From Thioploca ingrica (GTDB lineage Bacteria > Pseudomonadota > Gammaproteobacteria > Beggiatoales > Beggiatoaceae): a stretch of DNA of 64,000 nucleotides. A program made the translations under genes and the position numbers. Where the stretch lies: assembly GCA_000828835.1 (NCBI GenBank), contig AP014633.1, forward strand, positions 372,001 to 436,000. Reading direction: 5' to 3'. This document shows positions 1-64,000 of this stretch, piece by piece (position 1 is the stretch's first letter; every line of letters begins with the position of its first letter). The notes under the pieces were generated by a model that was not told the origin of the DNA, made no database searches, and worked only from the letters and a program-made list of their open reading frames with translations.

Positions 1-1941
1 CCGGTGACAGCCAATTTTCGCGAAGGTCTGGATGTCCATCAATATTTCATTTCTACCCACGGAACTCGTAAAGGCTTAGCTGATACTGCACTGAAAACCG
101 CCAATGCTGGCTATCTGACTCGACGACTGATTGATGTTGCACAAGATGTTATTATTACTGAACTGGATTGTGGTACTCACGATGGTTTGACACTCACCGT
201 TTTGCAAAAAGGTGAGCAATTGATTGAATCTTTAGCGGATCGGTTATTAGGACGGATTACCGCAGAGGATATTTTTATTCCTGGTCTTCACCAACTTGTG
301 ATCCCCAAAGGAACATTACTGGATAAAAATGCGCTAGAACGTTTGGAACAATATGGCATAACCCAAGTTAAAGTCCGCTCACCTATGACCTGTCAAACCA
401 AAATCGGTATTTGTAGGCAATGTTATGGACAAGATTTAGGTCGTGGTGAATTAGTGAGTATTGGCGAAGCCGTTGGCGTGGTTGCTGCTCAATCCATTGG
501 TGAATCGGGTACCCAACTCACCATGCGTACTCATCATACCGGTGGGGTGGCAACCCGCCAAACGCCTATTAATCACATTAAATCTAAAGTTAAAGGCGTT
601 ATTCGCTTTCATCATCTCAAATCGATTGCCTTATCAAGCCCCAATCCTCACGCGGTTATCTTTCCACTCTCCTTATCGGAATACCAAGATGAATCAACCA
701 CATTCAACCCACCACCGCGTTCTGATAGTGACTTATTGATAACTCTCTCTCATAACGGTGAACTCAGTATTTGCAACGAATTTGGCAACCAGCAACACAG
801 TTATTCAGTCCCTTATGGTGCTATATTGACTGTCCATGAAGGTGAACCCGTTGCAATCGGTCAAATAATCGCTTATTGGGATCCACATACTTATCCTATT
901 ATTACTCAGGTGAGTGGTTACGTCCGTTTTGTGGACATAGTAGAAGGGGTGACGATCACCCATCAACGCGATGAGGTGACCGGGCTGTATCGACAGATTG
1001 TTTCTGATCCGTCGCAACGACCAACCCACGCTAAAGACCTCTACCCGATGATTAAGTTGGTTGATAAAGAGAGCCAGGATTTAATTATTACCGGTACCCA
1101 ACTGGTGGTTGCTTATCCGTTACCTCCGGGTGCCATAATCAATGTCGAAGAAGGCGTGAAAGTAACCACTGGAGAAATTATTGCTCGGGTACCCTTTGAT
1201 ACGCCCAAAATGCCAGATATTACCAATAGTTTACCTCGGGTAGCCGATTTACTCGAAGCACGTGTTCCTAAAGAATCCGCTATTTTATCTCGGTGCTATG
1301 GTACGATTCGCTTGGGTAAACGCAATAAAACCAAACAACAAATAATCATTATTGATGAGCAAGGTCAACAAGAAGAACTCATGATTCATAATTGGCAATT
1401 CCTCAATGTAGTTGAAGGTCAGCCTATTGTGAAAGGAGAAGTGATCGTTGAAGGAGAGCTTAATCCACATGACATACTGGAATTAAGAGGAGTTCATGAA
1501 TTAGCCAGTTACTTAGTCAAGGAATTGCAGGAGATTTATCGTTGTCAAGGTGTTAAGATAAACGATAAACATTTTGAAGTGATTATCCGGCAGATGTTAC
1601 GGACCGTTACCATTGTTGATCCAGGCGATACACCATACTTACCCGGGGAACAACTGGAACTCAACCAATTAATAAAAGAAAATCAAAAAATCACCCAACC
1701 GAACTCAACTCACCGCAATAAAAAATTAGCGACTTGGAAAACGACTTTATTAGGAATTACTAAAGCTTCTTTAGCCACAGATTCTTTTATTTCCGCTGCT
1801 TCGTTTATTGATACAACTCGGGTTTTATTGGCTAGTTCAATCAATGGCCAATGTGATGAATTGCGAGGTCTTAAAGAAAACGTCATCATTGGTCGGTTAA
1901 TTCCGGCCGGAACGGGTTTTCTTTACCATAAAAATCGGTAA
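1..1941 (+). CDS. rpoC: RNA polymerase beta' subunit, C-terminal part (5' end outside window)
   Basis: This is the C-terminal ~646 residues of the beta' catalytic subunit; the frame is open at base 1. It begins at the segment equivalent to E. coli [10 protein letters not shown], so it contains the bridge helix ([20 protein letters not shown]), the trigger loop, the SI3-like insertion and the C-terminal [16 protein letters not shown] block. The second zinc site is intact (Cys in LDCGTHDG, then [11 protein letters not shown]). Trigger-loop residues that are nearly invariant in bacteria differ: GESGTQ instead of GEPGTQ, and RTHHTGG instead of RTFHIGG. The protein stops about 40 residues before the E. 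coli C-terminus. The next gene is a sensor kinase, not rpsL or another ribosomal gene. It could be a divergent second copy or a drifted single copy. Identity is sure; copy status is not. Confidence 0.95.
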
Positions 1942-2178
1942 ATTGAACGCTTTGGTTTCGTTGCTTAAGTTAATTACCGACATCAATAGCACTGACATGG
2001 GTTATCACCATTTTACTCACCCAGTTAACTTTAAGGTTGAATTAAATCCAAATCTATGTAATCAACCTATTCATTTTTAATAACAAATTGGTAATCAAGT
2101 TGTGGTTAAATTCGAGTTAAAATAGTTGACTTAATGGTATAATTATTATTGGTCACATGAAAAAATTACACTGGTTAA

Positions 2179-2343
2179 CTCACTAGTGATGGTACTAACA
2201 ATTTGATATCACTTAACTTAGGCGAAAATGTCAATCGGGGCATGGTAGTAGGTGAGGTGGAGTCGCCGATTGTTTCATTGAGTATTCAATTGATAAATCC
2301 AGCCCCTATTCTGATCGTGAATCATCTAACTCCTACAAGTTGA
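2179..2343 (+). other. Open frame of 54 codons between rpoC and the hybrid kinase, possible remnant
   Basis: The 411-base gap after rpoC has no full gene. One frame stays open from just after a stop to TGA at 2341 and reads like coding sequence (LNLGENVNRGMVVGEVESP), but it has no start codon with a ribosome binding site at its head. I do not recognise the family. It may be the tail of a decayed gene or chance. Confidence 0.2.
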
Positions 2344-2352
2344 TTTTAAAAC

Positions 2353-5300
2353 ATGACACACCAGTTGACACTTACCCAATTACAATCCGAACAAATATTA
2401 ACTTCCTGCTCCCGACGGTTATTAAGTAGTCGTTATAATGAAGATCCGCTTACCGGCATTCTCGCTGAGTTACAACAAACGCTCTTAGTAAGCCGAGTCA
2501 GTTTATTTGTCAATGTGGATGAAATTGAACCGGGGTTTGGTGCTCGTTGTACTCATCAAGTTATCTCTCCTTCAACTCCGCTCAATGGGTTTCTTAATCA
2601 ACGCCTCGTTTATCAATCGGGGTTAAGTCGTTGGTCAATTTTACTTTTACAAGGTCAAATCATTCAAGGTCATGTTTCGCAATTTCCGGCGAGTGAACAA
2701 AGTGTGTTACACACTTTAAATATCATTAATGTATTAATTATACCATTGGAGGTAGAAAAGCAATGGTATGGTTTTCTCGAATTGGATGATATCGATAGGG
2801 AATGGCATGATAGTGAAATTCGTTTATTAAAACTTGTTATTGAATTAATGGGTATTTATTTCGCCTGTCGTCAACAAGAAACTTATTGTCGTGAACATGA
2901 GAACCGTTACCATTCAGTGGTAACCGCGATGCAGGAAGGTGTCGTCTTACAATATGCTAATGGTCAAGTAGGGGCTTGTAATGCAAGTGCACAACAGATC
3001 TTAGAGTTATCTGCTGAACAATTAATTGGATTAACTGCGATTGATCCCAGTTGGCGAATTATTTATGAAGATGGTACTCCATTTCCAGAACCCAAAATGC
3101 CATCACAGATTACTTTGCGTACCGGTCAATCTTGTTCCAATGTTATCCTCGGTGTTCAGAAACCGAATGGTAAATTGATTTGGTTATCCGTTAATACCCA
3201 ACCGTTATGGCAAGAAGGGGGTAACCAACCCTATGCGGTCGTTTCAACCTTCACTGATATCACCGAACGTAAACGAATAGAAGATGCTTTAGCTTTGAGT
3301 GAACAACGATTTCGCACTATCTTTAACAGTGCACCGGTGGCTTTTGCCCTGACTAATCAGCAAGGGCAATTGCTACAATTTAATAAGACTTGGCTCAATT
3401 TGCTCGGTTATACCGAGCCAGAAATGTACTTAAAGAGTATCTTTGATTTATGTCATCCGCAAGAAGTAAAGCAATTTCATGCCTTGATTCAAGATCTAAA
3501 CCGGGGTCGAATTAATCATTATCAAACAGAAATTCGCTTGCTTCATCAAAATGGTACTATTCTCTGGGGAAATCTTTCGGCTTCGACCTTACGCAATAAC
3601 TATGATAACCGAGAAGTGGTTATCAACATCATTATGGATATTACTGAACGTAAGCAAATAGAAGAGGAACGTGATCGGTTATTTAATTTATCGGTTGATA
3701 TGCAATGTGTAGTGGGGTTTGATGGCTTTTTTAAACAACTTAATCCCGCTTGGGAACACACTTTGGGTTGGGCTAAAACTCAAATACTTAGTCAACCTTT
3801 TTTAGCTTATATTCATACCGAGGATCAAATGGCCACCCAACACGTGTTTGAACAGCTATTGCAAGGCAAAACCATGCTGGGCTTTGAAAATCGTTATCGT
3901 TGCCAAGATAATAGCTATCGTTGGCTCTCTTGGAATGCTTATCCATTAATTGAACAGAAGAAATTTTATGCCATTATCCGCGATATTACTGAACGGAAAC
4001 AAAATGAAGTGGCATTGACCGAAGCCCATGAACGCTTATTAACGATTCTAGATAGCTTAGATTCTTTAGTTTATGTTGCTGATTTAAATAACAATGAGTT
4101 ACTTTACGTCAATAAATATGGACAACAAACTTTTGGTGAAGTGGAGGGACGACTTTGCTGGGAAATTTTATATCAAGGACGAGAGAAATCTTGTGTGGCT
4201 TGCAGTAATACTTATTTGTTGACCCCGGAAGGCGAACCAGATGGGGTGTGTTCATATGAAGTTCAAGACCAAGCCACTAGTAAATGGTATCTGACGCGAG
4301 ATCGGATTATTCGTTGGGTCGATGGTCGTCTGGTTTGTCTGCAAATTGCCACCGATATTACTGAACGTAAACGCACGGAGGAAGCGCTAAAAATTAGTGA
4401 GCAACGTTATAAAGCGATTGTACAAGATCAAACTGAATTAATTTGTCGTTATTGGCCGGATGGTCATCTTAGTTTTGTTAACGAGGCGTACTGTCGTTAT
4501 TTTAATGTCACCGAAGCCGAATTAATTGGCAGTCAATTTACCCCGTTTATTTCGAATAACATGCAAGATGTTATCAGAGAAATGATGGATAGTTTAAGTT
4601 TAGCTAAACCAGTAGTAGAAACGGAAAATCGGGCGGTGTTAGCCAATGGTGAAGTGAGTTGGCAACATTGGATAGGGCGGGCGATGTTTAATGAACATCA
4701 TGAATTAGTTGAATATCAGGTGGTTGGTAGAGATATTACGGAACGGAAACAAGCTGAAGCGGAGTTACTCCGTGCTAAAGAAACCGCTGAAGCCGCTACT
4801 CGAGCGAAAAGTGAATTTTTGGCGAATATGAGCCATGAAATCCGAACGCCGATGAATGGGGTAGTAGGAATGACTGAATTACTCCTAAATATGGACTTAA
4901 CTCCTAAACAACGGGAATACGCGGAAATTATTCATCAGTCAACGGATGCGTTGCAAACGCTGATTAATGACATTCTCGATTTTTCTAAAATTGAAGCGGG
5001 TAAATTGACTTTAGAATTAGCCCCCTTTGATTTAGAATCGGCGGTTCTAGAAGTGGCTCGCTTGCTAGCCATGACAGCAGAAGCCAAGGGATTTGAGCTG
5101 ATTGTCCGTTATGCCCCAGATACACCACGTCATGTGGTGGGTGATGCCGGTCGAATTCGACAAATACTGACAAATCTAGTTGGAAATGCCATTAAATTTA
5201 CTCAACAAGGGCATGTCCTAATTGATGTCGATTATCAACTACCCGTGACTGATGTCGCCAATATCCTTATCCGCATCGAAGATACCGGCATTGGGATCCC

Positions 5301-7494
5301 ACCGGATAAATTGGATATCATTTTCGATGAATTTACTCAAGCTGATTCCACCACCACGCGCAAATTTGGAGGAACCGGCTTGGGGTTAGCCATTAGCAGA
5401 CAGTTAGTTAAGATGATGAACGGAGAAATTAGCGTGGTTAGCGAGGTGGAGCAAGGTTCAGCTTTTACTTTTACTTTGCCTTTACCATTAGCACCGGCTG
5501 AGGAAATCGATAGATTGGCTACCCATTTTAATTCTAACACGTTAACCCTACCCAATATAACCGATTTAATCCGGTTACAAGATAGTCGGGTTCTCATTGT
5601 TGATGATAATTCAGTTAATCAACGCATTTTAAAGGAACAACTGGAGGACATGAAAGTTCGTTGTACCACGGTAGCCAGTGGTCAAGCTGCTCTCTATGCT
5701 TTGCTTGAAGCGCAACAACAACAGGATCCTTATTGGTTAGCCATTTTAGATTACTTGATGCCAGAGATGGATGGTGAACAACTCGGTAAGCAAATAAAAG
5801 CAGATAACCTCATTCAAGACACGGTATTAGTGATGCTATCATCCGCCGGTTATCAAAAAGAAAGTAGACAGTTACAACAAGTTGGATTTGCTGCCCATTT
5901 AATTAAGCCGTTACCCCAACGTCAATTACAACATACTTTGTTAAAATTACATGCTGCTTTTGAGCAGGTACAACAACCGTTGGAATTTATTACCACGGAA
6001 AAGATACATCCATTTCAGTTTAAGCGCCACCACAATATTTTTCCCAATTTACCGGTATTATTAGTTGAGGATAATGAAGTTAATCAAATGGTTGCGGTTA
6101 ATATGTTAGAACAATTAGGTTGTTTAGTCACCACGGTGACAACCGGGGTACAAGCCTTAGATAAATTAAAACAGCAACGTTTTGAGTTAATTTTTATGGA
6201 TATCCAGATGCCAGAAATGGATGGCTTTGAAGCCACTAAGCGTATTCGTGAACGTGAAGCAGTAACACGACCGGATAAACTTTCGGTGATTGTGGCTATG
6301 ACAGCCAATGCGATGCAGGGTGATGAAGAACGTTGTTTAGCCGCCGGTATGGATGATTATATTGCTAAACCTATTAGTTTAGAACGGTTGCTGGAAATTT
6401 TAGAAAAATATTGTGCTTCTAACCAACTGACCACTGCTATTCATAAAAATATAACTATAAAAAATAGTCACAATCTAAACTCGCCTCCAACTCAATCTGG
6501 AGATGATATTGCGTTTCAGCCTTTAATTTCTCCCGCTTTAGTTGCTATTTCTCCAACGAGGGATAAAACTGAAAATAAAAAAATTTTGTTAGTTGAGGAC
6601 AATCGAGTTAACAGCATGATTGCTATTAATATGTTAAAAGAACTTGGTTATACGGTTAAATTAGTTGAAAATGGTAAATTGGCAGTTGATATTTTGGCGA
6701 GTGAACGTTATGACCTGGTTTTGATGGATATTCGCATGCCGGTGATGGATGGTATCCAAGCCACTCAAATTATTCGGCAAAATTATAGTCAACATATGCC
6801 TATCATTGCGATGACAGCCAACTATCAGCCTGGAGACGTGAGACGTTATCTTGCTGCTGGCATGAATGACTGTATTCCTAAACCGGTGAAGAGAGAACGT
6901 CTTCATTTTATAGTCGAAAAATATACTTCCTCCAGCTTATTTAATTTAAGTCCTACCCCTGAAAATGATTCTCAACATTTCACTCAATCTTCAGTAGAAC
7001 GACAGGCTCAAAAAATAAAACAAATTTTTTCTTCTCCCCGTCACTCGAAAGCTTCTCAACCAGAGCAATCTAACAAACAATCTCCATCTCATTTTAGTGA
7101 AGAAATTAAGGCGATAGTTAATGAACACCGTTCTACTTTTATGGAGTTACCGGTTTTCGATGTTGATCAAGCTAAGCGAATTTCGATTGGTAACCCGGAT
7201 ATTTTAAAACGAGTGGTTAATCGCTTTGCTCAAGATACTCCCAAACAAATTGAAAAGTTGCAAACGGCTATACAAGCAGATAACCAAAATGATACTGAGC
7301 GTTTAGCTCATTCATTAAAAGGCAGTGCACGTAGTGTCGGTGCATTACGGTTAGGAGAAATCGCTTTTATTGCCGAAACCGTGGCTAAACAAGGTAATTT
7401 GGCCCAAATAAAACCGCTTATTGCATTACTGACTCAGGAATTTCAACAATTACAAGCATTATGGGAAAAAACCAACTGGGAGATCTTATTTTAA
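2353..7494 (+). CDS. Hybrid sensor histidine kinase: GAF, five PAS, HisKA, HATPase, three receivers, HPt
   Basis: A 1713-residue phosphorelay kinase with no obvious membrane segment, so probably cytoplasmic. Order: an N-terminal GAF-like region (~1-170), about five PAS/PAC units (~190-800) each closed by the DITERK(R/Q) signature, then HisKA with phosphoacceptor His828 (SHEIRTPMNG). The HATPase has its N box near 941, DTGIGIP near 977 and GGTGLGL near 1007. Three receiver domains follow, with likely phospho-Asp near 1133, 1283 and 1459 (motifs YLMPEMDG, IQMPEMDG, IRMPVMDG), and an HPt domain with His1653 (HSLKGSARS). This is a BarA/TorS-type layout with two extra receivers. The output partner is not encoded next door. 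Input ligand unknown; family assignment is very secure. Confidence 0.95.
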   Translation: MTHQLTLTQLQSEQILTSCSRRLLSSRYNEDPLTGILAELQQTLLVSRVSLFVNVDEIEPGFGARCTHQVISPSTPLNGFLNQRLVYQSGLSRWSILLLQGQIIQGHVSQFPASEQSVLHTLNIINVLIIPLEVEKQWYGFLELDDIDREWHDSEIRLLKLVIELMGIYFACRQQETYCREHENRYHSVVTAMQEGVVLQYANGQVGACNASAQQILELSAEQLIGLTAIDPSWRIIYEDGTPFPEPKMPSQITLRTGQSCSNVILGVQKPNGKLIWLSVNTQPLWQEGGNQPYAVVSTFTDITERKRIEDALALSEQRFRTIFNSAPVAFALTNQQGQLLQFNKTWLNLLGYTEPEMYLKSIFDLCHPQEVKQFHALIQDLNRGRINHYQTEIRLLHQNGTILWGNLSASTLRNNYDNREVVINIIMDITERKQIEEERDRLFNLSVDMQCVVGFDGFFKQLNPAWEHTLGWAKTQILSQPFLAYIHTEDQMATQHVFEQLLQGKTMLGFENRYRCQDNSYRWLSWNAYPLIEQKKFYAIIRDITERKQNEVALTEAHERLLTILDSLDSLVYVADLNNNELLYVNKYGQQTFGEVEGRLCWEILYQGREKSCVACSNTYLLTPEGEPDGVCSYEVQDQATSKWYLTRDRIIRWVDGRLVCLQIATDITERKRTEEALKISEQRYKAIVQDQTELICRYWPDGHLSFVNEAYCRYFNVTEAELIGSQFTPFISNNMQDVIREMMDSLSLAKPVVETENRAVLANGEVSWQHWIGRAMFNEHHELVEYQVVGRDITERKQAEAELLRAKETAEAATRAKSEFLANMSHEIRTPMNGVVGMTELLLNMDLTPKQREYAEIIHQSTDALQTLINDILDFSKIEAGKLTLELAPFDLESAVLEVARLLAMTAEAKGFELIVRYAPDTPRHVVGDAGRIRQILTNLVGNAIKFTQQGHVLIDVDYQLPVTDVANILIRIEDTGIGIPPDKLDIIFDEFTQADSTTTRKFGGTGLGLAISRQLVKMMNGEISVVSEVEQGSAFTFTLPLPLAPAEEIDRLATHFNSNTLTLPNITDLIRLQDSRVLIVDDNSVNQRILKEQLEDMKVRCTTVASGQAALYALLEAQQQQDPYWLAILDYLMPEMDGEQLGKQIKADNLIQDTVLVMLSSAGYQKESRQLQQVGFAAHLIKPLPQRQLQHTLLKLHAAFEQVQQPLEFITTEKIHPFQFKRHHNIFPNLPVLLVEDNEVNQMVAVNMLEQLGCLVTTVTTGVQALDKLKQQRFELIFMDIQMPEMDGFEATKRIREREAVTRPDKLSVIVAMTANAMQGDEERCLAAGMDDYIAKPISLERLLEILEKYCASNQLTTAIHKNITIKNSHNLNSPPTQSGDDIAFQPLISPALVAISPTRDKTENKKILLVEDNRVNSMIAINMLKELGYTVKLVENGKLAVDILASERYDLVLMDIRMPVMDGIQATQIIRQNYSQHMPIIAMTANYQPGDVRRYLAAGMNDCIPKPVKRERLHFIVEKYTSSSLFNLSPTPENDSQHFTQSSVERQAQKIKQIFSSPRHSKASQPEQSNKQSPSHFSEEIKAIVNEHRSTFMELPVFDVDQAKRISIGNPDILKRVVNRFAQDTPKQIEKLQTAIQADNQNDTERLAHSLKGSARSVGALRLGEIAFIAETVAKQGNLAQIKPLIALLTQEFQQLQALWEKTNWEILF

Positions 7495-7580
7495 AGTACC
7501 ATTCGGGACTAGCCGTTAAAGAAAAAATTGTGGCTTATCTTTAAATCAACAATACTTTACTTTCAGACCGTTTTCGGTCG

Positions 7581-7602
7581 GGTGCGTTAGCTGTAACACA
7601 CC
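7581..7602. repeat. Small palindrome in the 7495-8124 intergenic region
   Basis: The 630-base gap after the hybrid kinase contains no gene I can support and is strongly AT-rich. The only structure seen is an imperfect hairpin, GGTGCGTTA-gctg-TAACACACC, with one mismatch. It resembles the other REP-like hairpins in this window. It has no T-run, so it is not a clear terminator. Confidence 0.4.
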
Positions 7603-8124
7603 AATCGGTTCGGTTTTAATTTTCTTGGCGGTTTGAGTTCTGCAAATTAATATGAACAGTGATATACTAATAATTGTAATCTTAATTTAATAAATGCAGA
7701 AGTTGCATTTATGGTCAAAAAATTTTAAGTGTTTTATTGCATAAAAATAATGGATTGGTTATTTAATGAAAATAGTATTTTCTATGCTCAAACGCTTTAT
7801 TGTTAACTTCTCAACCAATTTCTAGCTCGTTTTTTTATCCTGGTTCTATGCTATTAGGTTGGTTTAATGCCTCCAAACTAAGATTTATCCAGTTGTGCAA
7901 ATTAAACTGACCATTGTCGACTTGACTAACTGAGATAACGAGTTAATTTTAGCTATCAGATTTTGCTAACTAAATCCCTGAAATTTTTAATTAACCCAAA
8001 ATAGATTTATGGCATAAAAAACTAATTGAATCATAATTTTATTGTCATTAAGTGGTGGTGATGACAAACTATGACAATGCCAACAATTTATGGGTTAATA
8101 ATTTTCTATATAGGAGAATAACTA

Positions 8125-9075
8125 ATGTGGATTAAGCCAACGATTGGAGAACAACGTAAAATATTGATAACATTAATTGAACCACCGATGTTAAATTTGT
8201 GTAAGCAATGTACAGCATTGTGGTCAAATTTGGAAGGCTTAGACCAACTGTTGAGCAAACACTTTGCTTCTATTCCTTATTGTCAATTGCTTTATATCAT
8301 TGATAAATTTGGTAAACAAATTACTTCTAATGTCAGTACCCATATCATTGATCCTAAGTATCGAGAGCAAGACTTATCCCGACGCCCTTATTCGGTTAGT
8401 TTATATCCCAAACGCCATTTTATGTTATCTTCGGTCTATATTAGCCAAACCAATCGGCGTCCTTGTATGAGTGCTGTTCACCCCATTATTAGTAATGAAC
8501 AGCAATTTTTAGGTTTTTTAGTCGCTGATTTTGATATCAGCTACCTGCCACTATCAACTACACCGAATAATAAAACCTCGGAGTTCTGGCTACAATCTAA
8601 TTGTTTACTTCAGCGTTATCGCCCACAACAGCGAATAAAGAAGTTTGATCAACAACTGAATACTATTCAAACGATTCTATATCAGTTAATTAGCGAATAT
8701 GGCTTATTTCAATATACTTTGCATTATTCCACGGAACAAATTGCTTTAGCTAAAGTGGATGATCCCTGTCGATACCGCTTGTATACTGTAGAACAATTAC
8801 TTTCAGCCGACATTTTTATGGATTTTTCTCATCATTCCTATCCGGCTGATGCTGAAATTTCTCTACAACAGGTTCAACAAGTGTTAGAACGGTTTAGTGA
8901 ATTACGCTTGGTTGATGGTGATTTTTATTTGCGATCTAACTCGCTTAATATTATAAATGGTATAGTCGAATTAAATTTTTCTTATGACGGTTACCAACAA
9001 TATTTACCGACCGATAAATTTTTAAATGAAGATTGGTCTTCTTGGTTTGGGCAAATGGCGGTTAATGCTAACTAA
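8125..9075 (+). CDS. PDC (Cache-like) sensor domain protein
   Basis: A 316-residue protein whose first half resembles the PDC sensor fold: a stretch with YIIDKFGKQIT, then DLSRRPYS, then VYISQTNRRPCMS and FLGFLVADFDISYL. This is the usual strand pattern of stand-alone PDC sensors. There is no signal peptide, membrane segment or output domain, so it is probably a cytoplasmic ligand-binding or adaptor protein. The C-terminal half (~150-316) is not recognised. Start chosen at the ATG preceded by GGAG eight bases upstream. It lies between the large hybrid kinase and the nitric oxide reductase region, with long gaps on both sides, so it is probably transcribed alone. Ligand unknown. Confidence 0.7.
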   Translation: MWIKPTIGEQRKILITLIEPPMLNLCKQCTALWSNLEGLDQLLSKHFASIPYCQLLYIIDKFGKQITSNVSTHIIDPKYREQDLSRRPYSVSLYPKRHFMLSSVYISQTNRRPCMSAVHPIISNEQQFLGFLVADFDISYLPLSTTPNNKTSEFWLQSNCLLQRYRPQQRIKKFDQQLNTIQTILYQLISEYGLFQYTLHYSTEQIALAKVDDPCRYRLYTVEQLLSADIFMDFSHHSYPADAEISLQQVQQVLERFSELRLVDGDFYLRSNSLNIINGIVELNFSYDGYQQYLPTDKFLNEDWSSWFGQMAVNAN

Positions 9076-9323
9076 CCGACGTTCAATGACATCACTTCAT
9101 GTTTCTAGATAGATTTTTATTCACTATCGCTTGATAATGTGATGATAAAATAACAATTTTTTTGCGGGTGATCTTTTATTTAAGAATAGCAGTTATTTAC
9201 TTTGTTGAGAAGAACGAATCAGAGATGATGGCAATTAGGTTAAAACATCTTGATTTTAATTAAAATTAAATAATCCTTCCTACACTTCCCCAGATTCCAG
9301 CAAACGATTTTTCAAATTAGAGC

Positions 9324-9367
9324 TTGATATAGATCAAGGTATCTTTAGAAGAGCTAAAACATACTTT
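9324..9367 (+). promoter_or_regulatory. FNR/DNR/NnrR-type box with a fitting -10
   Basis: TTGATATAGATCAA (9324-9337) is a perfect copy of the TTGAT-N4-ATCAA consensus of CRP/FNR-family regulators. TACTTT at 9362 would be the -10 if the box is centred at -41.5, which puts the transcript start near 9373, about 147 bases before the next ATG. This predicts control by low oxygen (FNR) or nitric oxide (DNR/NnrR), in keeping with the downstream nor genes. The same consensus serves all these regulators, so which one binds cannot be told. Confidence 0.75.
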
Positions 9368-9519
9368 ATTGGCTTTATTAAATGGCTGTTAGTGTGTATG
9401 CTGTTAGATTGCCCTATTCTTATTCTCTTACCGTTTGGTTTGATTTAATGAAGACCAAGGGTATCGGAAACGGGGGCAGATTCTGAGTGATTTAAACAAT
9501 TATTATGAGGATGAAATAG

Positions 9520-9963
9520 ATGAGAAATGTATTTACTTGGACAGCAATAGTCGCTTCTTTATTAGTCATGCAATTAGCACAAGCTGCATCGATCTGTGAT
9601 ATCAAAATGGGATTGCAAACGGCGCGTGAGAATTTGGTAGCCATGTTGGATGCTGCAGATAAGGCTGCTCAAGAGGACTTGAAAAAGAAAGTTGATGAGG
9701 CTTCAACAGCCCTAGAAACGGCGCTGGAAGCTATGCTAGGTGACGCCAAAACCGCAGAAGATAACAAAGGTAAGCTTAACAAATTTAAAGAAACCTGGAC
9801 TGCACTTAAAGACACTCGGGAAAAAGAAATTGTGCCAGCCATTTATGCCGGCAAGAAAGCGGATGCTAAAGCTTTAGCAACTGGAATTCAAGCGGAACGA
9901 ATGACAACCCTGAAAGGTTTGATTAAGGAATTAGGTGGTGATGATTGCAAAGCCGCTAAATAG
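9520..9963 (+). CDS. Small exported alpha-helical protein upstream of norCB
   Basis: A 147-residue protein with a clear Sec signal peptide (basic MRNVF start, hydrophobic core, AQAAS cleavage region near residue 23). The mature part is rich in Lys, Ala and Glu and looks fully helical, with two cysteines (ICDIK near the new N-terminus and DDCKAAK at the C-terminus) that could form a disulfide joining the ends. GAGG precedes the ATG. It is the first gene after the FNR/DNR-type box and lies 237 bases before norC, so it may be induced with nitric oxide reductase. It has no CXXCH motif, so it is not a c-type cytochrome; a four-helix-bundle fold is possible. I do not recognise the family and assign no function. 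Confidence 0.75.
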   Translation: MRNVFTWTAIVASLLVMQLAQAASICDIKMGLQTARENLVAMLDAADKAAQEDLKKKVDEASTALETALEAMLGDAKTAEDNKGKLNKFKETWTALKDTREKEIVPAIYAGKKADAKALATGIQAERMTTLKGLIKELGGDDCKAAK

Positions 9964-9992
9964 AGTAACAATTTACTCTATATTTGTCACTA

Positions 9993-10054
9993 TTACCTGA
10001 AAAAAAGGTAGTTTTTGATGGCTTTAGTCTCCCTTTTTTCAAGAAGGGGGACTA
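9993..10054 (+). terminator. Two small hairpins between the exported protein and norC
   Basis: TACCT-gaaaaa-AGGTA followed by GTTTTT (about 9993-10017) could be a weak intrinsic terminator. Immediately after it is a stem with one mismatch, TAGTCTCCC / GGGGGACTA (10025-10054), without a T-run. The second resembles the C/G-run hairpins scattered elsewhere. Together they may reduce read-through into norC. No separate FNR-type box was seen before norC. Confidence 0.4.
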
Positions 10055-10200
10055 GATATTAATTAATGTAACGCCTTAATTATTTTTTAATACAATTTAA
10101 GAATTAAATTCTCTTCTAAAAAAACGCTTAAACCAATATTTCAGTTATATTTTTTTAGCGAAACCTACATTAAAATATACCAATCAAGAGGATATTTATA

Positions 10201-12067
<1,867 letters not shown>

Positions 12068-12096
12068 CTTCACTTAACTTATTTTCCTTCATCCTC

Positions 12097-12131
12097 GCCC
12101 CCAATATAAACCCATATGGGGGCAATTTTTT
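12097..12131 (+). terminator. Rho-independent terminator after norB
   Basis: GCCCCC-a-ATAT / ATAT-GGGGGC forms a strong stem with a short loop, followed by AATTTTTT. It ends the norCB transcript and suggests that norQ onward has its own promoter or depends on partial read-through. Confidence 0.8.
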
Positions 12132-12166
12132 GATTTACTGGGTAACACGTTTTAAGATCTTGAAAT

Positions 12167-12208
12167 GGTTAGGGTAGGGTTCACTTCGCTCTACTCACCC
12201 TACCTAAC
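12167..12208. repeat. REP-like palindrome before norQ
   Basis: GGTTAGGGTAGGGT and ACCCTACCTAAC form an imperfect stem around TCACTTCGCTCTACTC. The CTTCGCT centre is shared with the hairpins at 59171 and 61294. It sits in the norB-norQ gap, where the norQ promoter should be. Confidence 0.6.
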
Positions 12209-12233
12209 GACGTAACTAACTCAAAGGTTATCA

Positions 12234-13058
12234 ATGGGCATAGCAGAAAATCTAGCGGCGCTACCGACTCAAAGTACAGCCGATCTTCCCTATTATCGAC
12301 CGATTGGTAATGAAGTTACGCTATTTGAATATGCTTATCGTCACCAATTGCCAGTCTTAATTAAAGGTCCTACCGGCTGTGGCAAAACGCGGTTTGTGAG
12401 TTATATGGCGGCTCGGTTAGGTCGTTCGCTGTATACCGTTGCTTGCCATGATGATTTAGCCGCAGCCGATCTAGTTGGACGATATTTAATTGGTCATAAT
12501 TCCACTTACTGGAGTGATGGGCCACTCACTCGTGCCGTGCGTGAAGGTGCGATTTGTTATCTCGATGAAATCGTGGAAGCGCGTAAAGATACTACGGTGG
12601 TGTTGCATCCCCTCACCGATGACCGCCGGATTTTGCCCATTGATCGGACTAATGAATTGCTACATGCACCGCCCGAATTTATGCTCGTGGTTTCCTATAA
12701 TCCCGGTTATCAAAATTTACTCAAAGGGATGAAACCCAGTACTCGTCAACGATTTATCGCTTTGCGTTTCGATTATCCGCCTCGTCAACTCGAGCAGGAA
12801 ATTCTTATTGGTGAAACGCAAATAGATAATGCCCTCGCGGTGCGTTTGGTCAATTTAGCACAGGCGTTACGGGCACTTAAAGATCATGATATAGAAGAAG
12901 CGGTTTCTACTCGGCTACTGGTTTATACTGCTACGTTGATCAAAAATGGTTTTGATCCGGTAGCCGCTTGTCAAGCCGCTCTCGTTGAACCACTGAGTGA
13001 TGATAAAGAAACCATAACTGCACTGATGGAAGTTGTATTAGCTTCTTTTGGGAGGTAA
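12234..13058 (+). CDS. norQ: NorQ, MoxR/CbbQ-type AAA+ ATPase for NO reductase maturation
   Basis: A 274-residue AAA+ ATPase of the NorQ/CbbQ branch, which works with the VWA protein NorD to insert or activate the non-haem iron (FeB) of NorB. Walker A is GPTGCGKT at 45-52 and Walker B is CYLDEI with Asp111-Glu112. The sensor region (VVSYNPGYQ) and arginine-finger region (KPSTRQRF) follow. Length is typical. AAAGG precedes the start. It heads a tight cluster norQ - small membrane protein - ferredoxin protein - norD, with gaps of only a few bases. Confidence 0.95.
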   Translation: MGIAENLAALPTQSTADLPYYRPIGNEVTLFEYAYRHQLPVLIKGPTGCGKTRFVSYMAARLGRSLYTVACHDDLAAADLVGRYLIGHNSTYWSDGPLTRAVREGAICYLDEIVEARKDTTVVLHPLTDDRRILPIDRTNELLHAPPEFMLVVSYNPGYQNLLKGMKPSTRQRFIALRFDYPPRQLEQEILIGETQIDNALAVRLVNLAQALRALKDHDIEEAVSTRLLVYTATLIKNGFDPVAACQAALVEPLSDDKETITALMEVVLASFGR

Positions 13059-13063
13059 ATTCG

Positions 13064-13459
13064 ATGATTCAAACCATTCAAGAACCTTTTCAAGTTCCCG
13101 GTTATACCTTGGCCGTGTTAGCCGAATCGCTTTACCTCATTAATTTATTACTGCTTCCTGGACTGGCATTTATTATTTTACTCTGGCTGTATGTTAAATA
13201 TGAAAATCACTCTCCGCCTTTAGCGAGTTGCCATCTGCGACAGACTCTTGCTGCCAGTATTTGGGCGGGGTTATTATTAATTCTAATCAATGGAATTATC
13301 ATCGCCATGGGCGGTTATAAGGCACCTTACACCGGGGTGATTGTGATCTTGTATTTTACCACTTGCCATTCCCTGCTAGTGTTACTGGGTATATTTGGTC
13401 TCTCTAAAGCGATGGCGGGTAAATTATTTCGTTATCCCTTAATGGGACCGATAGAATAA
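13064..13459 (+). CDS. Small membrane protein in the nor cluster
   Basis: A 131-residue integral membrane protein with three to four hydrophobic helices (about 20-45, 67-87, 88-118). GGGAGG at the end of norQ serves its ATG. It has no haem-binding CXXCH motif. Its place between norQ and the ferredoxin protein suggests a role in assembly of, or electron supply to, the NO reductase. It is not NorE-like by anything I can see. Function unknown. Confidence 0.75.
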   Translation: MIQTIQEPFQVPGYTLAVLAESLYLINLLLLPGLAFIILLWLYVKYENHSPPLASCHLRQTLAASIWAGLLLILINGIIIAMGGYKAPYTGVIVILYFTTCHSLLVLLGIFGLSKAMAGKLFRYPLMGPIE

Positions 13460-13460
13460 A

Positions 13461-14432
13461 ATGCTATCTCTACAACAACAACGGTTGGTGTGGCGAAGTA
13501 GTTTCTTTCTGCTTTTTATATTGGCACCGCCCTTAGACCTGTTGCGGTTAGATTTGACCTTAGGACATTTCATTCTTTTGGGTCAAAATTGGACTTTGGG
13601 TCTCGAATCATTGGTAACCGGTGAAGTCAGTCCACTCCACGCAGCGATTAATTTAATTTGGCGGGCCTTTATTCCCTTAGCCATCGTAGTCGGTGGTGGT
13701 ATTGGGGTGGCGTGGAAATATGGGCGACTTTATTGTGGTTGGCTTTGCCCTCATTTTTCAGTAGTAGAAATGATTAATGGCTTAATGCGGCGCGCTTCTG
13801 GTAAACCCACGTTATGGGAAGCTAAACCCTTACCGGTAGAATTGCCTAATGGTAAGAAAATTCAACCGCAGCGCCGCTACTGGTTACTGGTCGTTATCGC
13901 CATTATTGGGTTTGCTTTTTTATGGGGGTTAACCTTACTCACTTATTTATTACCACCCACCGAAATCTATTATAACCTGTGGCACGGGCAACTCACTCGT
14001 AATCAGACGATTTTTCTCAGTGTGAGCACCACTGTTTTTGCCTTGGAATTTCTCCTCGCTCGGCATTTATTTTGTCGCTTTGGTTGTGCAGTTGGTTTGT
14101 TCAAGAGTCTCGCGTGGATGGGCAATCACCAAGCCATGGTAGTCGATTTTGATCGCCAGCGGGCGCGTCTCTGTGCCGATTGCCAGAGTGCTTGTGATAA
14201 CGCTTGTCCGATGCGCCTCAAACCACGCTCGATCAAACGCAAAAAATTTACCTGTACTCAATGTGCTCAATGTATCAGTGCTTGTGCGCAGGTGCAAATC
14301 AATCATCCGCAAGGATCATTATTAACTTGGGCACAAGATGAAAAGGCTTTGAATACCATCGGCTATGACTCTAAACCTGGAAAATATTATCCCGCTCATT
14401 TAATGCTGACCGAACCGTGGAAGAACAAGTAG
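13461..14432 (+). CDS. Membrane 4Fe-4S protein of the NapH/CcoG/NosR-like group
   Basis: A 323-residue polytopic membrane protein with membrane segments near 15-35, 68-88, 137-160 and 180-200. It has the GWLCPHF motif typical of NapH/CcoG/NosR relatives, FCRFGC near 209, and a C-terminal cytoplasmic ferredoxin region with two cysteine clusters (CADCQSACDNACPM and CTQCAQCISAC). The second cluster lacks the usual final CP, so two clusters are likely but the second may be atypical. The family moves electrons between membrane and soluble carriers or helps insert metals. The ATG follows the previous stop by one base and its own end overlaps norD, so it belongs to the norQ-norD operon. A maturation or electron-delivery role for cNOR is inferred. 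Confidence 0.85.
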   Translation: MLSLQQQRLVWRSSFFLLFILAPPLDLLRLDLTLGHFILLGQNWTLGLESLVTGEVSPLHAAINLIWRAFIPLAIVVGGGIGVAWKYGRLYCGWLCPHFSVVEMINGLMRRASGKPTLWEAKPLPVELPNGKKIQPQRRYWLLVVIAIIGFAFLWGLTLLTYLLPPTEIYYNLWHGQLTRNQTIFLSVSTTVFALEFLLARHLFCRFGCAVGLFKSLAWMGNHQAMVVDFDRQRARLCADCQSACDNACPMRLKPRSIKRKKFTCTQCAQCISACAQVQINHPQGSLLTWAQDEKALNTIGYDSKPGKYYPAHLMLTEPWKNK

Positions 14433-16258
14433 GTCAACTTTGGCACCGTTTCATCACCCGTGCGGCTACCACGCATTACCCCGCAGCGACAGTAGAATTA
14501 ACTGCAGTGAGTCGCACGGTAGGCGTATTGTTTCGTGCGGGTGGCGGTGATGCTGGATTACGAATTGAAGCGACTACAGCGACAACCCACGGTGCCAGAC
14601 GGAGCTGGTTACAACGCTTGGCTGGAAGTCATCAACAAGTGGAATTATGCTGGCGTGATACCGAAGCTTTACGCTTACCGGCACAGATTAATTGGTTTCC
14701 AGAACGGCAACTGAATTATGACTTATATTTATGGCTCGCGGTATTAGCGGCCGGACCAACGGATCTCAATTTACCCTGGTTCTCCCTAAATCAACAACTG
14801 ACTCAAGACCGACTGACCCGTTTTCCAGGCTTACAAAGCCGTTATGAGCGGCTCGTTGCGGCACAATTGGCTTTACGTCCCGATCCGCAGCAGTTGCCAA
14901 CAGATGAGGCGGCTCAAGAACTAGCCATTCAACAGGCTTTACGTCAACCCGGCAGTGTGACCGAACTACCCCCGGCTAAACGTCCTCATCAGCCGGTCTA
15001 TCTTTGGTTACATCCTTCACCACCCCTTCTCCCCAATCAGTCAAGCAAAATCTCTACTCCAGAAGCAACGAGTACACCCCAAACCCGTAACAATACTCAA
15101 AAGGTGAATCGCCGGCGCCGGGGTGAGTACACCCCTATGCCTGATGGTAAAAAAGGCTTACTTGCTTTTCGCTTAGAAAGCCTATTTACGTTAGCTGAAT
15201 ATGTCAAAGTCGATCGTTGCACCGATGAAGAAGAAGATACCCAAGCGGCTAAACAAGCCTTAGACGACCTGGAACAAGTGAGTGTAGCGCGAGATAACCA
15301 AACGGCTGCTGCCTCGTTACGTTTTGATCTCGATTTACCCGCACCAACGCATGACAACACGCGGATTGGTGAAGGAATTTTACTGCCAGAATGGGATTAT
15401 AAACGACAACAATTACGTCCAGATTACTGTTGTCTGCAACCTATGCTAGCCGCCGCTGCACCCCCCGTCGAATTACCACCGCACTTAAGACGAACCGCAC
15501 AACGATTACGCCACCAATTTGAAGCCTTAATTCCGACCCGAACTTGGTATAAAAATCAACCCGAAGGCAGTGAAATTGATTTAGACGCTTACTTACGACA
15601 ACTCACTGAATATCGCCAAGGAAAAATGGATGTCGAACGTGGACTTTACCGTGATTTTCGCCGTGGCTCTCGCAATTTAGCTTGCTTATTGCTGGCGGAT
15701 CTATCACTTTCTACCGATGCGTGGATTAACAATACCGCCCGAGTTATTGATATCATTCGAGATAGTTTGTTTTTATTTGCCGAAGCACTGGCTACGACGG
15801 GAGATCAATTTGCTCTGTACGGGTTTTCCTCTCGCCATCGCAGTCACATTCGCTTTCACATCCTCAAAGAATTTACTCAAACTTACAATGCCCTCATCCG
15901 CGGTCGAATTCAGGCGATTAAACCTGATTTCTATACGCGTATGGGAGCAGCTATCCGTCATGCGAGTAGCTTACTCCGTCAACAACCGGCTTCCCAACAC
16001 CTGTTGCTGCTCTTAACCGACGGCAAGCCCAATGATCTCGATCAATACGAAGGTCGTTACGGAATAGAAGACACGCGCATGGCTTTGCATGAAGCCCGTA
16101 AACAAGGATTACAACCTTTTTGTGTCACCATTGATGAAACCGCGAGTGATTATTTACCCCATCTGTTTGGTACCCAGAGCTATGTCGTCATCCGTAAACC
16201 CTCGGATTTACCAAGAGAATTGCCGCTGTTGTATGCACGGTTGACGCAAGCAAAGTAA
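14417..16258 (+). CDS. norD: NorD, VWA-domain partner of NorQ
   Basis: A 613-residue cytoplasmic protein with a C-terminal von Willebrand A domain; its MIDAS motif is Asp428-x-Ser430-x-Ser432 (DLSLS), with LLTDGKPND later. The long N-terminal half is poorly conserved, as usual in NorD. NorD and NorQ act together to activate NorB. The start is a GTG that overlaps the ferredoxin gene by 16 bases, so translation is probably coupled. The VWA core is clearly similar to the protein at 41793-44003 (shared YGIEDTR, PFCVTID/PFCITID and LTDGKP/LSDGKP motifs). Confidence 0.93.
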   Translation: MEEQVGQLWHRFITRAATTHYPAATVELTAVSRTVGVLFRAGGGDAGLRIEATTATTHGARRSWLQRLAGSHQQVELCWRDTEALRLPAQINWFPERQLNYDLYLWLAVLAAGPTDLNLPWFSLNQQLTQDRLTRFPGLQSRYERLVAAQLALRPDPQQLPTDEAAQELAIQQALRQPGSVTELPPAKRPHQPVYLWLHPSPPLLPNQSSKISTPEATSTPQTRNNTQKVNRRRRGEYTPMPDGKKGLLAFRLESLFTLAEYVKVDRCTDEEEDTQAAKQALDDLEQVSVARDNQTAAASLRFDLDLPAPTHDNTRIGEGILLPEWDYKRQQLRPDYCCLQPMLAAAAPPVELPPHLRRTAQRLRHQFEALIPTRTWYKNQPEGSEIDLDAYLRQLTEYRQGKMDVERGLYRDFRRGSRNLACLLLADLSLSTDAWINNTARVIDIIRDSLFLFAEALATTGDQFALYGFSSRHRSHIRFHILKEFTQTYNALIRGRIQAIKPDFYTRMGAAIRHASSLLRQQPASQHLLLLLTDGKPNDLDQYEGRYGIEDTRMALHEARKQGLQPFCVTIDETASDYLPHLFGTQSYVVIRKPSDLPRELPLLYARLTQAK

Positions 16259-16500
16259 GTGAAGCGAATGCACCTTAAAAAGAGATCCTTAAACCCGTTT
16301 TTTTGTGCCATAATACACTTCGCTTGGGTTATTCCTGGATTTCACTCCGTGCTTTACTGACATTAAGTTAAGCGATATTTCGCTAAAGCAACCTTGGGTG
16401 GAATGCTGGCGTGGCAGGTTGATTCGAGCAGGCAAAACATGCACTCCAATCCTGAATTTTAGTTCGCTTCACCTAGGCTACATCTATTGATGTAAAAATA
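16259..16500. repeat. Intergenic stretch with decayed repeat pieces
   Basis: No gene. Near 16325-16350 a piece resembles the REP-like hairpins (CCTGGATTTCACTCCG). At about 16361 one end of the MITE-like family appears (GACATTAAGTTAAG) without a recognisable opposite end. The following radical SAM gene has no clear ribosome binding site. Confidence 0.4.
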
Positions 16501-17874
16501 ATGAACACCACTTTATTGAATTCTGATTCTAGCATGATAGGCTGTCTTATGTGTGATAGCCTTTACGTCAAGGCTAATGGTGAATTACCTTGCTGGGATG
16601 ATGTGGGAGAAGCCTTAATTTTGCGTACCGTTGATGAACCAGCGCTACTTATGCAGCAAGAATCACCCTTATTTGACTTCCCGGCTCTAGTCAAAATAAG
16701 ACAAGCTTTTCTCGCCGGTAGCAATCCCCATCAGCACTTATGTTCACATTGTGCGGTGCGTGGACATGGCTTGGTCACTTCGCTTTATCCCAAAATAATG
16801 AGAGTGTTACATATTGAACCTTCTTACCTTTGTCAACTTGCTTGTCCACAATGTGTAGAGCCCCAATCTCGCCGCCATCTCAAAAAACCGCCTTATAATA
16901 TGAGTTTATCGTTTTACCAAGCCCTCTTACAACAACTCCATAAGGAAGGGATTTTAACTATTCGTCTGGTTCATTTTGAAGGACGTGGGGAACCCTTATT
17001 AAATAAAAATTTGGGTCAAATGATTGGTTGTACCAAAGAGTATTATCCAAATGCGTTTACGAAGGTAACGAGTCATGGCAATTTTCCCTTTCAAGCTTGG
17101 ATGTTAGAAAGTGGTCTTGATTTGCTACGACTTTCCGTTGACGGTGCGTTTGAAGAAAGCTATGTGAAATATCGAATTGGTGGCCATCTACCTAAAGTAT
17201 TTGAACTCATGCGTACCATTCGTGACCATAAACGCTACTCTAATAGCCGGTTGCGGGTCGAATGGAAATATATTCTCTTTGAATGGAATGATAGTGATGA
17301 GGAAATTGGTGCAGCGGCTCGCTTGGCTGATGAATTAGAAGTTGACCTGCGGTTTTGCCTGACCCATTCTCCGGGTAAATCAACCCGTTTTCACAATATG
17401 GCGGTTTTGAGAGATACTTTAGCGGTGTTGGCCCCACATGCGACTTTATCACTGACTTTTCAATTAAAATCAGAGCCAAATGATGCTGATATTGGACACT
17501 TGATAGCGGAGCATTCCGAAGCGCTGTTACTTTCAGCACTAAGACATTTTCGCGGCGGTGAAACGCAAGCGGGTCAAGCCGGTTTAATTGAAGCTTTAAC
17601 TTTTGATCCGGGTTTGCCAGCGACTCAATTAGCAATCGGCGTTGATAATCTGCTTAAAGCACATCTTCAGCCTATCCTTTCCACCGCTAAATATCCAAGT
17701 ACTTTAAGTGCGTTGGCTAACATCGCCTTGGTTGTTAACAACTGGAAGGCTGCTGAACAATTATTTCAAGGCTATCTCAAGCTTGCGCCACAAGCACCGG
17801 ATCGCAACAAAGTTGAGCAAAAGTTGCTTGAATTGAAAGCGAATTATCATTACCAAGATTTTGATACCATATAG
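16501..17874 (+). CDS. Radical SAM protein with C-terminal TPR-like region
   Basis: A 457-residue protein with the radical SAM 4Fe-4S motif Cys111-x3-Cys115-x2-Cys118 (CQLACPQC), followed by EGRGEPLLN, the usual SAM-binding GEP segment. Extra cysteines precede it (CLMC at 15-18, PCWDD at 31, CSHC at 81-84), resembling an auxiliary-cluster (SPASM-like) region placed at the N-terminus instead of the C-terminus. The last ~110 residues are helical and look TPR-like. Such proteins often modify peptides or cofactors. No precursor peptide was seen next door. Its 3' end overlaps the convergent cytochrome gene by 25 bases. Substrate unknown. Confidence 0.85.
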   Translation: MNTTLLNSDSSMIGCLMCDSLYVKANGELPCWDDVGEALILRTVDEPALLMQQESPLFDFPALVKIRQAFLAGSNPHQHLCSHCAVRGHGLVTSLYPKIMRVLHIEPSYLCQLACPQCVEPQSRRHLKKPPYNMSLSFYQALLQQLHKEGILTIRLVHFEGRGEPLLNKNLGQMIGCTKEYYPNAFTKVTSHGNFPFQAWMLESGLDLLRLSVDGAFEESYVKYRIGGHLPKVFELMRTIRDHKRYSNSRLRVEWKYILFEWNDSDEEIGAAARLADELEVDLRFCLTHSPGKSTRFHNMAVLRDTLAVLAPHATLSLTFQLKSEPNDADIGHLIAEHSEALLLSALRHFRGGETQAGQAGLIEALTFDPGLPATQLAIGVDNLLKAHLQPILSTAKYPSTLSALANIALVVNNWKAAEQLFQGYLKLAPQAPDRNKVEQKLLELKANYHYQDFDTI

Positions 17875-18200
17875 GCGACCGCATCTTTCATTTCTTCATC
17901 GGATAAATTGGGTTTACCACCTCGTGGTGGCATATCGTTAAAACCATTTAAGCTATGATTAAATAGTGTTTCCATTCCTTTATTAATCCGTTCTGCCCAG
18001 TCGCGTTGGTTGCCTATTTTCGGTGCAGCACTAGACATACCGGCTAAATGGCAGGCGATACACGTATTATTATAAATTTGTTCACCTTTAACTAAATCGA
18101 AACGACTTAGATCGGGTTTGTTACCACATCCGGTTGTAAAAATCATTGTTAATAAGAAAATTTTCTTAATATCCTTTATTGTGCTTAAGGTCATTAGCAT
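17850..18200 (-). CDS. Cytochrome c lipoprotein (small, single haem)
   Basis: A 116-residue protein with a lipoprotein signal (hydrophobic FLLTMIFTTGC, lipobox Cys), then one haem motif CIACH and a likely Met ligand in NDMPPRGG. The pattern fits the cytochrome c5 / class I group, anchored to the periplasmic side. Start chosen at ATG 18200 with AAGGA seven bases upstream; a TTG one codon earlier is less likely. It could carry electrons for respiration or thiosulfate/nitrite pathways; no specific partner can be named. It is convergent with the radical SAM gene and the last 25 bases are shared. Confidence 0.88.
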   Translation of the reverse strand: MLMTLSTIKDIKKIFLLTMIFTTGCGNKPDLSRFDLVKGEQIYNNTCIACHLAGMSSAAPKIGNQRDWAERINKGMETLFNHSLNGFNDMPPRGGKPNLSDEEMKDAVAYMVSKSW

Positions 18201-18315
18201 CAATTTATCCTTGTTACTGTCTTAACGATACCGAATTTTTACATCCGTTCAGGTAAAGTATAAAGTAATTATTCTTTATCTCATTCAATTGATTGAAAAA
18301 GGAGTATAACGTATT

Positions 18316-19866
18316 ATGTCGACTATTCAAAGCCGCTACTTCATGATATTGATTTTATTCATCATTGTTTATGGTGCGGTAACACGTCTCCTGCCTTTGC
18401 AAAGTGAAGAAGCGATGGTGCAATCTATTTCGGAAGATGGTTATCTCATGATGACAATTGCTCGAAATATCGCCTTGGGACTAGGGATGAGTACGGCTAA
18501 TGGAACTATTCCCACTAATGGAACTCAACCATTAACCAGTTTTTTATGGGCCGGAATATATTGGTTAGTAGCGGGTGATAAGGTGCAAGGGATATTGGGA
18601 ATTATTCTGGTGCAATTCACCTTGGCCACTTTAGCGGCGGTATTGTTATGGCGCCTTGGAATTCACATTTTACCACCCCACCCCACTAAACGGCAGATAG
18701 CGATTTTAGCAGCAGCCTTGTGGTATGCGAGTCCCGTCACCATTGCTCAAACCCAAAATGGCTTAGAAACCCCATTCTATCTATTGGCTGTGTTAGGTAT
18801 TGCCTTATTAGTAGCCTTATCTATTCGCAAATGGTCATTTCGTCATTCTATATTAATAGGGTTATTGTTAGGCATTACTTTTTGGATACGCAATGATGCT
18901 ATTTTTTTTATTTTAGCAGTTTGTCTGACGCAGTTATTGTTAGGCTCTTGGCAACGCCATGAATTTTGGCCACGTTTCCTCCAAGTTAATGTAATGGGTA
19001 CAACAACGGTATTAGTGGCATTACCTTGGCTTATTTACAATAAAGTCAATTTTGGTGGGATTATGCCTATTAGCGGTTCTTCACAAAATTTAACCAGCCA
19101 GTTTGGCCAAAATTTACCTTTATTACCGTCGGTATTAATCGAGTACTTGCTGGTATTTTTTCCTATTCCTGGTCAATTACAAATGATGTGGCCAGTGGTT
19201 TTAGCGAGTACAGTCGTTTTAATCGGGATAACGATTGGCTTGTGGCCATTATGGTTGCGCTTACAACAACCGACAGAACGCCGATTGTTTTTATTGGTGA
19301 GCTTATATGGGATAGGACTAATCGGATTTTACGGGTTATATTTTGGAGCGGGCCATTTTCTGGGACGTTATTTATTCCCACTTTCGCCCTTTTTAGCTTT
19401 ATTCTCAGTTGCCATTGGCTGGTGGATATGGCCACAAATACCTTGGCAACCCCTACGCTATGGAATACTGGCCGGGTTTATGGTTAGTCTAAGTAGTGTC
19501 ATCGTTTATAAAAGCTTAACTAATCATCCACATCAACATGCTCAAGTGATTGATTGGGTGAATCAGCATGTTGCGGAAGAAGAATGGGTAGCGGCTGTGC
19601 AAACCGGTACTTTGGGCTATTTTCATGATCGCACCTTGAATTTAGATGGTAAAGTTAATCCCGAAGCACTCCAAGCCCGTCGACAAGGACCAACAGAACT
19701 CATTAAATACGTTGTTAATAAACGCATCGGTTCTCAACGAATTGAATATATTATCGATTGGTTTGGTATTGCCAGTTGGATAGAGAAACATTCTCTTATT
19801 AAACAAAATTTTAAATTGATAATCGCTGATCCCAAATTGAATTTGGCGGTATTAAAACGTCAATAA
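18316..19866 (+). CDS. Polytopic membrane protein, GT-C glycosyltransferase-like
   Basis: A 516-residue protein with about ten membrane helices. An acidic loop (SEEAMVQSISEDGYL) follows the first helix, in the position of the catalytic Asp/Glu of GT-C enzymes such as PMT/ArnT, and the C-terminal ~100 residues look periplasmic. The likely job is transfer of a sugar from a polyprenyl-linked donor to a cell-surface molecule. AAGGAG lies before the ATG. Neighbours give no further clue. Fold assignment is moderate; donor and acceptor are unknown. Confidence 0.65.
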   Translation: MSTIQSRYFMILILFIIVYGAVTRLLPLQSEEAMVQSISEDGYLMMTIARNIALGLGMSTANGTIPTNGTQPLTSFLWAGIYWLVAGDKVQGILGIILVQFTLATLAAVLLWRLGIHILPPHPTKRQIAILAAALWYASPVTIAQTQNGLETPFYLLAVLGIALLVALSIRKWSFRHSILIGLLLGITFWIRNDAIFFILAVCLTQLLLGSWQRHEFWPRFLQVNVMGTTTVLVALPWLIYNKVNFGGIMPISGSSQNLTSQFGQNLPLLPSVLIEYLLVFFPIPGQLQMMWPVVLASTVVLIGITIGLWPLWLRLQQPTERRLFLLVSLYGIGLIGFYGLYFGAGHFLGRYLFPLSPFLALFSVAIGWWIWPQIPWQPLRYGILAGFMVSLSSVIVYKSLTNHPHQHAQVIDWVNQHVAEEEWVAAVQTGTLGYFHDRTLNLDGKVNPEALQARRQGPTELIKYVVNKRIGSQRIEYIIDWFGIASWIEKHSLIKQNFKLIIADPKLNLAVLKRQ

Positions 19867-19955
19867 AATCGGATCGGAGTAGCTATTTTCACAGCGTGGA
19901 AAATCTTACAACGGCGGTTGATATGCTCAATGGGGAGCCAAAGACTGGCAAATAA

Positions 19956-20026
19956 GTAGCCTGGATGAAACGAAGTGAAATCCAGGGAGGAAGGTAATTG
20001 ATTATGGCTTCCCTGGATTCCGCTAC
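19956..20026. repeat. REP/BIME-like inverted repeat
   Basis: GTAGCCTGGATGAAACGAAGTGAAATCCAGGG contains its own stem (CCTGGAT/ATCCAGG). It is followed 25 bases later by the opposite half, CCCTGGATTCCGCTAC. The layout is like paired REP sequences. It lies between two convergent genes. A decayed relative is at 21782-21840 (GATGAAACGAAGTGAAATCGAGG ... CTGGATCCTGCTACGC). Confidence 0.65.
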
Positions 20027-20063
20027 ATTTGCTCTTTAGAAAAAAATTTCTACATCTATAATT

Positions 20064-21716
20064 TTACTTGCAAATAATCATATTACCTGCATTTTCATCA
20101 CATTGACTTCTGCAATAGTTTTCTGCTTTTTCCAAATCAATAGCAGGCCCTTGACCTATTGTAACCGCTTGAATATTACTACAATGAAGGGTTCTTTGAC
20201 CATTGGTATCAACGTCTTCAAGAAGATAATAGAAGGTTACATTTTTTTTCTGAGCACTAATATCAACATAAGAATAGGTTGTCTTTTCCCTTTCATTACC
20301 TTTTGCCGCAATTAATTTGCTTAATCCATTGGCTACTGGAATAGCTGTTAATTTGTTATTAGGAAATTCCCCCAAAGTAGAAATACCCTGATACTCCTCA
20401 TTATTTTCATCGTCAATACCACGCCAAACGCGAAAACCTGCATTATCACCTTCAGTATCACTTACCCATACTAAATGAACACCTTCAGAAAGAATAGTTG
20501 CTTCAAAAGAATTCAGATTTGCAAGCAAATCTCCCCATATATCTGCATCTGCACTACCTGGTAAATGGATAATTTCAGAATTCCCTGATAGGCTCATATC
20601 AAGAGCCATTGTTATTTTCACTGATGAATTTGGTGTTAATTTTACTTCAGGAGTTTTTTTGTGAAAATTCGTTCTACCATTTCCTGTTTTTCCTTCTGCC
20701 TTTAAACTATGAGGTGGAACAATCGAACCGCCACCTACAGCTATCGCCTCGGTTACTTCAATCCTATCTACTATGTTATCTCTATGACCAAAATGTCCAT
20801 TAAGAGTTGCCTTAGCATACTTGGCTCTACCAGAAAATTCATGAGTACTTGCTGTAACTTGTACATCGCAAGCTCCTTGTCCAAAATTTGTCAATTGAAA
20901 CGATGTTATTGATAGACTAGCTGAACAACAAGGAGGAATCCATTCTCTACATAATAAAGAAACTAAACAATCTGGCGGGCTATTAATACTAACATTATCT
21001 CGACAATTACCTCCAACTAGATTACCTCCCCCCCTTCCAATAGGTAAAATTGGAATAATTGCCTCTTCAACTATTTCCTGGGTTCTTGCTGCCATTACTC
21101 TGGGCAAGTTTAAAAAAACAGCATCTCCCTTTTCTTTTTTGTTAGGTACATCAAAGACGAGTCTCATTCCTAATGAGGTAGGAGAACCATCCTCCACAAT
21201 ATTTGCTAAATTAAAGCTTTTCCCATCTTTAGGAAGGGAAGCATCCGCTTTTAGTTCCGTTCCAATACTTTGGATATTGTTATACCCTAACATTGAAACT
21301 TTCTCGTTCCAAAAGGGAAATACTGACCAGAAAGAACCTGACAGTTGAGCCTTTGCCCACGGCCCTATTGGCTCAAAATCACTGGACTTTACTCTGACAT
21401 CGAGAGTATTTCCATTAGGGGAATCTCTCTCAACCAGAAAACTTCTGAGGAACAAAATAGCATAATCAGGAGGTGAAAAATATTCGGCAATTATCCCTCT
21501 TACATTATGACCATTAATAGATGGTCCTTGGGGATCATCAATATAGATTCCAGAACCGAATCTGACCTCAATGATATGATCATCTTTATTCAAATCATTG
21601 TCATCATTATCTCTAATTTCCTTATCACCAATCCACACTGTTAAAACATTACATGATGCAACAGGGGAAATTAACGAAAATAATCCTGCTAAAAAAAACA
21701 ATAAAACCCTAATCAT
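20064..21716 (-). CDS. Secreted protein with C-terminal fibronectin-like module
   Basis: A 550-residue protein with a Sec signal peptide (MIRVLLFFLAGLFSLISPVAS). Near residue ~410 is the pattern LNSFEATILSEGVHLVWVSDTEGDNAGFRVWR, a hallmark of a fibronectin-III-like module common in exported proteins of filamentous bacteria (split here: the key parts are VHLVWVSDTE and DNAGFRVWR). The middle is Cys-rich around 250-270 (CLVSLLC and PPCCSAS), possibly disulfide-bonded. No catalytic motif is visible. Likely periplasmic or surface-exposed; function unknown. It is transcribed alone. Confidence 0.7.
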   Translation of the reverse strand: MIRVLLFFLAGLFSLISPVASCNVLTVWIGDKEIRDNDDNDLNKDDHIIEVRFGSGIYIDDPQGPSINGHNVRGIIAEYFSPPDYAILFLRSFLVERDSPNGNTLDVRVKSSDFEPIGPWAKAQLSGSFWSVFPFWNEKVSMLGYNNIQSIGTELKADASLPKDGKSFNLANIVEDGSPTSLGMRLVFDVPNKKEKGDAVFLNLPRVMAARTQEIVEEAIIPILPIGRGGGNLVGGNCRDNVSINSPPDCLVSLLCREWIPPCCSASLSITSFQLTNFGQGACDVQVTASTHEFSGRAKYAKATLNGHFGHRDNIVDRIEVTEAIAVGGGSIVPPHSLKAEGKTGNGRTNFHKKTPEVKLTPNSSVKITMALDMSLSGNSEIIHLPGSADADIWGDLLANLNSFEATILSEGVHLVWVSDTEGDNAGFRVWRGIDDENNEEYQGISTLGEFPNNKLTAIPVANGLSKLIAAKGNEREKTTYSYVDISAQKKNVTFYYLLEDVDTNGQRTLHCSNIQAVTIGQGPAIDLEKAENYCRSQCDENAGNMIICK

Positions 21717-21989
21717 CTACTTGAGTTTCCTTTTTTGCTTCTCGTTTCTACACATCTGAAGTTGTAAAAAATCTCCAAAAAGGTGATGAAACGAAGTGAA
21801 ATCGAGGGGGTAATTGTAGTTTTCTCTGGATCCTGCTACGCTTTATCTAAACTACACTTTACTATATCACCAACTATTGGCTTGACAGATAAAAACAACT
21901 ATAATTCTAAAAACTTAATCATTCACTTACCACCGCCCACCTCGTTATTTTACCGTTATAAACGTTTTTTATTAGGCAGGGTTATTATT

Positions 21990-22394
21990 ATGCAGGTCTA
22001 CGAGAAAATCCGATTACTGCGTCGACTCAAAGGCTGGTCACAGGAGGAAATGGCTCATCATTTGGAGATGTCAGTGAGTGGTTACGGTGGCATGGAACGC
22101 GGTGAAACGGATATTCCGTTGTCAAGATTGCAACTCATTGCTAAGGTATTTGAAGTTAGTTTACCAGAGTTTTTTGATTTAAATGAGAAAAATATTTGCT
22201 ACGTTGGAGATAATAATACCCTGACTTATTCATCACAAATCAATTTTCTGTCTCCTCATTCAATCGCACTCCAATACGAACTTGAAAAATCCCGCCTCCT
22301 ACTCGAACAGCAAACCAAAGAAATTGAATTACTCCGACAACAAAATACCGATTTAAGAGCCATGATGAGGTTGTTGCAACTAGAAACAAAGTAA
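21990..22394 (+). CDS. XRE-family helix-turn-helix regulator
   Basis: A 134-residue DNA-binding protein. An N-terminal Cro/C1-type HTH (residues ~4-60, with GWSQEEMAHHLEMS and ERGETDIPLSRL) is followed by a linker and a Leu/Gln-rich helical tail (~95-134) likely to dimerise as a coiled coil. I chose ATG 21990, where the HTH begins and AGG lies upstream; the frame is open further upstream but crosses a decayed REP-like repeat. Targets unknown; the genes that follow are Uma2 genes. Confidence 0.85.
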   Translation: MQVYEKIRLLRRLKGWSQEEMAHHLEMSVSGYGGMERGETDIPLSRLQLIAKVFEVSLPEFFDLNEKNICYVGDNNTLTYSSQINFLSPHSIALQYELEKSRLLLEQQTKEIELLRQQNTDLRAMMRLLQLETK

Positions 22395-22474
22395 ACTAAC
22401 CTTGGAAGACTTAGTGTTTGTTTTTACGTCATGCTACTATTGGGGTCGTTCAAAAATTTGTTGGAGAAATCCTT

Positions 22475-23062
22475 ATGTTAACTGAAATGACTGCTATTAC
22501 TCCGATTAAAGTTTCTTCTTCATCCCCGTCGTCGTTGATTACGGGTGAAGAACTTGCAGCTATGGGAGACATTGGACGTACCGAATTAGTCAAGGGAGAA
22601 ATAATTTATCTTATGCCTACTGGACATCCTCATAGTTTTTATGAAGGCAATATGACCATTGCCTTAGGAATATTTGTACGAGAACATCAATTAGGTCGCG
22701 TATTACCTGGCGAAGTAGGTATCTATACCCATCGTCAACCCGATACCGTCCGCGGTGCCGATGTCGCTTTTATTTCTCACGAGCGCTTAGCCCAAGTTCA
22801 ATCCAAAAGCTTTCTAGATGTGTGTCCAGAACTGATTGTGGAAGTCATGTCTCCCGATGACGCTTGGAGCGAAGTTCACGAGAAATTAGAAGAATATTTT
22901 GCGGTCGATGCCAAACTGATTTGGGTGGTGGATCCGCGTCGGCAAAGGCTTCATGTCTACCATTCTCTCACCGACCTAGAGATATTGACCGTTCAAGACA
23001 CCCTAACCGGCGGTGAAGTCTTGCCCGGTTTTCAAGTGGCGGTGGCGGAATTGTTTACCTAA
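22475..23062 (+). CDS. Uma2 family (DUF820) PD-(D/E)XK-fold protein
   Basis: A 195-residue member of the Uma2/DUF820 family, predicted nucleases of the PD-(D/E)XK superfamily that multiply in cyanobacteria and filamentous sulfur bacteria. Visible signatures: ELVKGEIIYL near the N-terminus, GADVAF (acidic ligand), ELIVEVMSPDD (Glu and SPxD block), then KLEEYF and LIWVVDP. Start set at ATG 22475 with GGAG nine bases before. A second Uma2 gene begins 49 bases after its stop. Biochemical role is not established for the family. Confidence 0.9.
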   Translation: MLTEMTAITPIKVSSSSPSSLITGEELAAMGDIGRTELVKGEIIYLMPTGHPHSFYEGNMTIALGIFVREHQLGRVLPGEVGIYTHRQPDTVRGADVAFISHERLAQVQSKSFLDVCPELIVEVMSPDDAWSEVHEKLEEYFAVDAKLIWVVDPRRQRLHVYHSLTDLEILTVQDTLTGGEVLPGFQVAVAELFT

Positions 23063-23111
23063 AAAAGTAAAGTAAACTAACCGTTGAATAGCTAGATTTT
23101 GAGGTCACATT

Positions 23112-23792
23112 ATGAATTTTCCCACTCACATCACCCCCATTCTGCCTTTAGAAAATGGTGATAAACTCAGTCGAGACGAATTTGAACGCCGCTACAACGC
23201 GATGCCTAATCTTAAGAAAGCTGAACTGGTTGAAGGAATTGTTTATATGGCTTCTCCCTTACATTTTGAAAGTCATGGTAAACCACATGGGTTTATTCTA
23301 ACGTGGTTAGGTACCTATTGCGCAGCCACGCCTAGTGTGCATTTTGCTGACAATGCGACGGTGCGTTTAGACGAAGACACCGAGATACAACCGGATGCTT
23401 TGTTATTTCTACCACCAGCACAAGGCGGGCAGTGTCGTATTAGCGAAGATGATTTTCTAGTTGGGAGTCCGGAATTGATTGTTGAAATTGCCGCCAGCAG
23501 TGCTAGCTATGACTTGCACAGTAAACGCCGAATCTATCAGCGGTGCGGCGTACTGGAATATTTGATATGGGTGGTGTATGAACAGCGTTTCGAGTGGTTA
23601 CAATTACGGCAAGGGCAATATGTTCCTCTCCAACCTGATGCTATGGGGTTGTTGCGTAGCCAAGTATTTCCAGGGTTAGTTTTAGTGGTAGAGGCGTTAC
23701 TGACTGGAGATTTAGCCAAAGTGTTAGCTAAGTTACAACAGGGTCTGCAAACGACAGAACATACTGCTTTTGTTGAGAAATTATCGAAATGA
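23112..23792 (+). CDS. Uma2 family (DUF820) PD-(D/E)XK-fold protein
   Basis: A 226-residue Uma2 protein from a different branch than its neighbour: KAELVEGIVYMASP, then EIQPDALLFL, then SPELIVEIAASSASYDL and EYLIWVVYEQR. The family acidic residues are kept (Asp in QPDALL, Glu in LIVEIA). It follows the first Uma2 gene in the same direction and may share its transcript, but similarity between the two is low, so this is not a recent duplication. Confidence 0.9.
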   Translation: MNFPTHITPILPLENGDKLSRDEFERRYNAMPNLKKAELVEGIVYMASPLHFESHGKPHGFILTWLGTYCAATPSVHFADNATVRLDEDTEIQPDALLFLPPAQGGQCRISEDDFLVGSPELIVEIAASSASYDLHSKRRIYQRCGVLEYLIWVVYEQRFEWLQLRQGQYVPLQPDAMGLLRSQVFPGLVLVVEALLTGDLAKVLAKLQQGLQTTEHTAFVEKLSK

Positions 23793-23944
23793 AAAGCATT
23801 GACAGCGGGTCAATTCTACAAAAAACAGTCGTAACTGATGTTAAGGATTCATCGCGCATCTGGTTATGTTCACGTCGCCATTTCCCAAAATTTGCTACTG
23901 TTAGTCAAGAATGTTTAAGGAAGATTGGCAATGATGTCAAGATC

Positions 23945-24002
23945 TTAAATCCCCCCTGGCCCTTTTCAAAGGAAGGGGGGAATTCTTTAAATTGCTGTTA
24001 AT
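23945..24002. repeat. C/G-run hairpin, partial MITE-like element
   Basis: TCCCCCC-tggcccttttcaaaggaa-GGGGGGA followed by ATTCTTTAAATT...TTAATGG. In reverse it resembles the inside and one end of the MITE-like element at 60831. It may also act as a terminator between the Uma2 gene and the convergent subtilase gene. Confidence 0.45.
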
Positions 24003-24026
24003 GGTGCGCCTGAGTTATTGAGAGAC

Positions 24027-26018
24027 TCAGTTAAAATGAGCTGTGCAAGTTTTAGCAGTATCTAGTGTCACGATAATTTTATTAGTCTTACCGCTACAAT
24101 CGCCACTCCAACCACCCCAAGTACCGGTTTGCTTGTAAGCGAGTAGTTCAATTTGAGTGCCCACTTGATAATCCTTGGTATAGTCTGAGCAAGTCGGTTT
24201 GCAACTAAAATTCGCTGTTCCGGCTAAAGAGGCGTTAATATAACCCGTTCCCCCGCCGGTTTTGTTAACCGTTAAAGAGACGGTCGTATTTGAAGAAGTC
24301 GTCTCAAAAGTTGCAGTACATACTTTAGCGCTATTCATCGTTAGGGTGAGGGGGTTTGCGGTACCACTACAATCACCTCCCCATTGCTTGAATTGGTTAC
24401 CGCTATTAGCAGTCGCTTGGAGTGTAACGGCTTGTCCACTAGGATATTCTTTACTACACTGACTGCCACAAGAGATATTGCCATCCTGACTGGTCACTTG
24501 ACCGTTACTGGGTGAAGTAATCGTGAGAGAATACAGCGGAATAAAGGTTGCTGTGCACGTTTTAGCACTATTCATGGTTACCGTGATGGAGTTAGTTGTC
24601 CCACTACAAGCACCTCCCCATTGTTGGAATTGGTTACCGCTATTAGCAGTGGCTTGAAGCGTAACAGCTTGTCCGCTCGAATAATTGGCAACACAATTGC
24701 TGCCACAATCAATTGTTCCATCTGAACTACTGACTTTACCGTTACCAGAAAGAGTAACCGTTAATGGGTAAGTTTGAATGCTCACGGGTTCAAAAGTAGC
24801 AGTACACGTTTTTGCACTATTCATGGTTACTGTAATTGGGTTGGTTGTCCCATTACAATCGCCTCCCCATTGCTTGAACTGATTACCGCTATTAGCAGTG
24901 GCTTGAAGCGTAATGGCTTGTCCGTCAAGATAATCAGCAGCACAATTACTACCACAATCAATTGTTCCATCTGAACTACTGACTTTACCATTGCCAGAAA
25001 GAGTGACCGTTAAAGGATAAGTTATTGAGGTACTACTCGTAGTCGCATTAAAAATAGCAGTACATGTTTTAGCGGTATTTAGTGTCACGATAATTTTATT
25101 AGTCTTACCGCTACAATCGCCACTCCAACCACCCCAAGTACCGGTTTGCTTGTAAGCGAGTAGTTCAATTTGAGTGCCCACTGGATAGTTCTTGGTATAG
25201 CTTGGACAAGTCGGTTTGCAACTAAAATCTGCTGTTCCGGCTAAAGAGGCGTTAATATAACCCGTTCCCCCACCGGTTTTGTTAACCGTTAAGGAAACGG
25301 TCGCAGAAGTTGTCTCAAAAGTTGCAGTACATGTTTTAGCACTATTCATGGTTAGGGTGAGGGGATTTGTGGTCCCACTACAAGCACCTCCCCATTGCTT
25401 CAACCGGTTACCGCTATTAGCAGTCGCTTGGAGTGTAACAGATTGTCCACTAGGATATTCTTTACTACACTGACTGCCACAAGAGATATATCCATCTTGG
25501 CTGGTTACATTACCGTTACTGGGTGAAGTAATCGTGAGCGAATAGAGGGGAATAAAGGTTGCTGTGCACGTTTTGGCACTATTCATAGTTACCGTGAAAG
25601 GGTTGGTTGTCCCACTACAATCACCTCCCCATTGTTGGAATTGGTTACCGCTATTAGCAGTGGCTTGGAGCGTGACGACTTGTCCACTAGGATATTCTTT
25701 ACTACATTGACTGCCACAAGAGATATTGCCATCTTGGCTGGTTACATTACCGTTACTGGGTGAAGTAATCGTGAGCGAATAGAGGGGAATAAAGGTTGCT
25801 GTGCACGTTTTGGCACTATTCATAGTTACCGTGATGGAGTTGGTTGTCCCACTACAAGCACCTCCCCATTGTTGGAATTGGTTACCGCTATTAGCAGTGC
25901 CCTGGAGCGTAACGGCTTGTCCGCTTGAATAATTGGCAACACAACTACCGCCACAATCAATTTTTCCATCTGAACTGTTAACTTTACCGTTACTAGGAGA
26001 ATTAATGGTCAAGGTGTA
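24027..26018. repeat. Tandem repeats in the subtilase gene (two A-A-A-B blocks)
   Basis: About 2 kb of near-identical ~225-base units. The B unit at about 24050-24290 is nearly the same DNA as that at about 25070-25310, and the A units around them match in order, so one block of roughly 1 kb appears to have been duplicated. Assembly errors are possible in such a region. Confidence 0.8.
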
Positions 26019-27386
26019 CTGAGGTGTGATTTGTACCAAAAATGGAGCAAGATTAATTCGCGACTTAGTAATATTATTCCTGGTATCTGTTATTGGAACT
26101 CCATTATTTTTTAAGTCGGTTAACAGGGAGTCAACCGTTGCTGTTGGAAACATTGATTTCAGAATAGCCCATGCTCCAGAGACATGAGGTGCTGCCATCG
26201 AAGTACCACTTTTTAAACCCATTTCTCCACCGGGTAGAGTGGATTCAATGTCGACACCTGGCGCTAATACATCCAGGAAACTGGCACTATTAGAAAAATA
26301 GGCAACGTTATCTGAGTTATCCGTTGCCCCAACACTGATAGTACTAGAAACACAAGCTGGCGCACTTAAACTATTAGTATAACCACTATTACCAGAAGCA
26401 ACGATAGTTACTATGCCAACAGATTTAAGATTATTAATAATCGCTGCTCTTGAATCGGTATCACAAGCTGCAGTGTATTGACCACCTCCCAAACTCATGT
26501 TGATAGCGGCGATAGGCGGATTAACACTGTTATAGTTAAGCTGAACCCATTCTAAAGCCGCTATTTGGTCAGAAACATAGGAAGCTGGCATACTATAGTA
26601 GTTAGAAAATACTTGTTCGGCGATGAGTTTGCTTCCCGTTGCGACACCGGTAACAATCCCGGCGACATGTGTCCCATGATCGCAGTAACTCGAAAAAGGA
26701 CAAGGTACTGCTGCTCCTTCTCCGTCTTGAGTAGTACTCCCATTTGGGCACTGTTTAGAAAAACAAAGTTCTCTTATGACTTTTCCGGCTAACTGGGGAT
26801 GAGTTTTATCAACGCCGGTGTCTAAAAGGACTACCGTTTGTCCTTGTCCAGTATAACCACTTTGCCAAGCCTGATTGGCTCCAATTAAAGGAACGCTATC
26901 CGTCAGGAGAAGTTCATCTGGAGAATCTAACTCAATTTGTTTTATTCCTGGGATTTTTTGCAGCTCAGACAAAAGTTTACTATCCACTTCCATACCCAGA
27001 TAGGGAACCGTCACGAACTCTTTAATGTTGAGGTTAGAACCTTTTTTTCTAAGAATAGACGTACCCTGGGCTTGAGTAAGCCGATCTTTAAATGTATCCT
27101 GCGCTAATTTTATAGTGTCCCTTTGTGTTTTAATACGTTCCGCTGCTTTGGAAGTTTTAGGTTTTCCTTCTGCTTTCCAGGGGATATCCAATTTAACCAG
27201 GATACGAACACTATCATTCTGTTGGATTTGCTCCAATACGTCCTCAGGGATAGTCACATCAGCCAAGCTGGTTGTTACCCAGAGTAAATTGAATAGTAAT
27301 AAAGTGATTATGCTACTTACCATATTGGTTAGAAACCAATTATTGGGGGTAATAAGTCTAAAGCAAAAAAACTTTTGCAGTTTCAT
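24027..27386 (-). CDS. Secreted subtilisin-like (S8) peptidase with repeat tail
   Basis: A 1119-residue exported serine peptidase. Signal sequence/anchor near 20-43, an inhibitor-I9-like propeptide (~55-155), then the S8 domain with catalytic Asp189 (LLDTGVD), His237 (DHGTH), oxyanion Asn333 (SGNSG) and Ser396 (GTSMAAP). All are present, so it should be active. Residues ~457-1119 are eight ~75-residue repeats of the divergent InlB-B type (LTI..P.NG.V.S..G.I.CG..C, then QWGG.CSGT, then NSAKTCTATF). They are arranged A-A-A-B-A-A-A-B, where B is a distinct unit (LTVNKTGGGTGYINAS). Each unit has paired cysteines. Likely released or attached at the surface. Substrate unknown. Confidence 0.93.
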   Translation of the reverse strand: MKLQKFFCFRLITPNNWFLTNMVSSIITLLLFNLLWVTTSLADVTIPEDVLEQIQQNDSVRILVKLDIPWKAEGKPKTSKAAERIKTQRDTIKLAQDTFKDRLTQAQGTSILRKKGSNLNIKEFVTVPYLGMEVDSKLLSELQKIPGIKQIELDSPDELLLTDSVPLIGANQAWQSGYTGQGQTVVLLDTGVDKTHPQLAGKVIRELCFSKQCPNGSTTQDGEGAAVPCPFSSYCDHGTHVAGIVTGVATGSKLIAEQVFSNYYSMPASYVSDQIAALEWVQLNYNSVNPPIAAINMSLGGGQYTAACDTDSRAAIINNLKSVGIVTIVASGNSGYTNSLSAPACVSSTISVGATDNSDNVAYFSNSASFLDVLAPGVDIESTLPGGEMGLKSGTSMAAPHVSGAWAILKSMFPTATVDSLLTDLKNNGVPITDTRNNITKSRINLAPFLVQITPQYTLTINSPSNGKVNSSDGKIDCGGSCVANYSSGQAVTLQGTANSGNQFQQWGGACSGTTNSITVTMNSAKTCTATFIPLYSLTITSPSNGNVTSQDGNISCGSQCSKEYPSGQVVTLQATANSGNQFQQWGGDCSGTTNPFTVTMNSAKTCTATFIPLYSLTITSPSNGNVTSQDGYISCGSQCSKEYPSGQSVTLQATANSGNRLKQWGGACSGTTNPLTLTMNSAKTCTATFETTSATVSLTVNKTGGGTGYINASLAGTADFSCKPTCPSYTKNYPVGTQIELLAYKQTGTWGGWSGDCSGKTNKIIVTLNTAKTCTAIFNATTSSTSITYPLTVTLSGNGKVSSSDGTIDCGSNCAADYLDGQAITLQATANSGNQFKQWGGDCNGTTNPITVTMNSAKTCTATFEPVSIQTYPLTVTLSGNGKVSSSDGTIDCGSNCVANYSSGQAVTLQATANSGNQFQQWGGACSGTTNSITVTMNSAKTCTATFIPLYSLTITSPSNGQVTSQDGNISCGSQCSKEYPSGQAVTLQATANSGNQFKQWGGDCSGTANPLTLTMNSAKVCTATFETTSSNTTVSLTVNKTGGGTGYINASLAGTANFSCKPTCSDYTKDYQVGTQIELLAYKQTGTWGGWSGDCSGKTNKIIVTLDTAKTCTAHFN

Positions 27387-27954
27387 TCTGGTTCTCCGTT
27401 ATTACCAGAGTATGTTGCCATTAACATACCTTAAAAATTTAAGAAGGATGATTAGTTGGCATTAATGATTGCCATCTCATGTTGAATATTGTTTCCTACC
27501 TAAATCTTACCTTGAATAAATAGCTCACCTAAACTAACACTAAGAAATAACTGTAATTTTATTTAAAAATATGGTGAGCACTAGATTCCTTTCTATTTTT
27601 TCCCGGTTAACCTAACTCATTTTAAAAAAAACTAATTTTTCCCGGTCAGGTTTAAAATCAGTTTTTTTATAGAGTTAATATCGATTTTTATTATTTTAAC
27701 AATTTTAATGTTAGCATACTTAAAGTTTAATTACTAGAGATTATAAAAAATGAGGGGCAGTTTCAATTTTTATTAGTGAAACTAAAATAAGCAAAATTTA
27801 TTCCTTAACTATTTAATTTATTCAATGGTTCGGACTGTTGTTATAATTAAAATCGGTGCACTACAACTATCACCTAACGCACCTTACCGAACGAAAACCA
27901 TCTGAAATTGTTGTATTGTTGTTATTAAAAACTAAAAATTAAATAACTAAGCGA
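27387..27954. other. Intergenic region, nothing recognised
   Basis: 568 AT-rich bases between two genes on the minus strand. It should hold the subtilase promoter. I see no gene, RNA or clear repeat. Confidence 0.5.
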
Positions 27955-29052
27955 TTAGGTTGAATGAGGACTTTCCCAATAAAGATGAGAACTCATTTCT
28001 TGTAAGCGACTTAAAGTCCGTTGAAATTGAAAATATTGCCGCTGTCCGGTATATAATTGTTCAGCCAGAAGCGTTGCTGAAATGATTAGCTTAACTTTAT
28101 GTTCGTAAAATTCATCAATTAAATTAATAAGTCGCAGTACTTTATCTTCTTCCATATCATTCATCCCATGAATATCGCTAATAATTATTGTGCTGAAACG
28201 TTTAGCTAATTCAATATAATCTGCAACCGCTCTGGGAATATTGCATAGGGCTTGAAATTGAAACCAGACTACCTGATTGGTATAACGTACCGTTGGAATT
28301 TGACGACCATTAATCTCTAAAACACCGTGCTTTACTCTTTGCTCAAGCGCAAGGTATTCAAATTGGTTGAGTAATTGTTGATGAGTTTCATTGGTCAACG
28401 GATAATAATAAGTTTTACGCTTTCCCAAATGGCGAAAACGATAATCTACACCACTGTCTAAGTGAATGATATCGGTATTTTCCTTAATTAACTTAATTGC
28501 CGGTAAAAAACGTTCCCGCTGTAATCCATTCTGATACAAGTCATCTGGTGCGATGTTTGAGGTCATTATTAAAATCACTTGCCGATCAAACAGAGCTTTT
28601 AATAAACCACTCAATAACATAGCATCAGTAATATCAGCAACATGAAATTCATCTAAATAAATTATTCGGGTTTGTTTGGCAATTTGATCGGCTAGCAACA
28701 GCAAAGGATTCCGTTTATGCGTTAATTGTTTCAATTCGTGGTGAATGAAACGCATGAAATGATGGAAATGGAAACGTTTTTTTTGTTTAATGGGTAAATA
28801 ATGATAAAAATTATCAACGAGATAAGTTTTGCCACGGCCAACGCCACCCCATAAATAAAAACCTCGTATTTTAGGTAACTTAGACGGTAACAGCTTAGAG
28901 AATACATTTCGGTAACTAACGCGAGTTAAGTCTGCTTGGATTAATTCGTCATAAAGTTGTTGAAACCGATGTACGACTGATTCTTGTACCGCATCCGCAA
29001 CAAAATCAGCTCGCTGCAAATTAGTTTGATAGTGTTTTAAAAGCGTAGTCAT
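27955..29052 (-). CDS. zapE: ZapE/AFG1-like cell-division ATPase
   Basis: A 365-residue ATPase of the AFG1/ZapE family, which associates with the FtsZ ring in gammaproteobacteria. Walker A GGVGRGKT lies at ~69-76 and Walker B IIYLDEF at ~130-136, with the family segments FHFHHFMRFIHHEL and IMTSNIAPDDLY. Length matches the family (E. coli ~375). It starts at an ATG about 80 bases beyond the hsp20 terminator, so it is probably transcribed on its own. Confidence 0.93.
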   Translation of the reverse strand: MTTLLKHYQTNLQRADFVADAVQESVVHRFQQLYDELIQADLTRVSYRNVFSKLLPSKLPKIRGFYLWGGVGRGKTYLVDNFYHYLPIKQKKRFHFHHFMRFIHHELKQLTHKRNPLLLLADQIAKQTRIIYLDEFHVADITDAMLLSGLLKALFDRQVILIMTSNIAPDDLYQNGLQRERFLPAIKLIKENTDIIHLDSGVDYRFRHLGKRKTYYYPLTNETHQQLLNQFEYLALEQRVKHGVLEINGRQIPTVRYTNQVVWFQFQALCNIPRAVADYIELAKRFSTIIISDIHGMNDMEEDKVLRLINLIDEFYEHKVKLIISATLLAEQLYTGQRQYFQFQRTLSRLQEMSSHLYWESPHST

Positions 29053-29125
29053 GAATTCTTTACCTATTACTCGTCGGTTGCTTTACTATATAAATATAGC
29101 AGATAAATAAAAATACTCTGCGTAT

Positions 29126-29165
29126 AAAAAAATCGCCCTATCATCTTTCTCGATAATAGGGCGAT
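29126..29165 (-). terminator. Rho-independent terminator of hsp20
   Basis: ATCGCCCTAT / ATAGGGCGAT is a perfect 10-bp stem. Read on the minus strand it is followed by a run of seven T. It ends the hsp20 transcript before zapE. Confidence 0.9.
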
Positions 29166-29225
29166 GAGTTGCTACTCAGTAAACGGGGTCAGTGTTTATC
29201 TACCCCCGGTTTAAAAAAAAGTTTA

Positions 29226-29669
29226 TCAACTGACTTTGATTTCGATTCGCCGTGGTTGTGCCGCTGCTTTCTTGGGAATGGTGATTTCGAGGACACCATT
29301 CTTACCCGTAGCGGAAATGCCTTCTGCATCGGCGGTATCTGGCAAACTAAAGCGGCGATAGAAAGAACCATAGACACGTTCCACTCGTTTGTAGTTATTG
29401 CTGTCTGGTTGACTCTCTGATTGGCGTTCCCCTTTAATGGTAAGTACCCCATTTTCCATGAAAACTTCCACTTCTTTGGGATCAATACCCGGAACATCAA
29501 CATGAATCACAAAACGTTGTTCTTCTTCTTTGATATCCACAGCGGGCATCCAAGTACTTGTCGCTATGGCTGAGTCACCCGGAGTCTGATTGCCATAATG
29601 TCCTAAAAATTGTTCCAATTCTTTATGGAATTGATTCAACATTCTCCAGGGTTCGTATACAGTTAACAT
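29226..29669 (-). CDS. Small heat-shock protein, Hsp20/alpha-crystallin family
   Basis: A 147-residue ATP-independent holdase. The alpha-crystallin domain (~40-135) shows VDIKEEEQRFVIHVDVPG, then GVLTIKGER, RRFSLP and NGVLEITIPK; the C-terminal PRRIEIKVS tail contains the I-x-I anchor. Start chosen at ATG 29669, with AAGGAGG six bases upstream, rather than an upstream in-frame start. A heat-shock promoter precedes it, so control by sigma-32 is likely. Confidence 0.95.
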   Translation of the reverse strand: MLTVYEPWRMLNQFHKELEQFLGHYGNQTPGDSAIATSTWMPAVDIKEEEQRFVIHVDVPGIDPKEVEVFMENGVLTIKGERQSESQPDSNNYKRVERVYGSFYRRFSLPDTADAEGISATGKNGVLEITIPKKAAAQPRRIEIKVS

Positions 29670-29709
29670 AATTGACCTCCTTAACAAAGTAAATAGGATT
29701 TAATGGAAT

Positions 29710-29737
29710 ATATAAGGACAATCGTCTAGGTTTCAAG
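29710..29737 (-). promoter_or_regulatory. Sigma-32 (heat-shock) promoter of hsp20
   Basis: On the minus strand CTTGAAA is followed after 13 bases by CCTTATAT, close to the sigma-32 consensus CTTGAAA-N(13-17)-CCCCATNT. It ends about 40 bases before the hsp20 start. The AT-rich 29738-30195 stretch beyond it holds nothing else I recognise. Confidence 0.75.
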
Positions 29738-30195
29738 TCTAATTTAAATGTTAATAATCAATTAATTAATAGTAAATATTGCTTAGAACACTATATAAGG
29801 ATATGGGTTTTCATTTCAATAGGAAATTAAATCTTTTTTAGCGCATAAAAAATGTAAAAATCTAAACCACTTGTTGTAGATAAACCAGATATTTTTCAAT
29901 TTATTAATTTTTTATATTGATCTTAATTTTTTACATCTCTTGGTTAATAACTTTGTTTAAATGGTAATATTTAAATATCAGCCACCTTAATTTTTTAGTA
30001 GAATATATAATTATTCAATTATTTACATAATAAATCGGGCGTAATTGACTTTTACCGCTGGCTATTTCGCATCAAACTGAGTTGGTTCAATAAACAATTT
30101 TTGGTTGAACTGACTCCCGCTTTTATGAGATAAAATAATAAAATTCTCAATTAAAACACTTCGGTGTTTATTATTATTAACTCTGCTAGGTAGTT

Positions 30196-32286
30196 ATGAG
30201 AAGTTTCTACCCCGCTATTTTTTATATTTCATTGAAAATAAAAAAATTTATTTTTATTAACCCGAGTAAACTTCCGCTTAGAACTGTCCTGATTATTGCG
30301 TTTGTTACCCAAATTCTTGCAGTAGTTGGACTCACGGGTTGGATTTCTTTCCGCCATGGACAACAAACGCTTGATGATTTAGCAACACAATTACGTCATG
30401 AAATCACGGCTCGGATTCAACAGCATCTGCAAGCACGTATGGCAATGCCCCATTTTGCTAATCAAATTAATATTGATGCGATTCGTCTTGGGCAATTAAA
30501 TTTAAACCACATCCGCCAGTTGGATCATTATTTTTGGACACAAATACAACGTTTTAAAGATGTGAGTTATATTGCCATCGCCACGGCTACCGGTGAATAC
30601 ATTGGTGCACAAATCCGTAAAGATGGTTCGGTTATTGTGGAGATTTTAGATAGTCAGTCAGCCGGTTATTTGGAAACTTGGGAAACGGATAAGCAAGGTA
30701 ATCGGACTAAAATTTCCTCACGTCGCGCTCACTATGATCCCCGCGAACGACCTTGGTATCGCGCTGCTGTCAAAGCCGGTAAGCCAATTTGGAGTGATAT
30801 TTATGTTTATTTTACCGGTTTGAGTACCGGTATTTCGGCTAATTATCCTCTGTATGATGACCAGGGTCGTCTCATCGCGGTAGCGAGTGCGGATTTTACT
30901 TTATTAGATATTGGTAAATTTTTACAAGAATTGAAAGTGGGTCAACATGGACAAACCTTTATTATAGAACGCTCGGGATTATTGGTGGCCACTTCTAGTT
31001 CAGAAAAACCGTTCCGCTTTGATGCCAGTGCTCAAAGAACTAAACAATTGCAAGCGATAGAAAGTAGCAATCGCTTAACGGGAGCAACCAGCCATTATTT
31101 ATTAGCGCATTTTGGTGATTTGACTCAGATTGATAAGAGTTACCAACTCGATTTTAAAGTCGAAAATCAACGTCAATTTCTTCAAGTCATGCCTTTTCAA
31201 GATCAATGGAGATTAGATTGGTTAATTATCGTTGTTGTCCCCGAAGCTGATTTTATGGAACGGATTGATGCGAGCACTTACGACACTATTAGGTTGGTTA
31301 TCGTGGCATTGACACTCGCGATTTTAATCGGTATCGTCATGGCTCGTTGGATATCTGAGCCACTCCAACATTTGAATAGTGCTGCTAAAACCTTAGCTCA
31401 AGGTAAATGGCATCCGATAATCGAATTGAATAGACAAGATGAGGTAGGACAACTCGCTCATTCTTTCAACTGTATGACTCAACAATTGCAAGAAGCATTT
31501 ACTCAGTTGGAAGAAAAAGTAATTGAAAGAACTCAGGCACTTGAAGCTAAAAATTTGGAATTGCTTAGTTTGAATGAGCAGTTAATCAAATTGAATCAAG
31601 ACAAAAATGATTTTTTAAGCATTGTCGCTCACGATCTCAAAAATCCTTTATCGGCTATTCAAGGTGCGGCTTTGCTTATTCAAAGTGATTATGATGAATT
31701 ACCTAAAGATCAAGTTGTTGATTTTGCTAGTATGATTGCCGGAACTTCTCATAATATGTTTGAATTGATAAAAAATTTGTTAGAAGTTAATCGGATTGAA
31801 GCCGGTAAGATGAAACTTTCCATTCGTTTGGTTGATATTTTACCGATTTTACGGCGACTAGTTAATGATTATCAACAAAGGGCAAAAGCAAAAGAGATAG
31901 AATTAATTTTTGAACCGACCTTGATTGAATGTCCAGCCTTAGTTGACACCAACAGTTTACAACAAGTTTTAGACAATTTAATTTCTAATGCTATTAAATA
32001 CTCACCACCCAGTAAATGTATTACGATTCGCTTAAAGCAAAATGCTTCCCATGTGGGTTGTGAAATCCAAGATGAAGGACCCGGGTTAAGTGAAGAAGAT
32101 AAGCAAAAATTATTTGGTAAATTCACGCGACTCAGTGCTCAACCGACTGCCAATGAGCATTCAACCGGTTTAGGTTTATTCATCGTCAAAAAATTAGTTG
32201 ATAACATGCAGGGTCAGGTTTGGTGCGACAGTGAGTTAGGTAAAGGTGCTACGTTTATTGTCGAATTTCCTACCCCACTTCATTAA
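30196..32286 (+). CDS. Membrane sensor histidine kinase with dCache/PDC sensor and HAMP
   Basis: A 696-residue kinase. First membrane segment ~27-50; periplasmic dCache-type sensor ~60-355 with the conserved YDPRERPWYRAA ligand-pocket signature. Second membrane segment ~365-385; HAMP ~385-440; HisKA with His479 (AHDLKNPLSA); HATPase with the N box near 597 (NLISNAIKYS) and GLGLFIVKKL. There is no receiver domain, so a separate response regulator is needed; the REC-kinase at 35149 is nearby but not adjacent. aguA starts 16 bases after its stop, so the two could share a transcript. Such sensors often bind amino acids or amines, which would fit the agmatine genes downstream, but that is inference. 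Confidence 0.92.
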   Translation: MRSFYPAIFYISLKIKKFIFINPSKLPLRTVLIIAFVTQILAVVGLTGWISFRHGQQTLDDLATQLRHEITARIQQHLQARMAMPHFANQINIDAIRLGQLNLNHIRQLDHYFWTQIQRFKDVSYIAIATATGEYIGAQIRKDGSVIVEILDSQSAGYLETWETDKQGNRTKISSRRAHYDPRERPWYRAAVKAGKPIWSDIYVYFTGLSTGISANYPLYDDQGRLIAVASADFTLLDIGKFLQELKVGQHGQTFIIERSGLLVATSSSEKPFRFDASAQRTKQLQAIESSNRLTGATSHYLLAHFGDLTQIDKSYQLDFKVENQRQFLQVMPFQDQWRLDWLIIVVVPEADFMERIDASTYDTIRLVIVALTLAILIGIVMARWISEPLQHLNSAAKTLAQGKWHPIIELNRQDEVGQLAHSFNCMTQQLQEAFTQLEEKVIERTQALEAKNLELLSLNEQLIKLNQDKNDFLSIVAHDLKNPLSAIQGAALLIQSDYDELPKDQVVDFASMIAGTSHNMFELIKNLLEVNRIEAGKMKLSIRLVDILPILRRLVNDYQQRAKAKEIELIFEPTLIECPALVDTNSLQQVLDNLISNAIKYSPPSKCITIRLKQNASHVGCEIQDEGPGLSEEDKQKLFGKFTRLSAQPTANEHSTGLGLFIVKKLVDNMQGQVWCDSELGKGATFIVEFPTPLH

Positions 32287-32302
32287 TCGTTAAATCATTG
32301 CA

Positions 32303-33331
32303 ATGAATACACCCCGAATAGATCATTTTTTTATGCCGGCGGAATGGCATAAGCATCGTTGTTGTTGGATGGGATGGCCATATCGTCCAGAAAGTTGGTC
32401 AACTGATCTGGTTCAAGTACAAGCAAGTTACGTTAAGGTAGCTCAAGCGATTGCTCGCTTTGAACCGGTAAAGATGATTGTCCCGCTTGAACACGCTAAA
32501 TTGGCCGAGCAATTATTAGGTAGTACTGGGATTGAAATAGTCACTTTACCCATCAATGATATCTGGTTACGGGATACCGGGCCGACTTTTGTTATTAATA
32601 ACCACGGTCAAGTCGCTGGGATTGATTGGCAATTTAATGCTTGGGGAGAAGCACGAGAAAATTTAAGCGATTATCAACAGGATGTTCTGTTAGCTCAGCA
32701 CATTTTAGACTATTTACAGCTACCTCGTTATGCTGCACCCTTGGTTCTAGAGGGCGGTGCCATTCATACGGATGGTGAAGGCACCGTGTTAGTAACCGAA
32801 GAATGTTTACTCAATCCTAATCGGAATCCTCACTTAACCCGTGTTGAAATTGAAACGTTACTCCAAGAATATTTGGGCATTACTCAAATTATCTGGCTAG
32901 GTCAGGGATTACAAGATGATGAAACGGCTGGACATATCGATAATCTAGCGAGTTTTGCTCGTCCGGGTGTCGTCATCGCCCTGACGAGTTCTGATCCTCA
33001 AGATAGCAATTATTTAGCTTTGCAAGATAATCTACGCCGGTTGCGGGGTGCGACGGATGCTCAAGGTCGTCAATTAGAAATTATCGAAATAGAGCAACCT
33101 GCGCGTCGTGATGATCAGAACGGTTTGCGTCTCTCGCTTTCTTACCTTAACTTTTACTTGGCTAACGGGGGCATTATTGTACCAACCTTCAATGATCCCG
33201 CTGACCCATTCGCGGTGACTACCCTCGCTAAAGTTTTTCCAAATTATCAAATTGTGCCCATTTATGCCCTCGATCTCTGTTATGGCGGTGGTAATATTCA
33301 TTGTATTACTCAACAACAACCACTGCCTTAG
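32303..33331 (+). CDS. aguA: Agmatine deiminase
   Basis: Converts agmatine to N-carbamoylputrescine in putrescine synthesis or agmatine use. The 342-residue protein has the family segments WMGWPYRPESW, INDIWLRDTGP and VLEGGAIH, then DDETAGHID, and ends with the catalytic Cys334 in GGGNIHCITQQ. The Asp and His partners of the guanidine-modifying fold are present. Length is normal. It is followed by a Uma2 gene and then aguB, the next enzyme of the pathway. Confidence 0.96.
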   Translation: MNTPRIDHFFMPAEWHKHRCCWMGWPYRPESWSTDLVQVQASYVKVAQAIARFEPVKMIVPLEHAKLAEQLLGSTGIEIVTLPINDIWLRDTGPTFVINNHGQVAGIDWQFNAWGEARENLSDYQQDVLLAQHILDYLQLPRYAAPLVLEGGAIHTDGEGTVLVTEECLLNPNRNPHLTRVEIETLLQEYLGITQIIWLGQGLQDDETAGHIDNLASFARPGVVIALTSSDPQDSNYLALQDNLRRLRGATDAQGRQLEIIEIEQPARRDDQNGLRLSLSYLNFYLANGGIIVPTFNDPADPFAVTTLAKVFPNYQIVPIYALDLCYGGGNIHCITQQQPLP

Positions 33332-33355
33332 TTTTATTTAACCAGGAGTCAGCTT

Positions 33356-34036
33356 ATGTCAGCCATGACCGCAACTCAATTGTTAGAAGAAAGTGCTCAA
33401 TCAACTTATTCTCCCGTCGTCTTATTAGAGTCAATTTCCTGGCAAACCTATGAAAGTCTGTTACAGGATTTATCGGAAACCCCGGGAATACGTTTAACTT
33501 ATATTAAGGGAGACTTGGAAATTAGTATGGCTCCACTATCATTACTGCATAGCGAATCAAATGCTTTGCTTGATCGCTTTATTTCAATATTAGCTGAAGA
33601 ACTTAACCTCGATATTTATTGCTTAGATGCCATTACGTTACGTCGTCAGGATTTACAACGTGGTTTAGAGCCAGATAAAGGTTACTACATTCAGCATGAA
33701 GCATTGATTAGAACGATAAAAGATCGGCATCAATATCTTGATTTAACCCAACTACCTCCCCCAGATCTGGTAGTGGAAATTGATATAACCAGTCATTCCT
33801 TAAATAAATTGTCTTCTTATCTGACATTAGGTGTCCCCGAAGTTTGGCGTTATGATGGAAAAAATTTATATATTTATCAATTAAGTGGAGAACAATATCT
33901 GACTTGCACCCGTAGTCCAACTTTTGCCCAGTTGCCTTTGGTAAACATCATTCCTCAGTTGATGGCACAAAGTTACGAACAAGGGCAACTCGCCGTACTG
34001 CGGGAATTTCGCCGCTGGGTGAAAACATCAGCATAA
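33356..34036 (+). CDS. Uma2 family protein between aguA and aguB
   Basis: A 226-residue Uma2/DUF820 protein (LTYIKGDLEISMAP, then GLEPDKGYYIQHE, then PPDLVVEIDITSHSLNKL and VPEVWRYDG). Its own AGGAG lies before the ATG. It is closely related to the copy at 59424 (shared GLEPD/AIEADD...CFYIQHEALIR, DLVVEIDITS, PEVWRYDG patterns). It sits between two enzymes of one pathway, 24 bases after aguA and 19 before aguB, so it appears to have been inserted into the operon. Confidence 0.92.
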   Translation: MSAMTATQLLEESAQSTYSPVVLLESISWQTYESLLQDLSETPGIRLTYIKGDLEISMAPLSLLHSESNALLDRFISILAEELNLDIYCLDAITLRRQDLQRGLEPDKGYYIQHEALIRTIKDRHQYLDLTQLPPPDLVVEIDITSHSLNKLSSYLTLGVPEVWRYDGKNLYIYQLSGEQYLTCTRSPTFAQLPLVNIIPQLMAQSYEQGQLAVLREFRRWVKTSA

Positions 34037-34055
34037 TTCTTCAAAATCATTTGAT

Positions 34056-34931
34056 ATGACTACAGTCACTGTCGCTGCCATCCAAATGGCTTGTACTTGG
34101 GATCTTTCGGCTAATTTGGATAAAGCCGAATCGTTAGTCCGTCGTGCTGCCCAACAAGACGCGCAAATTATATTGCTGCCAGAACTCTTTGAAACGCCCT
34201 ATTTTTGTAAAGATCAACAGGAAGATTATTTTAAATTCGCTAAACCCGTTCAAAATAATCCCCTGTTAACTCGTTTTAGTGCTTTAGCCGCTGATCTAAA
34301 AGTGGTTTTACCGATTAGCTTTTTTGAACGTGCTCATCAGGCTTATTACAATTCGGTAATGATTATCGATGCCGATGGGCGTCAATTAGGCCTTTACCGC
34401 AAAACACATATCCCGGATGGACCCGGTTATCAAGAAAAATTCTATTTTAATCCAGGTGATACTGGTTTTAAAGTTTGGTCAACCCATTATGGGGTGATCG
34501 GTGTTGGGATTTGTTGGGATCAATGGTTTCCTGAATCAGCACGGGCAATGGCTTTACAAGGTGCTGAATTGCTTTTTTATCCTTCAACCATTGGTTCCGA
34601 ACCACAAGCACCTCAGCAAGATTCTTGCGAACATTGGCAACGGGTTATGCAAGGTCATGCTGCCGCTAATATCATGCCACTCATTGCTTCTAACCGGGTG
34701 GGTACCGAAATCGGTAATAGTTGTGAACTGACTTTTTATGGTTCTGCCTTTATTGCTGGGCCGACCGGTGAAATCATGACAATTGCTGGCCGAGAAGAAG
34801 AAATTATCATAACCGCTGAGTTTGATTTAGAAAAAATACGTGCCTTACGCACCAGTTGGGGCATTTTTCGAGATCGCCGTCCTAGCCAATATCGTTTTTT
34901 AATGACATCGGATGGGCATAGCGGCGTGTAG
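34056..34931 (+). CDS. aguB: N-carbamoylputrescine amidase
   Basis: A nitrilase-superfamily enzyme that hydrolyses N-carbamoylputrescine to putrescine, CO2 and ammonia. The Glu-Lys-Cys triad is Glu43 (LLPELFETPYF), Lys116 (YRKTHIPDGPGY) and Cys153 (GICWDQWFPE). The 291-residue length and the C-terminal FRDRRPSQY segment are typical. With aguA it completes agmatine to putrescine; no arginine decarboxylase is seen in the window. Confidence 0.96.
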   Translation: MTTVTVAAIQMACTWDLSANLDKAESLVRRAAQQDAQIILLPELFETPYFCKDQQEDYFKFAKPVQNNPLLTRFSALAADLKVVLPISFFERAHQAYYNSVMIIDADGRQLGLYRKTHIPDGPGYQEKFYFNPGDTGFKVWSTHYGVIGVGICWDQWFPESARAMALQGAELLFYPSTIGSEPQAPQQDSCEHWQRVMQGHAAANIMPLIASNRVGTEIGNSCELTFYGSAFIAGPTGEIMTIAGREEEIIITAEFDLEKIRALRTSWGIFRDRRPSQYRFLMTSDGHSGV

Positions 34932-35148
34932 ATAATCTCAATTTTGAACAAGCTTAACCGGATTAAAAGATTACCCGGATTCATTCAAGCTAGCTTTACT
35001 TGAGTTGTTTCCAACCCATTGACGCTACTCGCTTATCAGACCCAATCCTTATTCATCCTGTCCATCCTGATAATCCGTTTAATCTTGTTCAAAACGCCGT
35101 AGCAAAATCAATAATAATCCAGTTACCTCAACTTGAAGGAGTTTACTC

Positions 35149-36267
35149 ATGGAAACTGACACGACCATTAAAGGTACTTTATTAGTTATTGATGATATAC
35201 CTGATAATATCAAAATCTTATTGGAAATTTTAACTAGACTTCACTTTAAAGTATTAACCGCTCGAGAGGGTCAACAAGGTATCAAAATAGCGGAGTATGT
35301 CCTTCCCGATTTAATCCTCCTGGATATCATGATGCCAGAGATGGATGGTTTTGAAGTATGCCGACAACTAAAATCTCAAGCGGCGACTCAAGCTATTCCT
35401 ATTATTTTTATGACGGCATTAGATGATGTTCAAAGTAAAATAAAAGGCTTTGAATGTGGAGCAGCCGATTACATTACCAAACCTTTTCAACATAAAGAAG
35501 TCGTTGCCCGGGTTGAGACTCATATCCACTTACATCAGTTACAACAACAATTGCAAGCGCAGATGAAAGAACTTGAACAGCGGAATAAAGAATTAGATGC
35601 TTTTGCTCACACCGTGGCTCATGATCTCAAGAATCCTTTAAATGGGGTGATCAATTTAACCGAAGTTCTATTAGAAACTTGTCCTTTTAATACTTATAAT
35701 TCAGACGTAGTTAAATGTAAAGAAAGACTTCAAATTGTTACCCAAGCCGGCCGCCAAATGCTCAATATTATTGAATCCATGCTGTTGCTTGCTGGCGTTT
35801 CCAAACAAAAACTGGCCGCATTACAACCACTCAATATGGATAAAATTATTGCCCAAGTTATCCAAAATTTAACTCCCATGTTGACAGAATACCAAGGTGA
35901 AATCAGATTGCCGTCGAGATGGCCAACCGCTAAGGGCTATGCACCTTGGGTGCAAGAAATTTGGATGAATTATTTAACCAATGGTCTTAAATATGCTGGT
36001 AAACCCCCGGTTTTAGAACTCGGTGCCCATACGCAAGCCGATGAAATGATATGCTTTTGGGTACAAGATAATGGCCATGGCATTGCTAAAGAAGAACAAC
36101 AGCGGTTATTTACACCATTTACTCGGCTGCAAGAAAACCATGCTCATGGTCATGGTTTGGGTTTATCTATCGTTCAGCAAATTGCAGAAAAACTGGGGGG
36201 ACAAGTGGGGGTAGAAAGTCAACCCGGTCAAGGTAGTCTATTTTTCTTTACTTTACCGGCTGAATAA
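35149..36267 (+). CDS. Receiver-histidine kinase fusion
   Basis: A 372-residue soluble protein: N-terminal receiver (phospho-Asp59 in LLDIMMPEMDG), short coiled coil (~125-150), HisKA with His158 (AHDLKNPLNG), and a HATPase (NYLTNGLKYAG, DNGHGI, HGLGLSIVQQ). A receiver in front of the kinase suggests that another kinase controls it, or that it acts as a phosphate sink. The membrane kinase at 30196, which lacks a receiver, is a possible partner. AAGGAG lies before the ATG. It is separated from aguB by 217 bases. Confidence 0.93.
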   Translation: METDTTIKGTLLVIDDIPDNIKILLEILTRLHFKVLTAREGQQGIKIAEYVLPDLILLDIMMPEMDGFEVCRQLKSQAATQAIPIIFMTALDDVQSKIKGFECGAADYITKPFQHKEVVARVETHIHLHQLQQQLQAQMKELEQRNKELDAFAHTVAHDLKNPLNGVINLTEVLLETCPFNTYNSDVVKCKERLQIVTQAGRQMLNIIESMLLLAGVSKQKLAALQPLNMDKIIAQVIQNLTPMLTEYQGEIRLPSRWPTAKGYAPWVQEIWMNYLTNGLKYAGKPPVLELGAHTQADEMICFWVQDNGHGIAKEEQQRLFTPFTRLQENHAHGHGLGLSIVQQIAEKLGGQVGVESQPGQGSLFFFTLPAE

Positions 36268-36406
36268 TTTCGTTCGTCAAATTTTTTGCGCTTGACAAAG
36301 CACCATAAAGCCTACTCTGTGCCGGATTTACACTATCACTCATTAACATCCAGTTTGAATTTTATCACTTTGGCCCCTTTTTAATTAAGGAAAGAAGTCA
36401 AGCCGC

Positions 36407-36514
36407 TGCCATTAAGTTAAGCTTTTAGGTGTGAGGGCGAACCCGTGGGGTTACCTAGAAATCGGCGGTATTTCGTCGAAACAAACCCAGGTGTTTGCCC
36501 TTGACTTAATGGCA
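36407..36514. mobile_element. MITE-like element, 108 bp
   Basis: Terminal inverted repeats TGCCATTAAGTTAAG (36407-36421) and CTTGACTTAATGGCA (36500-36514), with one mismatch. It contains no coding sequence. It shares ends with the elements at 59209 and 60831. It lies between convergent genes. Confidence 0.7.
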
Positions 36515-36583
36515 TATCGTAGGCAATCCAAATCGCTTTTTTCATCGATCATTCTACCTAACTTAACCCTAATATCAGTTACT

Positions 36584-38476
36584 TCATGACAATTCTTTTG
36601 TTGCAGAAGCATTATCTGTTTTATTGAACATAGCAGTAGTTGATTGGCCTATTTTTGGGGGAGTGATGTTAGCGGTCATCCCTTTGACACCTTGTTCAAG
36701 ATCAAATCCTAATTCCTTTAATAACCCGTCCAATAAAGGCGTTTGCAAGCGATAACGTAAGGCGGCATTAGTCACTTGCTCAGCTAAATTAGGGGTACCG
36801 GTTTCACCGCCAACCGGATGCCCACCCGCTAAACCCTCTATTTGGTAAATTTTAATCCCTTCAATTCGTTCCATCGGTTTAACCATTTGAGCAATAATGG
36901 CGGGCAATTGTTCAATGGTTTTCAGTTTAATTTGCATTTCAATTTGAGTCGCAGAAATAATATTAGCGGATTCATTGAGTTGGCGTTGACCTTCCGCTTC
37001 CACCAAGTAACGTTGTTTATCCGCTTCCGCACGGATTTTAATGGCTTCTGCTTCCGCTTGAGCAGCAATTTTACGGGCATCTGCTTCACCAGTCGCTCGT
37101 AATCGCCTTGCCGCAGCTTGATCTTCAGCAGCCTGCTTTTCAGTGGCGGCAGCGATAGTGATTCCAATTTTAACCGCCTCTGCTTCCGCTTGGGCAGCAA
37201 TTTTGCGGGCATCAGCTTCACCAGTGGCACGTAATCGTCTCGCTTCGGCTTGATCTTCAGCCGCTCGCTTTTCAGTCGTTGCGGCGACAGTGATTCCAAT
37301 GGCGTCACGTTCTGCTTTTTTATGTGCTTCAATCAGTTCAATTTGTTTTTGCCGATCCGCTTGAGCCACTTGCCGCGCGGTGATAACCAATTCTTCGGCT
37401 TTAGCCGATTCAGCACGGGCAATATCAGCCGCTGCTTTGGCTTCGGATTCTTCTTTGGATTTGTTGGCAATCGCAATGGCACGTTCTTGCTCGGCGAGTT
37501 CAATGGCTTGTTTGCGTTCAATTTCGGCCGATTCTACGGCTTTTCGTTGGGCAATACCTCTTTCTTCAATGGCTTGCCGCTTTTGAATTTCAGCCTGTTC
37601 TACTTGTCGTTGCGCAACAATTTTCGCTTCTTGAGCGGCACGTTCTTGCTCAGCTTGTTGTTTGGCAATTTCGGCAGATTGCTCGGCACGATAGCTTTCC
37701 ACTTCGCGTTGTTGGCCCAGTTTGGCATATTCGGTATCACGGCTTAATTCTAATTTTTTGCGCTCTGCTTCTAAATTCTTCGTCTGAATGGCGACTTGGG
37801 TATCTTGCTCAATGTCATTACGTCGTTTTTTCCGTACTTCAACTGATTCCGTTAGTTTAGTTAACCCTTCAGCATCAAAAACATTTTGGGGATTAAAGTA
37901 TTCAATATCAGTTTGATCTAAGGCGGTCAAAGAAACGGTTTCCAGTTCCAAACCATTTTGTTGTAAGTCTTCAGATACGCCAACTTGAACTTCTTGAACG
38001 AAATTAACCCGTTGTTCATGCAATTCTTCCATCGCCATTTTAGCGGCGACGGCGCGCAACGCATCGACAAATTTGCCTTCAATCAATTCTAAAATTCTAT
38101 CGGTGTGCATAGTGCGATGCCCCAAGGTTTGGGCAGCCGTCGCAATGGCTTCTTCATTGGGAGAAACCCGGATATAAAATTCGGCGGTGACATCAACGCG
38201 CATCCGATCTCGGGTGATAAGCGCCTGATCTTTGGCGCGATTTACTCGCAGGCAAACGGTATTCATATTGACCGGTATCGTGTCGTGTACGATAGGCAGG
38301 ACGAGAGCACCACCATTCATAATGACTCTTTGTCCACCCAAACCGGTGCGAACAAAGGAAACTTCTTTGGTCGAACGTTGATATAGCTTCGCAAAAATAA
38401 GTCCGATAGTAACCAGTGCGATGACGATAACAACGGGGATAATGACAATCCAGCTATTCAATAAATTTTCTGACAT
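36584..38476 (-). CDS. Flotillin / YqiK-type SPFH protein
   Basis: A 630-residue membrane-associated scaffold. An N-terminal membrane helix (~9-31) is followed by an SPFH/band-7 domain (~35-230). A long Ala/Glu/Lys/Gln-rich coiled coil (~230-500) follows, which contains two near-identical ~45-residue units (ATTEKRAAEDQAEARRL and AATEKQAAEDQAAARRL), then a C-terminal oligomerisation part. GAGGAG precedes the ATG. It follows a YqiJ-like gene on the same strand, as in other bacteria where the pair organises membrane microdomains. Confidence 0.92.
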   Translation of the reverse strand: MSENLLNSWIVIIPVVIVIALVTIGLIFAKLYQRSTKEVSFVRTGLGGQRVIMNGGALVLPIVHDTIPVNMNTVCLRVNRAKDQALITRDRMRVDVTAEFYIRVSPNEEAIATAAQTLGHRTMHTDRILELIEGKFVDALRAVAAKMAMEELHEQRVNFVQEVQVGVSEDLQQNGLELETVSLTALDQTDIEYFNPQNVFDAEGLTKLTESVEVRKKRRNDIEQDTQVAIQTKNLEAERKKLELSRDTEYAKLGQQREVESYRAEQSAEIAKQQAEQERAAQEAKIVAQRQVEQAEIQKRQAIEERGIAQRKAVESAEIERKQAIELAEQERAIAIANKSKEESEAKAAADIARAESAKAEELVITARQVAQADRQKQIELIEAHKKAERDAIGITVAATTEKRAAEDQAEARRLRATGEADARKIAAQAEAEAVKIGITIAAATEKQAAEDQAAARRLRATGEADARKIAAQAEAEAIKIRAEADKQRYLVEAEGQRQLNESANIISATQIEMQIKLKTIEQLPAIIAQMVKPMERIEGIKIYQIEGLAGGHPVGGETGTPNLAEQVTNAALRYRLQTPLLDGLLKELGFDLEQGVKGMTANITPPKIGQSTTAMFNKTDNASATKELS

Positions 38477-38497
38477 AATTTATTACTCCTCAAAAAG

Positions 38498-39163
38498 TTA
38501 TTTTTCTAACAATGGGTTGATATTACGTGCCGCTAAAAATTTTCCGCCTAACCGCTCAAGTAAAACGACTTTATCACCTTGGTTAAATACTTCAGCGGTA
38601 TTTTCTGGTTCCACCATCACTAAATGAGTCGTCCCGTAATTATCTTGAAATTTCGCTCGTGCGGGTCGTCCTTTGGTGGCGGTTCCCAAAGTAATTGTGG
38701 CAATTCGGCCAATAAAAGTTTCTTCAGAAATGGCTTCGGTTTCATCGTTGGGCATCAGTTTACCTAAAAATTTTCCCAAGAAGCGCACCACGGGTAATGA
38801 TAAAAATAAACTCAGTAACGCCGCCAGTAACGTGGGCAGCATCTGACCGACTATACCCAAAAAAATGGCTTGTAGAGTATAACCGAGCAGACCAAAAACG
38901 GTTAAAAAAATCACTAATAAAACCATCAGCGGCACCCGACCGACATTGATCCAACCCAGCAGGTGTCCTAGAGAAGTATCTGCATCAGGATGATCCACAT
39001 CCAAATCCGGCTGGGCATCGATGTCTGGCAAGAAATGTCCTAGTAAGCTAGAAAGACCAAATCCCAATAGCGTGGTAATTCCTTCTAACAAAGCAATGCC
39101 TACCATTGTCAGTAAAGCGATGGTAAAAGGAAAATTATGGGAATCTAAGATAAAAGTGAGCAT
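38498..39163 (-). CDS. YqiJ-like membrane protein (NfeD-type OB fold)
   Basis: A 221-residue protein with membrane segments (~12-43, ~74-97, ~97-125) and a C-terminal OB-fold-like domain (~148-215: IGRIATITLG, then KGRPARAKF and GDKVVLLER). It is the usual partner of the YqiK flotillin, whose gene begins 21 bases downstream. The Asp-rich loop PDIDAQPDLDVDHPD is typical of the family. Confidence 0.9.
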   Translation of the reverse strand: MLTFILDSHNFPFTIALLTMVGIALLEGITTLLGFGLSSLLGHFLPDIDAQPDLDVDHPDADTSLGHLLGWINVGRVPLMVLLVIFLTVFGLLGYTLQAIFLGIVGQMLPTLLAALLSLFLSLPVVRFLGKFLGKLMPNDETEAISEETFIGRIATITLGTATKGRPARAKFQDNYGTTHLVMVEPENTAEVFNQGDKVVLLERLGGKFLAARNINPLLEK

Positions 39164-39175
39164 ATATTTTCTAAA

Positions 39176-39631
39176 TTAAGCTTTTTGTCCGTAAACCGCA
39201 AATCCCGGATCGGATTGTAAAGTTTCATGGCTATATTTATCATCCGCCGGGCGAGGATAATTACGCACCGAATAAGTTCCCAACTGTTGATATCGACCTG
39301 ATTGAAGAAAATATTCGAGCACCAATCCCATGCGCTCTACCCGCGGTTTAACTCGTCGTCCGCGTAACAAATTATAATTAAACTGTTGATTTTATAGAGT
39401 AAAAATATTTTGCTGAGCATAAATTGGAATAATATTGTCATGGCGAAGTGATACCGTAACCGTATCACCACGGCTTTTATCCATCAGTGCTGTTTGGAGA
39501 GCGACTGGCATGAAATCACGCCAAAAATTGACTTTGGGGGCAAAATAGCAATCGACGTGCGCAGCCACCTGACTTTGCCAATTTAACTGAAATTCAACGC
39601 TTGCCAGGGCATTGGGATGTATTTTCTCCAT
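39176..39631 (-). pseudogene. Gene split by one in-frame TAA stop
   Basis: The frame runs from ATG 39631 (AGGAG eight bases upstream) to TAA at 39392-39394, then continues in the same frame, without shift, to the stop at 39176. The two halves (79 and 71 residues) read as one protein: NFWRDFMPVALQTALMDKS, GDTVTVSL and then RGRRVKPRVERMG. The pattern recalls short FKBP/SlyD-like segments (GDxVxVxL, GRxVxPRxGR), but I cannot assign the family firmly. It is either a recent nonsense mutation, a read-through stop, or a sequencing error. It sits between yqiJ and ispF on the same strand. Confidence 0.6.
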
Positions 39632-39642
39632 TTATTATTCTC

Positions 39643-40128
39643 CTACGGGTGATTTATCGCAGTGACCATGCAAAAAACTTGTATGCCTTCGCCACGTCCA
39701 AATGCCGTTAAACCTTCGCCACTGGTAGCCGTGATGCCAATATCTTGGACTGCTAATCCCAATAATTGCGCTAAGCTGTGTTTCATTGCTGGAATTTTAG
39801 GCGTTATTTTCGGTCGCTTACCTTCAATACTGCAGGACACATGGCAAATACGCCACGCTTGTAAATGGTGAAGTGCGGTTTGCACATAAACCCGGCTGTC
39901 GGTAATGCCTTGCCGTAAACATAAATCATCGCTGATGGCGCCCAAAATATTAACGCCGGTAATCCCTGAAATGGCATTACACAACGCATGTAAAACGACA
40001 TCCGCGTCGCTATTCCCTTGTAAAGGCGGTTCGCCTTCAAATAAAACCCCGCCTAAAATAAGTGGCTTATGGTTATTTTCAAAATCAAACCGATGGCTAT
40101 CTTGTCCTAAGCCCATTTTAACTTGCAT
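39643..40128 (-). CDS. ispF: 2-C-methyl-D-erythritol 2,4-cyclodiphosphate synthase
   Basis: Fifth step of the MEP isoprenoid pathway. The 161-residue protein has the metal-binding Asp-x-His near the N-terminus (GQDSHRF), GNSDADVVLHAL, and the C-terminal TSGEGLTAFGRGEGIQVF block. It lies directly after ispD (gap 11 bases), the usual pairing. Confidence 0.96.
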   Translation of the reverse strand: MQVKMGLGQDSHRFDFENNHKPLILGGVLFEGEPPLQGNSDADVVLHALCNAISGITGVNILGAISDDLCLRQGITDSRVYVQTALHHLQAWRICHVSCSIEGKRPKITPKIPAMKHSLAQLLGLAVQDIGITATSGEGLTAFGRGEGIQVFCMVTAINHP

Positions 40129-40139
40129 AAAGGCACAAA

Positions 40140-40883
40140 TTAAGAAAAATCTTGTTGTTGTAAATATAATTCGGCCAAATTTAAATCTTGAGGAAGTGTC
40201 ACTTTAATATTATCCGCATGTCCTTCAATCAACACCGGACGATATCCCTGTCTTTCCATGGCTTGCGCTTCATCCGTCACCGTTTCTTGTTGATTTAATA
40301 CGTGTTGTAAAGCGAGAGTCAAGGCTTCTAAACGAAACATTTGTGGTGTCAAAGCATGCCATAAGTTCTCGCGGTTAACGGTTTCGATCACTTCGACTCC
40401 CCGTTCTCCCCAAAAAGGATGTGGTAACGGCTGGGGTGGTAAAGCCGAGACTCGTTTCATCGTATCACGCACGGGTACCGCTAACAGTCCACCCACCGGA
40501 TGATCCGCCAGTTGAGTCATTAATTTGTCAATATCGGCGGGACGCACACACGGTCGCGCCGCATCATGGACTAACACCCAGTCGTTTGGTTGAGCTTGTG
40601 GTTGTAAGGCTTGTAACCCATTTAAGACCGAATGACAACGTTCCACACCCCCGACGACGGACATGACTGTTCTCGGTAAAGTCAGGGTTTGCCAATCAGA
40701 ATCATTTGCAGCAATACAAACCACAATTCCCTTAATACGCGGTAAATTCAGTCGCTCCAACGTATGTTGCAAAATGGGCTTACCGTGTAAAGGTAAATAT
40801 TGTTTGGGTCGGGTATGACCCATTCGTGAACCTTGACCTGCGGCTGGGACAATCGCCCAATAGTGAGGAATATTATTCGACAA
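40140..40883 (-). CDS. ispD: 2-C-methyl-D-erythritol 4-phosphate cytidylyltransferase
   Basis: Third step of the MEP pathway. The 247-residue protein has the nucleotide-binding loop PAAGQGSRMG, then KQYLPLHGKPI, VHDAARPCV, and TDEAQAME near the C-terminus. Its ATG lies inside the end of ftsB (11-base overlap), so translation is likely coupled. The order ftsB-ispD-ispF is standard in gammaproteobacteria. Confidence 0.97.
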   Translation of the reverse strand: MSNNIPHYWAIVPAAGQGSRMGHTRPKQYLPLHGKPILQHTLERLNLPRIKGIVVCIAANDSDWQTLTLPRTVMSVVGGVERCHSVLNGLQALQPQAQPNDWVLVHDAARPCVRPADIDKLMTQLADHPVGGLLAVPVRDTMKRVSALPPQPLPHPFWGERGVEVIETVNRENLWHALTPQMFRLEALTLALQHVLNQQETVTDEAQAMERQGYRPVLIEGHADNIKVTLPQDLNLAELYLQQQDFS

Positions 40884-41148
40884 TTTGATAAAAAACCTCG
40901 TCGCGTTTAATCATACCTAATTTCATTCGTGCTTGTTCTTCAACCGCAGCTAAGTTCTGTTTTAGATCCGCTACTTCCGCTGCCAATGCTTGATTGCGTG
41001 TTTCTAGCCGGGTATTTTCTTGCTGTTGTTGCTTAATGGCTTGTTGTAAAGTGTGGTATTCGTGATAACCGCCTTGACCAAACCAAAATTGATATTGTAA
41101 ATAAATAGTCGTCAGAAACAAACTCATGGCTAGCCCGATTTTTAGCAT
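40873..41148 (-). CDS. ftsB: Cell-division protein FtsB
   Basis: A 91-residue bitopic protein of the FtsQLB divisome complex: an N-terminal membrane helix, then the family motif YQFWFGQGGYHEY, a coiled coil (~30-70) and EEQARMKLGMIKRDEVFYQIVE. I start it at ATG 41148, preceded by AGGAGCC, which gives the normal family length; an upstream in-frame ATG would add 14 residues ahead of the membrane helix. Confidence 0.95.
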   Translation of the reverse strand: MLKIGLAMSLFLTTIYLQYQFWFGQGGYHEYHTLQQAIKQQQQENTRLETRNQALAAEVADLKQNLAAVEEQARMKLGMIKRDEVFYQIVE

Positions 41149-41229
41149 TAGAAGGCTCCTTAACCGATACCCAGAGTGTGAATACTTCATGCTAATTTAA
41201 GTCAATTTTCACAGTTAGTTATTATATAA

Positions 41230-41604
41230 TTATTTGGCTATCAGCGAACGACGTATTTTAGCGAGTTGTTCTTCTAAATAGTGATCAACGGCGATTAATA
41301 CTTTTTCTAAGATTTTATCGGCATGGGCATGGTAAAAACTTAACCGACACGGGATTGGCTCATGTAAAGTTTGCCTTGGTTTAAAGCCATCCCAAGCACA
41401 AATAGGTAAATCGTGCATACTTCGATCAACACAATACCATACCTTATCTTCTAAGATGATATCAATATCACGTAAGCCGGTATCAATTCGCATGGGGTTT
41501 TTTAAGCGTAACAATCCCAGTCGAACGCGATTATAACGCTGGGCTGAGATTGTTGAATCTCCCCATTTCATCCGGGGTACATCTTGTAGTCTAGAAGTGC
41601 TCAT
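41230..41604 (-). CDS. Conserved-looking hypothetical protein
   Basis: A 124-residue soluble protein of unknown family, with three cysteines (CVDRS, ICAWDG, PCRLSF) and a helical, Leu/Lys-rich C-terminus. No signal peptide, membrane helix or known motif. It is upstream of ftsB on the same strand with an 81-base gap. Codon use and composition look genuine. Confidence 0.6.
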   Translation of the reverse strand: MSTSRLQDVPRMKWGDSTISAQRYNRVRLGLLRLKNPMRIDTGLRDIDIILEDKVWYCVDRSMHDLPICAWDGFKPRQTLHEPIPCRLSFYHAHADKILEKVLIAVDHYLEEQLAKIRRSLIAK

Positions 41605-41672
41605 GAGCGCCCCCTTAATTATTTAATAAACCCTATTAGTGAGTATGGTACCTATTATGGCATTCTACAAGG

Positions 41673-41782
41673 TCAGTTATCAGTTATCAGTTAATGTTAA
41701 ATTATTAACCATGATAATTGTCGATTTAACTAGAATTAATAACAATTAACTAACAACTGATAACTGACAACTGATAACTGGT
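41673..41782. repeat. Inverted repeat of CAGTTAT/ATAACTG units before the VWA gene
   Basis: TCAGTTATCAGTTATCAGTTA on the left and TAACAACTGATAACTG / ACAACTGATAACTG on the right form a long imperfect inverted repeat with an AT-rich middle. It ends about ten bases before the ATG at 41793 and replaces any visible ribosome binding site, so it could affect expression of that gene. Confidence 0.6.
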
Positions 41783-41792
41783 AACTGAATCG

Positions 41793-44003
41793 ATGCACGG
41801 TAAATATTACTCTTTCACTGCTGAGCAACTGCAAGGGATTTTAAACGATTTCCTTGGGTTAAGGTTATCTACTCATCAGAACTTGGTCACACCAGCACAA
41901 GTTTTAGCACGTTGTAGTCGTCAACAACAAGACTGGGTTTTAGCTTGGCTTAAAATTCTCGTGCGTGACCACCGTGAAATCGCTTATCAATTCGTTCAAT
42001 ATGCACCTCAAGCCGTAGCTTTACTCGAAGCCAATCTTTTAGAAGAGTGGGTCGCGGAAGCGTTAGAAATCTATGAACATCAAGATCTCACCGCCGCTCT
42101 GGCTCATTTGCAGGCGGTAGCCACCTATGCTCAAACTTATCAACGTCGACAACACTGTTTACCTTTAGTTGAAATTCAGGGAATCCTCGAAAAATTTGTG
42201 CTCGGTTTAGCCGGTCGACCCTTAAAATTAGCCGGCAGCGAAATCACTTACACCGATACTGAAACTTTATTTCTCCCGTTGGTATTAAACCGTTTTGTCG
42301 AACGCCATAATAATTTCTTTTTATATAAAGCCATGGTCGTGCATTTGTGGGCCCAAACTGGGTTTGGAACTTGGCGACGCCGCTTATCGACTATCACGGC
42401 GCAATTTAATCATCGTGATAAAGCACTCCGCTTATTTCATACCTTAGAACGGCTACGCTTAGATGCTTGTATTGCAAGAGAATTACCTGGCTGTTATCGT
42501 GACATGGGACATTTATTAATCTTGTTTGGTGAACAACGCATTCCCTTGGGTTGGGAGGAAATTGCTCAACAACTGGCTCAGCCGATGGCGTCTGTGGAAG
42601 ATAGTTATCGATTATTAACAACCGTTTATCCTGGGTCAGTTCCAGCACCGGTTTGTTATCAAGGCATATTACTACCCGAATCCACTGAGCAAGTCATGGC
42701 ATCACGGCAGGTACGAGATAAACAAACTTTGCAAACCGCTTTAACTCAATTGAGCCAACCTTCAGATTCACTGACTGGTTTAACTCCCCAACCGACCTCA
42801 GATTCAAGGCAAGGCCATCGGGAGCAGGTAGCTCATTCATCGCCCACCACCACCGCCAATCACTCGCCTTCGAGAGAACCGGACGTTACCAATTCACTGC
42901 ATTTTTCAGTGACCACAAACTCTGCAGCCACTACCCAATCCATCACTCATTTTACCCTGGATGAACAACGAATGACTTCAGAATTACAACAAGTTATCTC
43001 CTCAATCATTCAAGATCATGGCGAAATTCCTGAAGATTACTTACTCATACCAGGTAACGAAACCGGTGAAGCCACCGAAACTAACTCAATTGGTGCTTAT
43101 TCCCATGAAAATAAAATAAATACCAAAGAAAAAACTTTTCTTTATCCGGAATGGGATTATCGTCGACAAAAATATTATAACCATTGGTGTGTGTTACGAG
43201 AAGTTGAAGTACCACTCCAAGCAGAAGAATTTGTCACGACTACTCTTCAACGTTATCGTGGTCTACTGAAATCTTTACGCCGCATTTTTGCCATGTTACG
43301 TGGTGGAGATAAACGTCTTAAAAAACAGCCTTTTGGTGAAGACATTGATTTAGATGCGCTCATAACGGCTTATGCAGATACTCGTACTGGCTTAGAAATG
43401 GATGAACAAATTTTCACAAAATTGCAGCGAATAACCCGCGATGTTGCGGTGATGTTTATGGTTGACATGAGTGGCTCAACGAAAGGTTGGATTAATCAAG
43501 CGGAACGTGAAAGTCTCATTTTATTGTGTGAAGTGCTAGAAACTTTGGGTGATCGTTATGCGATTTACGGCTTTTCTGGCAAAACGCGCCAGCATTGTGA
43601 AATTTACCCGATCAAACGATTTGATGAAGCTTACAACACGGTAGTACGGCAACGGATTAGTGGTATTGCACCACAACAATATACCCGGATGGGCGTCACG
43701 ATACGCCATCTTACTCAGTTATTTAAACCCATCGAAGCCAAAATTAAACTGCTTATTACCCTCTCGGATGGTAAACCGGATGATGAAGGTGATAATTACC
43801 GCGGGACTTATGGTATAGAAGATACCCGCCAAGCTTTGCTTGAAGCTAAACGTGAGGGGATTCATCCCTTTTGTATCACCATTGATACTGAAGCGAGAAT
43901 TTATTTACCCCGCCTGTATGGTACGGTAAATTATATCGTGATGGATAAAGTGCAGCAATTACCTTTAAAAATAGCAGATATTTATAGAAAATTGACGACT
44001 TAG
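41793..44003 (+). CDS. NorD/CbbO-like VWA protein
   Basis: A 736-residue cytoplasmic protein with a C-terminal VWA domain, MIDAS Asp558-x-Ser560-x-Ser562 (DMSGS), then LSDGKPDD and PFCITIDTEA. The domain is clearly homologous to NorD at 14417 but has the canonical DxSGS MIDAS, and the N-terminal ~400 residues are different and resemble CbbO. CbbO works with the MoxR ATPase CbbQ to activate Rubisco. Here there is no cbbQ or norQ next door and no Rubisco gene; the only Q-type ATPase in the window is norQ, 29 kb away. A Ser/Thr/Pro-rich linker (~310-395) separates the halves. It could be CbbO displaced from its operon or a VWA partner for another complex. Confidence 0.85.
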   Translation: MHGKYYSFTAEQLQGILNDFLGLRLSTHQNLVTPAQVLARCSRQQQDWVLAWLKILVRDHREIAYQFVQYAPQAVALLEANLLEEWVAEALEIYEHQDLTAALAHLQAVATYAQTYQRRQHCLPLVEIQGILEKFVLGLAGRPLKLAGSEITYTDTETLFLPLVLNRFVERHNNFFLYKAMVVHLWAQTGFGTWRRRLSTITAQFNHRDKALRLFHTLERLRLDACIARELPGCYRDMGHLLILFGEQRIPLGWEEIAQQLAQPMASVEDSYRLLTTVYPGSVPAPVCYQGILLPESTEQVMASRQVRDKQTLQTALTQLSQPSDSLTGLTPQPTSDSRQGHREQVAHSSPTTTANHSPSREPDVTNSLHFSVTTNSAATTQSITHFTLDEQRMTSELQQVISSIIQDHGEIPEDYLLIPGNETGEATETNSIGAYSHENKINTKEKTFLYPEWDYRRQKYYNHWCVLREVEVPLQAEEFVTTTLQRYRGLLKSLRRIFAMLRGGDKRLKKQPFGEDIDLDALITAYADTRTGLEMDEQIFTKLQRITRDVAVMFMVDMSGSTKGWINQAERESLILLCEVLETLGDRYAIYGFSGKTRQHCEIYPIKRFDEAYNTVVRQRISGIAPQQYTRMGVTIRHLTQLFKPIEAKIKLLITLSDGKPDDEGDNYRGTYGIEDTRQALLEAKREGIHPFCITIDTEARIYLPRLYGTVNYIVMDKVQQLPLKIADIYRKLTT

Positions 44004-44445
44004 TCGTGTCAATGTTATTAAGTAATGTCGTAATATTGAAAATCGCCGATCTTTGACTCGTAACCCATTGAGTTTATATTGTCGAAACGGCCAAAAACTG
44101 AGTTTTTTTACAGCCTCAAAACTTGGGAACGATGAAAGGCTATCAACCGCTATGCTGTCCAAGGGGAAGATGGATTCGATTAAAATGAATTAATACAAGC
44201 TACGTGAGCTAAGTAGTTTGGGTTACAATACTCACTCAGAAATTGAAATTTGCTATAAATAAGTGTAGCATGAGTTTGTTATAGTAAGAGATCTTTCTTG
44301 GAATAGATTGATAATTTGATAGGTTTGGTTCGTTCGCTTATTTTATTCAGGTTAATTTTTTAATTGTATGTTTTCAAAAGAATAAATTCAAGAAAAGATC
44401 AATTCTTATCCTTATTGGTATCATAAGATTGAGTTACCCCACGGG
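44004..44445. other. Intergenic region with the severed 5' end of the methyltransferase gene
   Basis: Mostly AT-rich and empty. From ATG 44368 the frame of the next gene reads MFSKE, then TAA (44383-44385), then 20 codons (ending WYHKIELPHG) that match the start of CmoB-like methyltransferases and run straight into the annotated gene. Confidence 0.55.
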
Positions 44446-45108
44446 GTGATAACCCCAGGTTGGGCACCCATTCATTGTGACTCCTATGGTATTCCTAAGA
44501 GGATGGATGGATTGCGGGTGCTAGATGTAGGAGCATGGGACGGTTATTGGACATTTGAAGCACTCAAGCGGGGAGCACGCGAAGTAGTTGCTATTGATGA
44601 TTTTTCAGATTTTCTAGGCTCACTGCCACAGAGAGATAGAAAGGGGTGGGAAACATTTGATGCGTGTCAAGAAATCCTTGGCTTTACTGAAGAATGTTGT
44701 AAAAGATTGGAAATGAGCGTTTATGATGTCAGTGAAGAGTTACTCGGAAGATTTGATGTCGTATTTTTCTTCGGTACTTTTTACCATTTGAGGCATCCCC
44801 TACTCGCACTGGATCGCTTATCGTCCGTTTGTGATAGCGATATTTATGTAGAAAGTGCTATTTTGGATAATTATAGTCCCTACCAAGGGGGAATAGGTAA
44901 AGGCTATTCAGGAAACCAAATGGTAATGGAATTTTATCCCAATAAAGAGTATGGAAATAATGCCACTAATTGGTGGGTACCTACCTTATGGTGTTTGGCC
45001 AATATGACTCTCGCCGCTGGATTTAAGCAATGCCAAGCCTGGAAATTGCAAGATTCTCCACAACAGCTTCCCTTATGTCGTGGTTTCGTGCATGCGACCA
45101 AGCAATAA
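44446..45108 (+). CDS. CmoB-like (DUF1698) SAM-dependent methyltransferase, N-terminus interrupted
   Basis: A 220-residue Rossmann methyltransferase with motif I LDVGAWDGYW, the acidic residue in VVAIDDF, and FFFGTFYHLRHPL, which resembles the CmoB-type tRNA wobble-uridine enzymes and their stand-alone relatives. The annotated start is a GTG without a ribosome binding site. The same frame continues upstream with typical family residues (WYHKIELPHG then VITPG), back to an in-frame TAA at 44383 and an ATG at 44368. So either the gene is broken at codon 6, or translation restarts at GTG 44446, losing about 26 residues. It may be inactive. Confidence 0.75.
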   Translation: MITPGWAPIHCDSYGIPKRMDGLRVLDVGAWDGYWTFEALKRGAREVVAIDDFSDFLGSLPQRDRKGWETFDACQEILGFTEECCKRLEMSVYDVSEELLGRFDVVFFFGTFYHLRHPLLALDRLSSVCDSDIYVESAILDNYSPYQGGIGKGYSGNQMVMEFYPNKEYGNNATNWWVPTLWCLANMTLAAGFKQCQAWKLQDSPQQLPLCRGFVHATKQ

Positions 45109-45345
45109 TTTTTTGTTAATTATCAATCAAATAAACTAGATAGCGTGTACCAACATGTTTCTGTCTTCAGGGTAGTTTTCGAGTTTCGCCGGGAATTAAA
45201 TATAAAAATTAAATAAATTCTAGTAACATGTTGATATCAAGAGATTAGTTTTAATATTTTTAGCTAAAAGTTGCTTGATCTTTAGTTAAAAATAACGTAG
45301 TATAAAAAACCTTCCTCAAGAGGAATTTTATTTCCTTTCTTTAAA

Positions 45346-45421
45346 GCCGGTATAGCTCAGCAGGTAGAGCACCTGATTTGTAATCAGGGTGTCACGGGTT
45401 CGATTCCTGTTACCGGCTCCA
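45346..45421 (+). tRNA. tRNA-Thr (anticodon TGT)
   Basis: A full cloverleaf: acceptor GCCGGTA/TACCGGC, D-arm with GCTCAGCAGGTAGAGC, anticodon stem CCTGA/TCAGG around TTTGTAA (anticodon TGT), T-arm GGTTCGATTCC, and an encoded CCA. A run of six T follows directly and probably ends transcription. Confidence 0.97.
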
Positions 45422-45435
45422 TTTTTTCGTGATGT

Positions 45436-46074
45436 TCATGAGTGGGAATGGGTTTTATTTACCGCTAGTTGTAGTTGTTGAATTAATTGGTTAATTTGTT
45501 TGGATTTCATTTTCATTATCGCTTTATTTACAATTAAACGCGAACTAATTTCAGCAATTAATTCTATCGCTTGTAACCCATTAGCTCGTAAAGTGTTTCC
45601 GGTATCAACGACATCCACAATTCGATCAGCCAAACCGACTAGCGGGGCTAATTCCATTGAGCCATATAATTTTATCACTTCAACCTGTTCACCTTTTTCG
45701 GCATAGTAACGTTGAGTCGTGTTAACATATTTAGTGGCAATCCGCAGGCGTCCTCGTGGTAGCGGGGCATTGATCGGCGCGGCAACCATGAGGCGACAGC
45801 GGGCAATTTGTAAATCGACGGGTTCATATAACCCTTCACCCCCATGTTCAAGTAAGACATCTTTACCCGCTACTCCCACATCCGTGGCGCCATATTCTAC
45901 ATAAGTGGGCACATCGGTTGCTCGAATAACGACCAGTTTGACCTCTGCCTGATTGGTATTCAAAATCAGTTTGCGTGAAGTTTCAGGATCTTCAATGGGT
46001 TCAATTCCGGCTTGTGCGAGTAAAGGTAAGGTTTCATTAAAAATGCGACCTTTAGACAAAGCGATTTTAAGCAT
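45436..46074 (-). CDS. hisG: ATP phosphoribosyltransferase, short form
   Basis: First step of histidine synthesis. The 212-residue length is that of the short HisG, which needs the regulatory partner HisZ; hisZ is not in the window. Family segments: LSKGRI at the N-terminus, [21 protein letters not shown] split as [11 protein letters not shown] and DVGVAGKD, then [13 protein letters not shown] and [11 protein letters not shown]. Start set at ATG 46074; an in-frame TTG upstream is less likely. It lies 37 bases downstream of murA on the same strand, the usual order murA-hisG. Confidence 0.96.
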
Positions 46075-46111
46075 GTTTTTTAGCAAAATAGATGATAACT
46101 AAAATGATTGG

Positions 46112-47371
<1,260 letters not shown>

Positions 47372-47480
47372 TTATTTTTTAAGTAACGGGTTGTTAATAA
47401 ATTTTTCCCATTCTTGGAGGGTATCCGTTTTAAGGGCTAACGCATAAACTGGATTAGGAAGTTCGATAATCTCAGTTCGC
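47372..47480 (-). pseudogene. Possible C-terminal gene remnant upstream of murA
   Basis: A frame ending just before murA reads like coding sequence (NPVYALALKTDTLQEWEKF then INNPLLKK). It has no start of its own, and its upstream part overlaps the amidotransferase gene in another frame. I do not recognise it; it could be the tail of an older gene. Confidence 0.2.
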
Positions 47481-48188
47481 AGCGGGCAGGTGTTGGGTTT
47501 TAAGCCAACTGTCGAGTAGTTTGCTGCCGCGTTGTTGTAATTTTCCAGCCTGTTGTAAAGTGGCTGCTCGTAACTGGGGGATGCTGATACCAGGGGTATG
47601 GCCAATTTCAGCACGATGTCCCACTAGCCAGCGTTCCATTCCGATTGCGGTGATTTCTATATGAAATTGTAATCCCAGTGCATGAGTACCCCAACTAAAT
47701 GCCTGATTGGGAATAAGTTGAGTAGCCGCAAGCAAAACTGCACCCTTGGGTAAATCAAAAGTATCTCCATGCCAATGCAATACCGGTTCCTCTTCACCCA
47801 ATGCCGCTAGGCAGGAATTTTGGCCAGCCGCAGTTAATTGTATGGTTTCCCAACCCAATTCTTTCGTGGTTGCCGGATAAACTTCGGCTCCCAGCGCTTT
47901 AGCAATCAGTTGGCAACCAAGGCAAATACCCAGAGTAGGTTTACCAGCCGCTAAACGTTTTTCAATCAACTCGAGTTCTTGGGTCAAAAAAGGATAGCTA
48001 TCGGTTTCATAGACGCCGATTGGTCCGCCCAAAATTACCCATACATCGGCTGCCAAGGGGTCGATATTTTCCAATGATATCACCGGAACTTCCACAGTAT
48101 GGACATGATAACCATATCGAATAAATATTTCATTGAAATATCCCAGATCTTCAAACGCTAAATGTTGAAGAGCGAGTACAGTACGCAT
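47472..48188 (-). CDS. Class I glutamine amidotransferase (GMP synthase-like)
   Basis: A 238-residue stand-alone amidotransferase with the nucleophile Cys in LGICLGCQLIAKALG, the oxyanion segment LGGPIGVYE and the catalytic His in LQFHIEIT. It resembles proteins annotated as GMP-synthase-like or gamma-Glu-X hydrolases rather than true GuaA, whose synthase domain is absent. Start set at ATG 48188, which has AAAGGA eight bases upstream; ATG 48197 is too close to that site. Confidence 0.88.
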   Translation of the reverse strand: MRTVLALQHLAFEDLGYFNEIFIRYGYHVHTVEVPVISLENIDPLAADVWVILGGPIGVYETDSYPFLTQELELIEKRLAAGKPTLGICLGCQLIAKALGAEVYPATTKELGWETIQLTAAGQNSCLAALGEEEPVLHWHGDTFDLPKGAVLLAATQLIPNQAFSWGTHALGLQFHIEITAIGMERWLVGHRAEIGHTPGISIPQLRAATLQQAGKLQQRGSKLLDSWLKTQHLPAAN

Positions 48189-48259
48189 TTTTTTCATCCT
48201 TTCTTGAGCATAAAAATATTTTTCAGGTTGACCTAAATAAGCCCAAAATTATCCCAAAA

Positions 48260-50122
48260 CTAATCTCTGGATAACTGAGTAATGGAAATGGGTAAGCAAA
48301 AAATCATTCCCAACAGAAACAAACTTAAAATTAACAATGTCCGAGCTTGTTCCAGTATCTGAATACTGATAAAAGATAACCAGCCTAAACTTCTAGGCAT
48401 AGCAAAAGCAAACCATGAATTAGGATTATTATCAATGGCAACTAATTTGAAAGGGCGATTGGGTGTGCGTACATAACAAGAAATCCAGCTTTCTTTGGCT
48501 AACCGTGGCGGTGTAACTATAATAGGATTGGCTTGCCCTTCTACTACTAATTGCAAGGTTAGATCTTTTTCGCCTAAGTAACCCGCCACCGGAATTTCTA
48601 AGAAACTGTGCTGGTATTGCAGTGAGGTGCTTTCGAAGCGTCCGATAGCGTGATCACCTAAACTATTGTAAGAGCCAAGGGTTATCTCATTTTGGTATTT
48701 TCCAGTCGTGGGATAAAAACCATCCGCAATAAAAGATGAGTTTTGTTGCTCAGATTGAAGTAATGAAGGTACGGTAAGCGTGTGGGGTAAAATACGGCGA
48801 AGTTTGGGGTTGGCTAATAAATAGGCTAACCGGTTGGGATCCGGATAAGGAATATGTAAAAAAGGCTTTTGAAGAGCACTTATTTGACCCGTACGAATGA
48901 ATTCACGGGTATTTTTCAGTTGTTCCATACCTTGGAACTGTTTTTGTTGAATAGCCGGCCATGAGCCTACTACAGTCAGTCCGCCTAAACCAATCACCAC
49001 CAATACTTGCCAAAAACAAGCAAAAACATGGAAAGCGGGTTTTATCCAACAAGTTAAGTTATACCACGGTTGCGTTATGAAATAAAAGGCAAATAAATTA
49101 ACAACTACTCCAAATGCGAGGATATCCATATATCTTGAAGTCGGGGAAGAACCACCGGCACCCCTGGCGTAACCCATACTAGCTGCTTGGAGTGTTACCC
49201 AACCGCCTAACGCTAATACAAAAATTTCAGCAGGGGAGGGGTAACGTCGTAGCCATACGATTCTCAGTACCAACGCTAAAAAAGGTAAATAAAGTATTAA
49301 ACTGAGCCAGGGATAGGTAACCCATGGCCATGCCAGGGATTTACCAAAAGTTAACAGAAAATCAGTTACACTATGGGCTTTTAAGACCGCATGACCTGGT
49401 ACTTTAACCAATAGCATCACCGCTATCATCGTGATGAGGGCACCGATGAGTAATGTGGGCAAATGGGAACGTCTGTTACCTTTATCAATGGCTATCAAGT
49501 ATAACTTAAGTATGATAATAACCACTGACATAAAAAAACCGGAAGCCAAGTTAAAATAAGCTGCTAAGGCACAAATCGCTCCGAGCCACCACTTCCAGCT
49601 AAAGTTATCATGAAGTAATAGTCCCCATGCCGATATCACACTGAATAGTATCATTAAATAGTAGGGAAAATGGTGAGAACCTCCTAAAATACTTTCCCAT
49701 CCATAAGGTAAACTCCATAACAAAATGATACTCAGTAAAAGCCAATTTTGAATAGTGGGTTCCAATTTATTCTTGAGGACAGCAATTAAAATAATGGCTA
49801 TTGTGGTAGACAACAGCGCATTAACTATCATTTCTAGTAATGGATTCCACTGTATTTCATTCAGAATTAGTAATGATAAGCTCAATAACCGAGTAACAAA
49901 AACTCGATGTTCGTTATGTGCTGCAAACAAATCATCCCATTTGAGCGTACCATCTAACCAGGGTAAAAATAACCCCGATGCTTGCATATCCCATTGATCC
50001 CAAAATGGAATAGAAGAGCCAAAGTTGTGAATCAACCAAAGTCTCGCGCTAAAAATGACTAAAGCGACCGCTAATAATTTGAGATAAAAAGGTTGGTAAA
50101 GAAATTTTAAATACGTAAACAC
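48260..50122 (-). CDS. Large polytopic membrane protein, GT-C-like
   Basis: A 620-residue protein with about ten to eleven membrane helices and a C-terminal periplasmic domain (~410-585) before a last helix. The first loop carries IPFWDQWDM, where the acidic residues sit as in GT-C glycosyltransferases. Family not recognised with certainty; a surface-polysaccharide role is possible. Transcribed alone. Confidence 0.6.
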   Translation of the reverse strand: MFTYLKFLYQPFYLKLLAVALVIFSARLWLIHNFGSSIPFWDQWDMQASGLFLPWLDGTLKWDDLFAAHNEHRVFVTRLLSLSLLILNEIQWNPLLEMIVNALLSTTIAIILIAVLKNKLEPTIQNWLLLSIILLWSLPYGWESILGGSHHFPYYLMILFSVISAWGLLLHDNFSWKWWLGAICALAAYFNLASGFFMSVVIIILKLYLIAIDKGNRRSHLPTLLIGALITMIAVMLLVKVPGHAVLKAHSVTDFLLTFGKSLAWPWVTYPWLSLILYLPFLALVLRIVWLRRYPSPAEIFVLALGGWVTLQAASMGYARGAGGSSPTSRYMDILAFGVVVNLFAFYFITQPWYNLTCWIKPAFHVFACFWQVLVVIGLGGLTVVGSWPAIQQKQFQGMEQLKNTREFIRTGQISALQKPFLHIPYPDPNRLAYLLANPKLRRILPHTLTVPSLLQSEQQNSSFIADGFYPTTGKYQNEITLGSYNSLGDHAIGRFESTSLQYQHSFLEIPVAGYLGEKDLTLQLVVEGQANPIIVTPPRLAKESWISCYVRTPNRPFKLVAIDNNPNSWFAFAMPRSLGWLSFISIQILEQARTLLILSLFLLGMIFCLPISITQLSRD

Positions 50123-50175
50123 CGCTCTCTCCTGATTGAATTTAAGATAAGTTATTGCTAATCAATTCAGCACTT

Positions 50176-51102
50176 CTACGACAAACTCTTCACTTCTAGC
50201 GAATCAGTATAGACTTCAATTCCCAATTGTTGAGCAACCGGTTGTGCTCTGACATCAATCATCGGTGAAATAACCAACATCCGATTCACTTGTCGCTGAT
50301 GTCGCTTTTCGTAAAAACGCACCTTCCTTTCAAAGATATACATATCGGATTTACTCACGGAGGATTTAATCTCACAGATAATCAACAAACCATTCTTAAT
50401 AATCACATCTAACTCAACTTGGTCTGGTCTACCAAATACCGTCCCTTCGTCATCATACTCATTGACGTTAATCACTTTGACCTGAAAACTTTTTTCTAAA
50501 ATAGCGGCTAAGGCGTTACGAAAAGTATTTTCCGATTGGATACCCCAGCGAGCACCCAGAGCACCGAAACTACGATCTTGTTTCTGAGCAATCGCCATGA
50601 TATCTTCGTGCATGCGTTGAAATTCTTGCTGAGCTTCGTTCCACTTGCGGTTTTGCGCTTGAGCATACTCTTCCCATTTATGGTTTTGTTCATTCCATTT
50701 ATGGTTTTGTTCATCCCATTTGCGGTTTTGTTCGTCCCATTTGCGGTTTTGTTCTTGGGTATATTCCTTAAACTCCTCCCATTTGCGGTTTTGTTCCTGA
50801 ATATACTCCTCCCATTTGCGGTTTTGTTCTTGGGTATATTCCTTAAACTCCTCCCATTTGCGGTTTTGTTCGTCCCATTTGCGATTTTGTTCATCCCACT
50901 TACGAGTCTGTTCTTCTCTATCTCGCTTGAGTTCATTTAAGAGTTGATAGAATCTATCCTCGGTTTCTTGACGTTCGGCAAAATTTTCCCGTGCCAGTTC
51001 TAAAACCAGTTCTTGAATCTGCTTGTTTTGACGCACTAATGCCGGCAATCGCTGCAGGATGAGTTGGTCAAGTTGGTTGATGTCAAAACTAGGTAGTGTC
51101 AT
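50176..51102 (-). CDS. Coiled-coil protein with C-terminal PD-(D/E)XK-like nuclease domain (DUF3782-like)
   Basis: A 308-residue protein. Residues ~20-175 form a coiled coil; from ~66 to 157 it is built of heptads of the form NRKWDEQ. The C-terminal domain (~180-308) has the pattern Asp232 ... Glu244-x-Lys246 (VELDVII and CEIKSSVS), the core of PD-(D/E)XK nucleases, and matches the DUF3782-type proteins common in cyanobacteria and filamentous bacteria. Start set at ATG 51102 with GGAG seven bases upstream; an upstream start lacks one. Related in plan, but not in sequence detail, to the three genes at 51570-54433. Confidence 0.8.
   Translation of the reverse strand: MTLPSFDINQLDQLILQRLPALVRQNKQIQELVLELARENFAERQETEDRFYQLLNELKRDREEQTRKWDEQNRKWDEQNRKWEEFKEYTQEQNRKWEEYIQEQNRKWEEFKEYTQEQNRKWDEQNRKWDEQNHKWNEQNHKWEEYAQAQNRKWNEAQQEFQRMHEDIMAIAQKQDRSFGALGARWGIQSENTFRNALAAILEKSFQVKVINVNEYDDEGTVFGRPDQVELDVIIKNGLLIICEIKSSVSKSDMYIFERKVRFYEKRHQRQVNRMLVISPMIDVRAQPVAQQLGIEVYTDSLEVKSLS
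50632..50907. repeat. 21-bp coding minisatellite
   Basis: Repeated 21-base units (on the plus strand CCCATTTGCGGTTTTGTTC plus two bases) encode the NRKWDEQ heptads. Unit number may vary between strains. Confidence 0.8.
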
Positions 51103-51368
51103 AATCAATCTCCAAAGCGTTAAAGTAGTAATCTGTCTCTTTAAATAAAATTTAAACAATTGTTTTAGTTCAATAATAGCTAATCAGTTTTATATTTGCC
51201 CAGTCCAAAAATAATTTCGTATTTTTAGCCCACCCTACCTATCCCATTGTTTCCAGAAAGGTACTACTTATCAAACTCGGTCAACGATTCCACTAGTTCA
51301 AGCTAGGTATCATACTCTATAGGTTAGTGAGTTTATCGAACTATGATTGTTAACTTTCTAATTGATGA

Positions 51369-51548
51369 CACGCCCTAGAAAATATTCCCAGCTTAAAAAA
51401 TAATTTAAATGAATTAGTAGCCATTGCTTATCCCAAAGCGGTAAAACTGTCCGTGAAAGAAACTAAGCTACCCTCATCAACCTTTCCCCGTGATTGTCCC
51501 TATACCATTGAGCAATTACTTAATGACGATTTTTATCCTGAATCATAA
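51369..51548 (+). pseudogene. DUF29 C-terminal remnant
   Basis: About 59 codons without a start encode the typical end of DUF29 proteins: ENIPSLKNNLNELV, AIAYPKAVKLSVKETKL, then STFPRDCPYTIEQLLNDDF. The 5' part is missing (TGA just before). It shows that another repeat-prone family once sat here. Confidence 0.65.
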
Positions 51549-51569
51549 GTTCGTCGGTTAAGTTTCCAA

Positions 51570-52385
51570 CTATTCTTTTATTAAAGCAAACCGCTGCCCA
51601 TTTAATAACTCCATAGTCTCATCACCCATCGCCAACGCATAAATTCGTTTCTTGGTTAAATAATTCACCAGATCGTCATCTAAATACAACGAAGCAAAAA
51701 TGGGGATGATGGTTTTACCTTGATATTCGGGAAAATAATCGGTGACTTCTGCTAACGCGTTGATAAAGTCGTTAATCGCTTCTACCGAAGGCGTTGATTT
51801 AGTTTCATTAATCAGGACTTTATCCGCACAAACCGCGATGACATCAAACTCGCGGCGTTTGGAGGGATCTTGCTTATTTTTGACTTTGCGTCGGACCATA
51901 AAATCTTCCAAATCTTGACAACCAAAGTGAACTCGAGCTATCCGTGGTAAATTGGGGGCAACAATATCTTCAGCAATCGTTCCCATTTTCTGAGCTAACT
52001 CACCCCAGCGTTTGTTCCAATGTTGACGGTCTTCAGCCCGTTGTTTTTCCCAACGTTGATCCATTTCCGCCCGTTGTTTTTCCCACCGTTGGTTGGCGTC
52101 GTCCAATTGTTGTTGGAATTCCAACCAGCGTCTTTCCCAGCGTTCATCGGATTGCCTCAGATGTTCTTGCCACTGTTGTCGATCCTTCTCAGCTTGTTGT
52201 TCGAGTTGCGTGGCGCGTTGTTCCAATTGTGTCGCACGTTGTTCCAATTGCACTGCACGTTGTTCTTGTTGTCGTTCGAGCCGGTTAATTAACATCTCGG
52301 TTTGAACAATAAAATGACCTAATAAACCTTCGAGTCTATCGACTTTGGTTTCAACAATTTCAATCCGATCTTCTAAATTCAGCAT
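51570..52385 (-). CDS. Coiled-coil PD-(D/E)XK-like protein, tandem copy 3
   Basis: A 271-residue protein. Coiled coil over ~1-130 (Gln/Glu/Arg-rich, with QLEQRAT triplicated and QRWEKQRAE repeats), then a compact C-terminal domain with Asp181 (REFDVIAV), Glu194 and Lys196 (INETKST), a PD-(D/E)XK core. The domain is nearly identical in the next two genes upstream, while the coil length differs, so they are recent duplicates. Each copy is preceded by the same short leader containing TCTCCTTTTAAATTCAG on the plus strand (GGAG on the minus strand). No partner protein is seen. Function unknown; a nuclease role is inferred from motif spacing only. Confidence 0.8.
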   Translation of the reverse strand: MLNLEDRIEIVETKVDRLEGLLGHFIVQTEMLINRLERQQEQRAVQLEQRATQLEQRATQLEQQAEKDRQQWQEHLRQSDERWERRWLEFQQQLDDANQRWEKQRAEMDQRWEKQRAEDRQHWNKRWGELAQKMGTIAEDIVAPNLPRIARVHFGCQDLEDFMVRRKVKNKQDPSKRREFDVIAVCADKVLINETKSTPSVEAINDFINALAEVTDYFPEYQGKTIIPIFASLYLDDDLVNYLTKKRIYALAMGDETMELLNGQRFALIKE

Positions 52386-52413
52386 AAGATTATCTCCTTT
52401 TAAATTCAGTTCC

Positions 52414-53454
52414 TTAGCTAATTAAACTCCGTGGTTCGGTTAAAGTCAACCGCTGTCCATTTAATAACTCCATGGTCTCCTCACCCATCGCCAACGCATA
52501 AATTCGTTTTTTAGTTAAATAATTCACCAGATCGTCATCTAAATACAACGAAGCAAAAATGGGGATGATGGTTTTGCCTTGATATTCAGGAAAATAAGCG
52601 GTGACTTCTGCTAAGGCTTTAATAAAATCGTTAATGGCTTCTACCGAAGGCGTTGATTTAGTTTCATTAATCAGGACTTTATCCGCACAAACGGCAATGA
52701 CATCAAACTCGCGGCGTTTCGAGGGATCTTGCTTATTTTTGACTTTGCGTCGGACCATAAAATCTTCCAGATCTTGACAACCAAAGTGAACTCGAGCTAT
52801 CCGTGGTAAATTAGGAGCAACAATATCTTCGGCAATCGTTCCCATTTTCTGAGCTAACTCACCCCAGCGTTTGTTCCAATGTTGACGGTCTTCAGCCCGT
52901 TGTTTTTCCCAACGTTGATCCATTTCCGCCAGTTGTTTGTTCCAACTTTGGTTAGATTCTGCCAATTGTTGACGATCTTCAGCCCGTTGTTTTTCCCAAC
53001 GTTGATCCATTTCCGCCAGTTGTTTGTTCCAACTTTGGTTAGATTCTGCCAATTGTTGACGGTCTTCCGCCCGTTGTTTTTCCCAACGTTGATCCATTTC
53101 CGCCCGTTGGTTGTTCCAATGTTGACGATCTTCCGCCCGTTGTTTTTCCCAACGTTGATCCATTTCCGCCAGTTGTTTGTTCCAATCTTGGTTAGACTCC
53201 GTCCGTTGTTTTTCCCAACGTTGGTTGGCGTCGTCCAATTGCTGTTGCCAGCGTTCATCAGATTGCCTCAGATGTTCTTGCCATTGTTGCCGGTCTTTCT
53301 CGGCTTGTTGTTCGATTTGCGCGGCGCGTTGTTCCAATTGTCTTTCTAATCGGTTAATCAACCGCCCGGTTTGGGCCATAAACTGACCAAACAAACTTTC
53401 TAACCGATCGACTTTGTCTTCAACGACTTCAATCCGATCTTCTAAATTCAGCAT
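52414..53454 (-). CDS. Coiled-coil PD-(D/E)XK-like protein, tandem copy 2 (longest coil)
   Basis: A 346-residue relative of the 51570 gene. Its coil holds a tandem 29-residue unit (AEMDQRWEKQRAEDRQQL followed by AESNQSWNKQL), so it is 75 residues longer. The C-terminal domain keeps the Asp ... Glu-x-Lys pattern (EFDVIAV, INETKST). The gap to the next copy is 28 bases. Because 29 = 7+11+11, the unit fits a hendecad-containing coil better than pure heptads. Confidence 0.8.
   Translation of the reverse strand: MLNLEDRIEVVEDKVDRLESLFGQFMAQTGRLINRLERQLEQRAAQIEQQAEKDRQQWQEHLRQSDERWQQQLDDANQRWEKQRTESNQDWNKQLAEMDQRWEKQRAEDRQHWNNQRAEMDQRWEKQRAEDRQQLAESNQSWNKQLAEMDQRWEKQRAEDRQQLAESNQSWNKQLAEMDQRWEKQRAEDRQHWNKRWGELAQKMGTIAEDIVAPNLPRIARVHFGCQDLEDFMVRRKVKNKQDPSKRREFDVIAVCADKVLINETKSTPSVEAINDFIKALAEVTAYFPEYQGKTIIPIFASLYLDDDLVNYLTKKRIYALAMGEETMELLNGQRLTLTEPRSLIS
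52927..53210. repeat. 87-bp tandem coding repeats
   Basis: The sequence CGCCAGTTGTTTGTTCCAAC recurs at 52927 and 53014 (87 bases apart), with a further related copy near 53166. It encodes the 29-residue coil unit. Confidence 0.8.
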
Positions 53455-53491
53455 AAAGTTATCTCCTTTTAAATTCAGTTCCTTAGCTAAT

Positions 53492-54433
53492 TTAACTCCG
53501 TGGTTCGGTTAAAGTCAACCGCTGCCCATTTAATAACTCCATGGTCTCATCACCCATCGCCAACGCATAAATTCGTTTTTTAGTTAAATAATTCACCAGA
53601 TCGTCATCTAAATACAACGAAGCAAAAATGGGGATGATGGTTTTGCCTTGATATTCAGGAAAATAAGCGGTGACTTCTGCTAAGGCTTTAATAAAATCGT
53701 TAATGGCTTCTACCGAAGGCGTTGATTTAGTTTCATTAATCAGGACTTTATCCGCACAAACCGCGATGACATCAAATTCACGGCGTTTGGAGGGATCTTG
53801 CTTATTTTTCACTTTACGTCGGACCATAAAATCTTCCAAATCTTGACAACCAAAGTGAACTCGAGCGATCCGTGGTAAATTAGGGGCGACAATATCTTCG
53901 GCAATCGTTCCCATTTTCTGAGCTAACTCACCCCAACGTTTGTTCCAATGTTGACGATCTTCTGCCCGCTGTTTTTCCCAACGTTGATCCATTTCCGCCA
54001 GTTGTTGTTGCCAGCGTTCATCAGATTGCTTCAGATGTTCTTGCCATTGTTGTCGGTCTTTCTCGGCTTGTTGTTCGAGTTGTGCCGCACGTTGTTGCCA
54101 GCGTTCATCAGATTGCTTCAAATGTTGACGATCTTCTGCCCGTTGTTTTTCCCAACGTTGATCCATTTCCGCCAGTTGTTGTTGCCAGCGTTCATCAGAT
54201 TGCTTCAGATGTTCTTGCCACTGTTGCCGGTCTTTCTCGGCTTGTTGTTCGATTTGCGCGGCGCGTTGTTCCAATTGTGCTGCACGTTGTTCCAATTGTG
54301 CTGCGCGTTGTTCTTGTTGTCGTTCCAGTCGGTTAATCAACCGCCCAGTTTGAATCATAAACTGACCAAACAAACTTTCTAAGTTATCCACTTTATCTTC
54401 AACGACTTCAACTCGTTCTTCTAATTTCAGCAT
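53492..54433 (-). CDS. Coiled-coil PD-(D/E)XK-like protein, tandem copy 1
   Basis: A 313-residue relative, first in the direction of transcription. Its coil contains a 58-residue unit (2 x 29; starts RAAQ(I/L)EQQAEKDRQQ, ends KQSDERWQQ) present once in full and once nearly in full. The C-terminal domain is almost the same as in the other two copies (differences at single residues only). It probably leads the three-gene transcript, with 37 bases to the next copy. Confidence 0.8.
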   Translation of the reverse strand: MLKLEERVEVVEDKVDNLESLFGQFMIQTGRLINRLERQQEQRAAQLEQRAAQLEQRAAQIEQQAEKDRQQWQEHLKQSDERWQQQLAEMDQRWEKQRAEDRQHLKQSDERWQQRAAQLEQQAEKDRQQWQEHLKQSDERWQQQLAEMDQRWEKQRAEDRQHWNKRWGELAQKMGTIAEDIVAPNLPRIARVHFGCQDLEDFMVRRKVKNKQDPSKRREFDVIAVCADKVLINETKSTPSVEAINDFIKALAEVTAYFPEYQGKTIIPIFASLYLDDDLVNYLTKKRIYALAMGDETMELLNGQRLTLTEPRS

Positions 54434-54851
54434 AATCTAGTTTCCTGCTTATTAAATTAAAATCGATACTCTAATAATATATTTTAGTCCTTCCAAAGAG
54501 ATCAGCATTCTGAAAATTCGCTAAGGCTGAAAATTTTGATAATTATTTGATTTAACTGAATAAAGTAAATGAAAGCCAATTTCACCATTTATCCTATAAA
54601 AAATACCGTTTATCAAAAAATAGGCAACATTGTTTTCAACACTAAACTACGCTCAACAATATGGTAAGCGTGTCAATGTTTTAGAGACGAGATAGTTAAA
54701 AGTAAGTAAAGGGATTATTTGACAACCGCTTTACTAATGTTAGAATGACCAACATGGGTGGAACAATCTATCTTGACTTTAAGCAAACACGAAACTTTGT
54801 TGTATACTCAACAAAGCAATTCACAATATTTAGGATTTAGGAGTATAAACA
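54434..54851 (+). promoter_or_regulatory. Promoter region of the secreted pair, with perfect palindrome at 54795-54816
   Basis: CTTTGTTG-TATACT-CAACAAAG is a perfect inverted repeat (8-bp arms) whose centre TATACT is a plausible -10, placed 36-57 bases before the ATG at 54852. TTGACT at 54773 is too far (24 bases) for a normal -35, so an activator or another sigma factor may be needed. The palindrome would suit a dimeric repressor. The rest of this 418-base gap is AT-rich and otherwise empty; it must also hold the divergent promoter for the nuclease array. Confidence 0.55.
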
Positions 54852-56534
54852 ATGCGACATAACAAAGTTCTCGGTCTGGCAATCGCCAGTGCCTTGGCTC
54901 TAGGCGCAAGTTCGTCCTTTGGTGGTGAGTTAACAATAAAATATGTAAGTAGGCAGGATACTACTCCTGGCAATTGTAATCCAGTAGCAGCAGGACCTGC
55001 TATTTTGGCAAGTGAGGTTTTTTTCTCGGGTGGAGATCCGGTTATATTTAACACATCTACTTGTAATCCTGATCAAGATAATCTGGATGGGGCAACTGCG
55101 GGAGTGGACGGTCCTGCTCCTCATAATAATCCAGAGGTGGATCCTGGCACTTATAATGATGGGTTTTTTTACGCGATATATAATTTTGACAGTGATACGT
55201 TCGATACACTTCCATTTTTAGTTGATTTTACGTTAAGTAACGCAGCTCAATTTGGAAACATTTCTCTAACCTCTGGAACCGGGTTAGATTTTGTTGCTCA
55301 TCCCAGTGGTTCGCATAGTGGAGTAGTCAAAAATAGTGGTGGAGGAGCGGGAGATAGCAGCGTTACTTTTTATGTTACGCCGGCTACGGGTGTTGGTAAT
55401 AATTTCAGGGTAAATCAAGATGTTTTATTCCTTCGTTTCAGTATGAAAAACTTAGGTGTCTTGAAATCTCCTGATGCAGAAATAAAAATGACAGCAAAAG
55501 TGTATGGTGATATTGGTGGTGGTCGCCCATTTGATTTACCAGCACCTACTGAAACTGTAGCGACTTCTGCTCGAGCCACTAGAGTCGAACTTGATTCTTC
55601 AAGTGGCTCAGTTCAAATTGATGTGGCTCAAGGAAATAAATTATTTGCAGGGATTAGTGGTACAGATGCCTTCATTAGCACAACTAAAGCCAAACTAGGT
55701 TCAGTAACTATTTCAGGTAACAATCCTTCTCCTCTTAATGTAGACGGTACTCCATGGAATTTTAAAAAACATGCTACTGCTACGGGAATACTAACAGTAA
55801 CAGACGCTCCTCTCTCCGCCTCAGCCGACCCTGGGAGAATTTTTCTTGATCTCAATGGTAATAACACATACGACTCGACTGCTACACCCCCTGCTGATAT
55901 ATTAGGCACAATCAAAGCTGATCAAACTACGGCAGAGTGGAATTTGACTACAAGCCAGCTAGGAGACCTTTATGGCATAAAGGCCAATATAGTGCTTGAA
56001 GTTGATGGTGCGAATGCTATTGAGGAACAAAGTGACGCCGCCAAGGCTACCCTGGTCATTAACTATGGTGGAGACAACATAGATAGATTTAATCGTGATT
56101 TAATTCATATTAAGCGTAATGGTGTGATATGTAGTATTTATAATGTACCTGCTCCTGGTGCGATGGATGTTGGTAATATTCGAATTACTAATACCTCTGG
56201 CACGGATGGAGTCGAAGTATCAGGGAGCCTTCGAGATAAAAATGGAGAACCGATTTTCACTAATAAATTATTGGTAGAGAAGATGGGACCCAATGAGACG
56301 AAGCATATAACTACTGATCCAACAGTGACAAGTGCTGATAGTATCCAACTAGATGGGATTGAAAAAGATCCAACCTGGACAACTAATCACTCTAACGAAA
56401 GTTGGAAAGGTAGGGCTGTTTTGACCATTAATAGTAACTCGAGCTCACTAGAAATCTATGGTCTCGTGCGTAATAAGGCCGGTGGTCCGCTCACGAATAT
56501 GAGTGTCGGTGCTACGGGTAATGGATGCGATTAG
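54852..56534 (+). CDS. Secreted protein of tandem pair, first member
   Basis: A 560-residue protein with a Sec signal (MRHNKVLGLAIASALALGASSSFG). The mature protein is rich in Gly, Thr, Asp and Asn and low in Cys, with predicted beta structure throughout, like surface-layer or sheath proteins. No enzyme motif. The second gene begins 19 bases later with the same plan, and the two share local motifs in order (YNVPAPGAMDVGNIRI versus YNVPSPIAQDEINIRV; LTNMSVGATG versus LTNLSTGAHG at the C-terminus), so they are paralogues. AGGAG lies before the ATG (ttaggagtataaacaATG). Surface or periplasmic role inferred. Confidence 0.75.
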   Translation: MRHNKVLGLAIASALALGASSSFGGELTIKYVSRQDTTPGNCNPVAAGPAILASEVFFSGGDPVIFNTSTCNPDQDNLDGATAGVDGPAPHNNPEVDPGTYNDGFFYAIYNFDSDTFDTLPFLVDFTLSNAAQFGNISLTSGTGLDFVAHPSGSHSGVVKNSGGGAGDSSVTFYVTPATGVGNNFRVNQDVLFLRFSMKNLGVLKSPDAEIKMTAKVYGDIGGGRPFDLPAPTETVATSARATRVELDSSSGSVQIDVAQGNKLFAGISGTDAFISTTKAKLGSVTISGNNPSPLNVDGTPWNFKKHATATGILTVTDAPLSASADPGRIFLDLNGNNTYDSTATPPADILGTIKADQTTAEWNLTTSQLGDLYGIKANIVLEVDGANAIEEQSDAAKATLVINYGGDNIDRFNRDLIHIKRNGVICSIYNVPAPGAMDVGNIRITNTSGTDGVEVSGSLRDKNGEPIFTNKLLVEKMGPNETKHITTDPTVTSADSIQLDGIEKDPTWTTNHSNESWKGRAVLTINSNSSSLEIYGLVRNKAGGPLTNMSVGATGNGCD

Positions 56535-56553
56535 TTTAGAGGAGAATCTATCA

Positions 56554-58245
56554 ATGCGTAAAAATAATGTTTTATTAGCGGCTGCAATAACCGCAACCCT
56601 TGTAGTGTCCATGAATGCTTCGTATGCGGAAGTAGCTAATTATCCTACTGGATGTGTAGATGCAACAGGAACAACTTCTTCAACTTTTCCTTGTAATACT
56701 CTATATACTAGCAACACCGTTGTTGGCAGTGTTGTTCCCATAACAGATGCCACCAAAGGAGTTATTTATGGAACTCATTTGTTTGGCGCTTCAGGTAATG
56801 ACGTCGTTTTACCTGCTGAGACTTCAGGTTATGCTGCTGTCCAATTCGTAGTTGAAGGAACACCCTCTAAGCGGCTCCAACTTAGAGCCACACTTGATGG
56901 TGCTGAATTTAAAGTTGTTGGTACTAATCCTGCCGTTACATCCCCAGACTTAAAATTTATTTCACCAAATGGGACAACAGATCCTACTCCTGTTAATTCC
57001 GCTAAAAGTTGTACTACTGATAAGAAACAATGTCAGTGGCAATTTGGTGATGACGCTACTACTTTACTTAAGACTGGTGATAGCTTCTATATTCTTTATA
57101 GAATTACTAAGGCACAGGCGAATTTAGCAACAGCCGGTGGCCAAGTAAAAATGACGGTAGATTTTGGTGTTGTGGGCAATCCACAAATCATGGGTACTAA
57201 AACTATTGTGGTTGCTACCAGTCAAGAACCTTTCAAAGTCTTTTTTGAAGGAACAGGAAATACCGATATCAAGGTAGCAGTGGCAGATGAGAGTAAGAGT
57301 TTCATTATGTCAAAACCAGATACTACTCTCCTCCCTAATAGCAGTGAAGCAGTATTTGGTTATATGTCAATTCTCAATGAAGTTAATGTGAAAAGCGATA
57401 ATGGCTACAGTGATTGGGCTTTAGGTAGCACCGATAAGGTGGACCAGACAATAAAGACCACTCTAACTATAGATGACGAAGGTCAATTTACAGCTTCCTT
57501 AACCAATAGTACCGGAAGTGTTTATCTGTCCACCAAGGGCGGAACTGAGCAAATAAAAGCTGAATCAGTCAAGGAAACTGCAGCAGTCTGGGAATTAAGC
57601 GATACTGAGTTAGCGACTCTAGCAGGTGAGTGTGATTTCAAAAAGAAAACGAGTAAGTGCATTCCTATCGTTATCAAAGCTGATGGTAAAACTGCGATTA
57701 ATGTACCTCCTGAGCAAGGTCCAAAGGCGGTGTTTAATCTATCTTATGACAAGTCAACAAGCCAAGATAACCTCATATACCCTGGCAAAGATGATCCAGA
57801 ACAACGATTGAGCAGATATCGCCAAGACGGCACTTCCTGCTGGGTGTATAATGTACCATCTCCAATTGCCCAAGATGAGATCAACATACGCGTCATTAAT
57901 GACTCAAAAATTGTTCCACCAGGAGATGATTGCGTGTGGGGATCATTATATGGAAAGGATGGAAAACTAGTGGGAAATAAAACACCATTAGGATGTACAA
58001 CAGCAAAAGGAACCCTATACCTTACTTCCACCACAGGTAAATTGGCAGATCTAATAAGTGGGTTGACTGCCGGTCGAGGCACAATGCTTATCACCTCAAC
58101 CCTAGCAAAGATGGAAGTGATGGCAATGCTACGTCTGAAATCACCGCCTTGTTTTAGGAACACAGATTCTAATTGTAGTGCTACGAACTCTAACCCACTT
58201 ACCAATCTCAGCACCGGCGCACACGGCGTATCCTGCTTTAATTAA
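56554..58245 (+). CDS. Secreted protein of tandem pair, second member
   Basis: A 563-residue protein with a signal peptide (MRKNNVLLAAAITATLVVSMNASYAE). Start set at ATG 56554 with GAGGAG upstream, 19 bases after the first gene's stop; an earlier in-frame start overlaps that gene. It shares the C-terminal YNVP ... LTN(L/M)S pattern with its neighbour. Several Cys pairs are present (CTTDKKQC, CDFKKKTSKC), more than in the first member. A terminator follows. Function unknown; a structural surface role is plausible. Confidence 0.78.
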   Translation: MRKNNVLLAAAITATLVVSMNASYAEVANYPTGCVDATGTTSSTFPCNTLYTSNTVVGSVVPITDATKGVIYGTHLFGASGNDVVLPAETSGYAAVQFVVEGTPSKRLQLRATLDGAEFKVVGTNPAVTSPDLKFISPNGTTDPTPVNSAKSCTTDKKQCQWQFGDDATTLLKTGDSFYILYRITKAQANLATAGGQVKMTVDFGVVGNPQIMGTKTIVVATSQEPFKVFFEGTGNTDIKVAVADESKSFIMSKPDTTLLPNSSEAVFGYMSILNEVNVKSDNGYSDWALGSTDKVDQTIKTTLTIDDEGQFTASLTNSTGSVYLSTKGGTEQIKAESVKETAAVWELSDTELATLAGECDFKKKTSKCIPIVIKADGKTAINVPPEQGPKAVFNLSYDKSTSQDNLIYPGKDDPEQRLSRYRQDGTSCWVYNVPSPIAQDEINIRVINDSKIVPPGDDCVWGSLYGKDGKLVGNKTPLGCTTAKGTLYLTSTTGKLADLISGLTAGRGTMLITSTLAKMEVMAMLRLKSPPCFRNTDSNCSATNSNPLTNLSTGAHGVSCFN

Positions 58246-58270
58246 CCAACTATTAACAAGCTAAAAACCC

Positions 58271-58307
58271 AAGGGTGACCTGTAACCGGTCGCCCTTAAT
58301 TTTTTTA
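58271..58307 (+). terminator. Rho-independent terminator of the secreted pair
   Basis: AAGGGTGACC / GGTCGCCCTT forms a 10-bp stem (one G-T pair) followed by AATTTTTTT. Confidence 0.9.
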
Positions 58308-58316
58308 TAAAACAAT

Positions 58317-59141
58317 ATGTTTAAAGGTCCCTATCCGCTTTTATGTCGTGGACATTCGGGTGGGCGTTTAGTTTGCGAAGCCTTTATTCGCAATGGCATC
58401 GCTATGGGACAAGTCCATGCTGAGCGCAAAGATACTGACTTTTTTGCCATCACTAATCCCCGCATCCGTGAAATTGTCCTCAATGCCTATCAATATTCAC
58501 AGGCTACCCCTGAACAACAAGTTTATTACCAAAATTTAATGAGACGTTGTGTTGAGGAATATCAGCAGCGTGAAATACCGCCAGCGGGTCTGTTTGGCTG
58601 GAAAATGGGTATTACCTTGTTTACGATGCCCGTCGTGTTAGATGCTTTTCCGGCCGCTAAAGTGATTCACTTGATTCGGGATGGGCGAGATGTGATGTTA
58701 TCCCGTTTGGAAGCGCGATTGGGTGGTTTGAATCTCGCTGATCCGGTGAATAAATTAGTCGTTTTTGGTGATATCAATGTCGATAGTTTTGCTGGACAAC
58801 CGTTAACACCGACGACTATCGCCGCGCATCGAAATAAATTGGAAATGTTACATTGGGTTACGGCGGTACGTTATGGATTACAAGGTCGTGCTTATCCGGA
58901 TCGTTATTTAGAAATAAAATATGAAGATATTTGTGCGGAGCCAATAGCGGCCTTTAAACAAATATTTGATTTTATTGGAATTAACTTTAAAGCCGCTACT
59001 CAACAATGGCTGTTAAAAACCGTTCATGCTGACAAAATCGGTAAATGGCAAACGTTAGCGGCTGAGCAATTAGAACCGCCCTTGAAAATTGGAGAAGCTT
59101 TGTTGAGAGAGTTGGGTTACTTGAATAGCTCCATTCTGTAG
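58317..59141 (+). CDS. Sulfotransferase-family protein
   Basis: A 274-residue PAPS-dependent sulfotransferase-like protein. The 5'-phosphosulfate loop is represented by CRGHSGGRLV near the N-terminus and the 3'-phosphate site by IHLIRDGRDVMLSR (~118-131); later YLEIKYEDICAEP is the usual conserved Tyr-Glu-Asp segment. Such enzymes sulfate cell-surface sugars or lipids. The ATG follows the upstream terminator by nine bases with no visible ribosome binding site, so the real start or promoter is uncertain. Confidence 0.85.
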   Translation: MFKGPYPLLCRGHSGGRLVCEAFIRNGIAMGQVHAERKDTDFFAITNPRIREIVLNAYQYSQATPEQQVYYQNLMRRCVEEYQQREIPPAGLFGWKMGITLFTMPVVLDAFPAAKVIHLIRDGRDVMLSRLEARLGGLNLADPVNKLVVFGDINVDSFAGQPLTPTTIAAHRNKLEMLHWVTAVRYGLQGRAYPDRYLEIKYEDICAEPIAAFKQIFDFIGINFKAATQQWLLKTVHADKIGKWQTLAAEQLEPPLKIGEALLRELGYLNSSIL

Positions 59142-59170
59142 GTCAGCCGCCATCCACCAGAAACCAACAA

Positions 59171-59202
59171 TGGTGTATAACACTTCGCTTATACACCCTA
59201 CG
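59171..59202. repeat. REP-like hairpin
   Basis: TGGTGTATAA-cacttcgctt-ATACACCCTACG: stem GGTGTATAA/TTATACACC with a CTTCG-containing loop. Directly precedes the MITE-like element at 59209. Confidence 0.7.
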
Positions 59203-59208
59203 CGGCAA

Positions 59209-59356
59209 TGCCATTAAGTTAAGCATGATCCTCCCCCTCCTTACCAAGGAGGGGGTAGGGGGGTGGTAATTAACCAGTTGAAGAATATAAACTTTCTCCA
59301 CCACCCCCGGCCCCTCCTTCTCAAGGAGGGGAGAAATTCTCCTTAACTTAATGGCA
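59209..59356. mobile_element. MITE-like element, 148 bp
   Basis: Perfect terminal inverted repeats TGCCATTAAGTTAAG (59209-59223) and CTTAACTTAATGGCA (59342-59356). Inside are two C/G hairpins (CCCCCTCCTTACCAAGGAGGGGG and CCCCTCCTTCTCAAGGAGGGG). No coding sequence. Confidence 0.8.
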
Positions 59357-59423
59357 ATGCACGCCAGCGTGGGAGGAAATCGATTGAAACACACCCGACT
59401 TGCTTAATATTGGAGGCTATCTG

Positions 59424-60077
59424 ATGCAATTAACCTTTCATCAACTCATTATTCCACCAGGACAGAGCTTACTTTTAAGACAGATAGACTGGCAATGGTT
59501 TGAAAATTTATTAGAACTATCCGGAGAACACCGTACTTTACGATTTTCCTATAGTCAAGGGATGTTAGAAATCATGGTGCCCTCAGTTGAGCATGAATAT
59601 GATAAACGGATTATTGGTAATCTAGTAGAAATTATCTTAGAAGAGCTTAATATGGAATTTATTCCGCTTGGTTCCACCACATTTAAACATGAAAAAATGG
59701 AACAAGCCATTGAAGCAGATGATTGTTTTTACATTCAACATGAAGCTTTGATCCGAGGTAAAAAGAGAATTGACTTAACGGTTGATCCGCCACCCGATTT
59801 AGCGATTGAAATTGACATCACCTCGCGGACACGATTGGATAATTACGAAAAACTCGGTGTACCCGAACTATGGCGTTATGATGGAGAAAATTTAGAAATC
59901 AATGTATTACAAAATGGTCGCTATGTTACCTCAGCAGCCAGTATTTACTTTCCCCACTGGCCGCTCCGCGAGGTAATTCCCCATTATATACAGCAAAGTC
60001 AAATCGTTGGAAGAAATAAAACGATGAAGGCTTTTCGCGCCTGGGTAAGGAACTCATTAAACCAAACCGGTAAGTAG
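59424..60077 (+). CDS. Uma2 family (DUF820) protein
   Basis: A 217-residue Uma2 protein (FSYSQGMLEIMVPS, IEADDCFYIQHEA, PPDLAIEIDITSRTRLD, VPELWRYDG). Closest in the window to the copy between aguA and aguB. Start set at ATG 59424 with GGAGG seven bases upstream. It lies between two MITE-like elements (59209-59356 and 60084-60200), which could have helped move it. Confidence 0.92.
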   Translation: MQLTFHQLIIPPGQSLLLRQIDWQWFENLLELSGEHRTLRFSYSQGMLEIMVPSVEHEYDKRIIGNLVEIILEELNMEFIPLGSTTFKHEKMEQAIEADDCFYIQHEALIRGKKRIDLTVDPPPDLAIEIDITSRTRLDNYEKLGVPELWRYDGENLEINVLQNGRYVTSAASIYFPHWPLREVIPHYIQQSQIVGRNKTMKAFRAWVRNSLNQTGK

Positions 60078-60083
60078 CTGGGT

Positions 60084-60200
60084 CAATATCATTAAGTTAA
60101 GGTCGGGTGCGTCTTCCGCACCGTCTTAACTTCCTCTCGTTTCTTAAACAGTGTGTGGGACGCACTCTACTACCCAATCTGGCTTAACTTGATAGCATTG
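60084..60200. mobile_element. Decayed MITE-like element
   Basis: Left end ATATCATTAAGTTAAGG and right end GGCTTAACTTGATAGCAT are imperfect relatives of the TGCCATTAAGTTAAG ends. Between them is GGTCGGGTGCGTCTTCCGCACCG and a GTGTGGGACGCAC hairpin. Confidence 0.55.
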
Positions 60201-60242
60201 ATTGCGGCATGTAGGAACGAGGGAAAGAACATCGATCGCATT

Positions 60243-60578
60243 TTACTCTGGCTTTCCCAGACTTTGATTAATTAATATCGTTATTAACGTATTGATATTA
60301 ACCCCTTCTTGTTTAGCCTCTTTAAGTAAATGATTATATAAGTTTTTAGGTAACTGGATAAGCTGACCGTGACTTCCAGGTTCTGGTAGAGGATAACCGT
60401 TTGATTCTAATGCTGCGATTGTTTCACGCAACGCATCTAAGCCGTTTTGTATGGCTTCCTCAATTGTTTCTCCATCTGAGAAGCATTCTGAAAAGTCTGG
60501 GAAGGTGATTAAAAAGCCGCCCCCCTCTTCTGGAATTAGGGGACGAATTTCAAAGGGATATTGAGATAAATTGATCAT
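60243..60578 (-). CDS. hicB: HicB-like antitoxin
   Basis: A 111-residue antitoxin: an N-terminal partial RNase-H-like HicB domain (GGGFLITFPDFSECFSDGET, EEAIQNGLDALRE) and a C-terminal ribbon-helix-helix-like part (LPKNLYNHLLKEAKQEG, NINTLITILINQSL) that would bind its own promoter. It begins three bases after the hicA stop, in the usual toxin-antitoxin order. Confidence 0.92.
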   Translation of the reverse strand: MINLSQYPFEIRPLIPEEGGGFLITFPDFSECFSDGETIEEAIQNGLDALRETIAALESNGYPLPEPGSHGQLIQLPKNLYNHLLKEAKQEGVNINTLITILINQSLGKPE

Positions 60579-60581
60579 AAT

Positions 60582-60806
60582 TTACTCCAGAACTAAATGA
60601 ACAAATTTTTTGATATAGACTGGTTTGATTGGGCGTTTTGCGGGTACCGGTAATGTTTTACCATCATCACGAATAAACACGACATGACTGGTGCCTTGTT
60701 GCCGCCATTCAATGGCATGAGCACGAGCGACAATCTTTAAACTTTCAATCCGCCAACCGTGGGGATTATTCCGCATTTTCTCAAGTATTTTATCGGCGTT
60801 ACTCAT
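60582..60806 (-). CDS. hicA: HicA-like mRNA interferase toxin
   Basis: A 74-residue toxin with the HicA double-stranded-RNA-binding-like fold: KILEKMRNNPHGWRIESL, the catalytic His in GTSHVVF, and VPAKRPIKPVYIKKFV. HicA cleaves mRNA and is blocked by HicB. Start set at ATG 60806; the frame runs further upstream but into the MITE-like element. No strong ribosome binding site. Confidence 0.92.
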   Translation of the reverse strand: MSNADKILEKMRNNPHGWRIESLKIVARAHAIEWRQQGTSHVVFIRDDGKTLPVPAKRPIKPVYIKKFVHLVLE

Positions 60807-60830
60807 AAATGTTCTATAAGCCAGTAGCCT

Positions 60831-60967
60831 CACTGCCATTAAGTTAAGAATTCCCCCCCTTTGAAAAAGGGGGGGCATGGAGGGGTTTAAGTGGTTAAAA
60901 TCGAAAAATTCCCCTCAATCCCCATTTTTCAAAGAGGGAAGTGAAAAGTCTTAATTTAATGGCAGTG
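60831..60967. mobile_element. MITE-like element, ~137 bp, in the hicAB promoter region
   Basis: Ends CACTGCCATTAAGTTAAG and CTTAATTTAATGGCAGTG (one mismatch), with a CCCCCCC...GGGGGGG hairpin inside. It lies 25 bases before hicA, so it may carry or disrupt the hicAB promoter/operator. Confidence 0.8.
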
Positions 60968-61005
60968 ACGCTGGCGCGAGGGAACAAGAGATAGAATTCA
61001 ACCAC

Positions 61006-61283
61006 CTACTGTTTGCTGCGCACTGGCCACACCGAGTAAGGATGGCACTTGATGCTGGTGTAGACGAAGCCGCTACCGAGGCTCACACGCCACCGGTGGC
61101 TCTGTTTTTCGCGTCTTCAGTAGATGACCAGTAAGTAGCCAATCTGCACACCCGAGAATGGGGAATCTTTCGGTAACGCCTGATTGTGTTGTGAAAAATC
61201 AATTAAACTTTGTAATTCTTTCACGCTAGGTAACCGCCAATCATTAGCCGCAGAACCGTCGGCGTGGCATCATCCGCCATAAC
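61006..61283 (-). pseudogene. DUF1566 (Lcl C-terminal) domain remnant
   Basis: On the minus strand, pieces of a DUF1566 domain are readable in successive frames: ANDWRLPSVKELQSLIDF and FSGVQIGY, then after a shift YWSSTEDAKNR, then after another shift SLGSGFVYTS and YSVWPVRSKQ before a stop. The order and motifs match the family, but two frameshifts and the missing 5' part show that it is dead. Confidence 0.75.
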
Positions 61284-61293
61284 TCACTCTTAA

Positions 61294-61325
61294 TGGTGCA
61301 TGACGCTTCGCTTATGCACTCTGCG
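61294..61325. repeat. REP-like hairpin
   Basis: GGTGCAT-gacgcttcgctt-ATGCAC followed by CTCTGCG; the centre CGCTTCGCTT is shared with the hairpin at 59171. It is about 140 bases upstream of the phosphofructokinase gene. Confidence 0.65.
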
Positions 61326-61463
61326 TGAGTTGCCGATTTTCATAATTAAGCCGTTTTTGCTTCTTTCGGGGTGAAATAGAATAATTCAATTTAGAAAAAT
61401 TTTCCTAAATAAGGTAAGATAATCGACTTGGTGTGACTACTTAAAACAGGAGGGATTGGCGCT

Positions 61464-62732
61464 ATGCCAAAAAATGCTTTTTATGCCCAGTCGGGTGGTG
61501 TGACGGCGGTGATTAATGCTTCTGCTTGTGGTGTTATTGAGACTGCTCGCCAGCATCCAGATAAAATTGGTAAGGTCTACGCAGGTCGTAATGGCATTAT
61601 CGGCGCACTCACGGAAGATTTGATTGATACCAGCCAAGAGTCAGCTGAAGCGATTGCTGCACTGCGTTATACGCCGGCAGGCGCTTTTGGTTCTTGTCGC
61701 TTCAAACTCAAAGGCTTAGAGCAGAGTAGGGCCGAATATGAACGTTTGATTGAAGTATTTAAAGCGCATGACATTGGCTACTTTTTCTATAATGGTGGTG
61801 GTGATTCTCAAGATACTTCTCACAAAGTTTCGCAAATTGGAGAGAAGTTGGGCTACCCGATTATCGGCGTGGGTGTTCCCAAGACGGTTGATAATGATTT
61901 ACCCATTACCGATAACTGTCCGGGCTTTGGTTCGGTGGCTAAGTATGTTGCGGTATCGATTCGCGAAGCCAGTTTTGATGTAGCTTCAATGGCAAAAACC
62001 TCGACTAAGATTTTCGTGATGGAAGTCATGGGACGTCATGCCGGTTGGATTGCTGCCGCCGGTGGCTTAGCCGCAGAAAAAGAAGGCGATGCTCCGCATA
62101 TTATTTTATTCCCCGAAATCGTTTTTGACCCAGACAAATTCATGGCTAAAGTCGATGAATCCGTGAAAAAGTACGGCTACTGTTCTATCGTGGTATCAGA
62201 AGGGGTTAAAAATAAAGAAGGGATTTTCTTAGCGGAAGCGGGTACCCGTGATGCGTTTGGACATGCTCAATTGGGCGGCGTAGCACCGGTGATTGCCCAA
62301 ATGGTCAAAGATAAGCTGGGCTATAAATATCACTGGGCTGTGGCAGATTATCTACAACGTGCGGCTCGGCATATTGCTTCTAAAACCGATGTCGATCAAG
62401 CTTATGCTTTGGGTAAAGCGGCAGTAGAATTAGCATTAGCGGGTAAAAATGCCGTGATGCCTACCGTGGTGCGGATTTCTAATAATCCTTACCGCTGGGA
62501 AATTGGCTCGGCTAACTTGGCTGATGTCGCGAACGTCGAAAAGAAAATGCCGATGGAATACATCAGTGCGGATGGTTTTGGGATTACCCCGGCTTGCCGC
62601 GAGTACCTACAACCCTTAATTTATGGTGAAGACTATCCACCCTATGAGAATGGATTACCAAAATATGTCACCTTGAAAAATGTGGGTGTACCCAAAAAAC
62701 TGACGACGACTTATGATCTTAAATTAAAATAA
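61464..62732 (+). CDS. PPi-dependent 6-phosphofructokinase
   Basis: Phosphorylates fructose 6-phosphate with pyrophosphate, reversibly, in the cytoplasm. The 422-residue protein shows the PPi signature at both diagnostic sites: GGGDS (Asp114 where ATP enzymes have Gly) and Lys140 in PKTVDND. The catalytic Asp143/Asp145 pair and MEVMGRHAGW are present. AGGAGG lies ten bases before the ATG. PPi-PFK is frequent in methanotrophs and sulfur-oxidising gammaproteobacteria. It is transcribed alone. Confidence 0.95.
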   Translation: MPKNAFYAQSGGVTAVINASACGVIETARQHPDKIGKVYAGRNGIIGALTEDLIDTSQESAEAIAALRYTPAGAFGSCRFKLKGLEQSRAEYERLIEVFKAHDIGYFFYNGGGDSQDTSHKVSQIGEKLGYPIIGVGVPKTVDNDLPITDNCPGFGSVAKYVAVSIREASFDVASMAKTSTKIFVMEVMGRHAGWIAAAGGLAAEKEGDAPHIILFPEIVFDPDKFMAKVDESVKKYGYCSIVVSEGVKNKEGIFLAEAGTRDAFGHAQLGGVAPVIAQMVKDKLGYKYHWAVADYLQRAARHIASKTDVDQAYALGKAAVELALAGKNAVMPTVVRISNNPYRWEIGSANLADVANVEKKMPMEYISADGFGITPACREYLQPLIYGEDYPPYENGLPKYVTLKNVGVPKKLTTTYDLKLK

Positions 62733-62770
62733 AGTATTTCGGCTGATTGAATAACTCATCTGACGCATGA

Positions 62771-62810
62771 CCACCCCCCACCCCTCCTTGCTAAGGAGGG
62801 GCCGGGTGGT
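62771..62810. repeat. Strong C/G hairpin after the phosphofructokinase gene
   Basis: CCACCCcccaCCCCTCCTT-gct-AAGGAGGGGccGGGTGG. The same hairpin core occurs inside the MITE-like element at 59209. No T-run follows, so it is more likely a repeat than a classical terminator, though it could slow polymerase. Confidence 0.6.
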
Positions 62811-62848
62811 GAATCAACTAGACGTAACATGAGTTTATGTAGTTTATG

Positions 62849-62880
62849 TAGGTCGGACAAAGCGAAGCGTGTCCGACTTT
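62849..62880. repeat. REP-like hairpin
   Basis: TGTAGGTCGGACA-aagcgaagcg-TGTCCGACT: stem GTCGGACA/TGTCCGAC with an AAGCGAAGCG loop. Lies just upstream of the next gene. Confidence 0.75.
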
Positions 62881-62909
62881 GTCTATATCATTTCATAGAA
62901 TTAACCAGT

Positions 62910-63362
62910 ATGAATTCGACAACTATTTTATTTCAAAAACATTACACTGGTCGATTTATTAATATGTTACGTTGGCATCAATTGGAAGATCTATGGGAAA
63001 CCGTCAAAGCACAACCGCACGGTTGGTATATTTACTTCGTTGGTGAACCCGTACCCACGACACCCGTTCAAGACATCGAATTAAATCAATTTATTCAAGA
63101 AATTGATCAATTACTTCGGCAAGAACATGATTATGATTATTGTGGGATTGTTTACGCCGATGATAAAGAAACCCCCGCGATGATTAAAATCTACGATCCC
63201 CATAACTTGGGGGCGGTTTGTGGTTCCAGTGGTACGACTATTCCGCCACGCTGGTTATTAACCCGTATTCCTCCAGAATCGATTGCAAATAATGCACCGA
63301 CACCCAACAATCGTAAACGGTGGTGGCAACAATTATTCTCAGTTGGAAATAATATTGTATAA
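62910..63362 (+). CDS. Hypothetical protein, 150 residues
   Basis: A soluble protein with HGWYIYFVGEPVPTT, then FIQEIDQLLRQEHDYDYCG, IVYADDKETPAMIKIYDP and a C-terminal KRWWQQLFS. The composition and order suggest a small alpha/beta protein of a conserved but unnamed family. Start set at ATG 62910, the first start after the REP-like hairpin; the frame is open upstream through the repeat. Function unknown. Confidence 0.65.
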   Translation: MNSTTILFQKHYTGRFINMLRWHQLEDLWETVKAQPHGWYIYFVGEPVPTTPVQDIELNQFIQEIDQLLRQEHDYDYCGIVYADDKETPAMIKIYDPHNLGAVCGSSGTTIPPRWLLTRIPPESIANNAPTPNNRKRWWQQLFSVGNNIV

Positions 63363-63469
63363 TCACTTGGTTTAACGGTTAATCTCAACATTTAGTTTCA
63401 ACTGAGTTAAATAAGGTAATAACGTGTTTATTGATCTTAACGATTCACTATTTGGGGAGAAGATTATTA

Positions 63470-64000
63470 ATGAAATGGCTTATTGGAGTCTTATTATATA
63501 TGTTGACTACGAGTACCTATAGTGCTGAGGTTAAATCACCTTTAGTGAGTATGAAGACTAACTTTGGCACTATTATTATAGAACTGAACCAAACCAAGGC
63601 ACCCAAGACGGTGGCTAATTTCCTTCGTTATACTAGAGAAGGTTTTTATGACGGTACCATTTTTCATCGCGTTATTGATGATTTTATGATCCAAGGCGGT
63701 GGTTTCACTCAAAAGTATCAACAAAAAGAGACTCACGAACCCATCAATAATGAAGCCGATAATGGGTTAAAGAACGTTCGTGGCACCATTGCAATGGCAC
63801 GTACCAATGATCCCCATTCGGCGACGGCACAATTTTTCATTAATGTCAAAGATAATCATTTCCTAGATTATACCAGTTCGACTCCGCGAGGATGGGGATA
63901 TACGGTGTTCGGCAAAGTGATTGAAGGAATGGAAATCGTTGATAAAATCAAGAAAGTACCGACCGGGAGTGGTGGTCCTTTTCCGACTGATGTTCCACAA
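63470..64000 (+). CDS. ppiA: Periplasmic peptidyl-prolyl isomerase, cyclophilin type (3' end outside window)
   Basis: A frame open to the last base of the window (177 codons). Signal peptide ([20 protein letters not shown]), then cyclophilin motifs: [49 protein letters not shown] and [14 protein letters not shown]. The catalytic Arg is in FHRV. This is the PpiA type of periplasmic protein-folding enzyme. GGGGAG precedes the ATG. The true C-terminus is not visible but should lie within about 10-20 residues. Confidence 0.93.

Follow-up and report, generated by a model that had tools for sequence, protein, structure and literature searches.

Why should neighboring genes keep a nuclease-like domain almost unchanged while the coiled coil joined to it varies in length? 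The question is raised by the window studied here, the whole 64,000-nucleotide stretch of Thioploca ingrica contig AP014633.1 that was analyzed, in which the ORF list places four minus-strand open reading frames, A, B, C, and D (327, 271, 346, and 313 amino acids), within 50176-54433. In every one of the encoded proteins, a compact domain comes after a long region of helical repeats; the row of four coil-plus-domain genes described in an earlier, sequence-only reading is real.

A Four-Gene Array of Coil and Nuclease-Like Domain

The features of the locus, in window coordinates, are as follows.

50146-54480, no strand: block that has no homologous sequence at the matching flanks of a congeneric genome (G001); flank homology stops at 50145 and restarts at 54481
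50176-51102, minus: gene A from its probable ATG start, DUF3782 coil and PDDEXK_10 nuclease (Pfam PF12644, PF07788)
50215-50421, minus: PDDEXK_10 domain of gene A (PF07788, residues 247-315 of the 327-aa ORF)
50672-50913, minus: coil arrays of gene A, 21-, 33-, and 42-bp units (TRF)
51570-52385, minus: gene B, coil of 85 aa between landmarks and divergent predicted PD-(D/E)XK domain (ORF, landmarks, profile, alignment)
51573-52016, minus: predicted nuclease domain of gene B (profile start, residue 124)
52386-52413, minus: short spacer with leader ahead of B, nearly identical to its counterpart ahead of C
52414-53454, minus: gene C, longest coil (155 aa) and predicted nuclease domain as in B
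52417-52875, minus: predicted nuclease domain of gene C (profile start, residue 194)
52876-53223, minus: coil arrays of gene C, 87-bp (2.8 copies, 96% match), 66-bp, and 33-bp units (TRF)
53455-53491, minus: spacer and leader before C
53492-54433, minus: gene D, first gene of the array, coil of 125 aa and predicted nuclease domain as in B and C, own leader
53495-53944, minus: predicted nuclease domain of gene D (AF2 model, six extra residues included; fold matches)
53943-54313, minus: coil arrays of gene D, 174-bp duplication (94%), 87-, 33-, and 21-bp units (TRF)

As listed, the ORF of gene A spans 50176-51159 from a TTG at 51159 (327 aa); the true start is most likely the ATG at 51102, giving 308 aa, since the paralogue L071 opens with the identical MTLPSFD. 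The C-terminal domains of B, C, and D are almost identical, as the earlier reading had it, at 95-99% identity, and the leader DNA that it assigned to all three is common to B and C, whereas that of D is different. The 67 bases that precede C and those that precede B (gene end plus the spacers at 53455-53491 and 52386-52413) are nearly the same, as a tandem duplication of gene and spacer would leave them.

The C-Terminal Domain and Its Relation to Known Families

AlphaFold2 modeled the C-terminal domain of gene D with pLDDT 90.7 and pTM 0.85. The top VIA-align rows for this model were Can2 (Z 10.0), VC1899 (9.3), and Card1 (9.3), followed by AF1548 (9.1), XisH (8.5), and EndoMS (8.3); Foldseek alone returned no match at E≤0.001, the best being 1.1e-3. 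The predicted model and the alignment contain the PD-(D/E)XK core fold with its motifs E...D...E-x-K, and the active-site residues G18, E22, E77, and K79 occur in 52 of 52 relatives, D64 in 51. In all probability the domain is a PD-(D/E)XK nuclease with predicted catalysis, as the first reading of the locus had supposed. Can2 and Card1, CRISPR ancillary nucleases and the highest-scoring solved folds, possess a cyclic-oligoadenylate sensor domain; no counterpart of it was seen in A-D, which have a coil in its stead.

Gene A far exceeds the curated cut-offs of both PF12644 (E 1.6e-24, 86.3 bits against 24.4) and PF07788 (E 2.1e-24, 85.6 bits against 21.2), and these matches identify it as an ordinary DUF3782+PDDEXK_10 protein (COG5493/DUF1626), so that the earlier statement that no named system exists no longer holds for this gene type. 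That family was described as a nuclease with a coiled-coil region in 2007 and 2016 (PMC1913061 and PMC4786415, in the portions available); the same portions yielded no mention of length change by 7- and 11-residue modules, and those of PMC11417379 and PMC7159879 yielded nothing on this family. B, C, and D share the family's layout of N-terminal coiled coil and C-terminal PD-(D/E)XK domain but match neither Pfam model at E≤0.1. Among 52 C-terminal domains of the family collected here, 12 match PF07788 and 14 match PF12644 at E≤0.01, that of D matching neither. The comparisons place B, C, and D on a distant branch that has the layout of gene A and is missed by Pfam and NCBIfam.

The link between the two groups was drawn from a profile of D's domain with A-type rows excluded, which reached seven of eight A-type proteins at E 7e-7 to 1e-3 among 1469 ORFs; a direct hhalign comparison of the B/C/D and A groups was weak (probability 27%, E 6.6e-4). 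This profile replaced a seemingly stronger link (E 1e-16 to 1e-22), which was inflated because A-type rows had entered the profile one round before. Within the array, the B/C/D domains differ by dN 0.003-0.018 and dS 0.15-0.23 (dN/dS 0.02-0.08), values indicating purifying selection on the putative catalytic domain. Their dS is also lower than that of the N-terminal regions (0.48-0.63), as homogenization would give.

The Coiled Stalk and Its Repeat Modules

The full-length model of gene D (pTM 0.49) consists of a helix at residues 4-174 and then one at 177-194. A hydrophobic periodicity peak at 3.45-3.72 residues per turn was found in 55 of 58 coils (36 at shuffle p≤0.005, 19 missing that threshold), the other three lying outside the range. 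Matches to SMC, ZorA, and RNase Y were put aside as coil similarity, seven of nine matches in a PDB sequence search were designed helical proteins aligned to the coil end, and the PADLOC matches of B-D lie mostly within the coil, including a weak one of the gene B coil region to RTasRmuC (E 0.0042). The RmuC Pfam family itself matched none of A-D and was absent from the matches of the 52 members.

Measured between fixed landmarks, from the end of LINRLER to NKRWGEL, the coils of B, C, and D are 85, 155, and 125 residues long. The differences of 30, 40, and 70 residues are not multiples of 29, contrary to the earlier claim that the coils differ by whole 29-residue units; TRF does detect, within C, an 87-bp (29-aa) array of 2.8 copies at 96% match and, within D, a 174-bp (58-aa) duplication. 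Copies within the arrays of C and D differ mainly synonymously, and two 87-bp copies in C are separated by one synonymous change over 25 shared codons, which supports coil expansion by duplicated units. The 21-bp heptad minisatellite reported for gene A was recovered by TRF at 50672-50754 and 50852-50913.

Across the family, coil arrays occur in 55 of 64 genes, and all 139 of their periods are divisible by 3. Among best arrays shorter than 59 aa, 53 of 54 in family genes have a period made up of sevens and elevens, against 9 of 25 in controls (Fisher p 1.4e-9); on these counts the base coil modules measure 7 or 11 residues (21/33 bp), and larger steps are sums of the two. Tandem arrays exceed chance in the family genes, covering 19.8% of their bases against 1.56% of the remainder of the same loci, a remainder unmatched for coil content. 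The 7/11 rule rests on these within-gene arrays. Pairwise gaps alone do not support it: in 112 pairs with C-domain identity of at least 70%, 111 of 190 alignment gaps shorter than 59 fit 7/11 sums, where half of all numbers fit. Many of the remaining gaps are of 3 or 4 residues, which are heptad-hendecad differences or their sums.

Coil Length among Relatives

Coil length was unequal in all 12 pairs from finished or nearly finished genomes with C-domain identity of at least 80%, syntenic orthologues included. At C-domain identity of at least 95%, seven of seven pairs had unequal lengths and internal gaps; at 90% or more, 20 of 21 were unequal in total length and 19 of 21 had internal gaps. Coil lengths in draft genomes are possibly collapsed, and an assembly gap lies inside one such coil (L067). 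Identical lengths in all relatives, an outcome at odds with the original proposal, were not seen; nearly all close pairs differ. Of that proposal, the constant domain under purifying selection and the coil expansion by duplicated units stand, and the selection of length as a spacer does not, since syntenic orthologues differ.

Genome Context

The array sits exactly at a synteny break with the congeneric genome, whose sequences matching the two flanks are on two different contigs and, where they adjoin the break, map to 1.47 and 1.10 Mb in the T. ingrica genome. L074/L077, set against L127, suggest a second break that is flanked by a gene copy on either side. The T. ingrica genome contains eight scattered PDDEXK_10 copies. 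No neighbor family recurs in more than four of the 137 neighbor proteins of other copies, and PADLOC gave scattered matches only among them, so the suggested link with defense or DNA-uptake genes is not supported by these neighbors. Gene A itself matches PADLOC model PDLC01085 (E 1.4e-15, residues 120-318). In archaea, DUF1626 genes have been listed in operons alongside HEPN and MNT genes (PMC3710099, in the portions available).

Proposed Explanation and Alternatives

We favor, with moderate confidence, a small array of stalked PD-(D/E)XK nucleases that evolves by birth and death, with coil phase fixed and length free. Each protein would begin with a short conserved segment, continue as a coiled-coil stalk, and end in the nuclease domain, the stalk running almost directly into the domain's first helix, which bears motif I. 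Stalk DNA would be a minisatellite in which modules of 21 bp (a heptad) and 33 bp (a hendecad) change in copy number, presumably via slippage or unequal exchange; only frame- and phase-keeping changes would survive, and phase would therefore stay fixed while length remains free. We infer oligomerization, catalysis, and biological role: stalks may pair as parallel oligomers with active sites gathered at one end, and B, C, and D could co-assemble with their N-terminal ends at staggered distances, because the final coil turns and the catalytic domain are common to all three. Like Rpn, the family probably supplies a nuclease that acts alone, either in genome conflict or in the processing of DNA. 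The conflict role in particular is tentative: the archaeal operons with HEPN and MNT genes speak for it, and the neighbor and defense context here gives no support to it.

A passive stalk, drifting by slippage under a filter for frame and coil phase only and with no functional effect of length, is a possibility that we take seriously while doubting it. It would account for the unequal lengths of nearly all close pairs and for the mainly synonymous differences among array copies in C and D. Coil slippage is also not unique to the nuclease family here, because another gene in the window (36584-38476) carries 33- and 132-bp coil-type arrays. Against it, the array excess in family genes goes beyond general slippage proneness, with the caveat on coil content given above, and some N-terminal positions are conserved across the stalk (R7, D16, E19, and R35, each invariant in 11 of 11).

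Rpn (YhgA-like) is the best functional precedent for the stalked family by analogy, having a PD-(D/E)XK domain, a helix with repeat numbers that differ among close relatives, and several copies per genome; the partner choice that the earlier reading mentioned would find its precedent there. In Rpn, helix repeats vary among strains, their number sets partner specificity, and the RpnS-RpnL effect is lost when a single repeat is added; the variable helix is C-terminal, built of 4-residue repeats, and an internal start yields an antitoxin (PMC10327210, in the portions available). In the T. ingrica family the stalk is N-terminal to the nuclease, its modules are of 7 and 11 residues, and no separate partner was found; the Rpn/YhgA Pfam model is absent from the nine families matched by the 52 members at E≤0.01. 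The precedent raises the idea that stalk module number is likewise a self-recognition code, in a second, independent PD-(D/E)XK family with the reverse of the Rpn build: phase-preserving gain or loss of 7/11 modules would choose which chains pair and create private or graded oligomers of paralogues or alleles, with conflict against phages or rival copies as the driving force. We consider this unlikely. The 12 unequal pairs agree with it, as does one syntenic locus where three neighbor genes are 97.6-98.7% identical and of equal lengths, yet the nuclease reaches only 70% identity overall (87% in the C-domain) and measures 247 aa in one copy and 260 aa in the other. At two further syntenic loci, however, the C-domain (96%) is more conserved than its neighbors (84-92%), and the paralogues L079 and L080 of one genome (G019) have equal coil lengths, a counterexample to the idea that paralogues of a genome avoid equal lengths. 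The genome yielded no protein made of the coil alone: all 14 matches of A's N-terminal region and coil lie in the eight PDDEXK_10 genes, and all matches of full-length D, which covers the B-D coils within it, lie in nuclease genes. Unequal chains could, moreover, still pair from the nuclease end, because 7- and 11-residue modules keep phase.

Less probable still is a selfish or recombination-promoting nuclease, whose cutting and repair would spread the gene and rearrange DNA, leaving coil arrays as by-products of inter-copy recombination. The position of the array at the synteny break, the seeming second break, the eight dispersed copies, and the low C-domain dS would suit it, and one neighbor protein matches models of the Cas12f/TnpB type, TnpB being a mobile-element protein. 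Ectopic recombination nevertheless arises from repeated genes without selfishness, and no transposase is among the 25 most frequent of 187 neighbor families. Searches found no match in phages for whole D or A's domain, none in plasmids for either domain, and, in a two-pattern scan for each group, no relative on viral contigs. In two congeneric species (G010 and G028), furthermore, one copy has stayed next to a malate synthase-isocitrate lyase pair. An identical site in three species was dropped, because the relative in G011 (L085) flanks the opposite end of that pair.

EcoR124 is a multi-subunit enzyme. In this type I restriction system, an enzyme of another kind, the number of TAEL spacer repeats alters specificity (PMC10327210, in the portions available), and a comparable ruler, with coil length fixing the distance between two bound sites, is very unlikely here: a long, nearly uninterrupted predicted helix and arrays in discrete units would suit it, but the family gives no sign of length kept at set values, N-terminus plus stalk spanning 27 to 295 residues in the relatives examined and orthologues, even syntenic ones (L077/L127, L076/L126, and L078/L070), differing in coil length.

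Significance

The locus brings to view an orphan family of nucleases, with many copies in the Beggiatoaceae and selection acting on its predicted active site, and alignments are now given for a branch absent from Pfam and NCBIfam. The family appears to follow an evolutionary rule in which coil phase is fixed and length is free. Together with Rpn, this rule, if true, would mean that evolution has repeatedly used helix-repeat number as a dial on PD-(D/E)XK nucleases.

Organization of the predicted nuclease gene array

Four open reading frames, all on the minus strand, span positions 50176-54433, and each encodes a helical coil, or stalk, ahead of a compact C-terminal domain of predicted PD-(D/E)XK type (the C-domain).

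50176-51159, minus strand: gene A
51570-52385, minus strand: gene B
52414-53454, minus strand: gene C
53492-54433, minus strand: gene D

Because gaps of only 28 bp and 37 bp separate B, C, and D, and the 67 bases preceding C are a near-copy of the 67 preceding B, these three genes seem to have expanded in tandem, D being the first of the array. Tandem Repeats Finder places arrays of 21, 33, 42, 66, 87, and 174 bp in the coils of the window genes. Measured between fixed landmarks (end of LINRLER to NKRWGEL), the coils of B, C, and D are 85, 155, and 125 residues long; the differences of 70, 40, and 30 residues refute the earlier view that they vary by whole units of 29 residues. An array with that period is nonetheless present within C.

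Nei-Gojobori estimates for the C-domains of B, C, and D are dN 0.003-0.018 and dS 0.15-0.23, while those for the N-terminal 38 codons, a small sample, are dN 0.09-0.21 and dS 0.48-0.63. These rates show purifying selection on the predicted catalytic domain, where a dS below that of the N terminus suggests homogenization among the copies. A tree of the C-domains unites B, C, and D (100/99) and places five copies from the congeneric genome G001 in a group of their own (100/100), a pattern that either separate expansions or concerted evolution would give in two congeneric species. Three relatives have family copies (L030, L129, and L039) that are frame-broken, truncated, or stop-bearing, reflecting decayed genes or assembly errors.

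Identity and predicted fold of the C-domain

Gene A strongly matches DUF3782 and PDDEXK_10. No Pfam family matched the C-terminal half of B, C, or D, and their NCBIfam matches were to long coil proteins alone, far under cut-off. Profile comparisons show a distant link between the A-type and B/C/D groups. A profile of D's domain reached A-type proteins at E 1e-16 to 1e-22 in its third round, six A-type rows having already entered in round two; with A-type rows excluded throughout, it recovered seven of eight A-type proteins at E 7e-7 to 1e-3 (1469 ORFs), and comparison of the two group profiles was weak (hhalign probability 27%, E 6.6e-4). G18, E22, E77, and K79 are invariant in 52/52 C-domains and D64 is present in 51/52, the exception (L080) carrying G; on sequence grounds, these residues are an E...D...E-x-K signature.

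The AlphaFold2 model of D's domain has a pLDDT of 90.7 and a pTM of 0.85. No Foldseek match to it passes E 0.001; the leading rows, all short of that threshold, belong to Can2, R2 retrotransposon proteins, a repair endonuclease, VC1899, R.BspD6I2, Cdn1, and McrBC, whose matched parts are PD-(D/E)XK domains. VIA-align ranks Can2 (Z 10.0, rmsd 4.7 over 127 residues) and VC1899 (Z 9.3, rmsd 3.2 over 117 residues) with Card1 (Z 9.3), AF1548 (9.1), XisH (8.5), and EndoMS (8.3), Z >= 8 being reached by 15 of 1000 chains. A sequence-profile search of the PDB gave nine matches, seven of them designed helical proteins aligned at the coil end and the other two VC1899 (9.7e-5) and a DUF1887 protein (0.003). 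The leading structural matches of the model (Can2, VC1899, and Card1) thus agree with the nuclease-like character that the sequence-only reading had assigned to this domain.

The first helix of the domain model is continuous over residues 2-37 and bears the motif-I glutamate; in the full-length model of D, a single helix (4-174) is followed by a two-residue break and a helix (177-194) with that glutamate, the relative placement of stalk and domain being uncertain at a pTM of 0.49. In 55 of 58 coils of at least 60 residues, hydrophobic periodicity, computed on up to 90 residues ahead of the domain, has its peak at 3.45-3.72 residues per turn, and 36 of these 55 have a shuffle p <= 0.005. This coil character suggests that the proteins may oligomerize via the stalk.

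A 7/11-residue rule of stalk change

Arrays are present in 55 of the 64 family genes examined; they hold 19.8% of the bases of family genes, vs. 1.56% in the remainder of the loci. All 139 array periods in family genes are divisible by three bases. When the best array per gene is considered (< 59 residues), 53 of 54 are sums of 7 and 11 (7, 11, 14, 18, 21, 22, 25, 28, 29, 32, and so on), compared with 9 of 25 non-overlapping control arrays elsewhere in the same loci (Fisher p 1.4e-9), and the reading frame is kept in 55/55 family arrays vs. 29/46 controls; since the genes are related, neither set of counts represents independent events. By simple arithmetic, a helix advancing 100 degrees per residue turns by -20 degrees for 7 residues, +20 for 11, and exactly zero for 18, so such modules keep the helix face aligned. 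The rule is less sharp in pairwise gaps between genes whose C-domains are >=70% identical (111/190), many exceptions being gaps of 3 and 4 residues.

Two other window genes carry protein repeats. A 630-aa protein, flotillin-like by eye (36584-38476), has arrays of 33 and 132 bp (11 and 44 residues), making it another gene of coil type that has expanded by hendecads; a 1119-aa protein, subtilisin-like by eye (24027-27386), has several near-identical C-terminal repeats of 79-83 residues.

Stalk length among relatives

Among 34 pairs with C-domain identity >= 85%, the length of N terminus plus stalk is equal in one, and internal gaps are absent in four. Restricting the comparison to finished or nearly finished genomes (G000, 1 contig; G028, 1; G010, 3) guards against repeats collapsed in drafts; there, length differs in 12/12 pairs at C-domain identity >= 80%, so coil lengths are not identical in all relatives, in line with the length variation proposed earlier. 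The coil of one copy (L067) contains a run of unknown bases within its repeat, an assembly gap; draft assemblies can fail at such arrays, and coil lengths from draft genomes need care. Syntenic orthologues differ as well, by 18 residues (L077 vs. L127) and by 28 + 18 residues (L076 vs. L126). At the L078 and L070 loci, three neighbour genes are equal in length and 97.6-98.7% identical; the nucleases there have 247 and 260 aa and are 70% identical overall and 87% in the C-domain. Because lengths differ among close pairs and syntenic orthologues, stalk length is not a conserved ruler.

Distribution and genomic context

Of 95 related genomes, 20 encode the B-D type domain or one related to it, and all 20 belong to the same taxonomic family as the window (20/42 there, 0/53 outside); assemblies of Poribacteria (one) and Verrucomicrobia (two) also hold relatives, and an Armatimonadetes assembly has a partial match. 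PDDEXK_10 proper has eight copies in the window's genome and matches in 4 of 24 other genomes of the taxonomic family, a chosen set: ten fall in G001, two of them within short frames, and G011, G002, and G039 have one each. Searches of phages, plasmids, and viral contigs found no family relatives. The suggested co-occurrence with defence genes is not borne out among 137 proteins neighbouring other copies: no family exceeds four members (Uma2, n=4), the rest are ordinary among the families listed, and PADLOC matches are scattered (type II methyltransferase, Csx1, and Cas12f-type).

In both G010 and G028, a family copy is found upstream of paired malate synthase and isocitrate lyase genes, and G011 has a relative at the opposite end of that pair. 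The array coincides with a synteny break relative to G001, where homology ends at 50145 and restarts at 54481 on a different contig; the G001 sequences adjoining the two flanks map to 1.47 and 1.10 Mb in the window's genome. Two distant nuclease loci in the window's genome match opposite sides of a single G001 locus (L074, L077, and L127), which looks like a breakpoint of a rearrangement flanked on both sides by nuclease copies. A ~110-bp repeat ending a G001 contig (L118, 9162-9278) has dozens of matches in the window's genome (38 of the 44 matches listed, with 40 of 175 candidates scored), one of them inside the window at 59198-59308. On the minus strand, direct repeats of TAACTGA, three of them head to tail, lie at 41673-41693 and 41747-41788; the motif occurs 19 times in the window vs. 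8.6 expected, a count reached in 0/100 shuffles, and such repeats are reported from marine Beggiatoaceae and Thioploca ingrica (PMC4679880).

Interpretation and relation to known systems

The evidence supports a predicted nuclease on a stalk that drifts in length while its coil phase is constrained. Phase-keeping 7/11 modules could let chains of unequal length pair, which weakens a strict form of the rival explanation, a recognition code; passive drift is the more likely of the two. The nearest worked-out system is Rpn, a PD-(D/E)XK nuclease for which PMC10327210 describes helix repeats that vary between strains, loss of RpnS-RpnL repression upon addition of one repeat, and phage protection. 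The likeness is one of analogy, not membership: Rpn models give no match to the family, helix and nuclease stand in the opposite order, and, unlike in the Rpn pairing, no coil-only partner was seen in the window's genome. A further hint of a role in conflict comes from archaea, where DUF1626 genes are listed as sharing operons with genes for HEPN and MNT proteins (PMC3710099); no HEPN/MNT-type operon context was seen here.

The layout of A-type proteins (DUF1626) was predicted in 2007 (PMC1913061), and their coil was discussed in 2016, when the family was termed prokaryotic endonucleases and the nonad coils of a related coil-only protein were solved (PMC4786415). The accessible parts of the open-licence literature yielded no treatment of coil-length change in the COG5493-type (DUF3782/PDDEXK_10) family. 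Three things are new here: the B-D branch, which had gone unrecorded, the rule of 7- and 11-residue modules, and the demonstration of that rule across relatives.
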